Below, piece by piece: positions 1-64,000 of a DNA stretch of 64,000 bases. The position numbers and the translations under genes are program-made. Source of the stretch: Microcoleus sp. bin38.metabat.b11b12b14.051 (lineage in GTDB: Bacteria > Cyanobacteriota > Cyanobacteriia > Cyanobacteriales > Microcoleaceae); assembly GCF_013299165.1 (NCBI RefSeq), contig NZ_JAAFKD010000016.1:1-64000 (forward strand), read 5' to 3'. Each line of letters opens with the position of its first letter. Positions within the stretch are counted from its first letter, which is position 1. The notes beneath the pieces were generated by a model. The model did no database searches, had not been told where the DNA came from, and worked only from the letters and a program-made list of their open reading frames with translations.

Positions 1-10
1 AGCCTTTGCT

Positions 11-46
11 CAATCCCCAATCCCCAATCCCCAATCCCCAATCCCT
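11..46. repeat. Heptamer tandem repeat (CCCCAAT)n
   Basis: About five head-to-tail copies of a 7-base unit ccccaat. Heptameric tandem repeats of this kind (STRR type) are common in filamentous cyanobacteria. No gene is seen in bases 1-308 apart from this and the palindrome that follows. Confidence 0.85.
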
Positions 47-57
47 TAGTGGGGGCG

Positions 58-123
58 AGAAACCGGGTTTCTTAGAAAAATTTGCGTTGATTAGCGAGAA
101 ATATTCTAAGAAACCCGGTTTCT
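58..123. repeat. Inverted repeat of the AAACCCGGTTT family
   Basis: Two 20-base arms at 58-77 and 104-123 are perfect reverse complements around a 26-base loop. Each arm contains the core palindrome aaaccgggttt. The same core builds the large arrays at 27.4-28.0 kb and 37.6-38.4 kb, so this is a single dispersed copy. Confidence 0.85.
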
Positions 124-308
124 GAGGTGGGAGCGCGCAACAACGTACCTAAAAGTCAAAAGTCGGCAGCATAGCACATAATATGGACAGGACTTGTGCA
201 GCAACCTAAATCCGTCGTTACAGCAATTTAACCTCGCTCAAAACCGGGTTTTGGCGTTAGCTGCACGTAAGTCTACTATGGATATCTAGCCCCATCTTTA
301 CTCTGGTT

Positions 309-2111
309 GTGCCTCACCCCTCTTCAAAAGCCGTCCACTGCATCAATCCAGATTGCCCAAGGCCTTACCCTCAGACTTGGGGCAACAATTTTTGTCAGAG
401 TTGCGGGACTCCGCTGCGGCTAAAAAATCGCTACATACCTCTAGAAGGTCTCGGTTCCGGGGGTTTTGCAGCCATCTACACAGTTTGGGACACAGAAACT
501 CAAACCGATCGCGTCCTAAAAGTATTGCTCGCAACTGCCCCGAAAGCGCAGAAACTGTTCGAGCAGGAAGCTTGGGTTTTAGCAATTTTGCGACACCCCG
601 GCGTCCCGAGAGTCGAGGCAGACGGTTATTTTCACGTGCAAACTCAAAATTTTGCAGGCGGGGATGGAAATGCCGCAGCGAGGCGCTTGCCTTGTTTGGT
701 AATGGAAAAGATTCACGGCAAAACTTTAGAAGAAATTATCGAAGAGCACGATCAGGGATGTCCGCAGGAATGGGTGTTTAGCTGGCTGAGTCAAGCTGTG
801 GAAATTTTAGAGGAGTTGCATCGGTGTCAGATTATTCACCGCGACATTAAACCGAGCAATTTGATGCTGCGAGATCCAGAATCACCACAAGTATTGCTGA
901 CCAAGGGTTTAGGCGGTTTGCAGTTGGTGGCGATCGACTTTGGGGGAGTTAAACAGATGGGCGGCGGCGAACCGGGGGAGAAAGATTCTCCGAGCTCGAC
1001 GCGGTTGATTTCGCCCGGGTACAGCCCGCCGGAACAAATTGTGGGCGGCGGTGTGGTGGCGGCGACGGATTTTTATGCTTTGGGGCGGACTTGCATTCAT
1101 TTACTGACGGGGAAGTATCCGGCCGAAATTGAAGATCCGATGACGGGGGAGTTGCGGTGGCGGCATATTGTGTCTGTGACTCCGGCTTTTGCGAATTTGT
1201 TGGATGATATGGTGCGATCGAATATACAGCAGCGTCCGGCTTCGGCTGCGGATGTCAGGGCGCGTTTGCGGGATATTTATGCTAAGAGTAATGGCAAAAT
1301 TGCGTTAGCGAAGCCCGCCCCTACGGGAGGCTCATCAACGAAGACGATCGCGCCTGTGAGTCAAGCTATTGTGGAATTTTGCCGACAAGTGGTGGTGGTG
1401 ACGGCGCAAAAAACGGCAAGTTTGACGGTTTTGGTTTTCGGGGCGATCGCCCAAATCGTGGTAGCTTCTCTCGATACTGGCTGGGAAATGGTGCTCGGTG
1501 GCATTGGTGGATGCGCGGGGGCGATCGGCGGTTTGGTTTTGAGTTATGCTTCGCCTATCGGCCCTGAAGTTGCCAGTTTTCTGAATGAAGGTTTGCACCA
1601 ATTAATCCATGACATGACTTTTAATGTCGGGCCGGAAGTGCTGCTGTTTGCTTTTGCGGGTTGGGGAACTGCGATCGGTTTGACTGATGCGGGGAGTTTT
1701 CGCCAACAAAAACAGTATTGGCTGTCGGGATTGATGGGTGCTCAGGGCTATTTATTGGCGGGTTTGTGTTGGATGGAAGCGACAGCTTCTAGTGGTGTGC
1801 AGGGGATTATTTTGGGGGCATTTGCGATCGCCTCTTTGACTGTGGGAATGGGTTTACGCAGCCATCAATTAGTGCACGCTTTGGTAGTGGCTGGTTGTTC
1901 TACAGGAATATTTCTGTTTTTGAATGTCTTGAACATTTTTCCGGGGAGTTTTTTGGGAATTTTGTCGCTGTCGTCTGGTGCTAACTTCGGCTGGTTGCAG
2001 GTTTGGGGCTCTATTGCATTTTTTGGTTTGTTGGGAAGTGCGATCGGGCTTTGTCTGGGAGTCAGTCATTATTTAGTTGTGCCCGTGTTGCGGTGGTTGG
2101 GATGGCGGTAG
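309..2111 (+). CDS. Membrane Ser/Thr protein kinase with N-terminal zinc ribbon
   Basis: 600 aa from a GTG start. Cys11, Cys16, Cys29 and Cys32 form a zinc-ribbon-like motif. The PknB-type kinase domain runs from about residue 43 to 325, with a glycine loop (GLGSGGF, 48-53), a likely ATP-binding Lys71, the catalytic loop HRDIKPSN (177-184) and DFG at 210-212, so all key residues for activity are present. After a short linker, residues from about 355 to 600 are very hydrophobic and make roughly six or seven membrane segments. The kinase domain is therefore probably cytoplasmic and anchored by its C-terminus. This zinc-ribbon plus kinase plus multi-pass arrangement is common in cyanobacteria. 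Its substrate is unknown. It lies 143 bases upstream of an ATPase gene on the same strand, but no functional link is shown. Confidence 0.9.
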   Translation: MPHPSSKAVHCINPDCPRPYPQTWGNNFCQSCGTPLRLKNRYIPLEGLGSGGFAAIYTVWDTETQTDRVLKVLLATAPKAQKLFEQEAWVLAILRHPGVPRVEADGYFHVQTQNFAGGDGNAAARRLPCLVMEKIHGKTLEEIIEEHDQGCPQEWVFSWLSQAVEILEELHRCQIIHRDIKPSNLMLRDPESPQVLLTKGLGGLQLVAIDFGGVKQMGGGEPGEKDSPSSTRLISPGYSPPEQIVGGGVVAATDFYALGRTCIHLLTGKYPAEIEDPMTGELRWRHIVSVTPAFANLLDDMVRSNIQQRPASAADVRARLRDIYAKSNGKIALAKPAPTGGSSTKTIAPVSQAIVEFCRQVVVVTAQKTASLTVLVFGAIAQIVVASLDTGWEMVLGGIGGCAGAIGGLVLSYASPIGPEVASFLNEGLHQLIHDMTFNVGPEVLLFAFAGWGTAIGLTDAGSFRQQKQYWLSGLMGAQGYLLAGLCWMEATASSGVQGIILGAFAIASLTVGMGLRSHQLVHALVVAGCSTGIFLFLNVLNIFPGSFLGILSLSSGANFGWLQVWGSIAFFGLLGSAIGLCLGVSHYLVVPVLRWLGWR

Positions 2112-2254
2112 GAAATTAATCTCAAATTTTAATGTAAAATAGGTTAGGAATAAAGCTAACCGCAGATTTAAGGCAGATTAACACAGATGAACGCAGATAA
2201 TTTGTTTTAGTTGTCTCAATTTTGAATCACAGTAAATCATAACTTCAGAGTGCC

Positions 2255-3544
2255 ATGTCAAAAGTATTATTAGAATCTTTTCGGACAGCCTACGCAAATA
2301 TGGAATTGTCGCCACTAATAACTCCGAAAGAAGTGGCAAACTTCCGCGTAGAATACGGTACGGAAGTCATCGAACAATTAGAGCAATTAGTCGAAGACGA
2401 TCCATCGGGTAGCGGTAAAATTATATTTAGCGGACATCGCGGTTGCGGTAAGTCTACACTGTTGGCTGAGTTTTGTCGGCAGATGGACGATCGCTATTTT
2501 ACAGTATTTTTCTCGATTTCCGACTTGATTGAAATGTCGGATGTCAATCATATTAACATTTTGTTTGCGATCGCAGTCCAGTTGATGACTGCGGCGGAAA
2601 AACAACAAATTCCGATTAAAAAATCAATTCAAGAATCATTTTATAACTGGTTTGCTACGAAAACTAAAACAAAAATTGACGAATTGGGCGCCAGCGGTTC
2701 GGTGGGTTTTAACTTGTTTAAGATGATTACAGGTAAGTTAAAAGCTGACGCGACAATTCGTGAAGAAATCAAACAAGAGTTTCTCCGCAAAGTTTCCGAT
2801 TTGGTGGCGACAATCAACGAGATTGCTGCTGTAGTTGAAGACGGCGCGAAGAAACCGATACTCGTCGTGATTGATGACCTGGATAAATTGGATTTGGGTG
2901 TTGTTCGCCAAGTTTACCAGGAACATATTAAAGCGCTGTTTTTGCCGAACTTTAGGATGATTTTAACAACTCCGATTTCGGCACTGCGAGATGTTTCCTT
3001 GTCCGCCACTGTGGAAACGGAAACCAACGATCAAGTCGTGTTTATGCCAGTAACGAAGCTGTTTAAACGCGGGGAAAGCCGGAATCCTGATGCTGTACCA
3101 ATGACGGAACCGGCGGCGAGATTGAAAGAGGTTTTAGCTAAACGGTTGGGTAGCGAATTGATTGAACAGGAAATACTCGATCGCATTGTCGCATACAGTG
3201 GTGGAGTTTTGCGAGAGTTGATTAGAATTGCGAATGAATGTTGCCGGATTTGTTTGCGCTTGGTGCGACGGCGGCCGGAAGATGTAATTAAAATTAATGC
3301 CGAGGTTGTTGAGGAGGCGGTTAATAAATTGCGTCTGGATTTTGACACTCGTTTAGGAACGACTGATTATGAGATGTTGATGACAACTTACAGAGAGTTT
3401 AAACCGGAAAATCCGAAGGCTAAAGAGTTTTTGGATTTGCTACATGGCTTGTATGTTTTGGAATATCGGAATGCTGTTTTGTGGTACGACATTCACCCGA
3501 TCGTGCTAGAATTGTTGAAGCAGCGTGATGATTTTCCGGGTTAA
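2255..3544 (+). CDS. P-loop ATPase (AAA/STAND-like)
   Basis: 429 aa. A Walker A motif GHRGCGKST lies at residues 60-68, and a Walker B-like segment with IDDLDKLD follows near residue 210. A hydrophobic strand ending in TTP lies about 30 residues later, fitting a sensor-1 region. The C-terminal part is helical and has no recognisable effector domain. I do not recognise a named family beyond P-loop AAA/STAND-like. The next gene on the same strand encodes a TPR protein whose N-terminal half looks like a degenerate STAND module, and such ATPase/TPR pairs occur repeatedly in cyanobacteria. That suggests a regulated multi-protein switch, but the role here is inference. Confidence 0.75.
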   Translation: MSKVLLESFRTAYANMELSPLITPKEVANFRVEYGTEVIEQLEQLVEDDPSGSGKIIFSGHRGCGKSTLLAEFCRQMDDRYFTVFFSISDLIEMSDVNHINILFAIAVQLMTAAEKQQIPIKKSIQESFYNWFATKTKTKIDELGASGSVGFNLFKMITGKLKADATIREEIKQEFLRKVSDLVATINEIAAVVEDGAKKPILVVIDDLDKLDLGVVRQVYQEHIKALFLPNFRMILTTPISALRDVSLSATVETETNDQVVFMPVTKLFKRGESRNPDAVPMTEPAARLKEVLAKRLGSELIEQEILDRIVAYSGGVLRELIRIANECCRICLRLVRRRPEDVIKINAEVVEEAVNKLRLDFDTRLGTTDYEMLMTTYREFKPENPKAKEFLDLLHGLYVLEYRNAVLWYDIHPIVLELLKQRDDFPG

Positions 3545-3929
3545 GGTATTGTGGTATTGGTGTAAATTTAATGTCAAATGTTGTGTGGGTATTCTGTCTA
3601 GCGATTAAGGCCAGATCCCCCCTAACCCCCCTTAATAAGGGGGGGACAAGAAAGAATCCGATCAAAGTCCCCCTTCTTAAGGGGGATTTAGGGGGATCTA
3701 GCCTCGGATAAAAGCGAGATTTATCAACGGTTCCAGGCTTAAGTTGACACGACTTTAACTGGTTAAATGGTTCCCAGGCTAAGCGCCTGGTAACGAGTAG
3801 AAACGAGTTGAAAAATCGCTGGTATCGCAGGTTGAAGACTGGGTTAAAAAAAGGTTATTTTCTTCAGTCTGCGGAGGCAGACATTGTTTGTATAGACGCG
3901 GTTTCAACCGCCGTTTCATGTAAAATATT
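3545..3929. repeat. Intergenic palindromic repeats
   Basis: No gene is seen. Around 3610-3705 two C-rich/G-rich palindromes (cccccttaa / ttaaggggg type) face each other. At 3770-3800 there is a cccaggctaagcgcctgg-type hairpin. Around 3820-3920 there are further imperfect inverted repeats, including a gcggtttcaaccgc hairpin just before the next gene. These are typical dispersed palindromes. Confidence 0.7.
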
Positions 3930-5600
3930 ATGTCAAATTTAAACAGTCAAAATCAAGATAATTATGAAGATTTACTCGTATCAATTGAAGCGGGTAAAGA
4001 TATTCTTAACTTGTTAATTGCTGTGTGCGATGATAGCGATTGTCGGGAACAACTAATCTCGAAGTGTGAAGCAGAACTAGAACCGGATATTCGCCGCTAT
4101 CGGGTAGAATTGGCGAGGGGTGAACCGAGTTTGCGATCGGCTTTAGCGACTTTAGTAGAACGAGAACCCTATTTGCAGCAGCGGGGAAAAGCCGTAATCA
4201 CCGTGATGGGTGTGGAAAAACTGCGGTTTTTTAAGGGCTTTGACAATGTGCGATCGGAACAAGAGGTGTTTTTTGGCTATTTGCAATGGACGCGGGAAGC
4301 TTTGCGGGAGTTTCCGTTTTCGATTGTGTTGTGGGTGACGCGACAAATTGAAGTGCTCATTAGCAATGACTCTCCTGATTTTTGGGGTTGGCGGAAAGGT
4401 GTGTTTCGGTTTGAAACTAAAAAAACGGCGACTGTTTCCAAAACTGAGTTTGAACCGTTTCGACAGCTAACTGAAGGCGATCGAGAACCGCCGAGTTTGA
4501 TTCCGCTGGCAGATTTGCAGGATCTAATTGCGCGCGTACAACAGACAAAAGGACTCGCAGATCCGAGTTTGGCTAGTCTGTATGCGAGTATGGGGAAGAT
4601 TTATCACAGAAGGATCGAGTCTGGAGAGTGCGAAAATTTTCAGGATGAGTATGAATTGGCGATCGATTTTTTCCAAAAGGCGATCGGGCTACAACAAGGG
4701 TTAGAGATGGAAGCGGAATTATCAAGTAGCTTGAATTACCTCGCCGGACTTTATGAATCCCAAGGAAGGTACTCGGAAGCCGAACCGCTGTATTTGCAAG
4801 CTGTCGAAATAGACAAGCGTTCGCTTCCTGAAGACCATCATGATTTAGCTATTGACTTCAACAATTTAGCCGCACTTTATAAATCCCAAGGAAGGTACTC
4901 CGAAGCCGAACCGCTGCTTTTGCAAGCTGTGGAAATAGACAAGCGTTCGCTTCCTGAAGACCATCCCAGTTTAGCTATTCACCTCAACAATTTAGCCGGA
5001 CTTTATAAATCCCAAGGAAGGTACTCGGAAGCGGAACCGCTGTTTTTGCAAGCCTTGGAAATAGACAAGCGTTCGCTTCCTGAAGACCATCCCAGTTTAG
5101 CTACTCACCTCAACAATTTAGCCGCACTTTATAAATCCCAAGGAAGGTACTCGGAAGCGGAACCGCTGTATTTACAAGCTGTGGAAATAGACAAGCATTC
5201 GCTTCCTGAAGACCATCCCAGTTTAGCTATTCGTCTCAACAATTTAGCCCTACTTTATGAATCCCAAGGAAGGTACTCGGAAGCGGAACCGCTGTATTTG
5301 CAAGCTGTGGAAATAGACAAGCGTTCGCTTCCTGAAGACCATCCCAGTTTAGCTATTGACTTCAACAATTTAGCCGGACTTTATGAATCCCAAGGAAGGT
5401 ACTCGGAAGCCGAACCGCTGTATTTGCAAGCCTTGGAAATTTTTCGCAGCAAGTTACCAGAAAACCACCCGAACATTCAGACTGTGTGGGAAAATTATGT
5501 TTTGCTGTGGCGGGAAGGAATTAGTAAAGGAGATTTGACATTTGAGCAATTGTCTGAACATCCTTTCGGGGAAATGTTATTAGCAGAACTTCAGGAATAA
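3930..5600 (+). CDS. TPR (kinesin light chain-type) protein with iSTAND-like N-terminus
   Basis: 556 aa. Residues 1 to about 165 resemble the inactive STAND-like module found ahead of TPRs in cyanobacterial signalling proteins. It carries a hydrophobic strand followed by a segment with LWVTRQIEVL and then DFWGWRKGVF, but no Walker motif. From about residue 200 TPR-like helices begin. Residues 269-520 are six 42-residue repeats built on LNNLAxLYxSQGRYSEAEPL, the pattern of kinesin-light-chain TPRs. The repeats are almost identical, which makes this a protein-binding superhelix. The P-loop ATPase gene lies upstream and a retropepsin-like protease gene downstream on the same strand, so the three may work together (inference). 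Confidence 0.8.
   Translation: MSNLNSQNQDNYEDLLVSIEAGKDILNLLIAVCDDSDCREQLISKCEAELEPDIRRYRVELARGEPSLRSALATLVEREPYLQQRGKAVITVMGVEKLRFFKGFDNVRSEQEVFFGYLQWTREALREFPFSIVLWVTRQIEVLISNDSPDFWGWRKGVFRFETKKTATVSKTEFEPFRQLTEGDREPPSLIPLADLQDLIARVQQTKGLADPSLASLYASMGKIYHRRIESGECENFQDEYELAIDFFQKAIGLQQGLEMEAELSSSLNYLAGLYESQGRYSEAEPLYLQAVEIDKRSLPEDHHDLAIDFNNLAALYKSQGRYSEAEPLLLQAVEIDKRSLPEDHPSLAIHLNNLAGLYKSQGRYSEAEPLFLQALEIDKRSLPEDHPSLATHLNNLAALYKSQGRYSEAEPLYLQAVEIDKHSLPEDHPSLAIRLNNLALLYESQGRYSEAEPLYLQAVEIDKRSLPEDHPSLAIDFNNLAGLYESQGRYSEAEPLYLQALEIFRSKLPENHPNIQTVWENYVLLWREGISKGDLTFEQLSEHPFGEMLLAELQE
4734..5489 (+). repeat. Six 126-bp tandem coding repeats (TPR units)
   Basis: The 126-bp unit encodes one 42-residue TPR and recurs with exact phase at about 4734, 4860, 4986, 5112, 5238 and 5364. 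The copies are nearly identical at the DNA level, including at silent positions, which points to recent duplication or gene conversion. The last copy diverges at its 3' end. Confidence 0.9.
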
Positions 5601-5700
5601 AGAAAAATATCGCTTTCAGTTACAAATATTGTTAAAATGTATAATATGCAGCCTAGATTGCATATCGAAACATTCCCTAGTCAAGCAAAAGGGTAAAAAT

Positions 5701-6117
5701 ATGGGCAGAGTTACCGCAACAATCGCCGTCACCAACCACATTGATGAAATTCTGGCAGAAAGAGGGTTTATATCAACAGAACAAATACGGTCTGTTACCC
5801 TCGATAATGTCTTAGTGGATACAGGTGCAACTCGACTTTGCTTACCAGCAGAGATTATCAGTCAGTTGGGTTTGTCAATGCTAGGCGAAATCGACGGAGA
5901 GACAGCCATCGGTACCAGAAAGTTTCGGATTTTCAAAGATGTGAGTCTTGTCATAGCGGGAAGAGAAGGAAGGTATGATTGCGTTGAACTACCCGCAGGA
6001 CAAGAACCTTTAATCGGCTTAATTCCACTCGAAGATTTAGGCTTGGAACCAGATTTGAAAAATCAACGGTTGATTGTTTTACCAGCAGAGGGGAATCAAA
6101 GCTATATTCGGGTTTAG
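5701..6117 (+). CDS. Retropepsin-like aspartic protease, single domain
   Basis: 138 aa from ATG at 5701. An upstream in-frame ATG at 5629 is possible but gives a Cys-rich extension unlike the family. The active-site motif VDTGAT lies near residue 41 and is followed by a LPAEI segment. A second conserved hydrophobic-Gly element (LIGLIPLEDLGL) comes near residue 105. Together these define a clan AA, DTGA-type protease monomer, which should act as a homodimer. The length is normal for bacterial single-domain members. It follows the TPR gene by 100 bases on the same strand and could be the effector of that cassette, though such genes are also found alone. The substrate is unknown. Confidence 0.8.
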   Translation: MGRVTATIAVTNHIDEILAERGFISTEQIRSVTLDNVLVDTGATRLCLPAEIISQLGLSMLGEIDGETAIGTRKFRIFKDVSLVIAGREGRYDCVELPAGQEPLIGLIPLEDLGLEPDLKNQRLIVLPAEGNQSYIRV

Positions 6118-6203
6118 CAACAATATTTGTAGGGTGTGTCGCTATGAACAATCTCTAAATCCAATCGACAATTTCACGGCGACGCACCTGACTACTACTG
6201 ATA

Positions 6204-6336
6204 ATATCATTTCCGGTCGATCGATCGCAATCAGATTCGTTCGTAGTGCGGACTTAAGTCCGCAAAATTTAAATCTTTGCGGACTTAAGTCCGCACTACT
6301 AACCGTTTTTTTATGGTAATTGACCGGAGATGATAT
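6204..6336. mobile_element. MITE-like element with GGACTTAAGTCC hairpins
   Basis: The ends form an imperfect inverted repeat: atatcatttccggtcgat at 6204-6221, and the reverse complement of atatcatctccggtcaat ending at 6336. The inside holds two copies of gtgcggacttaagtccgc in opposite orientation. The same right-end sequence (gaccggagatgat) closes the 63-bp repeat array near 14.8 kb. There is no coding capacity. Confidence 0.6.
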
Positions 6337-6345
6337 AAGAACTCG

Positions 6346-6513
6346 CTGGTGCGTGAGGCGCTGAATCCAGTTACTCGATTTGTGACAATTGTTAATCGCC
6401 GCGCCTCACACACCCTACAAGATTGATTGAGTTTTTTCTGGTGCGTGAGGTGCTGCAATCTTGTTACTCGATTTGTGACAATTGTTAATCGCCGCGCCTC
6501 ACACACCCTACAA
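6346..6513. repeat. Two tandem 92-bp palindromic repeats upstream of panB
   Basis: Units start at 6346 and 6438. In each, ggtgcgtgagg at the left pairs with cctcacacacc at the right, giving an imperfect hairpin around a conserved core (ttactcgatttgtgacaatt). The second copy ends 37 bases before the panB start, so it occupies the promoter region. Confidence 0.8.
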
Positions 6514-6549
6514 TCTGGTAAACAAGTTAATATATATGTTGGCAATAAA

Positions 6550-7326
6550 ATGACAGTAACTACTCATCAACTTATTCAGTGGAAACAGCAAGGGCGGGCG
6601 ATTGTGGTGCTGACAGGTTATGATTATGCGATCGCCCAACTCATCGACCAAGCCGGCGCAGACATCATCCTCGTCGGCGATTCCCTCGCCATGACAATCT
6701 TGGGCTACGAGACAACACTCCCCCTCACCCTCGATGAAATGCTGCACCACGCTAAAGCTGTGCGTCGCGGAGTCAAACAAGCATTAATGGTTGTCGATTT
6801 GCCATTTTTAACTTACCAAGAAAGTCCCCAGCAAGCCATGCACTCGGCGGGAAGAGTTTTGAAAGAAACCGGCGCTCAAGCTGTAAAATTGGAGGGCGGA
6901 TATCCAGCAATGGCCGCGACGGTTTCGCAGCTAACTTCCGCCGGGATTCCGGTGATGGGCCACGTGGGCTTAACTCCGCAGTCGGTACACCAACTCGGTT
7001 ACAAAAAACAAGGCAAAACATCGGAATCTGCCGATCGCATCTTAGCAGAGTCGATCGCCCTCGAATCAGCCGGTGCCTTTGCGATCGTCCTCGAACACAT
7101 TCCCGCAGACTTAGCCGCCCAAATTACCCAAAAATTAACTATTCCCACCATTGGTATCGGCGCGGGCCCGCACTGCGACGGACAAGTTTTAGTTACTTCC
7201 GATTTGTTGGGACTTTCCGAAAAACAGCCGCCCTTTGCCAAAGCTTACGCCAATTTGCGAGCAACAATTACCCAAGCTGTCAAAGATTATTCCCTAGAAG
7301 TTAGAGAACGAAAATTTCCCGAATAG
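6550..7326 (+). CDS. panB: 3-methyl-2-oxobutanoate hydroxymethyltransferase
   Basis: 258 aa. It transfers a hydroxymethyl group from 5,10-methylenetetrahydrofolate to 2-oxoisovalerate, giving ketopantoate, the first step of pantothenate and CoA synthesis. The sequence shows the PanB signatures: [12 protein letters not shown] near the N-terminus, VGDSLAM, KLEGG and the C-terminal [14 protein letters not shown]. The ATG at 6550 gives the family length of about 260 residues. An upstream in-frame start would add about 40 residues encoded by the repeat in front of the gene and is rejected. It is convergent with tatA and has no panC neighbour. Confidence 0.95.
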
Positions 7327-7388
7327 GTTCGTAGTGAGGACTTTAGTCCTTAAAAAGGAGGATTAAAGTCCGAACGATCAAACCTAAT

Positions 7389-7586
7389 TTACACCTTCGG
7401 CTGACCCTCTTCCTCATTCTCCTTCTCCTTGAGGGCGGATTCATCATCACCTAGACCGACCCCTTCCTTAAAACTCCGCAAGGTTTTTCCCAAAGCATTA
7501 CCCAACTCAGGGATTTTCTTGGGGCCGAAAATGAGCATAGCCACTACCGCAATAATGCCCATTTCGGGCAATCCGAGACCAAACAT
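7389..7586 (-). CDS. tatA: Sec-independent protein translocase TatA/E
   Basis: 65 aa. One N-terminal membrane helix (residues about 5-20) is followed by the FGPKKIPELG hinge, an amphipathic helix and an acidic, Lys/Glu-rich tail, the standard TatA/TatE build. TatA oligomers form the pore that carries folded twin-arginine substrates across the cytoplasmic and thylakoid membranes. No tatB or tatC is adjacent, as is usual in cyanobacteria where these genes are scattered. TatA and TatB-like proteins are hard to separate at this length, but the FGPKKIP hinge favours TatA/E. It is convergent with panB. Confidence 0.92.
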   Translation of the reverse strand: MFGLGLPEMGIIAVVAMLIFGPKKIPELGNALGKTLRSFKEGVGLGDDESALKEKENEEEGQPKV

Positions 7587-7718
7587 AAACTCATCTCCTG
7601 TAAAACTTGCTCGATCGGCAAGTCAATCTGCTGGTATCCTTAAAAGTATCTACCTTTTTTCCTGCATCCTGCAACAGTAGAATCAAGTTTTATTAAGAGA
7701 TCGCCCGATAAAATAGGA

Positions 7719-8456
7719 ATGTTAGAAAGAGCCCAGCCTTCCCTCCGCGAGCAACAGCACCCTCTGATCCGCCAATTAGCAGACCGGATCGAATCAGTAT
7801 GGCGTCGGTACCTCGACCTCGAACCCTACAACCTGCCCGCTGAGTTGGGATACGTAGAAGGGCGCTTGGAAGGAGAAAAACTGATCATTGAAAACCGCTG
7901 CTATCAAACGCCCCAATTCCGCAAAATACACCTCGAACTAGCTAAAGTCGGGCCGCTGCTGGATATCCTGCACTGCGTGATGTTTCCCAAACCGAATTAC
8001 GCTTTGCCGATGTTCGGTACCGATATCGTAGCAGGCAAAGGTCAAATTAGCGCCGCGATCGCAGACCTTTCTCCCCTCAATCCCGATCGAACTTTGTCGG
8101 AAAAATACCGCACCCAACTGCAAACTCTACCCGTCAACCAGTTTTCTTGTCCCCGCCAAATTCCTGAATGGGGCGATATTTTCTCTGAATTTTGCCTGTT
8201 TGTCCGCCCCGATTCCCAAGAAGAAGAAAGCCGATTTCTCGACATAGTTGAATCCTACGTAGAAATTCACTGCAAACTCGCAGTCGCTTGCGAACCAGTT
8301 TCAGCATCCGAAGAATCGGAAATTCTGGACGCTCAAATTTACTACTGCACCCAGCAGCAGCAAAATGACAAAACCAGACGCGTACTCGAAAAAGCTTTCG
8401 GTCAAGATTGGGCCGAACATTACATGACCGAGGTGCTGTTTGACTTCCCTAAATAG
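7719..8456 (+). CDS. pcyA: Phycocyanobilin:ferredoxin oxidoreductase
   Basis: 245 aa, the normal PcyA length. The enzyme reduces biliverdin IX-alpha by four electrons from ferredoxin to 3Z/3E-phycocyanobilin, the chromophore of phycobiliproteins and many cyanobacterial photoreceptors. Family signatures include [20 protein letters not shown] followed by [13 protein letters not shown], the region that holds the catalytic His and Asp in characterised PcyA proteins, and a C-terminal [14 protein letters not shown]. It is monocistronic by position. It shares the window with a biliverdin-type phytochrome and a kinase with two putative bilin-binding GAF domains. Confidence 0.95.
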
Positions 8457-8739
8457 TTGAATTCGGTTTACAATAGTTAATACTTGGTTAGCAATTCCCC
8501 GCTCTCTAACAGACGGGGACGATCTAAAATTTCAGAATCTTTCCATTGCTCAGTAATTCATAAATTAACTTTAGCAACACCGAAATTTATTCGGGCAAAA
8601 TCCTGCTGTTGACTGTGCTTACTGTCTCTGCTCAAACAACATTGTTAACCTTGATTCCAGCTTGGCGATCTATCTAAGAATATAGTCTCTAAGTTCTTAA
8701 CCAATAATTGTGGGAGGATCATCTCATTGCTAGAAAAAG

Positions 8740-8876
8740 GTAAGTGTTCAGGGGGGGGTACGAATTTAATAGGGTTTGGGACACTATTAAACCTCTAAGT
8801 TTGAAGTTAGGAGGCTAAGTCAAGTGATTTTATCGCCTGAAACCCTTATTGTCTGGTTACTTCCCTGAACAGTCAC
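8740..8876. mobile_element. Probable MITE with GTAAGTGTTCAGGG ends
   Basis: The 14-base left end gtaagtgttcaggg (8740-8753) matches the complement of the right end ccctgaacagtcac (8863-8876) at 12 of 14 positions. The interior has a tttaatag/ctattaaa hairpin and no coding capacity. Ends beginning GTAA resemble those of IS66-family elements (family knowledge), but the assignment is tentative. The surrounding 8457-9199 stretch is AT-rich and holds no gene that I can support. Confidence 0.45.
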
Positions 8877-9140
8877 TACAAAAGTATAATTTATAGCTTA
8901 ATTGCTCGATAAAAACCGATTGTGATAGTTGAGGATGTAACCTGTGGGATAGAATATAAAAAATCACCAATTTCCAATTTCCAATTCTCATTAGATAATA
9001 CTGAGGGACAGAATAAATTTTTGGCAGTTATTGCCAAACGAGCTTTATCGGTTTATGATTTACTTTAGTCTAGCTCTCTTTTGCGCCCAAAGTTTCCTTT
9101 GGTTGATCTGTAATATGAAAATCCTTACCTCTGTTGTCTC

Positions 9141-9167
9141 CTTAATATTAGTATAACTAATATTAAG
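9141..9167. promoter_or_regulatory. 27-bp palindrome, candidate operator
   Basis: Perfect 12-base arms cttaatattagt / actaatattaag surround a 3-base centre. It lies about 60-90 bases upstream of the membrane-protein/SMR gene pair. A tataat sequence follows at about 9175, so the palindrome would overlap or flank a -35 region. No regulator gene is adjacent. Confidence 0.55.
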
Positions 9168-9229
9168 ATTTCTTTATAATAAAAAATACTAATAATGTAT
9201 TGCTAGATTTTTATATTTTATGTGGTTAT

Positions 9230-9817
9230 ATGGTTTTAGGAGGTTCCAGTAAATATATTGATGAAGCCTATGACGAATCGATTTTTCATAAAAAAATTGC
9301 ACTATTCCTAGCTGCTATCTCAATGTTTTTACTTGTTTCTTTAGTTTATATAGACTACATCTCTGGGATAATTTTCATAGCTGTAGCTGTAGGATTATTG
9401 GGCTCTGGCAAAATAGACAACTTAATTTTTAGGCTTTTAACAGTATCGATTCTTATTTCTGCTATATTAAGACTATTAATTTCTCCAGTTGTAATCGACT
9501 TATCGTCGCTATCTACTGGGTTATTTATCTTTACTGCCATAGCCTTCTCATCTTTTGTAGATGAATGGTTAAATGATTTTAGCGACCGTCATAAAAATTC
9601 TTTACATTTTGTATTAAAATTTATTTTTCACAATCGGCTTATTACAAAAATAACTATTTTATTATTTTGTATTTTTGGTTATAAGCCTAAATTATATTTT
9701 ATGGCTTTTTTGGGATTTGATGCAGCCTATTCACTTATAGATAATTTAGGAGATCGAGTTAAACAGAAAATTCTCAGAGCCAAACAAAACCGATTATATC
9801 CTGAATTTAAAATTTAA
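9230..9817 (+). CDS. Hypothetical multi-pass membrane protein
   Basis: 195 aa from ATG at 9230. A TTG at 9200 would add ten residues. I do not recognise the family. There are about five hydrophobic segments: roughly residues 23-45, 47-62, 69-88, 95-110 and 135-165. They are separated by short charged loops, with a basic C-terminal tail. A conserved-looking acidic N-terminus (KYIDEAYDES) precedes the first segment. Codons are strongly AT-rich compared with the flanking pcyA and dnaX genes, suggesting acquisition by transfer. It is followed after 56 bases by an SMR exporter gene, and the pair probably forms one transcript behind the palindrome at 9141. Confidence 0.65.
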   Translation: MVLGGSSKYIDEAYDESIFHKKIALFLAAISMFLLVSLVYIDYISGIIFIAVAVGLLGSGKIDNLIFRLLTVSILISAILRLLISPVVIDLSSLSTGLFIFTAIAFSSFVDEWLNDFSDRHKNSLHFVLKFIFHNRLITKITILLFCIFGYKPKLYFMAFLGFDAAYSLIDNLGDRVKQKILRAKQNRLYPEFKI

Positions 9818-9873
9818 AACCCTTAAATTTTCCAGGAAATAAGCAAAACACAAAAAATTATTAAGGAACAAAA

Positions 9874-10224
9874 ATGCCGATACCAAAGCCAGATTATTCT
9901 GTAAGCTGGATTTATCTAATGCTTGCCATCATTTTAGAAGCAGCAGGTACTATTTATATGAAATTCTCTGAAGGTTTCACAAAAGTAGTCCCCTCGATTT
10001 TAATGCTAATTTTTTATGGAATTAGTTTTATATTTTTAAATTTAGCTATTAAAAAGCTAGATGTGAGCGTAGCTTATTCAATTTTCTCCGGGTTGGGAAT
10101 TGCTCTTGTTGCCATTGGAGGTATTTTATTTTTTAAAGACCCCATCACAATTTTTAGAATTGGTTCCATTTCTCTAATCATCCTCGGTGTGATTATTTTG
10201 AATCTTACAGGTTTATCTCATTAA
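9874..10224 (+). CDS. Small multidrug resistance (SMR) family exporter
   Basis: 116 aa with four membrane helices, the normal SMR size. The first helix contains the essential Glu (Glu22) in AIILEAAGTIYMKFSEGFTK, matching the EmrE/SugE pattern W-Y-L-x-A-I-x-x-E-x-x-G-T-x-x-x-K. SMR proteins work as antiparallel dimers that exchange protons for small cations such as quaternary amines or guanidinium. Sequence alone does not separate the Qac and Gdx subtypes here, and I saw no guanidine riboswitch upstream. A likely ribosome site aaggaa precedes the ATG. Like its upstream partner it is AT-rich. Confidence 0.85.
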   Translation: MPIPKPDYSVSWIYLMLAIILEAAGTIYMKFSEGFTKVVPSILMLIFYGISFIFLNLAIKKLDVSVAYSIFSGLGIALVAIGGILFFKDPITIFRIGSISLIILGVIILNLTGLSH

Positions 10225-10299
10225 ACAATAAAGAATGCTAAGAAAGAAGGTACGAAGCAAAGAAACAAGAAAGCCGAAAGAATTCCCAATCTATAATTC

Positions 10300-10401
10300 A
10301 ATACGGTTTACTTAAGACCCTCCTAGGGGTAAAACATGATGAAAAATCAACTCTGCGATTGCTTCGTTCCTCTCTTCGGACAATTTTAAGTAAACCGTAT
10401 T
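10300..10401. repeat. Inverted repeat with AATACGGTTTACTTAA ends
   Basis: The left arm at 10300-10316 matches the complement of the right arm at 10387-10401 over 15 bases. Related half-copies (aatacggttgacttaag near 10424, and caaccgtattt near 10518) follow, so it is probably a MITE with a decayed neighbour. The 10225-10721 interval holds no other feature that I can support. Confidence 0.6.
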
Positions 10402-10721
10402 GATCTATAATTTCCAATTAAGTCGAATACGGTTGACTTAAGAACGATCTGACTTGCACAAAATGCCTGTATTGCCATAAAATCGATCTCTGAAATTCGT
10501 CAAAAAGCCTATTTATCAACCGTATTTAAACATAGCCGATCGCATTATTCAGAATATAGCGCCAAAGAGTGTAACTGATGTATTCACAAATTCATTAACA
10601 ATCCCAAATCTCAAGCGGTACCTCATGTACTTGATAAAAGCTATAAAAGACAGCCACAAAACACTGAAAAACCTACTGATACTAGAGTTATTTCAGGAAA
10701 ATAATGTCAATTTTCCTCAAT

Positions 10722-11633
10722 CTATTTGCGAGATCCTGGACGTTTTACTCCTACCTTAGCAGGACTTTTTGTTCCACCTTTGCCCGCACTTTTAGAACTA
10801 CTTTTAGCATTTTTTTGACCCTTAGATCCTGCCAACTGACTCTCATTTTCATTGACAGCTCTGCCGGCCGGCGTTCTCGTCGTCCTAAACGTAACATTTA
10901 CCCCTTCATTCGACTGTTCTAGCACCAACATCGGTGTCGGCTTTGCTTTTTGATCCCATTCAATATGAACGATGCGACCTTGAATAGTCGGCTGCCAACT
11001 GTCGTGATCGTCTGAAGGACTCAGATAAGTTTCCAAACAGTCAATAATTTGATTGATTGTCGCCGATGTTGCCTGAGTCGGCAGTTTCATCAGCTTAATT
11101 TGAATCCGAAACAGCACTCGCTTTTCTATTTTTACTGCCGGATCGCCAGTTTCATATTCGATATCAAACATCGAATCCACTTGCCGGCCGCTCCCCGCAG
11201 TCCCGTTTTTATCTCCTACTGCACCCTGAGTCGGACGCAGGGCAATACTAATTTTGTCTTTGACTTTTACCTTAATCTGGTTGACAATGGCAAAGTGAAA
11301 AACTTCTTCCGCCATCCGCATCCTCAGGTAGTCCAAATTAAAGTCTCGCGAGTGGATGAGGTCGGGGTTTTTTTCCATCTTTGACATGGTTTCCAGAGCC
11401 AGTTTGTATTTTTTCTGGAGTTCTCTATTTCTAAACTCCTCAAATTTGAGTTTCTTGCTCAAATCGTCGAGTTTGAGCTTGCTAAACACAGCTAAACCGA
11501 TCAGCAATAACAACAGTAATCCCGACGCTCCCATGAAGAGTTGCTCTGGGGGCATATCTCCCGGTTTAGCCGATTTAGGTTTGGGAGAGGCTACTGCCAA
11601 CCTTGCTTCTACAAGGATTATTTTGGTTGACAT
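10722..11633 (-). CDS. Hypothetical single-pass membrane protein
   Basis: 303 aa, family not recognised. A cytoplasmic N-terminus of about 30 residues, rich in Pro and Lys, precedes one hydrophobic helix (about 33-51). Next comes a charged, probably coiled-coil stretch (about 52-90), then an alpha/beta region to about residue 245. The tail of about 55 residues is basic and rich in Lys, Ser and Gly. The arrangement suggests a bitopic protein with a soluble domain and a disordered basic tail, possibly binding nucleic acid or a membrane surface (inference). It is transcribed divergently from dnaX with a 541-base gap in which I see no gene. Confidence 0.65.
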   Translation of the reverse strand: MSTKIILVEARLAVASPKPKSAKPGDMPPEQLFMGASGLLLLLLIGLAVFSKLKLDDLSKKLKFEEFRNRELQKKYKLALETMSKMEKNPDLIHSRDFNLDYLRMRMAEEVFHFAIVNQIKVKVKDKISIALRPTQGAVGDKNGTAGSGRQVDSMFDIEYETGDPAVKIEKRVLFRIQIKLMKLPTQATSATINQIIDCLETYLSPSDDHDSWQPTIQGRIVHIEWDQKAKPTPMLVLEQSNEGVNVTFRTTRTPAGRAVNENESQLAGSKGQKNAKSSSKSAGKGGTKSPAKVGVKRPGSRK

Positions 11634-12174
11634 GGGCTTTTAAAGGGTAAATTTTGACGCTATCTTGATACAGGACTCCAGAGTAGAGCTGGCAGTGCAA
11701 CTCGATCGACCAACCTTGACATCATTCCACCACCATTTTGGTACAACTGGATTTCTGCAACGCGAACAGGCACCCTCTAATTAATACTTTATCTTTAACT
11801 GCAAGCAGCTTCCCACAAGATCGGAAAATCGCCATCGAGCAGGGGCAACAACAAATGGTGAATACTCTGTTACAGATTATACCAATATGGTCAAAAAAAA
11901 TGTTGCTTCGTGAGGCTTTGTTTGTAGAACAAGAAAAGTTAATACACATAAATTAATAGTAACTTTAGCAGCGAGCAGCCCAAAACAGGAAACAGAACAG
12001 TCGATCGCCCTGAGGATGGAGGTGCGGGCTTTCTGAGCGGGTGCTAATGGCTGCGCCACAGATCGCGCAGCACCGTGCGGCCCTGCGGGGGGGCTGGCTT
12101 TGAGAGTAGATCGACAGTGCGATCGAACGGTGTGACTTAGCTAAGATTACAGCTAATACCACCAATATTCGATC
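11634..12174. other. Intergenic region upstream of dnaX, no gene seen
   Basis: Several short open frames exist, but none has a ribosome site or recognisable protein features. A G-rich run near 12083 and a gatcgcgcag hairpin-like stretch around 12060 are the only structures noted. No 4.5S RNA, RNase P RNA or tRNA signature was found. Confidence 0.5.
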
Positions 12175-14199
12175 GTGACCTACGAACCCCTGCACCACAA
12201 ATATCGCCCCCAGACTTTTGCCGAATTAGTCGGTCAAGAGGCGATCGCCCAAACCCTCACCAGCGCCATCTTGCAACAGCGCATAGCACCAGCATATCTA
12301 TTCACCGGCCCCAGAGGCACCGGTAAAACCTCTAGTGCCAGAATTTTCGCCAAATCGCTCAACTGTATTTCTACCGGCGCCCCCACCCCAACACCCTGCG
12401 GCAAATGCAACGTTTGTCAAGAAATTGCCAGAGGTTCAACACTAGATGTCATCGAAATAGACGCCGCCAGCAACACCGGAGTAGACAACATTCGGGACTT
12501 GATCGAGCGATCGCAATTTTCCCCCGTACAGTGCCGCTATAAAGTATATGTAATCGACGAAGTTCATATGCTCAGCAACCAAGCATTTAATGCCTTATTA
12601 AAAACATTAGAAGAACCACCCGATCGCGTCGTATTCGTCCTCGCCACAACCGACCCCCAAAGAGTATTACAAACAATCATTTCTCGCTGCCAAAAATTCG
12701 ACTTCCGCCGGATTCCCCTCGACTCAATGACCGCCCACCTGCACAAAATTGCCCAATTAGAAAACATCAATATTGCGAACGATGCCGTAAAAATGGTGGC
12801 TCAAATCGCCCAAGGAGGACTGCGAGATGCCGAAAGCTTGCTCGACCAACTCAGCTTATTTCCCGATCGCATAACAGTCGAAAAAGTTTGGGATTTAGTC
12901 GGCGCCGTCCCCGAAAATGACTTGCTAGAACTGCTGCAAGCCATAGAAAACGATAACGCTACAGCATTAATAGACATGACCCGCCACCTGATGGATCGCG
13001 GTCGGGAACCGCTAATTGTGCTGCAAAGTCTCGCCAGCTTTTACCGAGATTTGCTTGTAGCTTCATCTGCACCGAAGCGCTCAGATTTAGTAGCTTTAAC
13101 CGCTGAAACTTGGCAAAAACTATGCGATTTAGCCCGTAACTGGAATGCAGAGTTAATTTTGGCAAGTCAGAAACACTTGCAAACCCACGAAGCGCAAATT
13201 AAAAACACCACTCAGCCGCGATTGTGGCTGGAAGTAACGCTGTTGGGATTGTTGCCCTCAGCCATTAGAACCCAGCAGCAACCAACAGCCGCACCAGCCC
13301 CAAATATGACTAAATCTTCTCAAAATTTGGGCAGTCAAACATCCCCGGTAGAACAGCCTGCCGCAGCCAAACCTCAAAATCAGCCACCTGGGCCGCCACC
13401 TGTGGTCGATCGCCCAGAAAGCACCCCCAGCGCACCGATTTCCGAAGCAATACCAACCCCAGAAACAAATTATTCACCGACTAATTCAGCCGATGAAATC
13501 GATTTAAATCGAGTGTGGCAACAGGTACTCGATCGCATCAGGCCGCACGGCACTCAATCGCTGCTCCGCCAACACGGGCAGCTAGTAATTCTCAACCATG
13601 ATACTGCCCATGTTAAAATTAGTTCGCAGCCGTTACTCAATATGGTCAAAGACAAAGTACCGAATATTGAAGAAGCTTTTTTACAAGTATTTAACCGTCG
13701 CATAGCAGTCAAAGTAGCAGTGACAAATCCCGCTGCCAGCAATAGTTCTCGCGCCCAGGATTTGCCAAATTCTGACGCACCTGTAGCCGAAAATCAGAGA
13801 AATTTTCCTCCGGCAGGTGAGACTAACCAACAGGTGGAGAACTCGGCGATTTCTGACAGGGTAGACAATTTTTTGGGGGATGAAGAAGAAGAGCAAAAAG
13901 ACTCCTGGGCCCCCGAAAATACCCCTACCAAGCTGCAAAATACTTCTGAACCCCAGCGCGAGACAAACAGCTCTACAAACTCTCAGAATGACATAAATGC
14001 TCTGGCTGTAGCGGTGCGGGCTGATGCTTTATCAGTCGCGAATACGGCTAACCAATGGGCTAATTTATTTGAGGGACAAGCAGTCGATTTGTCCGATGAC
14101 TTAGAAATGTGGGAGTCGGGGAGTTTTACGTTGGAATCGGAACCGGATTTTCCTGAGTTGTCTGCTGGAGTTGATGGCGATGATTTTATAGATTGGTAA
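12175..14199 (+). CDS. dnaX: DNA polymerase III subunit gamma/tau
   Basis: 674 aa from GTG. It is the clamp-loader ATPase that loads the sliding clamp and links polymerase cores. AAA+ domain: Walker A GPRGTGKT at 45-52, zinc-binding Cys64, Cys75, Cys78 and Cys81, Walker B near 123-129 (VIDEVHML), and sensor TTDPQRV near 160. Domain III ends about residue 365. A Pro/Gln/Ala-rich linker then leads to the tau-specific C-terminal part (about 440-530) and an acidic tail. No intein is present, although cyanobacterial dnaX can be a site for other insertions. Full-length and uninterrupted. Confidence 0.95.
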   Translation: MTYEPLHHKYRPQTFAELVGQEAIAQTLTSAILQQRIAPAYLFTGPRGTGKTSSARIFAKSLNCISTGAPTPTPCGKCNVCQEIARGSTLDVIEIDAASNTGVDNIRDLIERSQFSPVQCRYKVYVIDEVHMLSNQAFNALLKTLEEPPDRVVFVLATTDPQRVLQTIISRCQKFDFRRIPLDSMTAHLHKIAQLENINIANDAVKMVAQIAQGGLRDAESLLDQLSLFPDRITVEKVWDLVGAVPENDLLELLQAIENDNATALIDMTRHLMDRGREPLIVLQSLASFYRDLLVASSAPKRSDLVALTAETWQKLCDLARNWNAELILASQKHLQTHEAQIKNTTQPRLWLEVTLLGLLPSAIRTQQQPTAAPAPNMTKSSQNLGSQTSPVEQPAAAKPQNQPPGPPPVVDRPESTPSAPISEAIPTPETNYSPTNSADEIDLNRVWQQVLDRIRPHGTQSLLRQHGQLVILNHDTAHVKISSQPLLNMVKDKVPNIEEAFLQVFNRRIAVKVAVTNPAASNSSRAQDLPNSDAPVAENQRNFPPAGETNQQVENSAISDRVDNFLGDEEEEQKDSWAPENTPTKLQNTSEPQRETNSSTNSQNDINALAVAVRADALSVANTANQWANLFEGQAVDLSDDLEMWESGSFTLESEPDFPELSAGVDGDDFIDW

Positions 14200-14289
14200 T
14201 CCATGGATTTTGCCAGTTCAATCAAATTGTTCGATCGCTCCGATGAAGAGTCATCTCGTGCGCGATCGATTAACCCCACGCGCGATCGG

Positions 14290-14793
14290 GTTCGTAGTGC
14301 GGACTTGAGTCCGCTCTCATCCCAAGTACCCAGCGCCCGATCGCACGCTCGAGTTCGTAGTGCGGACTTGAGTCCGCTCTCATCCCGAGTACCCAGCGCC
14401 CGATCGCACGCTCGAGTTCGTAGTGCGGACTTGAGTCCGCTCTCATCCCGAGTACCCAGCGCCCGATCGCACGCTCGAGTTCGTAGTGCGGACTTGAGTC
14501 CGCTCTCATCCCGAGTACCCAGCGCCCGATCGCACGCTCGAGTTCGTAGTGCGGACTTGAGTCCGCTCTCATCCCGAGTACCCAGCGCCCGATCGCACGC
14601 TCGAGTTCGTAGTGCGGACTTGAGTCCGCTCTCATCCCGAGTACCCAGCGCCCGATCGCACGCTCGAGTTCGTAGTGCGGACTTGAGTCCGCTCTCATCC
14701 CGAGTACCGATCGCCCGATCGCACGCTCGAGTTCGTAGTGCGGACTTGAGTCCGCTCTCATCCCGAGTACCGATCGCCCGATCGATTTTTATT
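14290..14793. repeat. Eight 63-bp tandem repeats with GCGGACTTGAGTCCGC hairpins
   Basis: Units begin at 14290, 14353, 14416, 14479, 14542, 14605, 14668 and 14731 and are almost identical. Each holds a gcggacttgagtccgc palindrome and HIP1-like gatcgc sequences. Because 63 is a multiple of three, several frames on both strands stay open and spell a 21-residue repeat. I regard these as artefacts, not genes. The array ends in gtaatcgaccggagatgat (about 14797), the end of the MITE at 6.3 kb. A left-end-like sequence follows at 14819. Confidence 0.85.
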
Positions 14794-14930
14794 ATAGTAA
14801 TCGACCGGAGATGATACCATATCATGTCCGATCGATTAACAGCATTGAAATTCGATCGCGCGCGGCGCCGGAAAGTTCGCAGCCGGAGCCAAACAGATCG
14901 CTCTTACCAGTCAGAAACCCCGAAAGTTCC

Positions 14931-17900
14931 TTACCGCCGGCCCAGCAACTCTGAAAGCAGCGTCACCAACCTACTCGGATCGACAGGTTTGGAAATATGC
15001 CCCTGGAAACCTGCTAAAACTGCTTGTTGGCGATCTTCAAATCTGGCATAAGCAGTCAAAGCGAGGGCTGGAATTCGTCCTCCCTGTTGAGGCGGTAGAG
15101 AGCGCACCCGCCTCAACAGGGCATAACCATCCATCCCTGGCATCCCAATATCGCTAACCAAAATATCCGGTTTAAAGCAGGCCAAGAGTTCCAAAAACTC
15201 CTCAGCCGAGGATGCGGCGAGCACGTTGGCGCCATATTCTTCTAGGATGAAGGCGAGCAACTCGCGGGTATCTAGTTCGTCGTCAACCAGTAAAACTCGG
15301 ATGCCCGCGAGATCGATCTCGGCGCCGCCTGACTCTTGGGCGGGGGCGGTTTGCGGTTCCACACCAACCAGCGGTAGCCTGACAGTAAATGTCGCTCCTT
15401 GGCCCTGGCCCGCACTCTGGGCAGAGATTGTGCCGCCGTGCGCTGCCACCAAATTATTGACGATCGCCAGCCCCAGTCCCAATCCGCCATGCTTGCGAGT
15501 AATCGAAGCATCCTCTTGACGGAAATGCTCAAAAATGTGCGGCAGGAACTCTGAACTAATACCTTTGCCAGTATCGGTAATTCTAATCTGGGCCTGCTCG
15601 TCTTTGCGCTCTAGATAAATTTCTACTTGTCCGCCGTTAGGGGTGAATTTAATCGCATTCGAGAGCAGATTCCAGACTATCTGCTGCAAGCGCACCCCAT
15701 CACCGGAAACCTCTCCAATATTCTCTAAAACCGGATGAATCACAATTGATTTAGCAACTGTTGCAGTTCTAACTGTTTCCAGAGCTGACTCAATAATGAA
15801 TACTAAATTAACCGGTTCTACGTTCAAAGCCATTTTACCGCGCAAAATCCGAGCGACATCCAGCAGGTCATCAATCAGTTGGGTTTGTAATAAAACATTG
15901 CGTTCGATCGTTGCTAGAGCGCTGGTGGTTGTCGCTGCGTCTAATTTGCGAGTTTGCATCAGTTGCGTCCAGCCCAAGATCGGGTTGAGAGGCGAACGCA
16001 GTTCGTGAGAAAGAACCGCCAGAAACTCATCTTTGACGCGGTTGGCTCTTTCCAATTCTGCTCGTGCTGCTTGTTCTTGAACCAGGATGCGATCGCGCTC
16101 AGCTTGTATCTCCACCCGATCGTGGATATCGGTAAAAGTGCCAAACCATTTAACCAGGCAACCATAGACATCGCGCACCGGACAGCCGCGCAATAGATGC
16201 CAGCGATACGCGCCCTCAGAAGACTTCAGTCGGTATTGAATTTCGTAGATTTCAGTATCGTTGCTTGGGTCTTGAATTTCGGAGATTTCAGCATCGTTGT
16301 TGTGGCAATTGGGAGCCGAGTCCCAGAATCCTTCAACTTGTGGCAAATCAGCCGGATGAACCGACTGCATCCAATTTTTTTCCGCCTCTGCCAGCGGCAG
16401 TCCGGTATACTCCAACCAGCGTTGATTCAAGTAATTAATGTTGCCTCGGGCGTCACTTGCCCAGACAATATTGGGAACGCTGTTAGCTAACTGACGGTAG
16501 CGTGCTTCGCTCTCGCGCAGAGCTTCTTCTGCCTGTTTGCGATCGCTAATATCTCGCGAAACCGCTAAAAATTGCGTTACTTGACCTGTGACATCCCGAA
16601 TCGGCGTTACCACCACATCCCACCATTTCGGCGTACCTTTGGCGGTTCTGCAATTACCCTGGAATCTACCCAAATTACCTGACTTAGCAGCAGCCAGCGC
16701 GGACTCTATTTCCTGCCGATCTTGCTGTTGCCACAGACAGCTCCACTGCGCGTTGATGTAGGGGGTCACATCATCAATCTCCATCAGACACATCCCACCT
16801 GCATTCATGTACAACAGCCGTCCCTCTAGAGAAAGTATTTTGATGCAATCACTGCTGCTTTCCAAAAGTCTTTGCTTAAACTCTTCACTTTGTCGCAGTG
16901 CTTCCTCAGCTTGTTTGCGAGCGGTGATATCCAGCGACAAACCAGCCAGCAATCGCCGTTCAACAGACAGTTGAATCGGAAATTTATAGGAGATATAACA
17001 ATGTTCCGCGTCTTGCTGAGCGTAAGTTTCCATGACCTCAATTGCCTGGTTGGCACCAAGGGCACTCAGATCGTTATTCCAATACTCGTTGGCTTTGTGA
17101 GGTTCAAATAATTCAAAATCAGTTTTGCCGATCCAATCTGTGCTACCTCGCTGACAAACTCGTTCATTTATGGAATTGACATATACGTAACGCCCGTCTT
17201 CATCTTTAATGTAGGCAGTAGCAGGACTGTAACGCATAAACGCTTCAAATAAAGCTTGACTTTCCCGCAGCGCTGCTTCTCCCTGTTTGCGTTCGCTCAA
17301 TTCAATTTGAACTTGCTGATAAAGTTCGGCCTGGTGAATGGCAACACCAACCTGATTGGTGAGCTCTTTAAGCAAATCAATCTCTACTGCTTGCCACTGG
17401 CGGGGCGCAGAACACTGGTTGGCAACTAATAAGCCCCACAATGCTTCTCCGTGCAGAATTGGAACTGCCAGGTTGGCGCGCACTTGAAATCGGGCAAGCA
17501 AATCGAGGTGACACTGGCTTAAAGGAGCGGTATCAATATCATCAACTGTCTGGATGCGTCCCAGCAGATAGTCTTCAGCCCCGGTTTCCCTGAAATGCCG
17601 ATCGTCAACCTCGGCATCTAGGATCGGCAACCAGTTTTCACCGACAGATTCCACAATTACCCTGCCGCTAGAGTCTGGCCCAAAGCGATACACGAAGACT
17701 CGATCAGCTTGCAGAAAATGGCGCACTTCCACCACCGTTGTCTCCAGGATTTCGTTCACCTCAAGCGTCTGTCGCACTCGCACCGCGATCTGCGCCACCA
17801 GGGACGCTCGAGCAGTTTGCTGTCGCAGAGCATCTTCTACCCGCTGCCGCTCTTGCAATTCGCGCAGAGCCTGCTGATAAAGTTCTGCCTGTTGTAAGGC

Positions 17901-18791
17901 AATGCCAGCCTGAGTTGCTAATTCTTGGAGCAACTCGATTTCTAACGGTTGCCACTGGCGGGGGGAAGTGCAGTGATGGGCGATCAGCATTCCCCACAAT
18001 TTGTTATCTTGCAGGATCGGCACCACTAAATTTGCCCGTACCTGCAAACTTGCCAGCAACTCGACGTGGCAAGGTTTGATGCTGCCATCGTGAATATCTG
18101 GTTTGACGGTGACTAATCCCTCGTGGAATGATTGCAGGTAGGATTCACCCAGACAAGGGTGATAAAGTGAGGTAGCCAGCAGAGGAGTCCATCGATCGCC
18201 GATCGATTCTGTGATTACCTTACCCCAGCCGTCTGACTGCAAGCGGAAAATCAGCACCCGATCGGTATGCAGAAACTGCCGTACCTCTGTCACAGTTGTC
18301 TGTAGAATTTGATCCAACTCTAGCGATTGATGAATTTGCCGAGTAATCTGCCCTATCACTCGCTCTCGTTCGAGCCGCTGTTGCAATTGGGCGCGCAACT
18401 GCACGGTTTCAATCGCTCCGTTTACCGCCAGATGCAAACTCTCTGGCGTCATCTGCTCTTTGACTAGATAGTCTTGTGCGCCCGCTTTCATCGCTTGTAC
18501 GGCGATCGCCTCATTTCCCTGGCCTGTCACCACAATTACGGGCAAACACCTTTGCTGGGCCTCGTTTGGCAGTTGAGCCAGCCACTCGAGTCCATCTAAG
18601 TCTGGCAATCGGTAATCTAGCAACACGGCATCTGGTTGGTGGTGCTGCCACAGCTCGAAGCCTTTGCGCCCCAAACTTGCTTCGATAAAAATATATTTGT
18701 ACTCGCGATCGCGCAGCAGGTACCGCCGATACAGCTCCCGGTCTTCGGGACAATCATCAATAATTAATATAGTGCGCTGGCTTTGACTCAT
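14931..18791 (-). CDS. Hybrid sensor kinase: REC-GAF-GAF-PAS-PAS-PAS-HisKA-HATPase-REC
   Basis: 1286 aa. The N-terminal receiver (6-125) has phospho-acceptor Asp59. GAF1 is at about 150-305 and GAF2 at about 335-490. PAS domains lie at about 510-625, 635-755 and 760-895. HisKA has His929 in LSHELRSP, and the HATPase domain spans about 1020-1140 (N box near 1041-1046, DTGKGI near 1073). The C-terminal receiver has Asp1214. Both GAF domains carry a Cys-His pair (Cys241-His242, Cys427-His428) followed by QVRANL-VPI, the position where cyanobacteriochromes bind a bilin, so light sensing is plausible though not shown. It lies downstream of the phytochrome and rcp genes on the same strand, and the IscB element sits between them. 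No good ribosome site precedes the ATG. Confidence 0.9.
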   Translation of the reverse strand: MSQSQRTILIIDDCPEDRELYRRYLLRDREYKYIFIEASLGRKGFELWQHHQPDAVLLDYRLPDLDGLEWLAQLPNEAQQRCLPVIVVTGQGNEAIAVQAMKAGAQDYLVKEQMTPESLHLAVNGAIETVQLRAQLQQRLERERVIGQITRQIHQSLELDQILQTTVTEVRQFLHTDRVLIFRLQSDGWGKVITESIGDRWTPLLATSLYHPCLGESYLQSFHEGLVTVKPDIHDGSIKPCHVELLASLQVRANLVVPILQDNKLWGMLIAHHCTSPRQWQPLEIELLQELATQAGIALQQAELYQQALRELQERQRVEDALRQQTARASLVAQIAVRVRQTLEVNEILETTVVEVRHFLQADRVFVYRFGPDSSGRVIVESVGENWLPILDAEVDDRHFRETGAEDYLLGRIQTVDDIDTAPLSQCHLDLLARFQVRANLAVPILHGEALWGLLVANQCSAPRQWQAVEIDLLKELTNQVGVAIHQAELYQQVQIELSERKQGEAALRESQALFEAFMRYSPATAYIKDEDGRYVYVNSINERVCQRGSTDWIGKTDFELFEPHKANEYWNNDLSALGANQAIEVMETYAQQDAEHCYISYKFPIQLSVERRLLAGLSLDITARKQAEEALRQSEEFKQRLLESSSDCIKILSLEGRLLYMNAGGMCLMEIDDVTPYINAQWSCLWQQQDRQEIESALAAAKSGNLGRFQGNCRTAKGTPKWWDVVVTPIRDVTGQVTQFLAVSRDISDRKQAEEALRESEARYRQLANSVPNIVWASDARGNINYLNQRWLEYTGLPLAEAEKNWMQSVHPADLPQVEGFWDSAPNCHNNDAEISEIQDPSNDTEIYEIQYRLKSSEGAYRWHLLRGCPVRDVYGCLVKWFGTFTDIHDRVEIQAERDRILVQEQAARAELERANRVKDEFLAVLSHELRSPLNPILGWTQLMQTRKLDAATTTSALATIERNVLLQTQLIDDLLDVARILRGKMALNVEPVNLVFIIESALETVRTATVAKSIVIHPVLENIGEVSGDGVRLQQIVWNLLSNAIKFTPNGGQVEIYLERKDEQAQIRITDTGKGISSEFLPHIFEHFRQEDASITRKHGGLGLGLAIVNNLVAAHGGTISAQSAGQGQGATFTVRLPLVGVEPQTAPAQESGGAEIDLAGIRVLLVDDELDTRELLAFILEEYGANVLAASSAEEFLELLACFKPDILVSDIGMPGMDGYALLRRVRSLPPQQGGRIPALALTAYARFEDRQQAVLAGFQGHISKPVDPSRLVTLLSELLGRR

Positions 18792-18881
18792 AAAAAGAAA
18801 TACGGTAAGTGGGAAACTCGGCGACTTTAGTCCTTCCTAGGGAAACGACCCGGCGGTTTCAACCGCCTTGAATCTTCAATC

Positions 18882-20153
18882 TCAAAATGAGTAGCTGTAA
18901 CCATCTTTATGGTGAACTATTTTGCAGTATTTGTGACTAATCCCTTGCACCAATTCTGATGCTGAGATATTGAACGAACCCGTTGTTCTAACTGCAACCC
19001 GACCAACATATTCACCAATTTTCTTGCCACTGGTAACAACTGCTTTTACGATGTCACCTGTTTGAAAACCTTTTACGAATTTACTTCGAGGCACGTAACG
19101 AGATGGAAAGCCAACCTTGTCTGTGCGACATATTTGACGAGTCCCATGTCCAGTCGCCTTAATTAGCAGTGGCTTACTTGTTAGCACGGACAAGGATTCA
19201 AGTTCACCAACACAAGCAGCATCAAGCCAATGAGATTTGGGTAGTTTTAATCTAGTACGGTTGTATTTTGTCTGCCCACCGGAACCTGTCGTGACAGGTA
19301 ATCCTGTTAGCTTGAGTCGGTTGAACAACGCCCATCGAGTCGAGTTTACAGCAGCGGCATCTTTGAGCGGACGCTTAACTTGCGCCATGATCTGCTTGAG
19401 CAAGTCCGGCTTCTTAGACAGAAAATCTTTGATATCCCGAGTACCTTTCTTGAGATTACATTTCTCGCAAGCTAGGCACAAATTAGAAATCCGATTGCTA
19501 CCTCCTTTTGCTTTGGGATGAATGTGTTCAACTTGCAACGCTAAATTCTCAGCACCGCAGTAAGCACATTTTCTGTTCCATTTATTGAGCAGATATTCAC
19601 GAACTTCGTATCCAAGTAATTCGCCCTGCTGATATTCAACACCAGAGATTTCAGGATTCTCTAGTTGCTGGAGGTCAAATCGAACCAGTTCCATCGCGAT
19701 ACTACTTAAGGGTACAAGTCTGCGTAATTTATCGACCCAAGTTAAAGTTGTTTCTACCCGGTGCTGCAAAGATGGCGCTAGCCAACCCTTTCTACGAGTA
19801 CGATTTAGGAAACGCGCTTGGCGGTAACGAGTGTGACGATTTCGACGAACTCGGCGCAGTAAACGACGGGATTCAAGACTGGCTTTGATAGCTTGACCAC
19901 GATGAGTTAGCTCAGCGCCAAAGATTACTTTTTCGCCTTGCAGTAAAGCGATGCCAGTGGTTTTTGATCCTGGATCTAATTTGAGTGAGATTGATTCGAT
20001 GGTTGCTGTTACCGCCTTCTTAAGAATAATGGTATACGGGAATCTTCTGAAAACAGCCGCTTTACCGGCGGCCAATAACTTACGAGCTATTGACGGCTTG
20101 CAAGGTGTGAGTGGTTTTCTGTTTGTATCAAGTACGAAAATAAAGTTGGACAT
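18882..20153 (-). CDS. iscB: IscB RNA-guided nuclease (OMEGA system)
   Basis: 423 aa. An N-terminal PLMP-type domain (1-50) is followed by RuvC-I with Asp60 in LKLDPGSKTTGIAL, an Arg-rich bridge helix (about 95-122), and RuvC-II with Glu155 in AMELVRFD. The HNH domain spans about 188-240, with zinc cysteines Cys196, Cys199, Cys229 and Cys232 and the catalytic EHIHPK stretch (209-214). RuvC-III has His308 and Asp311 in HWLDAACVG. The C-terminal part (about 325-423) corresponds to the region that reads the target-adjacent motif. All expected catalytic residues are present, so it should cut both strands of a target chosen by an omega-RNA. IscB is the ancestor group of Cas9. A ggaggg ribosome site precedes ATG at 20153, and the putative omega-RNA lies directly upstream. 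Confidence 0.93.
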   Translation of the reverse strand: MSNFIFVLDTNRKPLTPCKPSIARKLLAAGKAAVFRRFPYTIILKKAVTATIESISLKLDPGSKTTGIALLQGEKVIFGAELTHRGQAIKASLESRRLLRRVRRNRHTRYRQARFLNRTRRKGWLAPSLQHRVETTLTWVDKLRRLVPLSSIAMELVRFDLQQLENPEISGVEYQQGELLGYEVREYLLNKWNRKCAYCGAENLALQVEHIHPKAKGGSNRISNLCLACEKCNLKKGTRDIKDFLSKKPDLLKQIMAQVKRPLKDAAAVNSTRWALFNRLKLTGLPVTTGSGGQTKYNRTRLKLPKSHWLDAACVGELESLSVLTSKPLLIKATGHGTRQICRTDKVGFPSRYVPRSKFVKGFQTGDIVKAVVTSGKKIGEYVGRVAVRTTGSFNISASELVQGISHKYCKIVHHKDGYSYSF

Positions 20154-20175
20154 TGTTGTGTCCCTCCACTTGCGT

Positions 20176-20400
20176 GTAATGTTAGCTTGTCGGTCAATGT
20201 TATAGGAGCTTTTTAAACCTGCAACACTGTCGAGAGTGACTTTAAGACTGTTTAATTGCAGATGACAGAGCAGGAAACTAGCTTCGCATTCACCTGGTGT
20301 CGTGACTCAAATAACGTAGACCTCTAAGGTCTTAGGCTGGTCAGCACAGCTTGCTCGATTTCTCTTACAAGCTCAGTCCCTTTAGGGCTGAGTTACTGAC
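20176..20400 (-). ncRNA. Putative omega-RNA (HEARO RNA) of the IscB element
   Basis: The RNA scaffold reads from 20400 down to about 20176 and may extend into the iscB leader. The 5' part folds by eye. GTCAG at the 5' end pairs with CTGAC about 60 bases later. Inside this are a CTCAG-CCC/GGG-CTGAG hairpin and a CTTG/CAAG hairpin. Downstream, CTGCAA pairs with TTGCAG. A second copy at 29806-30032 keeps these stems with changed bases. IscB omega-RNAs lie upstream of iscB with the guide at their 5' end (family knowledge). The guide would therefore be the 16-20 bases above 20400, which here are the last codons of rcp. Confidence 0.85.
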
Positions 20401-20402
20401 AA

Positions 20403-20879
20403 CTACCTATTTGAAGAAATGGAAAGGTTAGTGACTTCGCACCAACAATCCAAGATTCTCTGGACATCTTGTTTGAGTTGGCTAAAATCAATCGGTTTGA
20501 TAATGTAGCTGTAAATTCCCTGTTGATAACAAGTTTCAATATCTTTTGGGTTGTTTGATGTCGTAAACACCACCACAGGAATTGTTTTTAAGTTAACGTC
20601 TTTTTTGAGCCGGCGCAGCACTTCCCGCCCGTCAATACCAGGCAAGTTCAAATCGAGGACAATCATCGCGGGACGGGGGGCGCGATCGGCATTAGCGTAC
20701 TTGCCGGTGTGGCTCAGAAACGCTAGCGCCTCCTCGCCTTTGACGCAGCGTTCGATCGGGATCGGCAGGCCTGAGCGTTGCAGAAATCGCATAAACACTG
20801 CAAAATCCTCATCACTGTCTTCCACAATTAGTAGAGATGGATTTGCCTTGCTGGCAGTCAGCGTTGTGGTGTTAGTCAA
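20403..20879 (-). CDS. Rcp-type response regulator of the phytochrome
   Basis: 158 aa, a single receiver domain with a short N-terminal lead. Acidic residues Glu20 and Asp21, phospho-acceptor Asp76 in VLDLNLPGIDG, a Thr in FTTSNNP and a Lys in IIKPIDF complete the receiver set. The spacing and the LNLPG motif match the Rcp1 family, which takes phosphate from cyanobacterial phytochromes. Its ATG overlaps the phytochrome stop codon by four bases (ATGA), so the two are translationally coupled. There is no output domain. The IscB element begins two bases after its stop codon. Confidence 0.93.
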   Translation of the reverse strand: MTNTTTLTASKANPSLLIVEDSDEDFAVFMRFLQRSGLPIPIERCVKGEEALAFLSHTGKYANADRAPRPAMIVLDLNLPGIDGREVLRRLKKDVNLKTIPVVVFTTSNNPKDIETCYQQGIYSYIIKPIDFSQLKQDVQRILDCWCEVTNLSISSNR

Positions 20880-23152
20880 GGATTTACCTCCTGTGGCAGC
20901 GTGAAGTAAAATGTACTGCCTCGATCGATTGTAGATTCAACCCAGATTTGACCGCCATGTCGTTGCACAATTTTTCGGGCAATGGTTAACCCTGCCCCAG
21001 TGCCGCCACCGTACTCGTCCCGTCCGTGCAGCCGCCGGAAAATCTGAAAAATCTTGTCTAGGTGCTCTGTGGAAATCCCGATACCGTTGTCGCGCACGTA
21101 GAAGATCGGGGATTGGCGATCGGGCATTTGGGATTCTGGTGCTGGCTCGGGTTCAATAAAACCGATTTCCACCCATTTTTCGGTGCTGTCGTTGTATTTG
21201 CTGGCGTTGCTGAGCAGATTGATCAACAGTTCGTTGACTTGAGTGCGATCGCAGGCGATCGCGGGCAACGGGCGCAGCAGGCGAAACTCCACAGGATTCT
21301 GCGGTTGGCTCATCTTCAACGTGGCGGTAGCCTGTTGCACGAGATCGTTTAAATTCACCACTTCGCGGCAGAGTTGGGCCCGTCCCAGACGGGAGAAGTG
21401 CAACAGCGAGTTAATCAAATCTTCCATGCGCTGGGTAAGCCGCACCAAGGTTTCCAGCTTCCCAATCCCGTCCTGATTCAACACCTCGGCGTGATCTTCC
21501 ATCAGGAAATTAGCATAATTGTGAATTCCTCGCAGTGGTTCTTTGAGATCGTGGGAAGCAATATAGGCAAAAGAATCCAATTCGTCGTTGCTGCGTTTGA
21601 GTTCAATGTTAATGGCTGCCAGTTCGTCGGCTTGTTTGAGAATCACGCCGACAATCAGACTCCGCATTTCGGCAACAGATTCGATTTCACAAGCTTTCCA
21701 GGGTAGCGAACAGCCATTGACATTTTCCTGCCACAATGCAAAGGATTTGCGAGGAGACAATCGCGCACTACCATCATCGTTAAAAGCTGCTATTGGTTTG
21801 TGGGGATTGCCGCCCCAGCTCACAGTTTGAATCACTTCCCCACGGAACCAGAGAATGTAATTGCTGTGAACTTTAGAAATTTCCAGGGCTAACAACCCAC
21901 TAGCAGTTGCCTGAAATTGCTTTGCTGCTGGATAAACCTCAGACAGCGATCGGGTGTAAAACAGATTATTTTGGTCAATTTGATGTTTTAGCCAGTTTAA
22001 CAGGGCAGGCACAGCCTCTTCTGGAGGCGTCTGGCCCACGTGAATGCAGCCCTCGCCCGAGCAAACCACGGCTCCCGACGCACCGACGAGTTCTAGCAAA
22101 TTTGATTGCAGTTTTACTATCCCATCCAGAAAGTATTCGGATTGGGATACTGATTCTATAAACTTGGTTTGCAGCGACTTCAAACGCATTTTGTAGTCCC
22201 AATCTTCGTTCGCTTCCTTGGTGGCTAGTTCTAGCGACATCACCTGTCCTAGAAACTCACAAGCCGTTCGCACATGGTAGGAAATATACTTCGGCGAGGA
22301 GTGATGGCACGCTATCAGTCCCCACAATTGGCCGTCTTGTATCAGCGAGATCGACATAGAAGCAGTGACGCCCATGTTTTGAAGATACTCGATGTGAACG
22401 GGCGATACGCTCCGCAGCACTGAATGGCTAAGATCCAGGGGTCGATCGGTTGTGGGGTTATTGACAGGAGTTAACCCTGTGGGTTGGTAATTCACATCTG
22501 GAATCAGGCGCAGCCAGTTGAGAGTGTAGAGGTTTCTCGCTTGCTGGGGAATGTCTGTACTCGGGTAACGCAGGTTGAGATAGGTAGGCCCCCAATCCGA
22601 TTTATCTTCAGCAATGATGGTACCAGCTCCTTCGCTATCAAATTTATAGATCATGACGCGATCGAAGCCAGTAATTTTCCGGACTTCTTTAACCACAATT
22701 CGGCACATTTCTAGTAATGACGCTGCCTTTTGAATTTTGGTAATTGTCCCTCTCACTCCCCGATAAAAACTTAAATAATCTGTTTTATATGACTTTTTTT
22801 TTGGTTCTAATTCTAAAATAATCGTATTGTCATAGCGATGCACAATTCCCTCAAAACGGCTCATTTTTTGTTGCAAATTGATGCAAATGTTTAACGAATT
22901 TACACTTTCAAAACCTTCTGACAGGCATTGCCAAATCGCTTCTATTTGCTTGGGAGCGAGGAACTCTGACAATAATTTGCCCAGCAATTCTTGAGGCTGC
23001 TGACCGAGCCACTCAGAAGTGTTATTGCTAACTTGGATAATTTCGAGTGTGGGTTCTTTGAGAACCAGCATCACACCGTGGGGCTGAATTAGCCCCGGAA
23101 TCTGAATCGGCTCGCGATCGCAGTTAGTTAAGTCAATTGTTGGCTCTGACAT
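20876..23152 (-). CDS. Bacteriophytochrome-type histidine kinase (CphB-like)
   Basis: 758 aa from ATG at 23152, preceded by a gaggaagaa ribosome site. An in-frame TTG at 23176 would add eight residues. The order is PAS (about 15-120), GAF (about 135-310, with PSTDIPQQAR at 197-206), PHY (about 325-510, with the tongue motifs WGGNP at 446-450 and PRKSF at 468-472), HisKA (His534 in IASHDLKEPLRG) and HATPase. The Cys that binds phycocyanobilin in Cph1-type GAF domains is replaced by Val252 (SPVHIEYL). A Cys lies at residue 11 in NCDREPIQIPG, the biliverdin-binding position of bacteriophytochromes. It should therefore carry biliverdin and sense red/far-red light, signalling through the Rcp protein encoded next. 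Confidence 0.93.
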   Translation of the reverse strand: MSEPTIDLTNCDREPIQIPGLIQPHGVMLVLKEPTLEIIQVSNNTSEWLGQQPQELLGKLLSEFLAPKQIEAIWQCLSEGFESVNSLNICINLQQKMSRFEGIVHRYDNTIILELEPKKKSYKTDYLSFYRGVRGTITKIQKAASLLEMCRIVVKEVRKITGFDRVMIYKFDSEGAGTIIAEDKSDWGPTYLNLRYPSTDIPQQARNLYTLNWLRLIPDVNYQPTGLTPVNNPTTDRPLDLSHSVLRSVSPVHIEYLQNMGVTASMSISLIQDGQLWGLIACHHSSPKYISYHVRTACEFLGQVMSLELATKEANEDWDYKMRLKSLQTKFIESVSQSEYFLDGIVKLQSNLLELVGASGAVVCSGEGCIHVGQTPPEEAVPALLNWLKHQIDQNNLFYTRSLSEVYPAAKQFQATASGLLALEISKVHSNYILWFRGEVIQTVSWGGNPHKPIAAFNDDGSARLSPRKSFALWQENVNGCSLPWKACEIESVAEMRSLIVGVILKQADELAAINIELKRSNDELDSFAYIASHDLKEPLRGIHNYANFLMEDHAEVLNQDGIGKLETLVRLTQRMEDLINSLLHFSRLGRAQLCREVVNLNDLVQQATATLKMSQPQNPVEFRLLRPLPAIACDRTQVNELLINLLSNASKYNDSTEKWVEIGFIEPEPAPESQMPDRQSPIFYVRDNGIGISTEHLDKIFQIFRRLHGRDEYGGGTGAGLTIARKIVQRHGGQIWVESTIDRGSTFYFTLPQEVNP

Positions 23153-24065
23153 TTCTTCCTCATCTCTCTCGCTCAAATCGTTCTTACTGCTTTCTTGGAA
23201 AGTTGCCCCAGTGTGTTACTACGCCGATATTAAAATATACCGAAAAATTTACACGCGAGATAGAGCTAATGAGACAGCCGATAATTTCGGAACCGACCAT
23301 GAACTTCATCGCATAATATTGTAGCAGTTATGAGAAAAAAAACTCTAATTTCTCAGCCAATACGCTTGCGTTAAGAATTTCCGAAGAGAGGAGTGCCATA
23401 CATGAACGCGATGTTTGATGAAAGCAAACGAGCGTGTCTATTTTGCATAGGGTTTTAGTCCCAGGACTGTTTTAACCCAAGCGTACTGAGTTATAAGCCC
23501 ATAGGCTTGGGTTAAGATTGTTGTCTAGGAAAAACGATTTGAAACATATATACTGCGATCGCTTAGTTCGTCGCTGCGGACAACTTATAAGAAAAGCGTA
23601 CTCAGTCATAAGCCCTAACTCGACACCAGCAAATCAGCAAAGTCATCTGGTCGATCCGAACTTAAGATTTAGGGAACTCAACATCAAAATGGAGAACCAG
23701 AGCGAGCCAATAAATTAATCTTCAACAAAGCATTTCCAGGCTGACAAACAAGATTGTTTGACATTCCGAGGGAAAGTTCGCAATAGGCAATCAAAATTGC
23801 GAAAGTGCCAGGTAAAATAATATGTAGTGGGTGCGACGAGTGCCATTATTTGTATTAAAATTAGTTGCATTTCGGATGATTTGCGATCGCCCGCTATGAC
23901 TTGGTAACTGGAATACTGTCGAGCGATCGGGTTAATTGCTGTGCGAATACGTTCACTCGGACTAGAGTAACCGCAATTTACCGCAGATTGCAGGTTTATG
24001 GGGTACATTCCAGAGTCCCTACCTGTTCTGTGTACCTCACATATTTTACGAGTTAAAAATTGGTA
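23153..24065. other. Intergenic region with repeats, no gene seen
   Basis: An aacccaagc/gcttgggtt hairpin lies at about 23472-23515. A 20-base direct repeat, gcgtactgagttataagccc and its near-copy gcgtactcagtcataagccc, lies at about 23482 and 23596. No open frame has convincing protein features. The phytochrome promoter is expected near 23200-23300. Confidence 0.5.
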
Positions 24066-24824
24066 TTAGTTGGGCGTCCGGGAAATGTGCAAGATTTCGC
24101 CTCGCGCCCGAAATCCCGCTCTACTGTAAACTCGAAATTCCTGCTCGTGTAGCGTCATCAAAAAAGCCACCTCAACACCCGCATCGAAAGCCTCTCGCAG
24201 CAACCGCGCTGTCAAAGCCCCTGCGATACCGCGCCGCCGAAAATCAGCGCGCACGCCAATCCCGGCGATTTCTGTCGTCTGATTTTGGGGTGGAGTGCAG
24301 ACTCCAGCGCCTGCTGGTTCGCCCGTTGCTGCGACGCGGGCGAGTACCGCGAGCCCGCCTGCTGCGAGACTTTCGCGAAGACTGTTAACATCTTCAGGGC
24401 TGGGTGCAGCTTCTCCATAAGCCTCATTTTGTGCAGCCACAGTACCGAAAAGTTCCTCGTCGGAAACTGGCAAAATTAGTTCAATTTCCGGGGGGATAGG
24501 AAGCAATTGTTCCGAGCCCGGAGTACAAATCATCAGCGGTAAGCGTCCCTCAACGGTGAAACCGGCAGATATCAGGGCTTCTGCGACAGCGGGCGCTAGT
24601 TTTGCGACATATTCCAAACGCGGCTTTCGCCCGCGCCCAGAGTACGCAGCGATTAGCGCGTTGACATCGGCGAGGGAGGGTGTGGCGCCGTCGTCGGGAA
24701 TCGCATAGTTGAGATAAGGGTTGGCGCTGTGGCGGCTGAAGGTAGCGAGGAAGGGGCCGATGCGTTCGGTGTCGCGCTGCTGGCTGGCGGCAAAACGCAG
24801 GTATGTTTGAATGCGAGATTCCAT
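24066..24824 (-). CDS. GNAT-family N-acetyltransferase
   Basis: 252 aa. The C-terminal half carries the GNAT acetyl-CoA signature, a beta strand GIGVRADF followed by RRRGIAGALTARLLREA (about residues 190-212), then FLMTLHEQEFRVYSRAGF near the end. The N-terminal half looks like a degenerate or second GNAT fold. This tandem layout is common for acetyltransferases of unknown substrate. The gene stands alone on the minus strand between the phytochrome cluster and clpX. The substrate cannot be read from sequence. Confidence 0.85.
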   Translation of the reverse strand: MESRIQTYLRFAASQQRDTERIGPFLATFSRHSANPYLNYAIPDDGATPSLADVNALIAAYSGRGRKPRLEYVAKLAPAVAEALISAGFTVEGRLPLMICTPGSEQLLPIPPEIELILPVSDEELFGTVAAQNEAYGEAAPSPEDVNSLRESLAAGGLAVLARVAATGEPAGAGVCTPPQNQTTEIAGIGVRADFRRRGIAGALTARLLREAFDAGVEVAFLMTLHEQEFRVYSRAGFRARGEILHISRTPN

Positions 24825-24877
24825 AGCTGGTGAAACTTAGGTAAAATCATATCCACTGAAATTCAAAGCATCAAACA

Positions 24878-25083
24878 GGTTAGTAGTGAGGACTTCAGTC
24901 CTTCTAAGGTTAGTAGTGAGGACTTCAGTCCTTCTAAGGTTAGTAGTGAGGACTTCAGTCCTTCTAAGGTTAGTAGTGAGGACTTCAGTCCGCACTACTA
25001 ACCAGAGGACTGAAGTCCTCACTACGAAACTAAGTGAGGACTTAAGTCATGAGAAAGAAGGACTGAAGTCCTCACTACGAACC
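24878..25083. repeat. Tandem 30-bp GGACTTCAGTCC repeats
   Basis: Four nearly perfect 30-base units (gttagtagtgaggacttcagtccttctaag type) run from 24878 to about 25000. Inverted copies (ggactgaagtcctcactac) follow to 25083. The left and right halves can fold into one long hairpin. There are no spacers, so this is not a CRISPR array. It lies between the acetyltransferase start and the clpX stop. Confidence 0.85.
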
Positions 25084-25105
25084 TATTGAGTGAAAACTCG
25101 TGCTT

Positions 25106-26449
25106 TTAAGCTGACTCTGGTTTTGGTAGCGAAGATGGAAGCACCAACAATTCGGCAGTCGATCGCTTCTCAACCATTTCTTTAGTAATCGTACAGCGCG
25201 TCACATCCTTCCGCGACGGCAACTCGTACATCACATCTAACATTAATTCTTCGACAATTCCCCGCAACGCCCGCGCTCCAGTTTTGCGGCGGTATGCCTC
25301 TTGGGCGATCGCCCGAATCGCATCCGACTCAAAATCTAACTGTACATTATCCATTTTTAGCAGCTTTTGATACTGCTTCACCAAAGCATTGCGTGGCTCA
25401 GTCAAAATCGCCATCAGCGTCGCCTCATCCAACGGATCTAACACAGCGGCCACCGGCACCCGCCCGATAAACTCTGGAATCATCCCATATTTTACCAAAT
25501 CGTCTGGTTCCAGTTGCCTGAGCACATCGGCGGCCCGCTTTTCCTTCGGCACAGCTTCTCCCGGCTGAATAAAACCCATTGACTTTTTACCCGTTCTCTG
25601 CTCGATCACTTTGTCCAGGCCGACAAAAGCGCCGCCGCAAATAAACATAATATTGCTGGTATCAATTTGGATGCAATCTTGATACGGGTGCTTGCGGCCG
25701 CCTTGGGGTGGTACATTGGCGATCGTCCCCTCCAGCATTTTCAGCAAAGCCTGCTGCACTCCTTCCCCAGAAACATCCCGCGTAATCGAAGGGTTTTCGC
25801 TCTTGCGGGCAATTTTGTCAATTTCATCAATATAAATAATTCCGCGCTGCGCCTCTTCCACGTCCATATCTGCCACTTGCAACAGGCGCAGCAAAATATT
25901 TTCCACATCTTCCCCGACATAGCCCGCTTCCGTCAGCGTCGTCGCGTCAGCCACCGCAAACGGCACGTCCAGCATATCCGCCAAAGTCTGAGCCAAGAGA
26001 GTTTTGCCGCAGCCTGTGGGCCCGATTAACAAAATATTTGATTTTTGCAGTTCTACTTCTTCTGGCGGGTGCTTGCCGCTATTTTTGGCATGGATAAAGC
26101 TGAGGCGCTTGTAGTGGTTGTAAACTGCTACCGAGAGGACTTTTTTCGCTTCCTCTTGACCGATCGCATTTTCGTCGAGATAATTTTTAATTTCCCTCGG
26201 TTTGGGAATTTGGCTCATCGACATACTTTTGCCCGAGGTAGCGCGGCGCTTCTGGGTAGTTTCCTGCTTGGGAACCGCCGCCGCTGCGGGCACTGTACTC
26301 GAATCGAACAACTCCTCATCTAAAATTTCATTGCACAAATCAACGCATTCGTCGCAGATGTAGACCCCTGGGCCTGCGATTAACTTGCGTACTTGCTCTT
26401 GAGACTTGCCGCAAAACGAACATTTTAGATGGGAGTCGTACTTAGACAT
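25106..26449 (-). CDS. clpX: ATP-dependent Clp protease ATP-binding subunit ClpX
   Basis: 447 aa. An N-terminal C4 zinc finger (CSFCGK at 10-15, CDECVDLC near 33-40) binds adaptors and substrates. A Ser/Thr-rich linker leads to the AAA+ domain with Walker A GPTGCGKT, Walker [12 protein letters not shown], a GYVGEDVE pore region and the IGF-type ClpP-binding region. ClpX unfolds tagged proteins and feeds them to ClpP. It starts nine bases after the clpP stop codon, so tig, clpP and clpX form the usual order, with clpP-clpX clearly one operon. Confidence 0.97.
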
Positions 26450-26458
26450 AACAGCCTC

Positions 26459-27148
26459 TTATTTCAGTGCAGTGACGTTTTCTCCCGCAGCCGGAAGGTT
26501 TTCTTTTTCGATAACTCGATCGACCAATCCGTAATCTTTGGCTTCATCGGCTGACATAAAAAAGTCGCGCTCAGTATCAGCCTCTAACTTGTCGATCTGT
26601 TGACCCGTGTGGTGCGCTAACAATTGATTCAGCTTACGCTTATGATAGAGGATTTCTTTGGCTTGAATCTCAATATCTACTGCTTGACCTTGAGCGCCTC
26701 CAAGCGGCTGATGGATCATAATCCGGGAACTAGGAAGAGACATCCGTTTACCGTGAGCTCCTGCTGTCAGCAGAAATGCGCCCATACTCGCAGCCAAACC
26801 GTAACAAATAGTCACCACATCCGGGCGGATTTGCTGCATTGTGTCATAAATTGCCATACCCGCCGTCACCGAGCCGCCGGGGGAATTGATGTACATTTGA
26901 ACATCTTTTTCTGGATCTTCGGCATCTAGATACAGTAGCTGAGCTACGATCGAATCAGCCACTTCGTCAGTTACCGGAGTTCCTAAAAACACAATGCGCT
27001 CCCGCAGCAAGCGCGAGTAAATGTCAAAGGCCCGCTCACCCATCCCCGACTGTTCTAGTACCATCGGTACTACATTGCTGGGGCTAGAGCTGACATCAAA
27101 ATCGTTATAGCTTGTAATTAGGTAATTGGAAGATTGAGATACCACCAT
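26459..27148 (-). CDS. clpP: ATP-dependent Clp protease proteolytic subunit
   Basis: 229 aa from ATG at 27148. An upstream in-frame TTG would add nine residues. The serine-protease core shows Ser121 in [11 protein letters not shown] and His146 in IMIHQPLGG. The third catalytic residue is expected in the TERDFFMSA stretch near 195. The first 30 residues are a longer leader than in E. coli ClpP, as in other cyanobacterial ClpP paralogs, and may be processed. It pairs with the ClpX encoded next. Which of the several cyanobacterial clpP paralogs this is cannot be fixed from the window alone. Confidence 0.95.
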
Positions 27149-27431
27149 AAGACACCAGTCAAGGATTCTAGACAATTTACTGCTGATGAAAGCTTGAAAT
27201 TAAGCCGCCAGCTTTTAACTATTATGCCTCTTCTGAACCCAGATGTGGGGAATGGGAGTTTTGAGTGAGTGAGATTGCTTTGTACTTAGCGCCACGGTGG
27301 CGGAGTGAATGAGTCAAAAGACTTATAGCCTTTCTCCGATAAATGAGGTATGAGTTTAGATTTTAGATTTTAGATTGGGGGATTGTTAATTAATTGGTGA
27401 ATGGCTCCTGTCTTGGACGCACTCCGACAAA

Positions 27432-28037
27432 GAAACCGGGTTTTTCCCCAAATCTGTGAATCACAACCAACTATTCTCGAAAAAACCCGGTTTCTGGCCC
27501 CCAAGCAGGATTTACCGACTGCGATAAAGAAACCGGGTTTTTCCCCTAATCTGTGAATCACAACCAACTATTCTCGAAAAAACCCGGTTTCTGGCCCCCA
27601 AGCAGGATTTACCGACTGCGATAAAGAAACCGGGTTTTTCCCTAAATCTGCGAAGCACAACGAAAAATTCTCGAAAAAACCCGGTTTCTGGCCCCCAAGC
27701 AGGATTTACCGACTGCGATAAAGAAACCGGGTTTTTCCCTAAATCTGCGAAGCACAACGAAAAATTCTCGAAAAAACCCGGTTTCTGGCCCCCACGCAGG
27801 ATTTACCGACTCCGACAAAGAAACCGGGTTTTTCCCTAAATCTGCGAATCACAACCAACTATTCTCGAAAAAACCCGGTTTCTGTCCCCGCGCGCAGGAT
27901 TTACCGACTGCGATAAAGAAACCGGGTTTTTCCCTAAATCTGTGAATCACAACCAACTATTCTCGAAAAAACCCGGTTTCTGGCCCCAAGCAGGATTTAC
28001 CGACTCCGATAAAGAAACCGGGTTTTTCTCTAATCTG
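27432..28037. repeat. Array of about 97-bp units built on AAACCCGGTTT palindromes
   Basis: Left half-palindromes gaaaccgggtttttc occur at 27432, 27529, 27626, 27723, 27820, 27918 and 28014. Each of the first six is followed about 45 bases later by its complement cgaaaaaacccggtttctgg, so each unit can form a 17-bp hairpin. Linkers (caggatttaccgactgcgataaa type) are conserved between units. The array separates tig from clpP on an otherwise conserved operon path. It has no spacer-like unique sequences and no coding function. Confidence 0.9.
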
Positions 28038-28184
28038 TGAATCACAACCAAGTAGGGAGACGACAGTGCCGTCTCCCTAAGATGTGCTTTAATGTACCCG
28101 ATCGACCTTAGTTTTAGGGATAAGGTGCGCGCGTCGCGCACCCTAAACTGGTAGTTTCTCGAAGCAGAGCAAAACTAGAAAGTT

Positions 28185-29588
28185 TTACTCTTCGCCTACG
28201 ACTTCCACTTCAACGGTGGTTGCTTCTGGAGCATTTTCGGGCTCTGATTCCTCTGCTGCGGGAGTCAGAGAACCTTCCGGTACGAGTTCGATTGTTCCTT
28301 TTTCTTCCAACCATTTCAGGGTTTTTTGTTTCAGCAAGTCTTCTGCTACAAATTCCCGCAATCTTTGAGGGTCAAAATCTCCTTTCGGAAACTGCTTTCT
28401 GACTTTTGCTACTTCGGCGACTAATTCTGCGTCATCCACAGACAAAGATTCCAGCTTCGCTACTTCTGCTAGGGCTAGAGACTGCTTGAGTCTCTCTACT
28501 GCTTCCGGGCGCGAGCGTTCTCGCATGGGCCCGATATTTTCTTCGGTAAACAGTTGGTTGATATCTATGCCATAATTTTTTAACTGCATGGCTTGTTGGT
28601 TGAGCAAGTAATCGATTTCGCGATCGAGCATTGTTTCGGGAATTTCTACATCAATTAGATCCACTAGCGCGGCTGATATAGCTTTTTCCTTGTTAGCCGA
28701 TATCTTGTTTTCTTGCTCTGCTTTAAACCGAGTTTCTAGGGATTGGCGCAGTTCTGCTAAAGTTTCAAACTCGCTAACTTCTTGGGCGAAGTCGTCGTCT
28801 AACTCTGGCAATTCTTTTTCCTTAAGTTCTTTCAGAGTAATCGTAAATACTGCTGGTTTTCCCGCCAGTTCTTCACTGCTGTACTCCGGAGGGAACTGGA
28901 CAGAAACTTCTCTGGTTTCTCCCGAATTCATTCCCATCATGCCTTGGATAAAGCCTGGTACAAACTGATTTTCTGACAGTTCTACTTGAAAGTCTTCTGC
29001 GTCGCCGCCGGGAATTTCTGCGGGAGTTTCGCCTTCTGCTGCTTCGGCAAATCTACCGGCAAAATCAACTAAAGCCACGTCTCCCAACTGAGCCGGCCGC
29101 CCTTCTACGGGGATTAAAGTAGCTTTGTCCGATCGATATTTTGCCAGTACCTCATCCACCTGAGCCTCATCATACTTAACTTCTTCTGCTTGAAGCTGCA
29201 AGCCTGTGTACTGACCCATTTTTACTTCGGGTTGTACGTCTACCTTAGCCGAAAAAGTCAGAGGCTGTTCTGGATCGAACTTCTCTAGCAATTCCTCAAA
29301 CTCGCTGCGGAGTTCAAAACTGCCAATTGCTTGAATTTTTTCTTGTTCGAGAGCTTTTTGCAGCGAGTCGTTGATCAAATTTTCTAAAGCCGTCGCCTTC
29401 AAGCGAGTCTGACCTAGGCGTTGCAGCAAAACTTGGCGGGGAACTTTGCCTTTGCGGAACCCAGGAATATTGACCTCGCGAGCGAATTGTTTGATTACCT
29501 GCTCGTAAGCTTGTTTTGATTTTTCTGATGGCACTTCGATTTCCAAACCAATTTGGCTGGCTGGAAGTTTTTCCTGGGTTACTTTCAT
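28185..29588 (-). CDS. tig: Trigger factor, ribosome-associated chaperone and prolyl isomerase
   Basis: 467 aa from ATG at 29588. An in-frame TTG at 29603 lies inside the neighbouring mobile element and is less likely. The N-terminal ribosome-binding domain includes the signature GFRKGKVP near residues 46-53. The FKBP-like domain is at about 155-245 (GDVALVDFAGRF). The C-terminal helical chaperone arms end in an acidic Glu/Ala-rich tail. Trigger factor meets nascent chains at the ribosome exit. It is the first gene of the tig-clpP-clpX set. Its 5' leader is contributed by the omega-RNA-bearing element whose end is about ten bases from the ATG. Confidence 0.96.
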   Translation of the reverse strand: MKVTQEKLPASQIGLEIEVPSEKSKQAYEQVIKQFAREVNIPGFRKGKVPRQVLLQRLGQTRLKATALENLINDSLQKALEQEKIQAIGSFELRSEFEELLEKFDPEQPLTFSAKVDVQPEVKMGQYTGLQLQAEEVKYDEAQVDEVLAKYRSDKATLIPVEGRPAQLGDVALVDFAGRFAEAAEGETPAEIPGGDAEDFQVELSENQFVPGFIQGMMGMNSGETREVSVQFPPEYSSEELAGKPAVFTITLKELKEKELPELDDDFAQEVSEFETLAELRQSLETRFKAEQENKISANKEKAISAALVDLIDVEIPETMLDREIDYLLNQQAMQLKNYGIDINQLFTEENIGPMRERSRPEAVERLKQSLALAEVAKLESLSVDDAELVAEVAKVRKQFPKGDFDPQRLREFVAEDLLKQKTLKWLEEKGTIELVPEGSLTPAAEESEPENAPEATTVEVEVVGEE

Positions 29589-29597
29589 AAAAACTCT

Positions 29598-30032
29598 CGG
29601 CAAGTGTGAAACTCAGTCCCTTTAGGGCTGAGAGGAAAACGACGCGAGCGACTTTTTCAGTCGCGTTGAATGTTTTCATTACCGCGCAAGGGAATTGCTT
29701 GGCGAGAGTGTACTTTTGTAATGTACTTTCAATGGGACAATTACCATCTCAAACCTTACAATCCTGTACGCATAATGTTTGCTCTTTTGGAGCCTCCCTT
29801 ACGGGGTAATGTTAGCTTGTCGGTCAATGTTATAAGGGCTTTTTCCGGCTAGCAGCACTGTAAAGAGTGACTTTAGAACTGTTTAACCACTAGCGACAGA
29901 GCAGGGGACTAGCTTCGCATCCACAGGGTGTCGTGACCCAAATAACGTAGACCTCGAAAGTCTTAGGCTGGTCAGTACAGCTTGTTTGATTACTCTTACA
30001 AGCTCAGTGGCACTTAGCCATGAGTTACTGAC
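29598..30032 (-). mobile_element. IscB-less derivative element carrying an omega-RNA (MITE-like)
   Basis: About 435 bases. The left part (30032 down to 29806) aligns with the omega-RNA of the IscB element over its whole length. The right part (about 29598-29680) aligns with the end hairpins of that element: a gcgac...gtcgc hairpin followed by gtcgttttcct, a second hairpin and cacttgccg. Between them, where iscB should be, only about 120 bases remain. They include a ribosome-site-like ggagg and a five-codon frame. The element therefore looks like an internal deletion product that could still be moved in trans. Confidence 0.8.
29806..30032 (-). ncRNA. Orphan omega-RNA (HEARO-type) without adjacent iscB
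   Basis: 227 bases matching the 225-base RNA upstream of iscB at roughly four of five positions by eye. The long identical block covers the conserved centre around ctaagac and acgttattt. Stems are kept while their bases change. The first inner hairpin is CTCA-TGGC/GCCA-CTGAG here against CTCAG-CCC/GGG-CTGAG there. The later stem is GCTAG/CTAGC here against CTGCAA/TTGCAG there. The 5' flank, which would be the guide, is unrelated to that of the first copy. It probably works with IscB made from 18882-20153 or elsewhere in the genome (inference). Confidence 0.8.
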
Positions 30033-30047
30033 CGGCTTTTGTGATAT

Positions 30048-30249
30048 TTAACAATTTTGATAAAATACATACAAATCTGACTTTGCTTGCATTTTAAGTT
30101 TGTACGCTTTGACTTGTAACGGCACAACTACCAACACCTCTACCGGATTAGACTGTAAGTCGTTTCCGGCTACTTTTTTCGCTCTTGCCAAATAGTTTTG
30201 GTTTGAGGATACTAGGTTTGGCTGCTAGGAATGTGGATGTTAAGTCCAT
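30048..30249 (-). pseudogene. Broken small gene upstream of the orphan omega-RNA
   Basis: The last 58 codons (30224 down to the TAA at 30048-30050) read as a well-behaved protein tail, for example LARAKKVAGND and VEVLVVVPLQVKAYKLKMQ. They have no good start and a stop codon directly upstream. A second frame opens with ATG at 30249 (MDLTSTFLAAKPSILKPKL) and runs into the same region, so a single frameshift near 30190 would join them into about 67 residues. I do not recognise the family. The omega-RNA scaffold starts 15 bases after the TAA, so the putative guide is the 3' flank of this remnant. Confidence 0.45.
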
Positions 30250-30573
30250 TAATCGCCGATGCACCATAGCATATATCGCCCTCTGATGTCAATGTTTCTA
30301 AGATCAGGGGCGCTCATAAAATCTATGGACGCGCCTGCTAAAAGGCAGGTAGTTCCGAAAAATTCACCCCAGTACGATCGGCTCGCGGGGCGATCGGCGA
30401 AAGATGCTAAACTAAAATTGAGTACGATCGACCGCTGTGGTTAACTGCACCCTTGCCATAGGCTCGCGCCCTAATGTCGCATAAGATTAATTCAGTTAGA
30501 TATTGATGAGTATTGCGGTTATTTAAATTTTTGATTTCGATCGTTAAGAATTTATTTTTTGGAGGAAACTAAT
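30250..30573. other. Upstream region of asd, no gene seen
   Basis: AT-rich near 30480-30560 with no recognisable RNA or protein. A gatcggctcgcggggcgatcgg imperfect palindrome lies near 30378. The asd promoter is expected here. Confidence 0.4.
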
Positions 30574-31617
30574 TTGTCTCAATCCTATCGAGTTGCCATT
30601 TTAGGAGCTACCGGCGCAGTCGGTGCCGAGTTGAGGGAGCTGTTGCACGACCGGAATTTTCCGATATCCGACTTGAAGCTGCTGGCTTCGGAACGTTCAG
30701 CAGGCACAACTTTGCCCTTTGGCGGCGAGATGTTGCCGGTCGAAGCAGTGTCGGAGCGATCGTTCGATCATGTAGATTTAGTGCTCGCCTCCGCGGGTGG
30801 CTCTACTTCTAAACTCTGGGCTCCCAAAGCAGTTGCAGCCGGAGCCGTGGTAATCGACAATTCCAGCGCTTTCCGCATGGATGCGACGGTACCTCTAGTT
30901 GTTCCTGAAGTCAATCCCCAAGCGGCGGCAGCTCACCGAGGTATCATAGCTAATCCCAACTGCACGACAATTTTGATGGCAGTTGCGGTGTGGCCGCTGC
31001 ACAAAGTTAAGCCGGTCAAGCGCATAGTGGTAGCAACTTACCAGTCTGCAAGCGGCGCGGGCGCCAAGGCAATGGAGGAAATGAAAGATCAAGCCAGAGC
31101 TATTTTGGCAGGGGAAACTCCCAAAACCGAGATATTTCCCTACCCGTTGGCTTTTAACTTGTTTCCGCACAATACGCCGATTAACGATTTGGGGTATTGT
31201 GAGGAAGAGATGAAAATGGTAAACGAAACTCGGAAGATTTTTGGTAGTGACGAGATGAGAATTTCTGCAACTTGCGTCAGGGTTCCGGTACTGCGCGCTC
31301 ATTCGGAGGCGATTAATCTAGAGTTTGCAGAGCCTTTTAGCCCGATCGAGGCTAGGGAAATCTTAAAAGAGGCGATCGGCGTTAAGCTAGTAGAAGACTG
31401 GCAAGCTAATTATTTCCCGATGCCCGTCGAGGCCAGCGGAAAGGATGAAGTGCTAGTCGGCAGAATTCGCCAAGATATTTCTCACCCCTGTGGGTTGGAG
31501 ATGTGGCTGTGCGGCGACCAAATTCGCAAAGGGGCTGCTTTAAATGCGGTGCAGATAGCTGAGTTGCTGGCAGATAAAGACTTACTGCGAATCCCTCTGG
31601 CGGCTGCTTTAAAATAA
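30574..31617 (+). CDS. asd: Aspartate-semialdehyde dehydrogenase
   Basis: 347 aa. It reduces aspartyl-phosphate to aspartate semialdehyde with NADPH, the branch point to lysine/diaminopimelate, threonine and methionine. The NADP-binding GATGAVG lies near residue 11, the active-site Cys in IANPNCTTI near 132, and the catalytic His in RVPVLRAHSE near 240. The start is decided by a ribosome site ggagga at 30561-30566, which places initiation at the TTG at 30574. The TTG at 30559 overlaps the ribosome site itself and is rejected. dapA follows on the same strand. Confidence 0.95.
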   Translation: MSQSYRVAILGATGAVGAELRELLHDRNFPISDLKLLASERSAGTTLPFGGEMLPVEAVSERSFDHVDLVLASAGGSTSKLWAPKAVAAGAVVIDNSSAFRMDATVPLVVPEVNPQAAAAHRGIIANPNCTTILMAVAVWPLHKVKPVKRIVVATYQSASGAGAKAMEEMKDQARAILAGETPKTEIFPYPLAFNLFPHNTPINDLGYCEEEMKMVNETRKIFGSDEMRISATCVRVPVLRAHSEAINLEFAEPFSPIEAREILKEAIGVKLVEDWQANYFPMPVEASGKDEVLVGRIRQDISHPCGLEMWLCGDQIRKGAALNAVQIAELLADKDLLRIPLAAALK

Positions 31618-31860
31618 GAAGCCTCTGCCTAAAAAAAACAGATACCAGCCCCCTAATAAAGTCGCAAAGCTCCCAAAATTTTAAATCCGAGTTCATGCTC
31701 CCAGATAAATATGTGGAGTAAATCAAAGATTTAAAATTTATCATCAAAAATCGACTGAAGCGGGCAATGAAGTCAATTGAAAGGACGATTGTAGATAAAC
31801 CTTTCACCTGACATCAAAAAAATTCTCATCAAAAATCAACAGTCTAAAATCGGAGAAAGT

Positions 31861-32754
31861 GTGGTAAAGTTTGGACGGGTTCTGACTGCAATGATTACGC
31901 CGTTTAAGGAAGACGGCAGCGTTAACTATGTGGTAGCAGAACAATTGGCAGTGCATTTAGCCGATCGCGGTACGGATGCCTTGGTAGTGTGCGGAACTAC
32001 GGGCGAATCTCCCACTATGACTTGGGATGAAGAATACCAATTATTTCAGGTGGTGCAAAAGGCAGTAGCAGGTAAGGCTTTGGTCATAGCAGGAGCCGGG
32101 TCGAATTCTACCTCAGAAGCGATCGCAGCAACGAAAAAAGCAGCTAAACTAGGGTTAGATGGTTGCTTGCAGGTGGTTCCTTATTACAACAAGCCGCCGC
32201 AAGAAGGTTTGTACAATCATTTTCGGGCGATCGCGCAATCTGCTCCAGAATTGCCTATAATGTTATATAACATCCCCGGTCGTACAGGCCAAAATATGTT
32301 GCCGGAAACAGTAGCTCGACTGGCAGAAATCCCCAACATTGCAGCCGTAAAAGAAGCAAGTGGCAACTTGGATCAAGCCAGCCAAATTCGACGCTTGACA
32401 CCCCCTGAATTTGCCATATATGCTGGAGATGATTCCCTAACTTTGCCGATGTTGGCGGTAGGAGGATCTGGTGTAGTTAGCGTAGCCAGCCATCTGGTAG
32501 GAGAGCAACTACAACAGATGATCGAAGCTTTCGAGACTGGTCAAGTTCAAGTCGCTACCCAGATTCACTTGCAACTTTTTGACCTGTTTAAAGCTCTTTT
32601 TCTCACCACAAATCCCATTCCCGTCAAGGCAGCTCTTAAACTTCAAGGCTGGGATGTAGGTTCCACCCGTCCGCCCCTGTGCGATGCGCCCGTTGAGGTA
32701 ACTCAAAAATTAAAGGACGTACTCAGTCAGCTAGCCGCAGTATCAGCTATCTAG
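31861..32754 (+). CDS. dapA: 4-hydroxy-tetrahydrodipicolinate synthase
   Basis: 297 aa from GTG. It condenses pyruvate with aspartate semialdehyde, the product of the preceding gene, in the lysine/diaminopimelate pathway. The signature GTTGESPTM lies at 45-53, Tyr136 in YNIPGRTG is the catalytic tyrosine, and Lys164 in AAVKEASGN forms the Schiff base with pyruvate. The 243-base gap after asd is AT-rich and non-coding, so the genes may be co-transcribed or dapA may have its own promoter. The order asd-dapA-rnj is common in cyanobacteria. Confidence 0.96.
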
Positions 32755-32795
32755 AGGGGCGAGAACGAGTTTTCAGACAACTGAATATTAGTTGT

Positions 32796-32841
32796 GATCA
32801 GTCATCAGTCATTAGTCATCAGTCATCAGTCATTAACTGTT
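32796..32841. repeat. Heptamer tandem repeat (AGTCATC/AGTCATT)
   Basis: Six or so head-to-tail 7-base units of the form agtcatc or agtcatt. It belongs to the same heptamer family as the tracts near 35.85 kb and 63.4-63.7 kb. The rest of the dapA-rnj gap holds no gene. Confidence 0.8.
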
Positions 32842-33039
32842 AGTAATTAGCTAATGGTGGTAGACCAAAGACAGAGGAAGAAAGACTGAAGGCAAAAGAC
32901 AACTGACTGTACGGGTTCGTCAAACCCGCAGGGAGTTTTTCACTATCTAATATGTGGAAAAAAATCACCCTACTAACGAAAATCAGACAAAAGACGAAAG
33001 ACAACAGACTAATAACAAAATAACTAACAAAGGATACGC

Positions 33040-34935
33040 ATGATCAAAAATACAACTGCATCAGCTCTAAAAGTTATTCCCCTCGGCGGGCTGCACGAAA
33101 TCGGTAAAAACACTTGTGTGTTCGAGTACGGCGATGAAATTATTCTTTTAGATGCAGGTTTAGCTTTCCCCACAGATGGAATGCACGGTGTAAATATTGT
33201 CCTCCCAGACATGACTTACCTGCGGGAAAACAGCCACAAAATTAAAGGTATGATCGTGACTCACGGTCACGAAGATCATATCGGTGGCATCCCTTACCAC
33301 CTCAAACAATTTGAAATCCCAGTAATCTACGGCCCGCGCTTGGCGATGGCTTTGCTAGCCGGAAAATTGGAAGAAGCCGGAGTATCTCACCGCACAGAAT
33401 TGAGGACAGTTCGACCGCGGGATACGGTCAGGATTGGCAAGAATTTCTTAGTAGAATACATCCGTAATACTCACTCGATGGCCGACAGCTTCACTGTGGC
33501 TATTCACACTCCCGTCGGAATTATTATTCACACCGGAGACTTTAAAATAGACCACACTCCTGTAGACGGCGAGCATTTTGATTTGCAAAAGCTGGCGGAG
33601 TACGGCGAAAGAGGCGTGCTGTGCTTGATCAGCGATTCTACTAACTCAGAAGTTCCTGGTTTTACTGCTTCAGAACGTTCAGTCGCTCCGAATTTAGACA
33701 GAATTATCGCTCAAGCAACAGGAAGAGTGATGCTGACGACTTTTGCTTCGTCGGTACACCGATTACAAATTGTGTTGGAGTTGGCTAAGAAAAACAATCG
33801 GTATGTCGGAGTGGTTGGCCGCTCGATGCTGAACGTCATCGCTCACTGCCGCAATCTCGGCTACATCAAATGCGAAGATAGTCTTTTCAAACCGCTCAAA
33901 GAAATCCGTAATTTGCCAGATGATAAAGTTTTGATTTTAACTACAGGTTCCCAAGGCGAACCGATGGCCGCGATGACTCGTATTGCTAACGGCGAACATC
34001 ACGAAGTGAAAATCAAAAAAGGCGATACAGTCATTTTCTCGGCTAATCCGATTCCTGGAAATACGATCGCAGTGGTAAATACGATCGATAAACTAATGAT
34101 GATGGGAGCAAACGTGGTTTACGGCCGGGACAAAGGCATTCACGTTTCCGGGCACGGCTGTCAGGAAGACCAAAAGTTAATGATTAACATGACTCGTCCC
34201 AAGTTCTTCTTGCCGGTACACGGAGAACACCGGATGCTGGTTCAGCACTCCAAGACGGCTCAAAGCATGGGCATTCCCGCGAGCAATATGGTGATTATTG
34301 ACAACGGTGATGTCGTAGAATTAACTGAAAATTCGATGCGACTTGGTACTAAAGTACCTTCAGGAATTGAATTAGTAGACTCTTCTCGATCGGGCGTAGT
34401 CAAAGCGAACGTCCTCAAGGAACGTCAGCAATTGGCTGGAGATGGTGCAGTGACAGTAGCTGCGGCGTTGAACGCAGAAGGCAAATTGGTTGCTACACCG
34501 CAAATACACTTAAAAGGTGTAGTCACATCAGCCGATCGCGAACTGTTACAACAATCGATAACTCAAACCATTGATACTATTTTAAGCGATCGTTGGTCAG
34601 AGTTTGTCAGACCTTCTACAACTGCCGAATCAGGAGTTGACGTAGACTGGGTAGGAGTACAAACCCAAATAGAACGAGCAATTAGCCGCGTACTGCGCCG
34701 GGAACTGCAAAGCAATCCTATGTTAGTATTCCTGATGCAAATTCCCGAAGGAGCAGCTTTTGTGAAATGGGAAACACCCGCAGTGGCTCCTGGTTCCCTG
34801 GAAGCACCTAAGTTATTAGGTGGCCCATCATCCACATCGGCGCCAACACCAGCACCAGCACCGGTTCCGGCTAATGCAGTAACAGGTCGTCGTCGCCCCC
34901 GGACAGCAGCAAAAGTTGCTTCCGTCGTTTCCTAG
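33040..34935 (+). CDS. rnj: Ribonuclease J
   Basis: 631 aa. A metallo-beta-lactamase/beta-CASP nuclease with the start signature GGLHEIGKNTC, metal motif HGHEDHIGG near residues 75-83, further metal ligands in THSMADS and HTGDFKID, and a beta-CASP segment ending in HVSGHG (about 368-373). The C-terminal extension is rich in Ala, Pro and Thr. RNase J acts as an endonuclease and 5'-3' exonuclease in mRNA decay and rRNA processing. It is the normal cyanobacterial partner of RNase E. A terminator follows directly. Confidence 0.95.
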   Translation: MIKNTTASALKVIPLGGLHEIGKNTCVFEYGDEIILLDAGLAFPTDGMHGVNIVLPDMTYLRENSHKIKGMIVTHGHEDHIGGIPYHLKQFEIPVIYGPRLAMALLAGKLEEAGVSHRTELRTVRPRDTVRIGKNFLVEYIRNTHSMADSFTVAIHTPVGIIIHTGDFKIDHTPVDGEHFDLQKLAEYGERGVLCLISDSTNSEVPGFTASERSVAPNLDRIIAQATGRVMLTTFASSVHRLQIVLELAKKNNRYVGVVGRSMLNVIAHCRNLGYIKCEDSLFKPLKEIRNLPDDKVLILTTGSQGEPMAAMTRIANGEHHEVKIKKGDTVIFSANPIPGNTIAVVNTIDKLMMMGANVVYGRDKGIHVSGHGCQEDQKLMINMTRPKFFLPVHGEHRMLVQHSKTAQSMGIPASNMVIIDNGDVVELTENSMRLGTKVPSGIELVDSSRSGVVKANVLKERQQLAGDGAVTVAAALNAEGKLVATPQIHLKGVVTSADRELLQQSITQTIDTILSDRWSEFVRPSTTAESGVDVDWVGVQTQIERAISRVLRRELQSNPMLVFLMQIPEGAAFVKWETPAVAPGSLEAPKLLGGPSSTSAPTPAPAPVPANAVTGRRRPRTAAKVASVVS

Positions 34936-34942
34936 AATTAAC

Positions 34943-34974
34943 AATCCCTGGCGCAAAGCCAGGGATTTGTGTTT
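34943..34974 (+). terminator. Rho-independent terminator after rnj
   Basis: Perfect 10-base arms aatccctggc and gccagggatt at 34943-34952 and 34958-34967 surround a gcaaa loop and are followed by a T-rich tail (tgtgttt). It starts seven bases after the rnj stop codon. Confidence 0.85.
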
Positions 34975-35002
34975 GATCTGATGTCGGGATTACCCGTAGG
35001 TT

Positions 35003-35402
35003 TGTAGTGAGGACTTTAGTCCTTCTTAATAGCGGACTGAAGTCCTCATTACAAACTGTTTGTAGTGAGGACTTTAGTCCTTCTTAAAAGCGGACTGAAG
35101 TCCTCATTAAAACTGTTTGTAGTGAGGACTTTAGTCCTTCTTAAAAGCGGACTGAAGTCCTCATTAAAACTGTTTGTAGTGAGGACTTTAGTCCTTCTTA
35201 AAAGCGGACTGAAGTCCTCATTAAAACTGTTTGTAGTGAGGACTTTAGTCCTTCTTAAAAGCGGACTGAAGTCCTCATTAAAACTGTTTGTAGTGAGGAC
35301 TTTAGTCCTTCTTAAAAGCGGACTGAAGTCCTCATTAAAACTGTTTGTAGTGAGGACTTTAGTCCTTCTTAAAAGCGGACTGAAGTCCTCACTACAAACT
35401 AA
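35003..35402. repeat. Seven 57-bp tandem repeats with GGACTTTAGTCC hairpins
   Basis: Each 57-base unit contains tgaggactttagtcc and, after a short spacer, its near-complement ggactgaagtcctca, so a unit folds into one hairpin. Because 57 is divisible by three, open frames appear on both strands; these are artefacts. The unit is related to those at 24.9 kb and 7.33 kb. Confidence 0.88.
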
Positions 35403-35554
35403 TCTTATTGCGATCGTTCTGTTTGGACAGGATCTAAACAGCACATTCCGTCCTAGGGTTTTTTGCAATAAATATAATACAAACGAACGCAGATAGTAAT
35501 TAATTCTATCTGCGTTCATCTGCGTTTATCTGCCCCCATCTGCGGTTGCTTTCA

Positions 35555-35830
35555 TCAGCCGCCAGCAACTGCTGGAACAATGCTAACTTCATCACCATCC
35601 TTGAGGACTGTTCCTGTACCATCCAAAAAGCGGATGTCTTCGCTGTTGACGTAGAAGTTGAGAAACCTGCGGGGTTCTCCCTTTTCGTCGCACAGGCTTT
35701 TTTTGATTCCGGGACAATTTGTTTCCAGGGATTCAATGAGTTCGGAAATATTAGCACCACCGCATTCGATGGTGGCTTGATTGCTGGTAAATTTTTGCAG
35801 CGGAGTCGGAATTAAAACTTTGACGGTCAT
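35555..35830 (-). CDS. CysO-like ubiquitin-fold sulfur-carrier protein
   Basis: 91 aa ending in the di-glycine tail AVAGG that such proteins use to carry sulfur as a thiocarboxylate after adenylation. The central [16 protein letters not shown] and the ending [14 protein letters not shown] are very close to mycobacterial CysO, a MoaD/ThiS-family carrier that feeds cysteine synthesis through CysM (comparison from memory). It is separated from thrC, on the same strand, by about 145 bases of heptamer repeats. Which activating enzyme and acceptor it uses is not visible here. MoaD for molybdopterin is the main alternative. Confidence 0.85.
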
Positions 35831-35835
35831 TTTTT

Positions 35836-35970
35836 TAGTCCTTAGTCCTTAGTCAGTAGTCCTTAGTCAGTAGTCCTTAGTCAGTAGTCCTTAGTTCTTA
35901 GTCATTAGTGATTAGTCAATAGCTTAACAACTAATTACCAATAACTAATGACTAATCACTAATGACCAAT
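35836..35970. repeat. Heptamer repeats and flanking inverted repeat
   Basis: Repeated agtcctt/agtcagt heptamers fill 35836-35905. They are followed by agtcattagtgattagtcaa, which is complemented by a sequence near 35945-35965 (taatgactaatcactaatgacc), giving a hairpin. The tract lies between thrC and the CysO-like gene. Confidence 0.8.
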
Positions 35971-35975
35971 GACTA

Positions 35976-37274
35976 TTAAACAGAAGCTTGTTGCCATTCT
36001 AAGCGTTCGAGGGTGCGGGCGCGTTCGAGGGCGCGCTCGAAGGCTTCGAGTTTTGGTTCGAGGGTGATGGGTTCGCCGATGTAGCCTTGAACTGCTTCTT
36101 GGGTTTTTAAGCCGTTACCAGTGATGTAGGCGACGGTGGTTTCGTCGGGATTGATTTTACCTGCTTCTACGAGTTTCTTCAAGACTGCGATCGTCGTGCC
36201 GCCTGCGGTTTCGGTGAAGATACCTTCAGTTTCTGCCAGCAGTTTCATGCCTTCGATGATTTCGGTGTCGCTGACGGATTCGATGTTTCCGTTGGTTTTG
36301 CGGGCGATTTCAAGTGCGTACATCCCGTCTGCTGGATTGCCGATCGCGATCGATTTAGCAATTGTATTCGGTTTGACCGGTGTTACAAAATCGCGACCTT
36401 CGCGGTATGCTTGGGCGATCGGCGAACAACCGTCGGCTTGAGCGCCACTGAATCGAACTTTCTTCTCATCAACTAAACCGACTTCGATGAATTCGTTAAA
36501 GCCTTTGTAAATCTTGGTGAACAAAGAGCCTGAAGCCAGCGGGGCAACGATATGATCTGGCAATTGCCAGCCTAACTGTTCGGCAACCTCGTAGCCAAGG
36601 GTTTTCGATCCTTCGGAGTAGTAGGGACGCAAATTGATATTGACAAATCCCCAACCGTGTGTATTGGCGACTTCGCAGCAGAGACGGTTAACTTGGTCGT
36701 AGTTGCCGTGAACTGACATGACAGTTGGGTTGTAAATCAGAGTGCCGAGGACTTTGCCAGCTTCTAAGTCTGAAGGGATGAAGACTACGCAGTCGAGACC
36801 GGCGTGGGCTGCGATCGCAGCGGTGGAGTTAGCTAAGTTGCCAGTGCTGGCGCAGGATACTGTGGTAAAACCCAATTCTCTCGCTCTGCTGAGGGCGACT
36901 GACACCACTCTGTCCTTAAAGCTGAGAGTGGGCATATTGACGGCATCGTTTTTGATGTAAAGATTTTTGAGGCCGAGGCGGCGTGCTAATCGGTGGGATT
37001 TTACCAGAGGAGTCATCCCCGTGCCGACATCAATGACGTTATCTGTAGCGACTGGTAAAAATTCGCGGTAGCGCCAGATTGAGTTGGGGCCTGCTTGGAT
37101 GGTTTGGCGAGTGACACGGCGGCGGATCGCCTCGTAGTCGTACTTGACTTCTAGCGGGCCAAAACAGCAATCGCAGACGTGCTTGGCTTGGAGTTCGTAC
37201 TCTTCGCCGCATTCTTTACACTTGAGGGCTGTGAAGGTTGCTGCTGTGGATTGGGTTCTGGTCGCCTGGGTCAT
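35976..37274 (-). CDS. thrC: Threonine synthase
   Basis: 432 aa. It converts O-phosphohomoserine to threonine with pyridoxal phosphate. The N-terminal zinc-ribbon-like part (Cys19, Cys22, Cys34, Cys37) is seen in many bacterial threonine synthases of the plant-like group. The PLP Lys is Lys120 in LSFKDRVV, and CASTGNLANSTAAIAAHAG forms the phosphate-binding and active-site region. The gene stands between two ubiquitin-fold carrier genes in the same orientation. No riboswitch was recognised in the upstream 300 bases. Confidence 0.95.
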   Translation of the reverse strand: MTQATRTQSTAATFTALKCKECGEEYELQAKHVCDCCFGPLEVKYDYEAIRRRVTRQTIQAGPNSIWRYREFLPVATDNVIDVGTGMTPLVKSHRLARRLGLKNLYIKNDAVNMPTLSFKDRVVSVALSRARELGFTTVSCASTGNLANSTAAIAAHAGLDCVVFIPSDLEAGKVLGTLIYNPTVMSVHGNYDQVNRLCCEVANTHGWGFVNINLRPYYSEGSKTLGYEVAEQLGWQLPDHIVAPLASGSLFTKIYKGFNEFIEVGLVDEKKVRFSGAQADGCSPIAQAYREGRDFVTPVKPNTIAKSIAIGNPADGMYALEIARKTNGNIESVSDTEIIEGMKLLAETEGIFTETAGGTTIAVLKKLVEAGKINPDETTVAYITGNGLKTQEAVQGYIGEPITLEPKLEAFERALERARTLERLEWQQASV

Positions 37275-37589
37275 AGCTCAACTCTCTAGTTTTGCGATGT
37301 TTTCTAATTCTTAGCCAAGATTAGCACGGTCGATCTACCCCGTCAACCATACCCGATTTTTTTAGTCGGGATTGATTTTGTAGCAAGATTTGGCGCTAGA
37401 CGGGAGGTAGATCGATCGTCTTCAATTTCTTTCTCAGACAGGTTTTCAACCTCTGTGAAAGCAGCCAGATCCTGAGGGAAATTGTCTCAATTAAACGAAC
37501 TCAAGAATGAAGTGGCTGCAAAACTAATTTCAAAACTTTATAAAGTTTTTTTTGCTTGGTAACTCAAAACTCAAAACGCTGACGCATGG

Positions 37590-38392
37590 GAGGCGAGAAA
37601 CCCGGTTTCTGAATCTGGGCGCGGGGGCGAGAAACCGGGTTTCTACGAGATTTTGGGTTGGGAAACCAGAAATCTAGGAAGAAACCCGGTTTCTTAATCT
37701 CTGGGCGCGGGGGCGAGAAACCGGGTTTCTACGAGATTTTGTGTCTGGGAAGCAGAAATATAGGAAGAAACCCGGTTTCTTAATCTCTGGGCGCGGGGGC
37801 GAGAAACCGGGTTTCTACGAGATTTTGTGTCTGGGAAGCAGAAATATAGGAAGAAACCCGGTTTCTTAATCTCTGGGCGCGGGGGCGAGAAACCGGGTTT
37901 CTATGAGATTTTGTGTCTGGGAAGCAGAAATCTAGGAAGAAACCCGGTTTCTTAATCTCTGGGCGCGGGGGCGAGAAACCGGGTTTCTACGAGATTTTGG
38001 GTTGGGAAACCAGAAATCTAGGAAGAAACCCGGTTTCTTAACGTCTGGGCGCGGGGGCGAGAAACCGGGTTTCTACGAGATTTTGTGTTGGGAAGCAGAA
38101 ATATAGGAAGAAACCCGGTTTCTGAATCTGGGCGCGGGGGCGAGAAACCGGGTTTCTACGAGATTTTGGGTTGGGAAACCAGAAATCTAGGAAGAAACCC
38201 GGTTTCTTAATCTCTGGGCGCGGGGGCGAGAAACCGGGTTTCTACGAGATTTTGTGTCTGGGAAGCAGAAATATAGGAAGAAACCCGGTTTCTTAATCTC
38301 TGGGCGCGGGGGCGAGAAACCGGGTTTCTATGAGATTTTGTGTCTGGGAAGCAGAAATATAGGAAGAAACCCGGTTTCTTAATCTCTGGGCG
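37590..38392. repeat. Array of about 86-bp units built on AAACCCGGTTT palindromes
   Basis: About ten copies of gaaacccggtttct alternate with about nine copies of its complement-like form gaaaccgggtttct. Two linkers are conserved, one containing gggcgcgggggcgag and one containing acgagattttgtg and gcagaaata. Each unit can form hairpins either way. It is the same core as at 27.4-28.0 kb with different linkers. It lies upstream of thrC and downstream of the MoaD-like gene. Confidence 0.9.
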
Positions 38393-38441
38393 CACGATCG
38401 CTCTTAATTCTCCAATCCAAAATCTAAAATCCAAAATCAGA

Positions 38442-38702
38442 TTATCCACCGCTGACGGGGGGGATGAGTACAACTTCGTCGCCGTCTTGGAGGATGGTGT
38501 CGGGGGAGACGAATTCTAGGTTGACGCCGAAGCGGGTACGATCGCGCCACTTTTCTAATTGAGGGTATTGGGCGATCGAGCTTTCGAGCACTCGCTTCGC
38601 TGGGGTTTCGGGAGGAAGTTCTAATGTAAGTTCCGAAACGCCGTAGGCTTCACTGAAGGCGGCGAATAGTTTAACGGTGATGGTAATTGAAGAGTTAGAC
38701 AC
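38442..38702 (-). CDS. MoaD/ThiS-family sulfur-carrier protein
   Basis: 86 aa with an N-terminal beta strand ITVKLFAAFSEAYG typical of MoaD and the C-terminal tail DGDEVVLIPPVSGG, including the functional Gly-Gly. MoaD is the small subunit of molybdopterin synthase. The LFAAFSE start fits MoaD better than the CysO-like protein at 35555. No moaE is next to it. It lies upstream of thrC on the same strand across a long repeat array, so co-transcription is doubtful. Confidence 0.85.
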   Translation of the reverse strand: MSNSSITITVKLFAAFSEAYGVSELTLELPPETPAKRVLESSIAQYPQLEKWRDRTRFGVNLEFVSPDTILQDGDEVVLIPPVSGG

Positions 38703-39199
38703 GGCTGTTTAGTGCGATCGACAGTTTGGCAATGATCAACTACACCATACAATTAATTGAGAATTACGCGCACCTAGGCTTAGAATTGAAAGCGGCAATC
38801 TTTAGTTAAGTTTTACCCGAGCTGGTAAAAATGACAGTTGATTGCGGCATAAAATCCGAACAGCCTTGTATGCCGATCGCTCTTACCAACTAGGCGTTGG
38901 AAGCAGTTGGCATTCACTAAAATGCAGCTAGCTAAGAGCGAGTTAGCTGGTGTTGAGCTGACGGCAAGACTAATTTTTGAGGATGCGGTATCGATACTTC
39001 CCCGTAATTGTGGGAGAGTAGCAAAATATCGAACTAACTTTAGCGAGTAACCAGGCACAGTATGCTCTGCTAATTCGCTGATTCCCGACGAAAAATCTGG
39101 TTGTCCAGTCTAGCTTATAAGTTCCAAAGCTTTGCTCCGCTTGGGAACCGTGCCGTTCGACCTCATAATAATAGTCAAGTTAACGCGATCGAGATATAT
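38703..39199. other. Intergenic region, no gene seen
   Basis: The region between the divergent MoaD-like gene and the small protein at 39200. Open frames of up to about 80 codons exist on the minus strand but have no ribosome site or recognisable features. No strong hairpin was seen. Confidence 0.45.
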
Positions 39200-39487
39200 A
39201 TGGCAAATAACGATTTCAAAGTGCTTCAAATTATTGAAGCTAAAGGCTGGTATGCCTTTGGGAGTACGAAGCAAAGCCAGCACGTTGAAAGGTGGGTCAG
39301 ACCTGTAGTGTGTTGGGTTTTAATAGAAGACAAAAAAAAGCGGCGGATTGTGACTGCTACCGCTAGCTATCAGATCCAGATTGATGACAAAGAAGTTGAG
39401 TTTTTTGCCCACGAAAGCGAAATTCAAGATATCGAGAGCCTCCCCAAGTCTGTCTCGGTATCAGAATTTCTGAAAACAGAAGATTGA
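39200..39487 (+). CDS. Small conserved hypothetical protein
   Basis: 95 aa from ATG at 39200. The frame extends upstream, but that part reads poorly and lacks a convincing start. The protein is mixed alpha/beta and soluble, with WYAFGSTKQ near the start and VERWVRPVVCWVLIED in the middle, and an acidic C-terminus. I do not recognise a named domain. It looks like a compact cytoplasmic protein, and neighbours give no clue to function. Confidence 0.55.
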   Translation: MANNDFKVLQIIEAKGWYAFGSTKQSQHVERWVRPVVCWVLIEDKKKRRIVTATASYQIQIDDKEVEFFAHESEIQDIESLPKSVSVSEFLKTED

Positions 39488-39998
39488 GATCAGGGCAGAA
39501 TGAAATCTTTTAATCTGTTATTAATTATTTCTTAACTTGCTGTTAAATTCTATTTCAATTGGAGGCTAAACCTCTCTAATTGTGAAAAGGGGCAGATGGC
39601 GACAGGGGGAGAAATTATACTTTTGCCTTGCTTTGTGGATCGGAAAGTCCCATGCCTGAAGCATCCACAAAAAATAAAGAGGCCGGAAGATTGCTGGCAA
39701 TGCCAACACGCTTCCGACCTTGCTGAATAACAGGGTATGCATATGTTTTTAAAGTATGGCAGGCAGGCTTTCTAGAGATCAAGAGGACTATTGCAATCAC
39801 CCACTTTTGCTTTATGGGTGTGTTCGCAAGTTTCATACTATTTTAGACGGAAATTTTGAAATTTGAGGGCGGGTGATGGTTACAGGTAAAGGATTAGAGC
39901 TAGTTTTATGTAGCGGCTGCTACCAAACATCAGGTGGGGCGATCCTCTACGGGGGCTGCGCCAACGAAGAGGATCGACCGCCCCTGCGTGCTGCGACT
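39488..39998. other. Intergenic region between convergent genes
   Basis: A ggccggaag/cttccgacc hairpin lies near 39682-39722, and a gatcctctacggggg/gaagaggatc hairpin near 39941-39975, possibly the P450 terminator. A 73-codon minus-strand frame at 39615-39836 starts plausibly (MKLANTPIKQKW) but has no recognisable domain, so I do not call it a gene. Confidence 0.4.
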
Positions 39999-41375
39999 TC
40001 AAACCCCACTAGCAACTGGTTCAGGCTTTGAGCGCCGCATCCGCCGCCCCAGCAGAGCCATCCGCACGCCGCCGGCTGGCCCTAAAGTTACCCCTCGGCG
40101 TTTGGCTTGTACGGGCTTTTTCTCGGCCAAGGTTAAGTCTAAATCGCGCAAAACAGTTGCGAGTACCAGCTTCATCTCCAACTGTGCCAGCGCCAAGCCG
40201 ATACAGCGGCGGCTGCCGCCTCCAAAGGGCAAATACTCGTAAGGCGAGAATTGCCTCTCCAAAAACCTTTCCGGCTTAAATTGCAGCGGTTCTGGATACA
40301 AATCCCGACGGTGGTGGGTTAAATAAATCGAACCGAAAACCACCGTACCCGGTTCGAGTTGATGCCCCAGCAATTCCACCGGCTCCCGCACCACTCGCGG
40401 AAACGTCAGCATTCCCACTGGGTAAATTCGCAGCGTCTCTTGACAAACTGCACTCAGGTAAGGCAAGCGAGAAATATCCATCGGATCGGGATTTTCGCCC
40501 AAAGTGTCCAATTCTTGCAGCAGTTTTTGGCGCACTGACGGCAAACTGTGAATCCAGTAAAATGCCCAAGCTAGGGCTGTTGCTGTGGTTTCGTGACCGG
40601 CAAACAGCAGCGTCATCAACTCGTCGCGCAGTTCTTCATTGGTCATTGGTTCGCCGTTTTCGTCGCGGGCTGCCATCATTAAGCTGAGAATGTCGTTGCG
40701 GTTAACGTCTGGTTGCAGTCTGCGTTCTGCTATTTCCGCGTCCATCAGTTCCTGAATTTTCTGGCGGCGCTGTTTCATGCGTCCCCAAGGACTCCAAGAG
40801 CCCCAATCTTGCTGCAACCAGGGCAGAAATAGGATACTCGATCGCAGCGGAGAGCCTGTCGTGTCGATAATTGCAGCCAGCAGCGGGGACAGTTGCTGCA
40901 AGCGCGGCCCTTCATCGAGTCCGAAGACAACTTGCAAAATTACCCGCATGGTGATTTCTTGCATGGCTGTACGGGCGACAAAAGGTCGATCGACATTCCA
41001 CTTGCTAGCAACATCTTGGGTAATATCGCAAATTTGTTGAGCCCAGTTACGCATCCGTTCCCCGTGAAAGGGCGGCATTAATAGTTGACGCTGCCGTTTA
41101 TGCTTTTCTCCTGAGATGACAATCATCGATTGTTCGCCCAGCAAGGGTTTGAGAATACCGTTCATATCGCCGGGAGCATCAAACGCTTTGCTGTTGAGCA
41201 TTTCCTGGATCGCTTGCGGGTTGTGGAGCATCACGAAGGGTTCGAGGTTGCCCCATCGAGTCGTGAAAATCTCCCCGTACTTTTTGGCGTTGGCGTCCAT
41301 GTATGTCAGCGGATCGCCGATCCATTGAACTAGCTGCACGAAGCGGGGGGTTTTGGGGCCGTCAGGTAGGGTCAT
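39999..41375 (-). CDS. Cytochrome P450 (CYP110-like)
   Basis: 458 aa. The I-helix oxygen-binding motif AGHETTATAL, the ExxR motif in ETLRIYP and the heme ligand loop PFGGGSRRCIG, whose Cys binds iron, are all present. Overall length and sequence style match the CYP110 family, which is essentially cyanobacterial and often oxidises fatty acids, alkanes or terpenoids (family knowledge). There is no membrane anchor. Electrons would come from a ferredoxin or flavodoxin system encoded elsewhere. There is no adjacent terpene or polyketide gene to suggest a substrate. Confidence 0.93.
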   Translation of the reverse strand: MTLPDGPKTPRFVQLVQWIGDPLTYMDANAKKYGEIFTTRWGNLEPFVMLHNPQAIQEMLNSKAFDAPGDMNGILKPLLGEQSMIVISGEKHKRQRQLLMPPFHGERMRNWAQQICDITQDVASKWNVDRPFVARTAMQEITMRVILQVVFGLDEGPRLQQLSPLLAAIIDTTGSPLRSSILFLPWLQQDWGSWSPWGRMKQRRQKIQELMDAEIAERRLQPDVNRNDILSLMMAARDENGEPMTNEELRDELMTLLFAGHETTATALAWAFYWIHSLPSVRQKLLQELDTLGENPDPMDISRLPYLSAVCQETLRIYPVGMLTFPRVVREPVELLGHQLEPGTVVFGSIYLTHHRRDLYPEPLQFKPERFLERQFSPYEYLPFGGGSRRCIGLALAQLEMKLVLATVLRDLDLTLAEKKPVQAKRRGVTLGPAGGVRMALLGRRMRRSKPEPVASGV

Positions 41376-41468
41376 AGAAATTGCGGTGTGTTTTATCGTC
41401 GGACTTGGCGGAGATCAATAGGACTGCAACAGAAAGCTGGTTATACCATCTGCAATAATTTTAAGAGA

Positions 41469-42074
41469 TTATTCTCGAACGGTACTCACAATGTCCTCTC
41501 CAAGCTCTGTAAAACGTACTGTTTTGATTTGCCAAGGAGTATAAGCGGTTAAAGTTTGGCGCACGCCTCCGAACAAACCTAGCATTTGACAACTCGACAG
41601 ATTTTGCAATTTCTGCCGCGAAGTCCCCAAGGCCCGTAAATCTACGGTAGCTATTCCCTGCTCGCGATCGATCTTAACCCGATAACCCACTAAACCCAGA
41701 CTCGCGAAAATCTCCTGCTTTAATACTTCATTAACAGCCGATGACATTAACTGGTTCTCTGGGCCTGTAACTGTTGTCGGCTTCAGACTTTGACAAAGAT
41801 TGTCGGCCTCATAAACCATAACTGTCGCGGTATTCTCTGTTACTTTTGTATTCGCTAAAACTGAGTTCACAGAGTTAGAGGTCTGCGGTGGAGTCGATCG
41901 ACCATCAACTTGATTGGCGGTTAGCTGTAGGTGTCGGAACTGATGAGTGCTTGCGGAGGGTTGGCTCTGGTTTTCGGCTGATTTAGCTGCTGCATCGTAG
42001 CTAGAACAACTGCTACCGCCGATCAAAACTAATCCAGTTGCTAAATAGCCGAAATGTTTGCAGATAAGGTTCAT
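41469..42074 (-). CDS. Lipoprotein with GerM-like domain
   Basis: 201 aa. The N-terminal signal ends in the lipobox LIGGSSC (Cys near residue 23), so the mature protein should be lipid-anchored outside the cytoplasm. A low-complexity Ser/Gln/Thr linker follows to about residue 85. The C-terminal 115 residues (VMVYEADNLC, then VNEVLK and GYRVKIDREQGIATVDL) resemble the GerM/GerMN domain found in cell-surface lipoproteins. That assignment is tentative. It is downstream of nothing obvious and 93 bases before the P450 start, on the same strand. Confidence 0.7.
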   Translation of the reverse strand: MNLICKHFGYLATGLVLIGGSSCSSYDAAAKSAENQSQPSASTHQFRHLQLTANQVDGRSTPPQTSNSVNSVLANTKVTENTATVMVYEADNLCQSLKPTTVTGPENQLMSSAVNEVLKQEIFASLGLVGYRVKIDREQGIATVDLRALGTSRQKLQNLSSCQMLGLFGGVRQTLTAYTPWQIKTVRFTELGEDIVSTVRE

Positions 42075-42888
42075 AAGTTTTTAATAGTCAACTCAACGTT
42101 AGTGTAGGTCGGGCCAAATTTTGGTGGTAGCAAGCACTTAATCCCTGATTACACTCACTTAGAAGTATTTCCGCACTAAGAAGGCGAAAATAAGTTCAGG
42201 GTTCTTGTTTAATAGTTCGGAGATTTTTGAGATCGCAGCCTGAAACCCTTGATTTATGGGAAAGCATATCGTGTGCATCGTTAGTGTAGCCTCCTAGAGT
42301 GGTGTCATGAAACCGTGATTCTACGATCGGCAATCAAGAATGTCCGAAAAGTTACTTGCTAATACCTTTGTTTTAGTGTTTAATAAAAAATGAGGGGTAT
42401 CTCCCCTTATTGGTGCAACCCTGCCTTCTCCGTATCTCCACAGATAAAGCTCGCGATTTAAATCGCAAGTTAGATCAAATACCTTGTCAGTGGTGTGATG
42501 TACCCCATGCAAAATTAGCTATCCCAAGGTTTGAGGTAAACAGCTTCTTTCCGGTTGGCGAAAGCTTGAGCTTGATAGTAGTAATGACGACCAAATTGAG
42601 ACTTGAACACGCATTTCGGTATGGTTCACAAACCGCACCGAAACCGCTGTTATAGGGAATGTGCAAGTAGCGAACAACATACAGAAGATTTTAGCTAACT
42701 GATGTACAAAAAACTGGTTGTCGTAAGGCTGCACGTGTGAGTGTCGGTCATGATTCCGAGTTTCTGATGTGCAGTCGATCGAGCTGAAATTTGCTGTGAT
42801 TTCGATCTTTAATTCACTTGCGTATCAAGAGTATTATCGCAGAATCAGGTGCTTTTTATCACAAATCTACTGAAAATCGAGCGAAAAC
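42075..42888. other. Intergenic region, no gene seen
   Basis: 814 bases with only short, unconvincing frames. A gaggggtatctcccctt hairpin near 42392 may be a remnant terminator. The promoter of the COP23 gene should lie within 42750-42880, which is AT-rich. Confidence 0.45.
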
Positions 42889-43455
42889 ATGATCCAACAG
42901 CAATTAACGAAGGTTTTGGCGACAACAGCGATCGCCGCGATCGCTCTGACAGTGGCTTCTGAACGCAGTTATGCCCGGCCGACAGTCGGGGAAAGCGGAT
43001 TTTGGTGCAGCACCTCGACAGGTGCGCCGGTGACGATGTATCAAAATCCTCAAGGTGCTGTAGAGCCTTGGATTGAGTGGACTTCTGATTATTTTTCTGG
43101 TTCTGGTTACGATCCGGCAACTCGGTGTCAATTAGTCAGCCAACGCCTGGAAACCTATCGCCGGAACCGATCGCTAAAGTACATTACTGCCGGCCAGATG
43201 AACGGCCAAAAGGTCATCTGCACGGCGAATCAGGTCAATGGCATCTGTCAAAATTTGATTTATACCCTCCGTCCCGGCCAAGACCCGATCGGCTCTTTGT
43301 ATAATTTGTTAGCTTGGCGCCAAGGTCAGGTGGGGATGCCTTCTACGGAAGAAAGCGGTAATATTCCTTACATTGATGTCAGAGCAAAGCTCGGGGAAAA
43401 TATTAACGATGAGGCGCAATTGCCCCCTTTTTCTGGGCCCTCGGAACTGCCGTAA
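42889..43455 (+). CDS. Secreted COP23-domain protein
   Basis: 188 aa. A signal peptide ends near Ser-Tyr-Ala (about residue 29). The rest is the COP23 domain known from a circadian-oscillating membrane protein of cyanobacteria. The mature start GFWCSTSTGAPVTMYQNPQG is followed by EPWIEWTSDYFSGSGYDPATRC, ICTANQVNGICQNLIYTLRPGQDP and a short Pro-rich end. Four Cys could form two disulfides. The same domain recurs as the C-terminal half of the protease encoded at 44129. A trypsin-like protease gene follows after 44 bases in another frame. Confidence 0.88.
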   Translation: MIQQQLTKVLATTAIAAIALTVASERSYARPTVGESGFWCSTSTGAPVTMYQNPQGAVEPWIEWTSDYFSGSGYDPATRCQLVSQRLETYRRNRSLKYITAGQMNGQKVICTANQVNGICQNLIYTLRPGQDPIGSLYNLLAWRQGQVGMPSTEESGNIPYIDVRAKLGENINDEAQLPPFSGPSELP

Positions 43456-43499
43456 CGACAAGACAATTTCCAATCTCAGGGTCAATTCCGGGGGGTGAC

Positions 43500-44126
43500 G
43501 TGGAAAACTTGGCGCGTCAAACCGCAGTACGCATCCAGACGGCCAAATCTTCGGGTTCTGGGGCGATCGTCCAGCGCCAAGGCCAAACCTATACTGTGCT
43601 GACTAGCTGGCACGTTGTGGCTTTCCACAGGATCGATCGCACAATCGTTACGAGTGACGGCCTGATCCACCAACCGCTGGAAGTTCCGAGGCGCTTGGGC
43701 GATACTGATCTAGCGATTGTTGAGTTTCGTACCGCGATCGAATACCAAGTAGCACCCATTGGTGCGCAGGGAGCAGCCCCGGGAGAGCCATTGCTGGCGG
43801 CCGGGTTCCCGGCGGAGACTGGGGCGTTGACCGTAGCACAGGGGTTCGTAGAACTGCTGCTGCCAAAATCTTTACCTCAAGGCTATAGCTTGGGCTATAC
43901 AAATGAGGTTAAGATTGGTATGAGCGGTGGCCCGATTTTTAATGCTCAAGGTTTGTTGGTTGGGATTAACGGTCGAGGTAAGCATCGAGATCCCGGTTTT
44001 GGCGTGTATGCTTTTGAAGATGGAAGTGAACCGACGCCGGAATTATTGGAAAAGATGGTTAAATCTAGTTGGGGAATTCCGATCAGTACATATTTGCAGT
44101 TCGTCTCGTCTCAGCCAGGGAGTTAG
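43500..44126 (+). CDS. Trypsin-like serine protease without signal peptide
   Basis: 208 aa from GTG. The catalytic triad is complete: His38 in LTSWHVV, Asp70 in GDTDLAIV and Ser142 in GMSGGPIF. Its fold matches the protease half of the protein encoded at 44129, but there is no signal peptide and no COP23 domain. The reading frame is open upstream to 43413, inside the end of the COP23 gene, without a better start. It may therefore be translated by coupling, or be the second half of a COP23-protease fusion broken by a frameshift near 43440-43455. The next gene starts two bases after its stop. Confidence 0.8.
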   Translation: MENLARQTAVRIQTAKSSGSGAIVQRQGQTYTVLTSWHVVAFHRIDRTIVTSDGLIHQPLEVPRRLGDTDLAIVEFRTAIEYQVAPIGAQGAAPGEPLLAAGFPAETGALTVAQGFVELLLPKSLPQGYSLGYTNEVKIGMSGGPIFNAQGLLVGINGRGKHRDPGFGVYAFEDGSEPTPELLEKMVKSSWGIPISTYLQFVSSQPGS

Positions 44127-44128
44127 CG

Positions 44129-45364
44129 ATGAATTCGTGGGGTTTGCGGTTTAACGCGCTGACCGTCATCTTGACCGGTGCAGTAACAGTGGCAGCAATT
44201 ATCGGCCACCAATATGCTGCTTGTGCAAAAACGGCCCAAGAAATTGCCGAGCTAGCGATGTTCACAACTGTGGAAGTGAACAACACGCTGGGTTTTGCAG
44301 CTAGTGGCTCAGGAGTAATTATTGCTAAACAGGGGAATGTTTACACTGTTCTGACGGCGAATCATGTAGTGGCAAGTCTCGCCCAAGAATACAGCATTCG
44401 CACTCATTTGGAAAAAAGCTATACAGCAATCAGAGTACAGCGGCTCCCGAAAAACGATCGCGATATAGACTTAGCTTTGATCCAGTTTCAGAGCCGAGAT
44501 CAGTATTCAGTAGCGCCCATTGGGGAATCGGAACGTGCTGTGGTCGGTTCTACTATTTATGTGGCTGGCTATCCGCTACCCGTCGCCTCTGGATCAGAAA
44601 GAAAACTAGAATTTACGGCTGGTATTATTTCTTCTCGTCTGAGCCGCGCATCCTCGGGCTACGGACTGCGCTATCAAGCTGTCACAAGACGTGGGATGAG
44701 TGGCGGGCCTGTATTTGATGCTGATGGCAGAGTTGTGGGAATTCACGGTCAGGGAGATACTGTTGGTACGGTGCAGAGCCAGTGGAACGGTCAGGTTGAG
44801 GAGATTAAAACCGGGTTGAATGCAGCAATCCCGATCGATGCTTTTACGACATTGCGATCGCAAACCTTACCTAATGGGTTTGATATTCTCAGCAATATTG
44901 CCATCAACCGCACTTCTCGCCAAAGCCAACCGAATCTCCAGCGGGGGGGATTTGTGTGCGACACCTCAACCGGGGAACCGGTGACTGTCTATCAAAATCC
45001 CCAAGGGTTTAGGGAACCTTGGATTCGCTGGAATTCTAATTTCTTTTCTAGTGCTGGCTACGATCCTTTGACTCGCTGTCAACAAGTGACTCAGCGCCTG
45101 GATAATTATAACCGAAATAAACAGCTTAATTATGTTACTGTCGGTCTGATAAATAATCAAAAAGCAATTTGTACGAGCAGCCGGATTAACGGGCCATGCG
45201 AAGGTTTGATCTACACGTTACGCCGCGATCAAGATCCGGCTCCTGCACTTAGCACTTTCTTTGTTTGGCTGGCGAATCAAAAGGCTAGACCTTCTATTTT
45301 TGAAAGTGGCGCTCCGATTTATATTAATGTTGGAGAACGAGTAGATGTAGATGTTGCAGAATGA
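44129..45364 (+). CDS. Secreted trypsin-like protease fused to COP23 domain
   Basis: 411 aa from ATG at 44129, two bases after the preceding stop. A hydrophobic signal segment (about residues 8-32) is followed by a trypsin-like domain with His79 (LTANHVV), Asp114 (DIDLALI) and Ser191 (GMSGGPVF). The COP23 domain runs from about residue 290 to 400 (GFVCDTSTGEPVTVYQNPQG onward) and is clearly related to that of the gene at 42889. It is probably exported to the periplasm or outside. The cluster therefore holds each domain separately and once fused, pointing to duplication followed by splitting or fusion. Confidence 0.88.
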   Translation: MNSWGLRFNALTVILTGAVTVAAIIGHQYAACAKTAQEIAELAMFTTVEVNNTLGFAASGSGVIIAKQGNVYTVLTANHVVASLAQEYSIRTHLEKSYTAIRVQRLPKNDRDIDLALIQFQSRDQYSVAPIGESERAVVGSTIYVAGYPLPVASGSERKLEFTAGIISSRLSRASSGYGLRYQAVTRRGMSGGPVFDADGRVVGIHGQGDTVGTVQSQWNGQVEEIKTGLNAAIPIDAFTTLRSQTLPNGFDILSNIAINRTSRQSQPNLQRGGFVCDTSTGEPVTVYQNPQGFREPWIRWNSNFFSSAGYDPLTRCQQVTQRLDNYNRNKQLNYVTVGLINNQKAICTSSRINGPCEGLIYTLRRDQDPAPALSTFFVWLANQKARPSIFESGAPIYINVGERVDVDVAE

Positions 45365-45453
45365 CAGCTAACAGTTAACAGTTAACAGTTAACTGTTGAC
45401 AGAAGCAAAAAGTGAGAAGTAAGAACGCGCAGGGTTTTAGCAATTAAAAACGA

Positions 45454-45571
45454 GTGCATCTCACTTTGGCAAATATGTTTGTAGGGGCGAAGCATGACCG
45501 CAGTCAATATGGGATTATAACTAATAACTTATATGCGGTCATGCTTCGCCCTCTTCAAAAGTGAGATGCAC
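45454..45571. repeat. Nested inverted repeat (MITE-like)
   Basis: Outer 14-base arms gtgcatctcacttt and aaagtgagatgcac at 45454-45467 and 45558-45571, and inner 18-base arms gggcgaagcatgaccgca and its complement at 45485-45502 and 45534-45551, are all perfect. The element is about 118 bases with no coding capacity and lies upstream of the phosphoketolase-like gene. Confidence 0.85.
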
Positions 45572-45730
45572 CCTTAAAAACCTTCTCACAGTCTTGGCGG
45601 TTGCTATGAAAATTTGGGATATTTGACCGATTTATGATTCGACTTAGCAGAAGTAACGATTTTTTGCAACAACAAGGCTATAAAATTACTGTTACATTAA
45701 TCCAAGTCAAAATTTTCAGGTATAAAAAGC

Positions 45731-47938
45731 ATGACTGCAACTACGCCGAAGGCAACGTCAACAATTCCCAGTTTTTGCGAAGGAATCCAGTATTTCTCGG
45801 AGAATCTGCCGGGTTTTGAGACTTACGGGAAAACACCTGCGATCGCCCAAGGAAGCAATTCGATCGCCGATCCAGCAGATCCCGCCGCCGTCTTTCAAAC
45901 GATCCTAGGAGCAGACGCCCTACGCTACCTGACGCTGCAAATCACAGCCAGTAAGGCATCGGGACATCCGGGGGGTTTTGCCAGCCAAGCCGAGGCTTAT
46001 GCTGCGCTGGTGATGCTCGGACACAAGAACATTGTCACGGAAGTTGGGCACCACGCGCCAGGATTTTACAGTGCCATGTTTCTCGATCGATCTTTAGAAG
46101 ACATGGGAATTGTCAAAGTGCAGCAAGCACGCGATAAATTCCGAGAAAAAGACGGTTTATTAGGACATCTTTCCGGCTTCATTCCCGGACTTTTAGCACC
46201 TGCTGGCCCCCTCGGACAAGGGCAGCATTTCGCAATGGCGGGCGCGCTTTTGCATCCCGAAAAACTCTTTCCTTTCACGATGGGCGACGGTGGGATGGGC
46301 GAACCCTATCCGATGAGCAGTATGGGGCATTTCCACACTGCTTATCCCAAAGCTACTAACTTTTTACCCGTGTTAGTTTGGAATGGATATTCGCAAGAAC
46401 ATCACAGCATGGTTTCAACTAAAACCAATGCTGAAATGATTGCTTATTGGCAAGGTAATGGTTTTGAAGAAGTCATCTTAGTTGATGCTAAGGAATTTGA
46501 CGACAAAAATCAACCGGAAGCTTATGTTGATAGCACGGCTTTTTCCCTCGAACAGCGCATGGCATTTACCAAAGCTGTTTTACAAGGAGTTGACAAAGCA
46601 GCAAAATCTGCTCTCGGCGGCAAATTAACTGTGTTTATTATCAAACAGTTGAAAGGTGCTGGCGTGCACGCGCGCGGCGCAAAATCTCACAACCTTTATC
46701 CGAAAGATACCCTCGATGCTCCCCACATTATCAGCGCCTTAAAAGAGCGGGCTTTGACTGCTGAGGCGTGGCAGTTGGTGCGGACAAATTGCGAGCGTGC
46801 GGGCGGCGGGCCTGCTGCGAAAACCGTTGTTACTGAGTTTACATTGCCGCTGGCAGATTTGGGCGAATTGCCTTTAGAAGAATTTGCAGTCGGTGGAGAA
46901 GCGAAGATTTCGACAACTGCAATGGGACGTTTGGTGGGAACAGTCGGCCAGCGCGATCGGACTTTTCTCGTTACTAATGCTGACGGAAACGAAGCATCAG
47001 CAATTGCCAACATCAACCAAGCTCTCAAAATCATTCACCCGACGACAGATGACTTGTACAATCAATCGCCCAACGGTCAAGTTTACGAACCTTTGAGCGA
47101 AGATGCTTGTGCGGGTTTAGCTGTAGGTTTGTCACTATTTGGCGCGCGCAGTTTGTGGTGTTCCTATGAATCTTTTGCTATCAACGGTTTACCAATTTGG
47201 CAAACAGTTACCCAAGCAATGGCAGAATTGCGCCGTCTAACTCCCGCAACTGTCACCTTATTTACCGCAGGTGCTTTAGAACAAGGCCGCAATGGTTGGA
47301 CGCACCAACGCCCGGAAATTGAAGCTTATTTTGCGGCGATGATGCGGAACGGAAATGTGTTTCCTTTGTTCCCACCGGATGCTAATAGCATTCAAGCTTG
47401 TTACGATTGGGCTTTGACTGCCAGAAATAAGGGAGTTGTGATTACTGCGAGCAAGTCGCCGCTGCCAATTCGCACTACTTTTGCACAGACTCGTCAAGGT
47501 TTGGAAGATGGCGCAATTGTCTTGCATGAAACAGCAGGAAATAAGAAAGTTGTGTTTGCTGTTGTGGGCGATATGACTTTAATTCCTGTGTTTGAAGCGG
47601 CGGCATCTTTGGAAAAAGTAGGTATTGGAGTGCGGATTGTTTCTGTGGTGAATCCCCGACGTTTGTACCGCCCAACAGATGTGGCTTGGGATACTTGTTC
47701 CGAAGCTGACGGCGGCTTTTTGAGCGATGAGAAATTTGCCGAAATGTTTGGTGGAGATGGCTTGATTGGCGTGACAGGCGGTGCTTCTGGGATGTTGGAG
47801 CCGGTGATGCTCCGTAGCAATTGCCCGCGCGATACTTTCGCTTGGAAGCGGGGCGAAACGACTGCTAGCGCTGGTGAGTTGATGGCGTTTAATGGGCTGA
47901 CGGCTGATGCTTTGACTAAAAGGGCGATCGTTTTCTAG
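45731..47938 (+). CDS. Thiamine-diphosphate enzyme, phosphoketolase/transketolase-like
   Basis: 735 aa. ASGHPGGFASQAEA near residue 75 and GDGGMGEPYP near 183 are the substrate/TPP-region motifs. A long VWNGYSQEHHSM segment follows, and transketolase-type pyrimidine-binding and C-terminal domains come after about residue 400. The length is close to phosphoketolase (about 800) and longer than most transketolases. The closest family I can name is the cyanobacterial probable phosphoketolase group, which splits sugar phosphates into acetyl-phosphate and a shorter sugar. The classical phosphoketolase His motifs are not all recognisable, so the substrate is uncertain. It stands alone. Confidence 0.75.
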   Translation: MTATTPKATSTIPSFCEGIQYFSENLPGFETYGKTPAIAQGSNSIADPADPAAVFQTILGADALRYLTLQITASKASGHPGGFASQAEAYAALVMLGHKNIVTEVGHHAPGFYSAMFLDRSLEDMGIVKVQQARDKFREKDGLLGHLSGFIPGLLAPAGPLGQGQHFAMAGALLHPEKLFPFTMGDGGMGEPYPMSSMGHFHTAYPKATNFLPVLVWNGYSQEHHSMVSTKTNAEMIAYWQGNGFEEVILVDAKEFDDKNQPEAYVDSTAFSLEQRMAFTKAVLQGVDKAAKSALGGKLTVFIIKQLKGAGVHARGAKSHNLYPKDTLDAPHIISALKERALTAEAWQLVRTNCERAGGGPAAKTVVTEFTLPLADLGELPLEEFAVGGEAKISTTAMGRLVGTVGQRDRTFLVTNADGNEASAIANINQALKIIHPTTDDLYNQSPNGQVYEPLSEDACAGLAVGLSLFGARSLWCSYESFAINGLPIWQTVTQAMAELRRLTPATVTLFTAGALEQGRNGWTHQRPEIEAYFAAMMRNGNVFPLFPPDANSIQACYDWALTARNKGVVITASKSPLPIRTTFAQTRQGLEDGAIVLHETAGNKKVVFAVVGDMTLIPVFEAAASLEKVGIGVRIVSVVNPRRLYRPTDVAWDTCSEADGGFLSDEKFAEMFGGDGLIGVTGGASGMLEPVMLRSNCPRDTFAWKRGETTASAGELMAFNGLTADALTKRAIVF

Positions 47939-48032
47939 GGCTTCGCTAACGGGCTAGTTCATTAAGTTAGAATGTGAGAGAATGCCCCTGCCTGGTTTTA
48001 GCTAGGTAGGGGCTAGCAATATTTAAAATAGG

Positions 48033-48641
48033 ATGGCGATAACTGTGACAGCAAAACTTTTAGAAGAAATCGGTACGCTGCCAGAACAGCGATTGATTCT
48101 CCCCGGTTATTATAGTTGGGAGCAATTTCAGGCGATCGAATCTTTGATGGCAGACTCTTCAGCTTTGCGGATAACTTATCTTGATGGGTGGATCGAGTTT
48201 ATGACACTAGGCGAAGCACATGAGAGCATCAGTTGTATTCTTAATTTTTTGCTACAACTCTATTTTTGTGAAACGGGAATTGAATATATTCCTGTAGGTA
48301 GTGCTACTCGCAGGGATAAAACAAAAGATGTATCCTTTGAGCCTGATGAGTCTTATTATATCGGTGAAAAGAAAGAGCATCCCGATTTAGCCGTGGAGGT
48401 GACGATTACTAGCGGTAGCACAAATAAACTAGCTAAATATCTACGACTTCGCATCCCGGAAGTCTGGTTTTGGGAAAATAATTTGTTGGCTGTGTATCGT
48501 CTGCGCGACGATGATTACGAGCAAGTTTTAAGAAGTGAGTTATTGCCCGAGTTGGATTTAGAATTGTTGGTGCATTGTGTCTTAATGCCTTCAAGGATTG
48601 AGGCAAGACAGGATTTTCTGAACGGGATTCGGCCACAGTAA
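48033..48641 (+). CDS. Uma2-family (DUF820) putative restriction-like endonuclease
   Basis: 202 aa. A PD-(D/E)XK nuclease-like fold with the Uma2 signature: FEPDESYYIG, then HPDLAVEVTITSGS and a Lys shortly after, and IPEVWFWE near the end. These proteins are massively expanded in filamentous cyanobacteria, and their role is not settled. The C-terminal 110 residues are nearly identical to those of the gene at 49648, so the two are recent duplicates, with the DUF433-DUF5615 pair and a dead toxin locus between them. Confidence 0.85.
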   Translation: MAITVTAKLLEEIGTLPEQRLILPGYYSWEQFQAIESLMADSSALRITYLDGWIEFMTLGEAHESISCILNFLLQLYFCETGIEYIPVGSATRRDKTKDVSFEPDESYYIGEKKEHPDLAVEVTITSGSTNKLAKYLRLRIPEVWFWENNLLAVYRLRDDDYEQVLRSELLPELDLELLVHCVLMPSRIEARQDFLNGIRPQ

Positions 48642-48749
48642 TTAAACAGAAACGAATTTAGTATCAATCGCTTCTTTCGCTTTACTACCTAGATTGGGAT
48701 TGCCAAGTAAATATCAAAGAAAGGCATGAGTATCTAAAAGAGATTTCAT
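48642..48749 (-). pseudogene. VapC-like PIN toxin remnant with premature stop
   Basis: The frame opens with ATG at 48749 as MKSLLDTHAFL, the hallmark start of PIN toxins of the VapC type, whose next residue is normally Trp. Here that codon is TGA. Reading on gives YLLGNPNLGSKAKEA, also typical, and then the frame runs into unrelated sequence and stops at 48644-48642. The gene is therefore dead both by the Trp-to-stop change and by loss of the remaining roughly 100 codons. Confidence 0.75.
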
Positions 48750-48750
48750 G

Positions 48751-48909
48751 TTACATATATTCTTTTAAATCTTCGAGTGGTTGGTCGAAATCATCTGACA
48801 TAACGATCTGATCGGCCCAACTACCATAACCATGAAGTTCTTCAAGCTTTTCTTGAGATGATTCACTTGTTCCGTGTTTTTCAAGTCCAAGCGAACAGAA
48901 TAGAATAAA
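48751..48909 (-). pseudogene. Truncated antitoxin partner of the VapC remnant
   Basis: The frame ends with the stop one base before the VapC-like ATG and reads, toward its C-terminus, GYGSWADQIVMSDDFDQP. This is the usual tail of DUF2281-type antitoxins partnered with PIN toxins (MSDDFD-x-P). There is no start codon, and the N-terminal DNA-binding part is missing. It is an N-terminally truncated remnant. Confidence 0.7.
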
Positions 48910-48949
48910 TTAGATAGAATAATCAGTAGTCGCAATTCCATTGTTTGCC

Positions 48950-49291
48950 ATGACGCTGAAAGAATTAGAGCCTCAACTGCTGGCACTCTCAGACGACGAA
49001 AAAGCTCAAGTTGTTCAACTCCTATCTCAGGGGAAAATCACCCTGGGGCGCGGTATTGAAAAAACGCCTGATGTTTGTGGTGGAAGTGCCTGCATTGCGG
49101 GAACTCGCATCACCGTTTGGGGACTTGTAGAAGCTCGTCGCATTGGGTATAGCGAAGCCGATTTACTCACAAGCTATCAAGCCCTCTCTGCTACTGATAT
49201 TGCCAACGCTTGGACTTATGCCGAAGCCTTTCCCGACGAAATTGAAACAGAAATCCGGGAAAACGACGAAGTAATGGACGAGGAATTGTAA
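48950..49291 (+). CDS. DUF433 protein, likely antitoxin
   Basis: 113 aa from ATG at 48950. The C-terminal half holds the DUF433 signature: CGGSACIAGTRITVWGLVEARRIGYSEADLL would be its consensus stretch, of which the cores GGSACIAGTRI and ADLLTSYQAL are visible. DUF433 proteins have a winged-helix-like DNA-binding part and are usually encoded just before a DUF5615 protein, as here with a three-base gap. The pair is regarded as a toxin-antitoxin module (family knowledge). It may repress its own promoter, for which the upstream region is partly made of the dead VapB remnant. Confidence 0.88.
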   Translation: MTLKELEPQLLALSDDEKAQVVQLLSQGKITLGRGIEKTPDVCGGSACIAGTRITVWGLVEARRIGYSEADLLTSYQALSATDIANAWTYAEAFPDEIETEIRENDEVMDEEL

Positions 49292-49294
49292 CGT

Positions 49295-49636
49295 ATGGCA
49301 CGCCTCTATGCCGATGAGCAATACCCCTATCCGGTTGTAGAATTGCTGCGGGTTTTGGGACACGATGTTTTGACTGTCCAAGAAGCAGGCAGAGCGAATC
49401 AGAAAATTCCTGACTCAGATGTGTTAGCTTTCGCAACTAGCGAGGAACGTGCTGTCATTACCGAGAACCGAAAAGATTTCTTTCGACTGCACCGCATACA
49501 GCCCGATCATGCTGGCATTATCGCCTGTACGAACGATCGCGATTGGGAAGCGCTGGCTAACCGAATCCACATTGCGATTATAGCAGCAGAATCTTTGCAA
49601 GGCAAACTGATTCGCGTTGTGCGTCCTTCAAAGTAA
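49295..49636 (+). CDS. DUF5615 PIN-like protein, likely toxin
   Basis: 113 aa. The start RLYADEQYPYPVVELLR supplies the first acidic residues of a PIN-like nuclease. Further acidic residues lie in IPDSDVLAFA and ITENRKDFFRLH. This matches the DUF5615/Mut7-C-type toxins that follow DUF433 antitoxins. It starts three bases after the DUF433 stop, so the two form an operon. All expected acidic positions look intact, so it is probably an active RNase. It is followed after 11 bases by the second Uma2 gene. Confidence 0.88.
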   Translation: MARLYADEQYPYPVVELLRVLGHDVLTVQEAGRANQKIPDSDVLAFATSEERAVITENRKDFFRLHRIQPDHAGIIACTNDRDWEALANRIHIAIIAAESLQGKLIRVVRPSK

Positions 49637-49647
49637 CTTATACGCCC

Positions 49648-50247
49648 ATGATCTTACAAATTTTAGAACCAATAACAACTCTTAAAGAACAACGCTTTTC
49701 TTTACCTGGTTATTATACTTGGGAGCAATTTCAGGCGATCGAATCTTTGGTAGCAGATGCCCCAGGCTTGCGAATAACTTATTTAGATGGGTGTGTGGAG
49801 TTTATGACACTAGGTGAAAATCACGAACAGATAAAAAGTATTTTGGCTCTATTTATAGGACTTTACTTTTTTGAGAAAGGGATTAATTTCATTCCGGTAG
49901 GAAGTGCAACTCGCAGAAATCAGGCAAAAGATGTATCCTTTGAACCAGACGAGTCTTATTATATAGGTGAAAAGAAAGAGCATCCTGATTTAGCAATAGA
50001 AGTGACGATGACTAGCGGTAGTACAAATAAACTCGCTAAGTATCTGCGACTTCGCATCCCTGAAGTTTGGTTCTGGGAAAATAATCGGCTTGCTGTCTAT
50101 CGTCTGCGCGACGATGATGATTATGAGCAAGTTTTAAGAAGTGAGTTTCTGCCGGAGTTGGATTTAGAATTGTTGGTGCGTTGCGTTTTAATGCATTCAA
50201 TACTTGATGCAAGGGCGGAGTTTCTGAGGGGGATTCGGCCGCAGTAA
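49648..50247 (+). CDS. Uma2-family (DUF820) putative endonuclease, second copy
   Basis: 199 aa. Same nuclease-like motifs as its paralog at 48033 (FEPDESYYIG, HPDLAIEVTMTSGS, IPEVWFWEN). The C-terminal half is nearly identical, while the N-terminal half has drifted more. It begins 11 bases after the DUF5615 gene and may be read from the same transcript. The role is unknown. Confidence 0.85.
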   Translation: MILQILEPITTLKEQRFSLPGYYTWEQFQAIESLVADAPGLRITYLDGCVEFMTLGENHEQIKSILALFIGLYFFEKGINFIPVGSATRRNQAKDVSFEPDESYYIGEKKEHPDLAIEVTMTSGSTNKLAKYLRLRIPEVWFWENNRLAVYRLRDDDDYEQVLRSEFLPELDLELLVRCVLMHSILDARAEFLRGIRPQ

Positions 50248-50371
50248 TGGAGGCAGAATAAAAGGAAAATTATTAATTATTATATGTTGCACTCGCTCTT
50301 TCACTGCTAATATAAAGGTATTTTTTATACAACTATTTTTTTAATTAATATTTGATTGAGATGTGCATAAG

Positions 50372-51058
50372 CTACTTTCTTTGACGCAATGCTTTTTCAA
50401 ATTTCTGTTCTAGAATAATCGCCATAAACGGCGCTACGAATCCCCCAAACGGAAGTGAGCTGATCATTGCTAACGATACAATTGTTGGATCTATCTGTTT
50501 ATTAAGAACTCCTAAAATTGCACTTTCTGCGGCTTCACGAGTATAAAATCGAGTAATAACGTTTGCATTTTTCATATACACGTCAATCAGATCGGATGCG
50601 TTATTTACAGAAATTAACTCAATGTAGACACGATCTCCTGGATTCAATAGCTCAATAGTCAGATCGAGTTCACTATTTTGATGTTGCAATTCGTGAATTT
50701 TTCCAAAACCAACTTCAGGTTCTGTCTTGAGGCTGTAACCAACAATCTTTGCTGTGTTATCCAGCCGGATCAAAATTGGTTGATTCCCAACAGCTTGATT
50801 CCCAGGATTGAAAACCTCAAGATTGAACAAAATTACAGATGTTGCCTGTTCTCCTGAATATTTAACTTCTAATTTACTACGAATTGCATCTGAAACTGTC
50901 AATAATGAAGAAGCATTGTCGATAACACAATCGACCCGTCTAATTATGCTTGTTTTTTTTGAGATGAATATGGATGCTAGTGCTGTTATAACTGCTCCAA
51001 CAACTGCACCAATAATTGCTGCAATTGTTGGGTTTTCATACCAATTCATTTGTTGCAT
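50372..51058 (-). CDS. Hypothetical membrane-anchored protein
   Basis: 228 aa, family not recognised. One N-terminal membrane helix (about residues 10-32, IIGAVVGAVITALASIFIS) is followed by a basic turn and a beta-rich domain (about 40-165) that looks like an immunoglobulin-like or CARDB-like sandwich. A second hydrophobic stretch comes near the C-terminus (about 195-218). It is divergent from the HTH gene at 51248 with 189 bases between them, so the two may share regulation. Confidence 0.6.
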   Translation of the reverse strand: MQQMNWYENPTIAAIIGAVVGAVITALASIFISKKTSIIRRVDCVIDNASSLLTVSDAIRSKLEVKYSGEQATSVILFNLEVFNPGNQAVGNQPILIRLDNTAKIVGYSLKTEPEVGFGKIHELQHQNSELDLTIELLNPGDRVYIELISVNNASDLIDVYMKNANVITRFYTREAAESAILGVLNKQIDPTIVSLAMISSLPFGGFVAPFMAIILEQKFEKALRQRK

Positions 51059-51120
51059 GAATTCTTAACTGAACGTTTTAATATTCTCATAGTAGACTTT
51101 TAAGGTGAAAACTTAAAGGC

Positions 51121-51220
51121 AGAAAAAGTAGGAAAAAGTTGGATATTTCTCGAATTGGCACAAACAATTCGGAGGTGAGGCGAAAAAAGTTGGATAAGGT
51201 TGGAAAAAGTAGGATATAGT
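51121..51220. promoter_or_regulatory. Iterated AAAAAGTTGGATA repeats, candidate operator
   Basis: Copies of the motif aaaaagt(t/a)gga(ta) occur at about 51123, 51132, 51184 and 51204. All have the same orientation and lie in the divergent promoter region upstream of the HTH gene. Repeats of one motif next to a DNA-binding gene suggest autoregulation (inference). Confidence 0.5.
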
Positions 51221-51247
51221 AATGACATCGATATCATCTGCATACCT

Positions 51248-51775
51248 ATGAACATTCCTCAGATTTTGCAATCCGTCGATGAAACTGTTTCCGCTAAGAC
51301 AGGTAAACATCTCAACGACTTGCAGCGGAGAATTATCGCGGGAATACTGAATCGTCAAAAGTATGCTGGGATTGCAGAAACATACGGTTACAGCGACAAA
51401 CACGTTAAAAAAGTCGGTCATGAACTTTTGCAAATGTTATCTGATATCTTTGGCGAACAAGTAAAAAAAAGTAATCTTGAATCTGTCCTAGAACGGCATA
51501 TAAATGTCAATATAAGTTTTGCTACTAAAAATACAGGTCATAAAAATATCGTTGGTATTGGTTACATCAACAATTGCCCCGATGCTTCAGCTTCAACCCC
51601 AGATGAAAGTCAGCCTGCAACTCCTGACTTACAGCCACAAAGCAATAATTACAGTGCGATCGCAATAATTGAACTAATTGATAAGTTGCGTCAGTTTGGT
51701 TTGACGGATGAGCAGATTGCCGAAGCGCTAAATCTACCCTTGAATGAGGTCGATCGGGTGGAGTTAGAAGAGTGA
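51248..51775 (+). CDS. HTH protein related to VMAP/NACHT-associated N-terminal domains
   Basis: 175 aa from ATG at 51248. Residues about 15-75 (LNDLQRRIIAGILNRQKYAGIAETYGYS, broken here into the visible cores LNDLQRRII and YAGIAETYGYSDKHVKKVG) form a helix-turn-helix. It is close to the domain placed at the start of cyanobacterial NACHT/vWA-MoxR-associated proteins. A Ser/Pro/Gln-rich linker follows. A final helical segment (about 140-175, LRQFGLTDEQIAEALNLPLNEV) looks like a second small HTH. Here the domain is not fused to an NTPase. It could be a stand-alone regulator. Confidence 0.65.
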   Translation: MNIPQILQSVDETVSAKTGKHLNDLQRRIIAGILNRQKYAGIAETYGYSDKHVKKVGHELLQMLSDIFGEQVKKSNLESVLERHINVNISFATKNTGHKNIVGIGYINNCPDASASTPDESQPATPDLQPQSNNYSAIAIIELIDKLRQFGLTDEQIAEALNLPLNEVDRVELEE

Positions 51776-51877
51776 ATTTAAAGGTTTATCTAGTTTGCTT
51801 TTGTCTCGCAATCAAGTTGAACTTTATTGAATACTTCGGAATTTACCTTAGGTAGGTTGATCGTAAACTCCCGCAAA

Positions 51878-51910
51878 CAAAAAACCGGGCAACTTCACAG
51901 CTACCCGGCA
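51878..51910 (-). terminator. Rho-independent terminator after fba
   Basis: On the minus strand gccgggta and the facing tgcccggtt form a GC-rich stem followed by TTTTTTG. It lies about 50 bases past the fba stop codon. Confidence 0.8.
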
Positions 51911-51959
51911 ATCCAAACTTGAGATTTCAGACTAATCTAAAATCTCAAACCTAAAATTA

Positions 51960-53039
51960 TTAAACAGCGACAGTCTTCTTAGTAGTAGAGCTCAATTCGC
52001 CCTTAGCATACTTAGCTGCAAAATCGTCCAAAGACATTTGCTTAATCTTTGTACCGTTACCAGCGCAACCAAAAGAGTTGTAGCGATCGCTACAAACCTT
52101 CTGCATATACTTGATCGACGGCTTCAAGAAGTGGCGCGGATCGAATTCATCGGGCTTAGCAAACAAAGCTTCGCGTACCGCAGCGGTAATCGCCAAACGG
52201 TTGTCTGTGTCGATGTTGATCTTGCGAACACCGCACTTGATACCTTTTTGGATTTCTTCCACAGGTACACCGTAGGTTTCGCGGATTTTGCCGCCGTTGC
52301 TGTTGATGATTTCCAGCAATTCTTGGGGCACAGAAGATGAACCGTGCATTACCAAGTGGGTATTCGGCAAGCGGCGGTGAATTTCTTCAATGCGGCTGAT
52401 TGCCAAAATTTCGCCAGTCGGCTTGCGGGTGAATTTGTAAGCGCCGTGGGAAGTGCCGATCGCCACTGCGAGAGCATCAACGCCGGTTTGCTCAACGAAA
52501 TTAACAGCTTCTTCAGGATCTGTCAGCAATTGATCGTGAGAAAGCGCACCTTCAAAGCCGTGCCCGTCTTCTGCTTCGCCCATTCCTGTTTCCAGAGAAC
52601 CCAAGCAACCCAGTTCGCCTTCAACGCTAACGCCGATCGAATGAGCAACCTTCACAACTTCGCGAGTAACTTCAACGTTGTACTCGTAGCTGGCGGGAGT
52701 CTTAGCATCGCCTTCCAAAGAACCGTCCATCATCACGCTAGTGAAGCCTTGGCGCATGGCAGAATAGCAAGTGCCGGGGGCATTGCCGTGGTCTTGGTGC
52801 ATACAAATGGGAATGTGAGGATAGGTTTCAACTGCGGCCAAAATCAAGTGGCGCAGGAAATTTTCTCCAGCGTAGGAGCGAGCGCCGCGAGAAGCTTGCA
52901 GGATCACGGGGCTGTTGGTTTCGTCAGCAGCGCGCATGATCGCTTGGATTTGCTCCATGTTGTTGACGTTGTAAGCCGGTAGGCCGTAACCATTTTCAGC
53001 CGCGTGGTCGAGCAGCAGTCGCATAGGTACAAGCGCCAT
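51960..53039 (-). CDS. fba: Fructose-bisphosphate aldolase, class II
   Basis: 359 aa. It interconverts fructose-1,6-bisphosphate with dihydroxyacetone phosphate and glyceraldehyde-3-phosphate (and sedoheptulose bisphosphate in the Calvin cycle). Zinc-binding and catalytic motifs are seen in MHQDHGN near residue 79 and VEGELGCLG near 140, with further His in GTSHGAYKF and VMHGSSSVP. The length and the [15 protein letters not shown] region fit the longer class IIB form of cyanobacteria and plastid-lineage bacteria. An aggagg ribosome site precedes the ATG, and a terminator follows. Confidence 0.95.
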
Positions 53040-53232
53040 AGATATTCCTCCTAATTATTTGTGATTTCTGGGCAGTGAATTTTGGACAAGTTCAATTCTT
53101 AGGATAATCTTAAGACAATTTGTAGCCGATCGCGCATTATGTTTTCAGATTTACTGAAAAGTTCAAAAAACAAAATTTTGAGTTTCGAGCATTTTACTCA
53201 AAACTCAAAATTTTTAACTTTCTACTTTTTTA

Positions 53233-53304
53233 TGGGTCGCCCGGGATTTGAACCCGAGACCAATCGGTTAAAAGCCGAATGCTCTACCGCTGAGCTAGCG
53301 ACCC
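53233..53304 (-). tRNA. tRNA-Lys (UUU)
   Basis: On the minus strand GGGTCGC (53304 downward) pairs with GCGACCC. The D arm GCTC/GAGC, the anticodon arm TTCGG-CTTTTAA-CCGAT with anticodon TTT, and the T arm with TTCAAAT all fold. A discriminator A lies at 53233. CCA is not encoded. 72 nt. Confidence 0.97.
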
Positions 53305-53371
53305 GGTTAAACATTGTTACCGCACACAATTTCTAATAGTAGCACCCATTATTTTAAATAGCAAGTCTTTT

Positions 53372-54250
53372 TCAAAAAAAAGTTGCAGTCATGCGAACCA
53401 GCATCTCGCAAGTGGCTCCCGGCTGCAAATAAATCAAGTGTTCGCCTGTGTTGAGGGCATTGCGAGGAGCAGTCCAAGGTTCCAAACAGTAAAAATCCTT
53501 GCCCTTGACCATCCAGAAAACCAACTTCCCATAGCTGGAGTTGTAACTGAGGGTCAGCCGCAAGCCGCGGGCGGCGTCGGTGACAGTAGCAGCCAGACCG
53601 GTCAGCTCGTCAAATGAAACATCAATTTCATCCAGCGTCGGGTCAAACACCCCAGTGAAATAGCCTTTTTCGTGAGTATTCTGATCTCTGTACTGCATCC
53701 CGGGAATCTCAAAGCGGAGATTTGTCTTGTCAGGAGCTAAAAAATAAGGGTGCAAGCCGCTAGAAAAAGGCATCGGTTCGGCACCCTTATTAGTGTATTG
53801 CTGCACAATTTCCAAAGAATTGCCTTTAATTTGATAAGTAAAAGCTAATTGAAAATCAAACGGATAAACAGCTAGGGTCTTCTCGCTGCTGTCGAGTACC
53901 AGGGTAAGAGCCGCGCAACCCTCAGTAACTTGTTGGGTCGCCTTCCAAGGCAAATCGCGAGCAAAGCCGTGCTGTTTGAGCTGGCGCTCTACTCCTTTGT
54001 GGGTGTAGGTATTGTCGGGGAGATTGCCGCAGATGGGAAACAAGATGGGAATCCCGCCGCGTACAGTCAGATCGGCATTGGCGAACCGTTCTGCGTCCAA
54101 GTAGAACATTTCTTTGCCTTCAACCAGCCAGCTAGTGGCAATACCGCCCCGTTCCGGCACAACTTCTAGAGTAGAGTTAGCGGTTTCGTCGGAGAGGATA
54201 TAGGTTTTGTACTGCTTTTGCTTGAGCGCGATCGCAAACACATTTGTCAT
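53372..54250 (-). CDS. Aldose 1-epimerase-like protein
   Basis: 292 aa from ATG at 54250. An in-frame ATG at 54271 would add seven residues. It is a galactose-mutarotase-fold protein with RGGIPILFPICGNLPD near residue 67, HGFARDLPW near 97 and SGLHPYFLAP near 165, the places of the catalytic His residues in the D-hexose-6-phosphate epimerase/aldose epimerase superfamily. Such proteins turn alpha and beta anomers of sugars or sugar phosphates into each other. The precise sugar is uncertain. It follows tRNA-Lys and precedes the CapA-like gene, all on the minus strand. Confidence 0.88.
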   Translation of the reverse strand: MTNVFAIALKQKQYKTYILSDETANSTLEVVPERGGIATSWLVEGKEMFYLDAERFANADLTVRGGIPILFPICGNLPDNTYTHKGVERQLKQHGFARDLPWKATQQVTEGCAALTLVLDSSEKTLAVYPFDFQLAFTYQIKGNSLEIVQQYTNKGAEPMPFSSGLHPYFLAPDKTNLRFEIPGMQYRDQNTHEKGYFTGVFDPTLDEIDVSFDELTGLAATVTDAARGLRLTLSYNSSYGKLVFWMVKGKDFYCLEPWTAPRNALNTGEHLIYLQPGATCEMLVRMTATFF

Positions 54251-54378
54251 TGGTAGTAGGTCGTCGATCATTGGTTGTTAGTAAATCTGTCGTTAATAAT
54301 TGGTAGCTGGTAGGTTGCTGTTCGCGCCTTACCGCCCCTCTCCTCCCCTGTATCCTGGCTCTGTGAGACTCCCACTAG

Positions 54379-56460
54379 CTAACCGACGACAACGATCGCA
54401 GCTAATTGAGGCAAAGCGAGCCGCGATTGGGAGGCGTCGCAGCTCGTACCTGGAGCGATCGTGTTTGTTGGCTGCTGCTTGAGCGCGACTTTGAAAGATA
54501 CGCCCCCTGTCGGGGGAAGATAGCTTTGGGGACTGAGTACGGCTCCTGGGATGGGAGATGGAGGCGAAATAAACGGTTCTTTGATAAATGGCTCTTTGGT
54601 AAATGGATCTACTTCGCGGCTGGGATTTTGAGGTTGACTGCGGTAGATGCGCGGTGGCAAATCTTTATTCTGAGGCGGGTTCGACTCAGTTGCAGACCCT
54701 GACCCATTTTGGAAAAATGAGGAGTTTTCCTGCCCTTTGGGCGCAGCCGGCAAAGGTGGCAAAATTGGAGTTGGCTTGAGTTGTCCGGGGGCTGGCGGAT
54801 TGGTTTGACCCGAGCTTCCGGGGGAATTGGGTGCGGGAAAGGCCGTGCCGTTCTTTGCTGGTGTGGGTAAGGGCGAATTTGAAGTCTTTGGTGCCATTGC
54901 TGGGTTAATTGGGGCATCGAGAACGATCGAAGATCCCATCGGTCGATCGAAAATACTGGAAATTTGCTCCACGCGTTTGAGAATCCTCTCCCCCGTGGCT
55001 CCCTTCACCACCTTCGGCTGAAACTTTTTCACCTCCACAGGCAAAAATTCTACCTTCATATTCCTGTCTTTGAGCGATACTTTCAGGACTGCGGTATCGT
55101 AATCGCTGCGAGCATTCCCGCCGAAGATAAAATTACCCAGCGAGTAAACAATCGGGCGCCCCTTGTAAACTTCTGCACCTTGCAAAACGTGGGGGTGGTG
55201 TCCCACTACCAAATCTGCTCCTTGGTCGATCGTGAACCGAGCCAAATCAATCTGCCAATCTCCCGGATAATCTGCCAATTCGACTCCCCAGTGGTAATTA
55301 ACAATAATCCAGTCTACCTGACCTCTGAGAGCTCGAATATCCTCGGCCACGCGATTGTTGCGGCGGGGGTTAGTGCCGGCTTTCCCTTGGTCGGCGGCGT
55401 GAAGGTCGGCATCGTAATAACCGAGGTAGGCGATCCGCTGACCCTTAACCTCAATAATATCTGGACGCCTCGCTTCTTTAATATCTCTGCCTGCTCCCAG
55501 ATGCCCAATTCCTGCATTATTGAGAGTATTTATAGTTTCCACCAGCCCCGGTTCCTCGTAATCCATAGCGTGGCTGTTTGCCAGATTGACAATATCCACT
55601 CCTCCTGCTGTTAATACTTTCACCGATTCGGGATCGGCTTTAAAATTTAATTGTTTTTTACCAGAGTTCAACGTAGAGGTAGTCAGGGGGTTTTCTAGGT
55701 TAACCATCGACACATCTGCTTGCCGATACTCGTCCATATTGGCGAAAGCCCAATGATAATCGTTGCCATTCGCGGCGATCGCATCAGATAGATTCACATT
55801 TCCTCCGAACATCAGGGTTACGGTTGGGTCGTAGGGATTGGCAACCTGTTTTTGTTGCCATACTGGTACTACTTCTAAGGCCGCTTGTACCGCATCCGGA
55901 CGTTTGGGAGGCGGGCCCGACATGACCGCAGCTTGCTGGTACGGGGAGACTGGGGATACTAACCGCAGGGCTATAGCCTCGTGGTAGCTCACCCAACACC
56001 CTAAAACAAATGAGGCAAGTGCCGATCCCACTAGCAGCAGAGAACGATACGTTTTAAATTTAACCCAATCGACGACCATTCGGGAACGATCGCGCCGCCG
56101 CTGGCGGTTTGCCGGTGTGACAATTCGGACTGACTGTTGCCAGAGAATATCTGGTTCTCCAGCCAAGCGCGCATGAATTCGCACTCCTTCTACTGCTGGC
56201 GAGTTAAGTCTCCAAAGTTGGTGGCAAATAAATTTAACTAAGCCTTCCCGGAGAGTGCTCCCGACTAAAGTAGTATCTGCCGCAAATTCGCGTTGGAACT
56301 CTACCAAAATTTGCACGCATCCGGCCTGAGCCTGTTCGACGCGAGCATAAATTCCTTCGGGTCTCAGCAAGCTGTCAATCCAGTAATTCAGGGCTTGAAA
56401 GTTTCCCGATCGCGCTAACTCCAAGATAGAAGGCTGCGACCAATTTTCTGTATATACCAT
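54379..56460 (-). CDS. CapA-family protein with N-terminal cytoplasmic domain
   Basis: 693 aa. Residues 1-130 form a soluble domain of unknown type that is found in front of other cyanobacterial membrane proteins. One membrane helix at about 138-158 follows. The extracytoplasmic part from about 210 to 470 is the PGA_cap/CapA domain: LMFGGNVNLSD, NLENPLTTS, NLANSHAMDY, HWGVELADYPG and HHPHVLQG, the metallophosphatase-like motifs of poly-gamma-glutamate capsule proteins. The C-terminal 200 residues are Pro/Ser-rich and disordered. It probably acts on a cell-envelope polymer; the actual substrate is not known. Confidence 0.88.
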   Translation of the reverse strand: MVYTENWSQPSILELARSGNFQALNYWIDSLLRPEGIYARVEQAQAGCVQILVEFQREFAADTTLVGSTLREGLVKFICHQLWRLNSPAVEGVRIHARLAGEPDILWQQSVRIVTPANRQRRRDRSRMVVDWVKFKTYRSLLLVGSALASFVLGCWVSYHEAIALRLVSPVSPYQQAAVMSGPPPKRPDAVQAALEVVPVWQQKQVANPYDPTVTLMFGGNVNLSDAIAANGNDYHWAFANMDEYRQADVSMVNLENPLTTSTLNSGKKQLNFKADPESVKVLTAGGVDIVNLANSHAMDYEEPGLVETINTLNNAGIGHLGAGRDIKEARRPDIIEVKGQRIAYLGYYDADLHAADQGKAGTNPRRNNRVAEDIRALRGQVDWIIVNYHWGVELADYPGDWQIDLARFTIDQGADLVVGHHPHVLQGAEVYKGRPIVYSLGNFIFGGNARSDYDTAVLKVSLKDRNMKVEFLPVEVKKFQPKVVKGATGERILKRVEQISSIFDRPMGSSIVLDAPINPAMAPKTSNSPLPTPAKNGTAFPAPNSPGSSGQTNPPAPGQLKPTPILPPLPAAPKGQENSSFFQNGSGSATESNPPQNKDLPPRIYRSQPQNPSREVDPFTKEPFIKEPFISPPSPIPGAVLSPQSYLPPTGGVSFKVALKQQPTNTIAPGTSCDASQSRLALPQLAAIVVVG

Positions 56461-58133
56461 TAATTTGCCTCCTTAACACGCTCAGCGAAGCTGACTTAAT
56501 TTTTTTGTGAACGGAACTGTAATTCTTTTAGCTTAACTGCCACTTCGCTACTCGCTGTCAAATATCTGCCACGTTGCGGGGTACTCCTGACGTGGTGGCG
56601 AATATTTGACATCTGAACTCGACCGCTACTGGGAAACCTCGAAACGATCGTTTCGATGCAAGCTTCACTGTTCCATACATTAGGCTCTACTGACAATACC
56701 CAGCACTCGTCAAGGCTGGACAAACAGCGTTGTTCGTGGAATATTTCTGCTGGTGGCGATCTCGACATCAACTTCCCAGCCTCCGCATCCGAGCCGCGAA
56801 AATCAGCTTTTTCTTCGATACTTGGGGCAACAAAACCGATGTGTAATCTGCCGGGAATTTAGTAGCTAGCGAACCAAAAACCTCAGCTTTAAACTCAATA
56901 TCACCAAATACCCTGAGGTTAGCATTAGTGCGATCGGATAAAAACGAAGAAATCGTTTAGACTTTTTGGGACTCTGAATTTTAGGCTGGTGGGGGCAAGC
57001 AATTACCTTTTTCAACCAACCGTATTGGGAAAGCGCCCTGAAATTCTGCCCAGACCCATTCCGGCTGATTTCGATTAGCTTTGCGCTGTTTTTTGCTGGT
57101 CGGTTTGCCCGAACAAAACTTATTTGTGTTCCGAATTACCATAAAATTTTCTAATCCAATTAGGCTGTTAAACTTGGCAATTGTACTCGCAATCTCATGG
57201 TTTGGCCCGGCGATCCCGACAAAGCGATGATTTTTGGCTTAGCAGTCCGCGAGGCGTACTTTGGAGTTGTGTCTGGCCCCTGGTATCGCCCTTTGGTATG
57301 TTTGTTCTCGATCGCTTCGCTTTAGCCTACAGGGTATTAAATTTCGCGGCAACTTGCCCGGGACACGACACGCCATTGCGAAATTAATCCCAAATCAGCC
57401 GCTACCGTTGAGGTCGGGCTAGCTTTGGCTGGCGGCATCGCGGCTAGCTGATGTATGGCGGCCTCAGGCAGCTTAGGATGTGTAACCGTGCATTCCCGTT
57501 GGCTCCTGAGGGCCGAGCTACCGAGACTTGTTGCTGGGCCCTGAGGTTGAGGTTTAATTGGGCGCTAGCTGCTGGGAGCGCAATTTCTTCGACAGATAAT
57601 TGAGCTAGTTATACTATGTGAAGATGTTTTGTGCGATCGCACAGCGGTTTGGCGCTGCCTCAATCACCGCAAAACGCCTCTCAACCGACGATGAGTCAGT
57701 TGCTGAGGGCAGCGCTGCCGTCATCTCACTCACATTCGGGCCACCAGCCGAGTCAGGTATGGTGGGTGAATCCTGCTGTTCTAGTTGAGACATCAGAGAG
57801 CGAGATTGCCACAGGGCAGAGTCTGTTTTAATTGTCGCTGCAAGTGTCGCTGTTTGAGCGATCGCTCGGGGTCAACTTCAGATTCTCGGATCTATTATCG
57901 CAAATGCCTCCAGCGAGGGATGCTGCCGGCTGCAAAATCTGCAACTCGATAAATTGTTTACTGGATAGATTTGGTGATAAAATGAAATTTGGTAACTCCC
58001 ATCGGCGTCACAGTTTCAAAAAACGTGAAACTGGCCAGTCTGTGGGGCTGTGCCTTCCGATGTAAAACCCAAAGTACGTTACTGTAAACAGGCAATCTTT
58101 TTGAGTAAATACACTGCGCAGGAGAACTGACAA
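56461..58133. other. 1.7-kb gene-poor region
   Basis: No gene that I can support with confidence. A cctcag.../...ctgagg hairpin lies at about 56880-56920. A 42-codon frame at 57197-57325 (start MVWPGDPDKAMIFGLAVREA) has protein-like composition but no ribosome site or recognisable family. Frames at 57631 and 57832 look random. No tmRNA, RNase P RNA or rRNA signature was found. Confidence 0.45.
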
Positions 58134-58445
58134 ATGCTACAGCGCAAAATCTATCAACTCTGTTGTGATGGTCGTGAGGTTTCTATTTTTCTTCGAGATC
58201 AGCAACGTTGGATAGAGCGCGCTCGTATCCTAGATATTGAAGGGGATCTAGTCACGCTGCGCTACGAAACCGACGAAGAAGACGAAATTAGTTCCTGGGA
58301 AGAAATGGTGCGTCTAGAAAGTATTGGAGCCGTGTCCCAGAAGTTGGCTTCGGTGTCGAGAACAAACTGCGAACCCCTAGTTTCTGACGATTGTCCTGAG
58401 GCCGAACAAATTCGCAATCACTACCCTGACTCGAATTTAGAATAG
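58134..58445 (+). CDS. Small conserved cyanobacterial protein
   Basis: 103 aa from ATG with a ggagaa ribosome site. The core is IYQLCCDGREVSIFLRDQQ followed by RARILDIEGDLVTLRYET, an acidic segment EEDEISSWEEMVRL, and ESIGAVSQKLASV. It has the look of a small beta-barrel (Sm/KOW-like) domain. I recall it as a widespread cyanobacterial protein of unknown function (DUF6679-like); the DUF number is uncertain. It is monocistronic and is followed by a terminator. Confidence 0.8.
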   Translation: MLQRKIYQLCCDGREVSIFLRDQQRWIERARILDIEGDLVTLRYETDEEDEISSWEEMVRLESIGAVSQKLASVSRTNCEPLVSDDCPEAEQIRNHYPDSNLE

Positions 58446-58525
58446 TTTTGAGCTAGATCTCGATTTAAAAAAAAGATGCGGGGGAAAAGAAAATGACTTT
58501 TCTCCCTTTTTTGTGGAGGAATTGA

Positions 58526-58563
58526 GCCAAAAACCCGATCGCTCGCCAGTCGGGGTTTTTGGC
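58526..58563 (+). terminator. Terminator-like hairpin
   Basis: gccaaaaaccc (58526 on) pairs with cggggtttttggc (ending 58563). The T/A-rich outer stem on both strands means it could stop transcription in either direction, from the small conserved gene or from the opposing nuclease-like gene. Confidence 0.75.
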
Positions 58564-58766
58564 GACTAAATTTATCAAGAACGAGAGAGTATTCGAGAGG
58601 GAGCGGAAGATAGGGAAACAAGGGGAGAAATTAGCGACCAATAAAACAGGATTAAACCGGGATGTGGTCAAATATAGCAATCGCCACATCGGTGAGGACA
58701 TAAATAACCTCATGAATAGAGCCTAGAGCATGTAGCAGAAACGGTTTGATTTCCTTGACGAAGCAA

Positions 58767-58865
58767 CTCTTCGACTTCGCGAGCGCGCTCTTCTGTCCAC
58801 TCTTCGACTTCGCGAGCACGCTCTTCTGTCCACTCTTCGACTTCGCGAGCGCGCTCTTCTGTCCA
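58767..58865. repeat. Three 33-bp tandem repeats
   Basis: Units ctcttcgacttcgcgagcgc + gctcttctgtcca (33 bases) begin at 58767, 58800 and 58833 and differ at one or two bases. They lie just downstream of the stop codon of the beta-CASP gene. On the minus strand they would read as an 11-residue repeat, which I take to be accidental. Confidence 0.85.
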
Positions 58866-58885
58866 CTGTCCACTGCTATATCAGC

Positions 58886-60520
58886 TTACTGGCCGTCGGT
58901 ATCTTCATCGAGGAAAAGTTCGGACTCGGGTATTGCTTCAAACACGGGACAGTAACCGTCGGGAGTAACTTTAAAACCAAACAAAGCACTCGATTGGTTC
59001 CAACAGCGCTGGCCGCGGTAGTGCTGGCAATTGCCGCAGCATTCGAGGTTGGTTTGAACGGCGCTGCCTTGAAACAGCAGTTCGCGCTGGGAAATGCCCC
59101 GCAATACCAGTTCTTCACCTTGCCAGCGGGCTTCTACCAAACCGGTATCGGCAAAATTAGCCCAGCGAGGATCGGCTGTAATGGGATTCGGCAAGCTAAT
59201 TGCTACTTCTGTGCCTAATTCGCTGACTTCTCCTTCATAATTAGTTTCCGGGATCGCGGGCTGCAAAAACATTTCGCCGATCGGCAATTCGACAATTGTC
59301 CCCACCGCTGGCGTGTGCAACTGGTAGCGGTTCCGCAGTTCGTCCAAGTTCGCCAAATCAGCCAAATATGCAGGGGAACCGTGGATCAGAATTACGTGCT
59401 GGGGGCGCAAATTGTGGATGAGCTGGGTAGTTCCCGGGCCGTCGCAGTGTTCTGCTAGCAGATAAGTTTCTACGAGCCTAACTGCCGATTCGCGCCAGTT
59501 GGGCAGCCATTCTGTAACGGGATATCCGGGTTTTTGAGGTGCGAGCAAAATCCACGGATTTGTGCGATCGGCAACATACAAACCCAAATCAGCAATTCGG
59601 TCACTAATCACAATACAAGGTCTGGAACCCAATTCGGAGCGCTGTTCGGCAGAAAGCCTCCGCACGCGGGGTTTCACCCTTTCGTCCCAAAATAAAGGTT
59701 GATGGAGAGCAAAATTTTGGACGGCGGTAGGAAATTGGGGCAGCAGTTCCAGGTAGGCGTCGCAGCCGTCGGCTACGGTGCCGTCCACCCAGATATCCAA
59801 GTCGCGCCCGGTGAAGTAGTGGTGGCTGCGGAGCAGCATCAGCAGTTCTTGACCCAAACCCAGGGCCGGCGAGGGTAGCAGTACCGAGTACCCGTCGGCG
59901 ATCGCGCGGTGGATGCGATCGGCTAACTGATTTTCCAGTTGTCGGCGGTGAGGGTGGCGCGCCGTGCCATAACTGCCTTCCAAAATTAACACGTCCGGCT
60001 TCATGCCCCGGAGTTCTCCCAGCGGCAAACCTTCCACCAAACGAGAATTCGACAGAAAAAAGTCGCCGGTGTACACCAGGGTGTAGGTGCGGTGGGGAGC
60101 GGCATAAGTCAGCAGCACAGTCGCCGCTCCGGGTAAATGGCCCGACGGGAACAACTGCACGCTCAGTCCCGGGCGCAGTTCGACCGAGGACTGCCAGGAC
60201 AGTGCCTGACAAAAATGGGACTCTGGCTGCTGAGATTGTTCGGGCCAGTTGAGCGGTAGCAGCCGCGCTGTGACTTCGCTGGCGTAGATTGGCAACTGCG
60301 GGAAAGATTGGTGAAGTGCTAGTAAACCTCTGGCGTGGTCGGCGTGGGCGTGGGTACACACCACAAAATCGGCTGGCAGCGATCGACTCAGTGTCGCTGA
60401 CAAAGGTGCGATATCCTCGATACCACAGTCGAGTAAAATTCGGTGCGGCCCCATTCGCACTAGCAGACAAACGCCTTCCTGTGCGTGACCTGCACCGTAA
60501 GGTAAACAATCGAGATCCAT
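58886..60520 (-). CDS. Metallo-beta-lactamase/beta-CASP nuclease-like protein
   Basis: 544 aa from ATG at 60520, with aggga upstream. An in-frame TTG at 60553 would add 11 residues. The metal motif THAHADHARG lies near residue 60, then a FPSGHLPGA segment, VYTGDFFLS near 155, a beta-CASP insert, and HGSPAYLADL toward residue 400. These make it a relative of CPSF73-type RNA-processing nucleases. The last 60 residues carry a Cys cluster (CCGNCQHYRGQRCWN ... GYCPVFE) that looks like a metal or iron-sulfur site and is unusual for the fold. It probably acts on RNA, but the substrate is unknown. Confidence 0.87.
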   Translation of the reverse strand: MDLDCLPYGAGHAQEGVCLLVRMGPHRILLDCGIEDIAPLSATLSRSLPADFVVCTHAHADHARGLLALHQSFPQLPIYASEVTARLLPLNWPEQSQQPESHFCQALSWQSSVELRPGLSVQLFPSGHLPGAATVLLTYAAPHRTYTLVYTGDFFLSNSRLVEGLPLGELRGMKPDVLILEGSYGTARHPHRRQLENQLADRIHRAIADGYSVLLPSPALGLGQELLMLLRSHHYFTGRDLDIWVDGTVADGCDAYLELLPQFPTAVQNFALHQPLFWDERVKPRVRRLSAEQRSELGSRPCIVISDRIADLGLYVADRTNPWILLAPQKPGYPVTEWLPNWRESAVRLVETYLLAEHCDGPGTTQLIHNLRPQHVILIHGSPAYLADLANLDELRNRYQLHTPAVGTIVELPIGEMFLQPAIPETNYEGEVSELGTEVAISLPNPITADPRWANFADTGLVEARWQGEELVLRGISQRELLFQGSAVQTNLECCGNCQHYRGQRCWNQSSALFGFKVTPDGYCPVFEAIPESELFLDEDTDGQ

Positions 60521-62180
60521 CACTGCGGTAGCTCCCTGCGCGCTTGTACGCAACTTGCAATCAGGCCTGATTTAAACATCGATAGCGACTGCATTCATTC
60601 GATCGAGTTCAGTCTGGGACGTAGAAACCGGGTTTGATGGACGAAAAGACTTTGTTACCACCACCGCTAAGGGTTAAAAAACCCGGTAGATCGAAGTTTT
60701 GGTGAGTCAGCCTGGGATTTTAATGTTTGCTCCCAGACTGAGCCTTCGATGCCCCGAAAGTAATTGCATTTTAAATTTGGTGCAGCGCCAGGAAAAGCTA
60801 TTTTGCCAAGGCTTTGGCCCAAATCGGCTCGCGCGGCCTCCGATAACATTAATGCTACTGGTTAGGGCATCAAAAGTTACATTTTATTGCACCTTGTAAG
60901 CGCAGCAAACTAGATATCATATTCGGAGTTTTAAATTTTTTTTCACAATTCGCGCCTGCTAAAGCTAGTCTTTTTTATGAAAAGATTTTAATTGAGCACC
61001 CTTGGGATGTTGACAAAACTTTACAAATCTTCATTTTTTATGTGGTGAGGGGGCGTAGAGTCCAACAATCAAAACTGGGAGAACCAAACTCATGGTGGCT
61101 AACTGATGCTGTCGGGGCAGATACAGGCTTTATGAGGGCGATCGACTTATTTGTAAAAGTTTGATACGTTTTCTAAGGATCGCGAATTAAATAATTTACA
61201 CAAGTTTGTGGGGTGGGCGGGAGAGCCCGCCCTTTCGGGACGGGCGAGACGCCCATCCCACAAGAATAAAAGTGTAAGTTATTAAATTTTCATTCCTAAG
61301 TAAACCTTGTGGCTATTCCACTGAGAGTTTAAATGAGTTGTGAAGTTAGCATCTCTATGGGGTGTCACCTCTTTAAAGACACAGAGCCCGTTCAGTCAGC
61401 ACAGTCGGTCAAAACAACCAATGCCCGTTCCACAATTTTTTACTGTGGAACGGGCCGAAGAGCCGGTTGCCAAATTTGATTAAAAGGATTTTTCGGACTC
61501 TTCGGCTCGTCCCACAATTTTTTTATGTGGAACGGGCCGGAGAGCGGGTTCCCAAATTTGATCGAAAGGATTTTTCCAACAGATATATTCGTGTTTATCT
61601 GTGTAATATATATAAATATTTGCATTAATATATCAATTAATGAATTAGGTAAACATCGCTTTTTTGGCAAGATTTATAGTTAAAAACAAAAGCTGTAATG
61701 GCTGCTGAATAGACGATTGATACCCTGTCTGGCAGCAAAAATGTAGGAAAAAAGTGTTTGATTGTTTGGCATTTGGTCTAAAATAGCAGCCATCGCAATT
61801 AATGCTCAAACAGATCGATCGCCCGCTTCCGCTGCGAGGGAAAAATTGAGTGTTGAGTTTGGGGATTAATGGCGGGAGTTGCTAGCGCCGCCGACCAATA
61901 ACACCTACAATTGACAGAGCGGTCGATGAGCGATCGTTTTCAGTGGGAAAAATTATGTGCAGAAAAACTTGACATCAACGGGTCATCGAAAGTAAAAATA
62001 AATAAAAGCAATAACAAAAATGAGGCTTTATATGGGATTCGCGATCAGCAACAGGCAACTATGGCATTTAAAAATTGCTATCCCTTACGACAATTTAATC
62101 TAAAATACATCCGGTAAAATACGGAGTAGATAAGATTTTTTCGCACTCTCAAATCTTAAATCTCAAATCTTAAATCTCAA
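60521..62180. other. 1.66-kb intergenic region with hairpin repeats
   Basis: A long imperfect palindrome (ttgtggggtgggcgggagag type) spans about 61207-61263. A perfect 12-base stem gcccgttccaca/tgtggaacgggc lies at 61423-61455, followed by a second, related copy to about 61575 with the shared linker caaatttgat. A 60-codon frame at 61926-62117 (MSDRFQWEKLCAEKLD) is Lys/Asn-rich and without recognisable features, so I do not call it a gene. Confidence 0.5.
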
Positions 62181-63383
62181 ATGGCAACAGCTATTCTTGA
62201 CCTAGAAATCTCCAAACTCCCGCCAGAAATTACGGTTGAGGAGCGTTACAGCAAAGCTTTGGTTTTAATTCGACTGCACGGAAAACCGATCGGACAAGCT
62301 CAAATTCCGGTAGTCGGAGGTCGGATTGAGGGCTCGCAATTGCGGGAAAGTCTGATGAATGCAGCAGGCGATAATCTGTGGAAAAATTGGCTCTACGATG
62401 CCCTGGAATGGGACGAACGCGGGGCGGTAGAGACAATCCCGATCGCCACTGTAGCGATTTGTACGCGCGATCGCCCGGAAGATTTGCGCCGCTGTCTGGA
62501 CGCGCTGATGCTGCTCCCAGACGATGGTCAGGAATATTTAGTAATTGATAATTGTCCGGCTACGGATGCTACTCGTGAATTGGTCACAAATAGTTACCCG
62601 CAAGTTCGCTACGTGCGGGAAGACGATTTAGCGGGGGAAAGCGCCGCCCGCAACCGAGCTTTGCGGGAAGCTAAACACGAATTTGTAGCGTTTACAGATG
62701 ATGATGCAGTGCCCGATCGCTATTGGTTGCGATCGTTGTTGCAAAATTTCCGCGATCGGCGAGTGATGTGTGTGACGGGGCTAGTGATGCCCCTAGAACT
62801 GGAAACGGAAGCTCAAGAATGGTTTGAGCGTTACAGCCCCTACGGGCAGGGCTTCTACCGCCGAGTTTTTGACGGCGCGCACTGCAATCCGCTGATTATT
62901 TCTCCTGTGGGGGTTTCGGCGAGTATGGCTTTGCGGAAAAGTTTAACCGACAGCATCGGGATGTTTGACGAAGCTTTGGGCGTGGGCACACCGGCTAAGT
63001 GCGGTTCAGACACCGAACAGTTTTCTCGCATTTTGCGGGCGGGCTACTGCATCGTCTACGAACCGAGGGCCGTGAGCTGGCATCGGCACCGGCGCACTTG
63101 GGAAGAGCTGCAAAACTTGCTCAAATGCTACGGAATCGGAGTCTATGCTTACTGGACGCGGATATTTGTGGTTAATAGAGAATTTAGCGTGATTCAGTTA
63201 GCTTTGTGGTGGCTGCGGTACAAACAAATTCCGGAGCTGATTGCTTCTTTGCGAAAGCAACCGGATGCTGTGCCGAGTGATTTGCTGTTGGCTCAATTGC
63301 GGGGCTGCATGAGCGGGCCGATGGCTTATTTTGCATCTCGCAAGCAGTTGCAAAAAATTAAGAAAGTAGTCAGTAGTCAGTAG
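62181..63383 (+). CDS. Glycosyltransferase family 2 protein
   Basis: 400 aa. An N-terminal extension of about 90 residues precedes a GT-A domain: VAICTRDRPEDLRRCLDAL (about 92-110), VIDNCP, GESAARNRAL (about 152-161) and the metal-binding DDD in VAFTDDDAVPD (about 171-181). A C-terminal region after about residue 300 contains an amphipathic or membrane-associated helix. It is likely to add sugars to a cell-surface polysaccharide or lipid. A second glycosyltransferase gene follows on the same strand, so this may open a polysaccharide cluster that continues beyond the window. Confidence 0.88.
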   Translation: MATAILDLEISKLPPEITVEERYSKALVLIRLHGKPIGQAQIPVVGGRIEGSQLRESLMNAAGDNLWKNWLYDALEWDERGAVETIPIATVAICTRDRPEDLRRCLDALMLLPDDGQEYLVIDNCPATDATRELVTNSYPQVRYVREDDLAGESAARNRALREAKHEFVAFTDDDAVPDRYWLRSLLQNFRDRRVMCVTGLVMPLELETEAQEWFERYSPYGQGFYRRVFDGAHCNPLIISPVGVSASMALRKSLTDSIGMFDEALGVGTPAKCGSDTEQFSRILRAGYCIVYEPRAVSWHRHRRTWEELQNLLKCYGIGVYAYWTRIFVVNREFSVIQLALWWLRYKQIPELIASLRKQPDAVPSDLLLAQLRGCMSGPMAYFASRKQLQKIKKVVSSQ

Positions 63384-63465
63384 TCATTGGTCATTGGTCA
63401 GTAGTCATTGATCATTGGTCATTAGTCAGTAGTCAGTAGTCAGTAGTCAGTAGTCAGTAGTAAGA
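63371..63465. repeat. Heptamer tandem repeat (AGTCAGT/AGTCATT)
   Basis: About twelve 7-base units (agtcagt, ggtcatt and variants) run from the end of the first glycosyltransferase gene into the gap, the first two units being inside the coding sequence. Confidence 0.88.
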
Positions 63466-63596
63466 GAGAATAGACAAGAGTGTTTTTAATTACCATTCAC
63501 CAATTACCAATTACCAATCACCTTGATTGATGACAGGTAAGTCACAAATATACTGACCGCTGTTTTTTCCCTCTTGATTCTTCCTGCTTCGTTGTG

Positions 63597-63706
63597 ACTA
63601 AGGACTAAGGACTAAGGACTAAGGACTAAGGACTAAGGACTAAGGACTAAGGACTAAGGACTAAGGACTAAGGACTAAGGACTAATGACTAAGGACTAAT
63701 GACTTC
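63597..63706. repeat. Heptamer tandem repeat (GGACTAA)n
   Basis: About fourteen nearly perfect 7-base units ggactaa in a row. It is the longest pure heptamer tract of the window and lies between two glycosyltransferase genes. Confidence 0.93.
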
Positions 63707-63734
63707 AACGTCCCAATTACCAATCACCTGGAAT

Positions 63735-64000
63735 ATGAATAGAGAAAATCTCACAGTTAGCGTAATTATTCCGACTCACAATCGCAGTGCTTCTCTGCGG
63801 CGCGCTCTTGATGCTTTGCAGTTGCAGAGTTATCCGATCGACCTGATGGAAGTGACGGTAGTCGCAGATACCTGCATTGACGATACTTTGGCAATGTTAC
63901 AAGAGTACAAAGCTCCGTTTAAACTGCACGCGATCGAGGTAAATTGCCGGAGTGCTTCAATTGCTCGCAATACAGGAGCAGCGGCGGCTAGCGGAGAATT
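63735..64000 (+). CDS. Glycosyltransferase family 2 protein, cut by window end
   Basis: The frame opens at ATG 63735 and is still open at the last base. The first 88 residues include VSVIIPTHNRSASLRRALDA and then VVADTCIDDT, ending in SIARNTGAAAASGE, the start of a typical GT-A domain with the family-2 NDP-sugar pocket. It is 351 bases after the preceding glycosyltransferase and in the same orientation. Only the N-terminal part can be seen. Confidence 0.85.
   Translation, partial: MNRENLTVSVIIPTHNRSASLRRALDALQLQSYPIDLMEVTVVADTCIDDTLAMLQEYKAPFKLHAIEVNCRSASIARNTGAAAASGE

Follow-up and report, generated by a model that had tools for sequence, protein, structure and literature searches.

HEARO RNAs, the guides of IscB nucleases and stand-alone omega-RNAs are already known, and a preference of these elements for insertion at ATGA or GTGA may be known as well: insertion of HEARO next to the two tetranucleotides was reportedly noted in work from 2009. 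ATGA is the TAM of an AwaIscB. DtIsrB, a relative, prefers an NTGA TAM, and stand-alone omega-RNAs were reported to work with IscB (Altae-Tran et al., 2021), both as given in PMC9581776. About 16–17 nt beside the scaffold is the guide length in a characterised IscB (PMC9640706). In Limnospira indica, a transcriptome study treated HEARO RNAs as remnants, left them out of consideration and called for their precise location (PMC8400943).

The locus compared here with these systems lies in a stretch of 64,000 nucleotides, the window, which forms positions 1 to 64,000 of contig NZ_JAAFKD010000016.1 of Microcoleus sp. (assembly GCF_013299165.1; genome G000). It is an iscB-less element that occupies the 5′ leader of a housekeeping gene, tig, and stops exactly at the start codon. 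Its parts, and those of an iscB-bearing element in the same window, are as follows.

29589–30032, minus strand: complete iscB-less (stand-alone guide) element, 444 bp, with borders taken from empty sites in congeners
29806–30032, minus strand: HEARO/omega-RNA scaffold, a full-length match to RF02033 (113.8 bits against a gathering score of 83, E 1e-22, model positions 1–211)
30033–30052, minus strand: guide position, formed by the native tig leader; its 20 nt recur unchanged at the empty tig of four congeners
29589–29805, minus strand: 3′ tail without iscB, with terminal hairpin CTCAGCCCTAAAGGGACTGAG and end ...CTTGCCGAGAGTTTTT, from an alignment of 15 family members
29585–29588, minus strand: ATGA at the 3′ junction, both insertion-site tetranucleotide (putative TAM) and start of tig
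28185–29588, minus strand: tig, trigger factor of 467 aa (Pfam Trigger_N, Trigger_C and FKBP_C), whose start codon abuts the element
18792–20400, minus strand: iscB-bearing element, ending exactly at the start codon (MSQSQRTILIIDD...) of a 1286-aa hybrid kinase (open reading frame 14931–18791)
20176–20400, minus strand: omega-RNA of the iscB element (RF02033, 132.2 bits), directly upstream of iscB
18882–20153, minus strand: IscB, 423 aa, with RRXRR and HNH domains, candidate nuclease in trans

The initial annotation had described a MITE that carries an omega-RNA and has lost iscB; this description is borne out, and the omega-RNA is complete. The RNA exceeds the curated RF02033 cut-off across the full model, no homology to the window IscB was found within 1450 bases downstream of it, and 16 frames from iscB-linked copies showed no homology to the DNA downstream. 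The extent first proposed, 29598–30032 or about 435 bases, holds at the 30032 end; the 3′ end lies at 29589, where it is fixed by the tig ATG and by the congeneric empty sites, and the element is therefore 444 bp long. Similar hairpins stand at both ends. The likeness between the two omega-RNAs of the window, which might have been confined to the DNA ends, is not limited to them, because it extends through an alignment of 227 bases at 83% identity. In RNA sequence the orphan is closest to fellow orphans of G000, at 95.6% and 91.7% identity, and its 5′ flank is unlike the 5′ flanks of other copies. Elsewhere in the window, a palindromic repeat at 24940–25028 gives sub-cut-off matches to Rfam mir-3431 on both strands (49.5 and 37 bits against 100) and is perhaps a MITE-like hairpin.

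What the initial annotation overlooked is the location of the element at the tig start codon and the match between its guide and the empty allele. The tig ATG occupies 29588–29586 and begins at the very next base after the element end at 29589. Among 17 tig loci in the genus, two (G000 and G016) carry the element at the start codon, one (G008) carries a tail remnant and 14 have none there. The empty tig of G007, G001, G013 and G009 joins ...AAATATCACAAAAGCCG directly to ATGAAAG, and G000 has the same flank, then the element, then ATGAAAG; the insertion is therefore exact, with no duplication and no base gained or lost. Read as ...GTTAAATATCACAAAAGCCG before ATGAAAG, these four genes share their 20 guide-side nucleotides with the flank of the window copy. 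Taken as 16 nt, the tig guide is exact in the four empty loci, has one mismatch in five others (G011, G002, G012, G015 and G005), differs at two of 16 positions in G010 and G017, and differs at six or more, ungapped, in G004, G006 and G014. The element lies in sense orientation and its 3′ junction re-forms ATGA, leaving the coding sequence unaltered; at tig, rplR and the C26 locus alike, guide plus TAM reconstitute the empty site seen in congeners. A search of G000 for an unprotected target of the tig guide (guide plus ATGA, up to three mismatches) found none, its two matches being the occupied site, followed by GTCA, and one followed by ATTA. A scan for the sigma-70-type consensus gave five candidates where 1.7 were expected, counting both strands; two of the five lie upstream of the guide in the proper orientation, which is weak evidence for a promoter.

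The element is one of many. In the 7.07 Mb of G000 there are 37 HEARO matches at E ≤ 0.001, 35 of them above the cut-off; two of the 35 are followed by a full iscB, none by a partial one and 33 by none. Many guides with few nucleases, in line with the one nuclease and several guides of the initial annotation, are seen in the counts: 33 iscB-less copies stand against two intact iscB genes next to a HEARO (C16 and C11), with none in the window orphan itself. The compact guide-nuclease pair that had also been proposed, with 9.4 kb between its members, is incidental, the element being one of dozens spread over many contigs. We rejected such a local pair because the genome has 33 iscB-less copies, this orphan among them, and the nearest relatives of the orphan are likewise orphans. 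The census was extended to a five-genome set by adding G007, G012, G016 and G020 (all 85 above-cut-off copies; 26 weaker matches omitted). A full iscB follows 15 of the resulting 120 copies, a partial one follows five, and 100 have none; a repeated search around these 100 with the 16 iscB-linked frames gave no additional match, one copy (G012_C52) having just 31 downstream bases, too few to be judged. A wider search, over 39 genomes with G000 among them, gave a HEARO match in 34 and an above-cut-off match in 32.

Insertion sites were called by aligning six tail sequences with the DNA that follows every copy, requiring a score of at least 40, a cut-off chosen after the scores were seen, and permitting a shift of up to 5 bases. 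Shuffled controls reached 32 (40 shuffles of 450 bases) and 39 (118 shuffles of up to 1700 bases), and none of 110 unrelated 1700-base pieces of G000 scored 40 or more (maximum 33); the score of 88 for the window orphan is so by construction, its own tail being among the six queries. A tail was recognised in 97 of the 120 copies, at ATGA in 92, at GTGA in four and at neither in one. Among iscB-less tailed copies, an open reading frame of at least 60 codons begins at the junction in 67 of 91, and one of at least 30 codons in 72 of 91; copies at the same site in two genomes are counted twice here (seven such pairs among tailed copies), so that not all copies are independent. As a baseline, 23.1% of 1613 ATGA in 264 kb of G000 open at least 60 codons, 8.1% as the first ATG of the frame, and a crude gene caller made gene starts of 80 of the 1041 gene-start and non-genic ATGA/GTGA in the same length (7.7%). 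Of the 33 iscB-less copies in G000, a tail was recognised in 32 and the long frame in 26. These data show that orphans stand before ATGA or GTGA, with a preference for start codons.

Of the 24 iscB-less copies (among 91) without a 60-codon frame, at least two resemble real small genes (38 and 33 aa). At G000:C8:67320 the orphan abuts a 38-aa psaI-like frame, a kind of start that the length cut-off undercounts. An element of the same family at G000:C7:22620 has ACGA rather than ATGA at its 3′ junction, possibly a decayed site. Among the products of docked genes in G000 are some that we take, by eye, to be LysS-, GatB-, L18-, YbaB-, ClpP-, PsaI- and HicB-like, a Pfam scan having been run for tig only. 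Ten loci from other families (G024, G038 and G031) were compared; nine are without iscB homology, and seven of the nine seemingly end at the start of an open reading frame, judged by eye. Placement at a start codon is seen in five of 13 iscB-bearing copies versus 67 of 91 orphans (Fisher p 0.02), a difference that is suggestive only, the 13 being six from the five-genome set plus seven loci called by a different, post hoc end criterion. The seven come from 38 of 80 loci examined, among which 27 showed no end, one was masked and three were duplicates.

The fold of the RNA is maintained among the orphans. RNAalifold, applied to the 33 aligned iscB-less RNAs of G000, gives 61 pairs, 25 of which have two-sided changes, and 96.9% of cells are paired; covariation is 0.346 against 0.162 for shuffled alignments and at most 0.111 for slid partners, the structure having been predicted from the very alignment scored. 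The alignment lies above all 500 shuffles on four of five measures and above the slid controls on all five; on the fifth measure, further pair types, it is lower than the shuffles. Part of the covariation could date from iscB-bearing ancestors, before the loss of iscB.

Service in trans by an IscB is plausible because the orphan fold is maintained and stand-alone omega-RNAs have been reported to work with IscB. A cognate nuclease for the window orphan is likely but not certain, since its nearest iscB-linked omega-RNA is 83% identical. The intact iscB element on C11 has a 3′ ATGA that opens just seven codons. The other iscB matches of G000 comprise one two-frame locus (C26), one RuvC-part match (C29) and five weak matches (46–59 residues, in the HNH region). 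The first, at G000:C26:40064-41419, has two separate frames with 82% and 63% identity to the window IscB; no HEARO was found within its 3.4 kb, and a match to a group II intron (RF00029, 50.3 bits) immediately precedes it. At G000:C29:50689-51372, a 31-bit HEARO directly precedes a frame about 29% identical to the RuvC part of IscB, which is possibly IsrB-like.

Two further loci allow occupied and empty sites to be compared. At rplR, two of 18 congeneric loci are occupied (G000 and G016) and 16 are empty. None of 12 congeners examined has the C26 element (from 13 other genomes with a flank match, the carrier G016 being outside this search); G007, G001 and G002 join the identical 20 guide-side nucleotides to ATGACACAG, G013 is one base off, and G011 and G008 are further off. 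The tig tree places G016 with G007 and G001, both empty, and G000 at a distance. Identity between the tig elements of G000 and G016 is 78%, and either one has its closest relatives within its own genome, so tig was probably hit twice, independently; gene conversion among copies could mimic this. A single ancestral insertion was considered and judged unlikely, given the 78% identity, the own-genome relatives and the empty sites of G007 and G001.

At rplR and C26 the elements of G000 and G016 are identical. Around the C26 orphan (L236/L237; G016:C44), about 3.7 kb are 100% identical between the two genomes, with flanks mostly at 86–93%; around rplR, about 16 kb are mostly at 100%, apart from a gap and patches of 93–97%. 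Identity in the tig region is mostly 85–97%, and a 20-kb control gave, against G016, 86–93% in the four longest alignments and at most 96% in short repeat matches (40 of 1255 candidates scored). The identical tracts fit a recent transfer by recombination, which homing predicts without being proved by it. The probable double occupation of tig, like these tracts, would suit homing and ordinary recombination alike. G016 is probably a metagenome bin, and we do not claim the tracts as proof of homing, ordinary recombination or a chimeric bin being alternatives.

The window orphan has kept the omega-RNA and both ends and carries no nuclease; its insertion site is of the ATGA or GTGA kind. The reading that we favour, and hold to be somewhat more probable than its opposite, is that these are non-autonomous guide-only elements of the IscB family (HEARO), transcribed with the leader from host promoters, served by IscB in trans, and homing by cutting empty alleles. 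The promoter of the host gene would produce a transcript of leader, omega-RNA and gene, in which the host leader becomes the guide, and an IscB encoded elsewhere in the genome would bind the orphan RNA. This IscB would cut element-free copies of the locus, since the guide sequence there stands directly before ATGA; the occupied copy, with GTCA after the guide instead, would be spared, and repair off that copy would spread or keep the element. Cyanobacterial chromosomes are commonly polyploid, and the additional copies would provide the repair template. More than 30 guides would then depend on one or two IscBs. A bolder version, which we put forward tentatively and at a little under an even chance, is a distributed RNA-guided drive, in which dozens of guide-only elements sit at leader/start-codon sites, use host promoters and re-form the start codon as TAM, while one or two IscBs police all these loci. 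In this version housekeeping genes would suit as hosts, being reliably transcribed and having leaders conserved across species, so that a guide would fit newly met empty alleles.

Docking itself could reflect survivorship rather than a need for transcription. If any ATGA or GTGA were targeted and in-gene insertions were lost, those at start codons would survive with the coding sequence intact, and selection alone would yield the observed distribution. This has a real, if lesser, chance of being the explanation: the insertion site is indeed a tetranucleotide, and some iscB-bearing copies sit at ATGA without a long frame (7, 20 and 20 codons). Non-start intergenic ATGA/GTGA are, however, about 12 times commoner than starts (961 versus 80 in 264 kb, by the crude gene caller), yet orphans are found mainly at starts. 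Selection alone speaks to the origin of docking and is compatible with homing.

That the elements are inert MITEs, moved as DNA by a transposase in trans, with the RNA part serving as mere transposon ends and no action of IscB, we consider unlikely. Non-autonomous copies are indeed far more numerous than those with iscB, the usual state of a MITE family, the hairpins of the two ends are alike, and the genome encodes Y1 transposases. Ten Y1 matches are scattered over G000, and a search near them for an element end (queries: two tails and one HEARO) gave nothing convincing, only matches of 10–12 bases. Against mere ends, the entire RNA fold is retained with compensatory changes in iscB-less copies, the four other congeneric genomes are also rich in stand-alone RNAs above the Rfam cut-off, and a plain MITE is not expected to dock at start codons. 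The position of the RNA between native leader and start codon of many conserved genes would also suit a co-opted cis-regulatory leader, a structured RNA that controls the downstream housekeeping gene with or without IscB. We give this very little weight: presence is patchy among close relatives (two of 17 tig loci, two of 18 rplR loci), a better fit to mobility, and the named genes have no obvious common function.

If service in trans is real, the OMEGA nuclease becomes a resource shared by selfish guides across an entire population of them, and the ratio of guides to nucleases, here 33 iscB-less copies to two intact iscB, a measurable feature of a genome. That elements at housekeeping genes are both transcribed and tolerated would find an explanation in their exact docking, and the tig, rplR and C26 loci, each available in empty and occupied form, offer natural substrates on which IscB homing could be examined. 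Our search of the literature by title and abstract opening, which had Weinberg 2009 and Altae-Tran 2021 outside its scope, returned no report of HEARO elements docking at start codons.

The new point is location: exact docking at the start codon, with the guides that were checked matching element-free copies of the gene. With HEARO/IscB omega-RNAs (RF02033), the elements share the full-length match, a 5′ guide outside the element, the scaffold fold and an ATGA-type motif on the far side; they differ in having no iscB and in lying within a host-gene leader, flush with the start codon. MITEs and non-autonomous insertion sequences are likewise short and multicopy, retain their ends and encode no protein, whereas here a complete, fold-conserved guide RNA is carried. 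The stand-alone omega-RNAs of Altae-Tran et al. (2021), compared through PMC9581776, also lack a nuclease and are expected to act in trans; those described here come as a genus-wide set, with empty sites, borders known to the base, guides that match the empty alleles, and docking at start codons. The gene drives of TnpB-bearing IS200/IS605 elements, as set out in PMC11870625, share a guide that records the insertion site and a nuclease that cuts element-free copies. In contrast to these, the elements described here belong to the IscB family, take their guide from the 5′ side, have guide and nuclease apart, and sit at chromosomal start codons rather than on plasmids.
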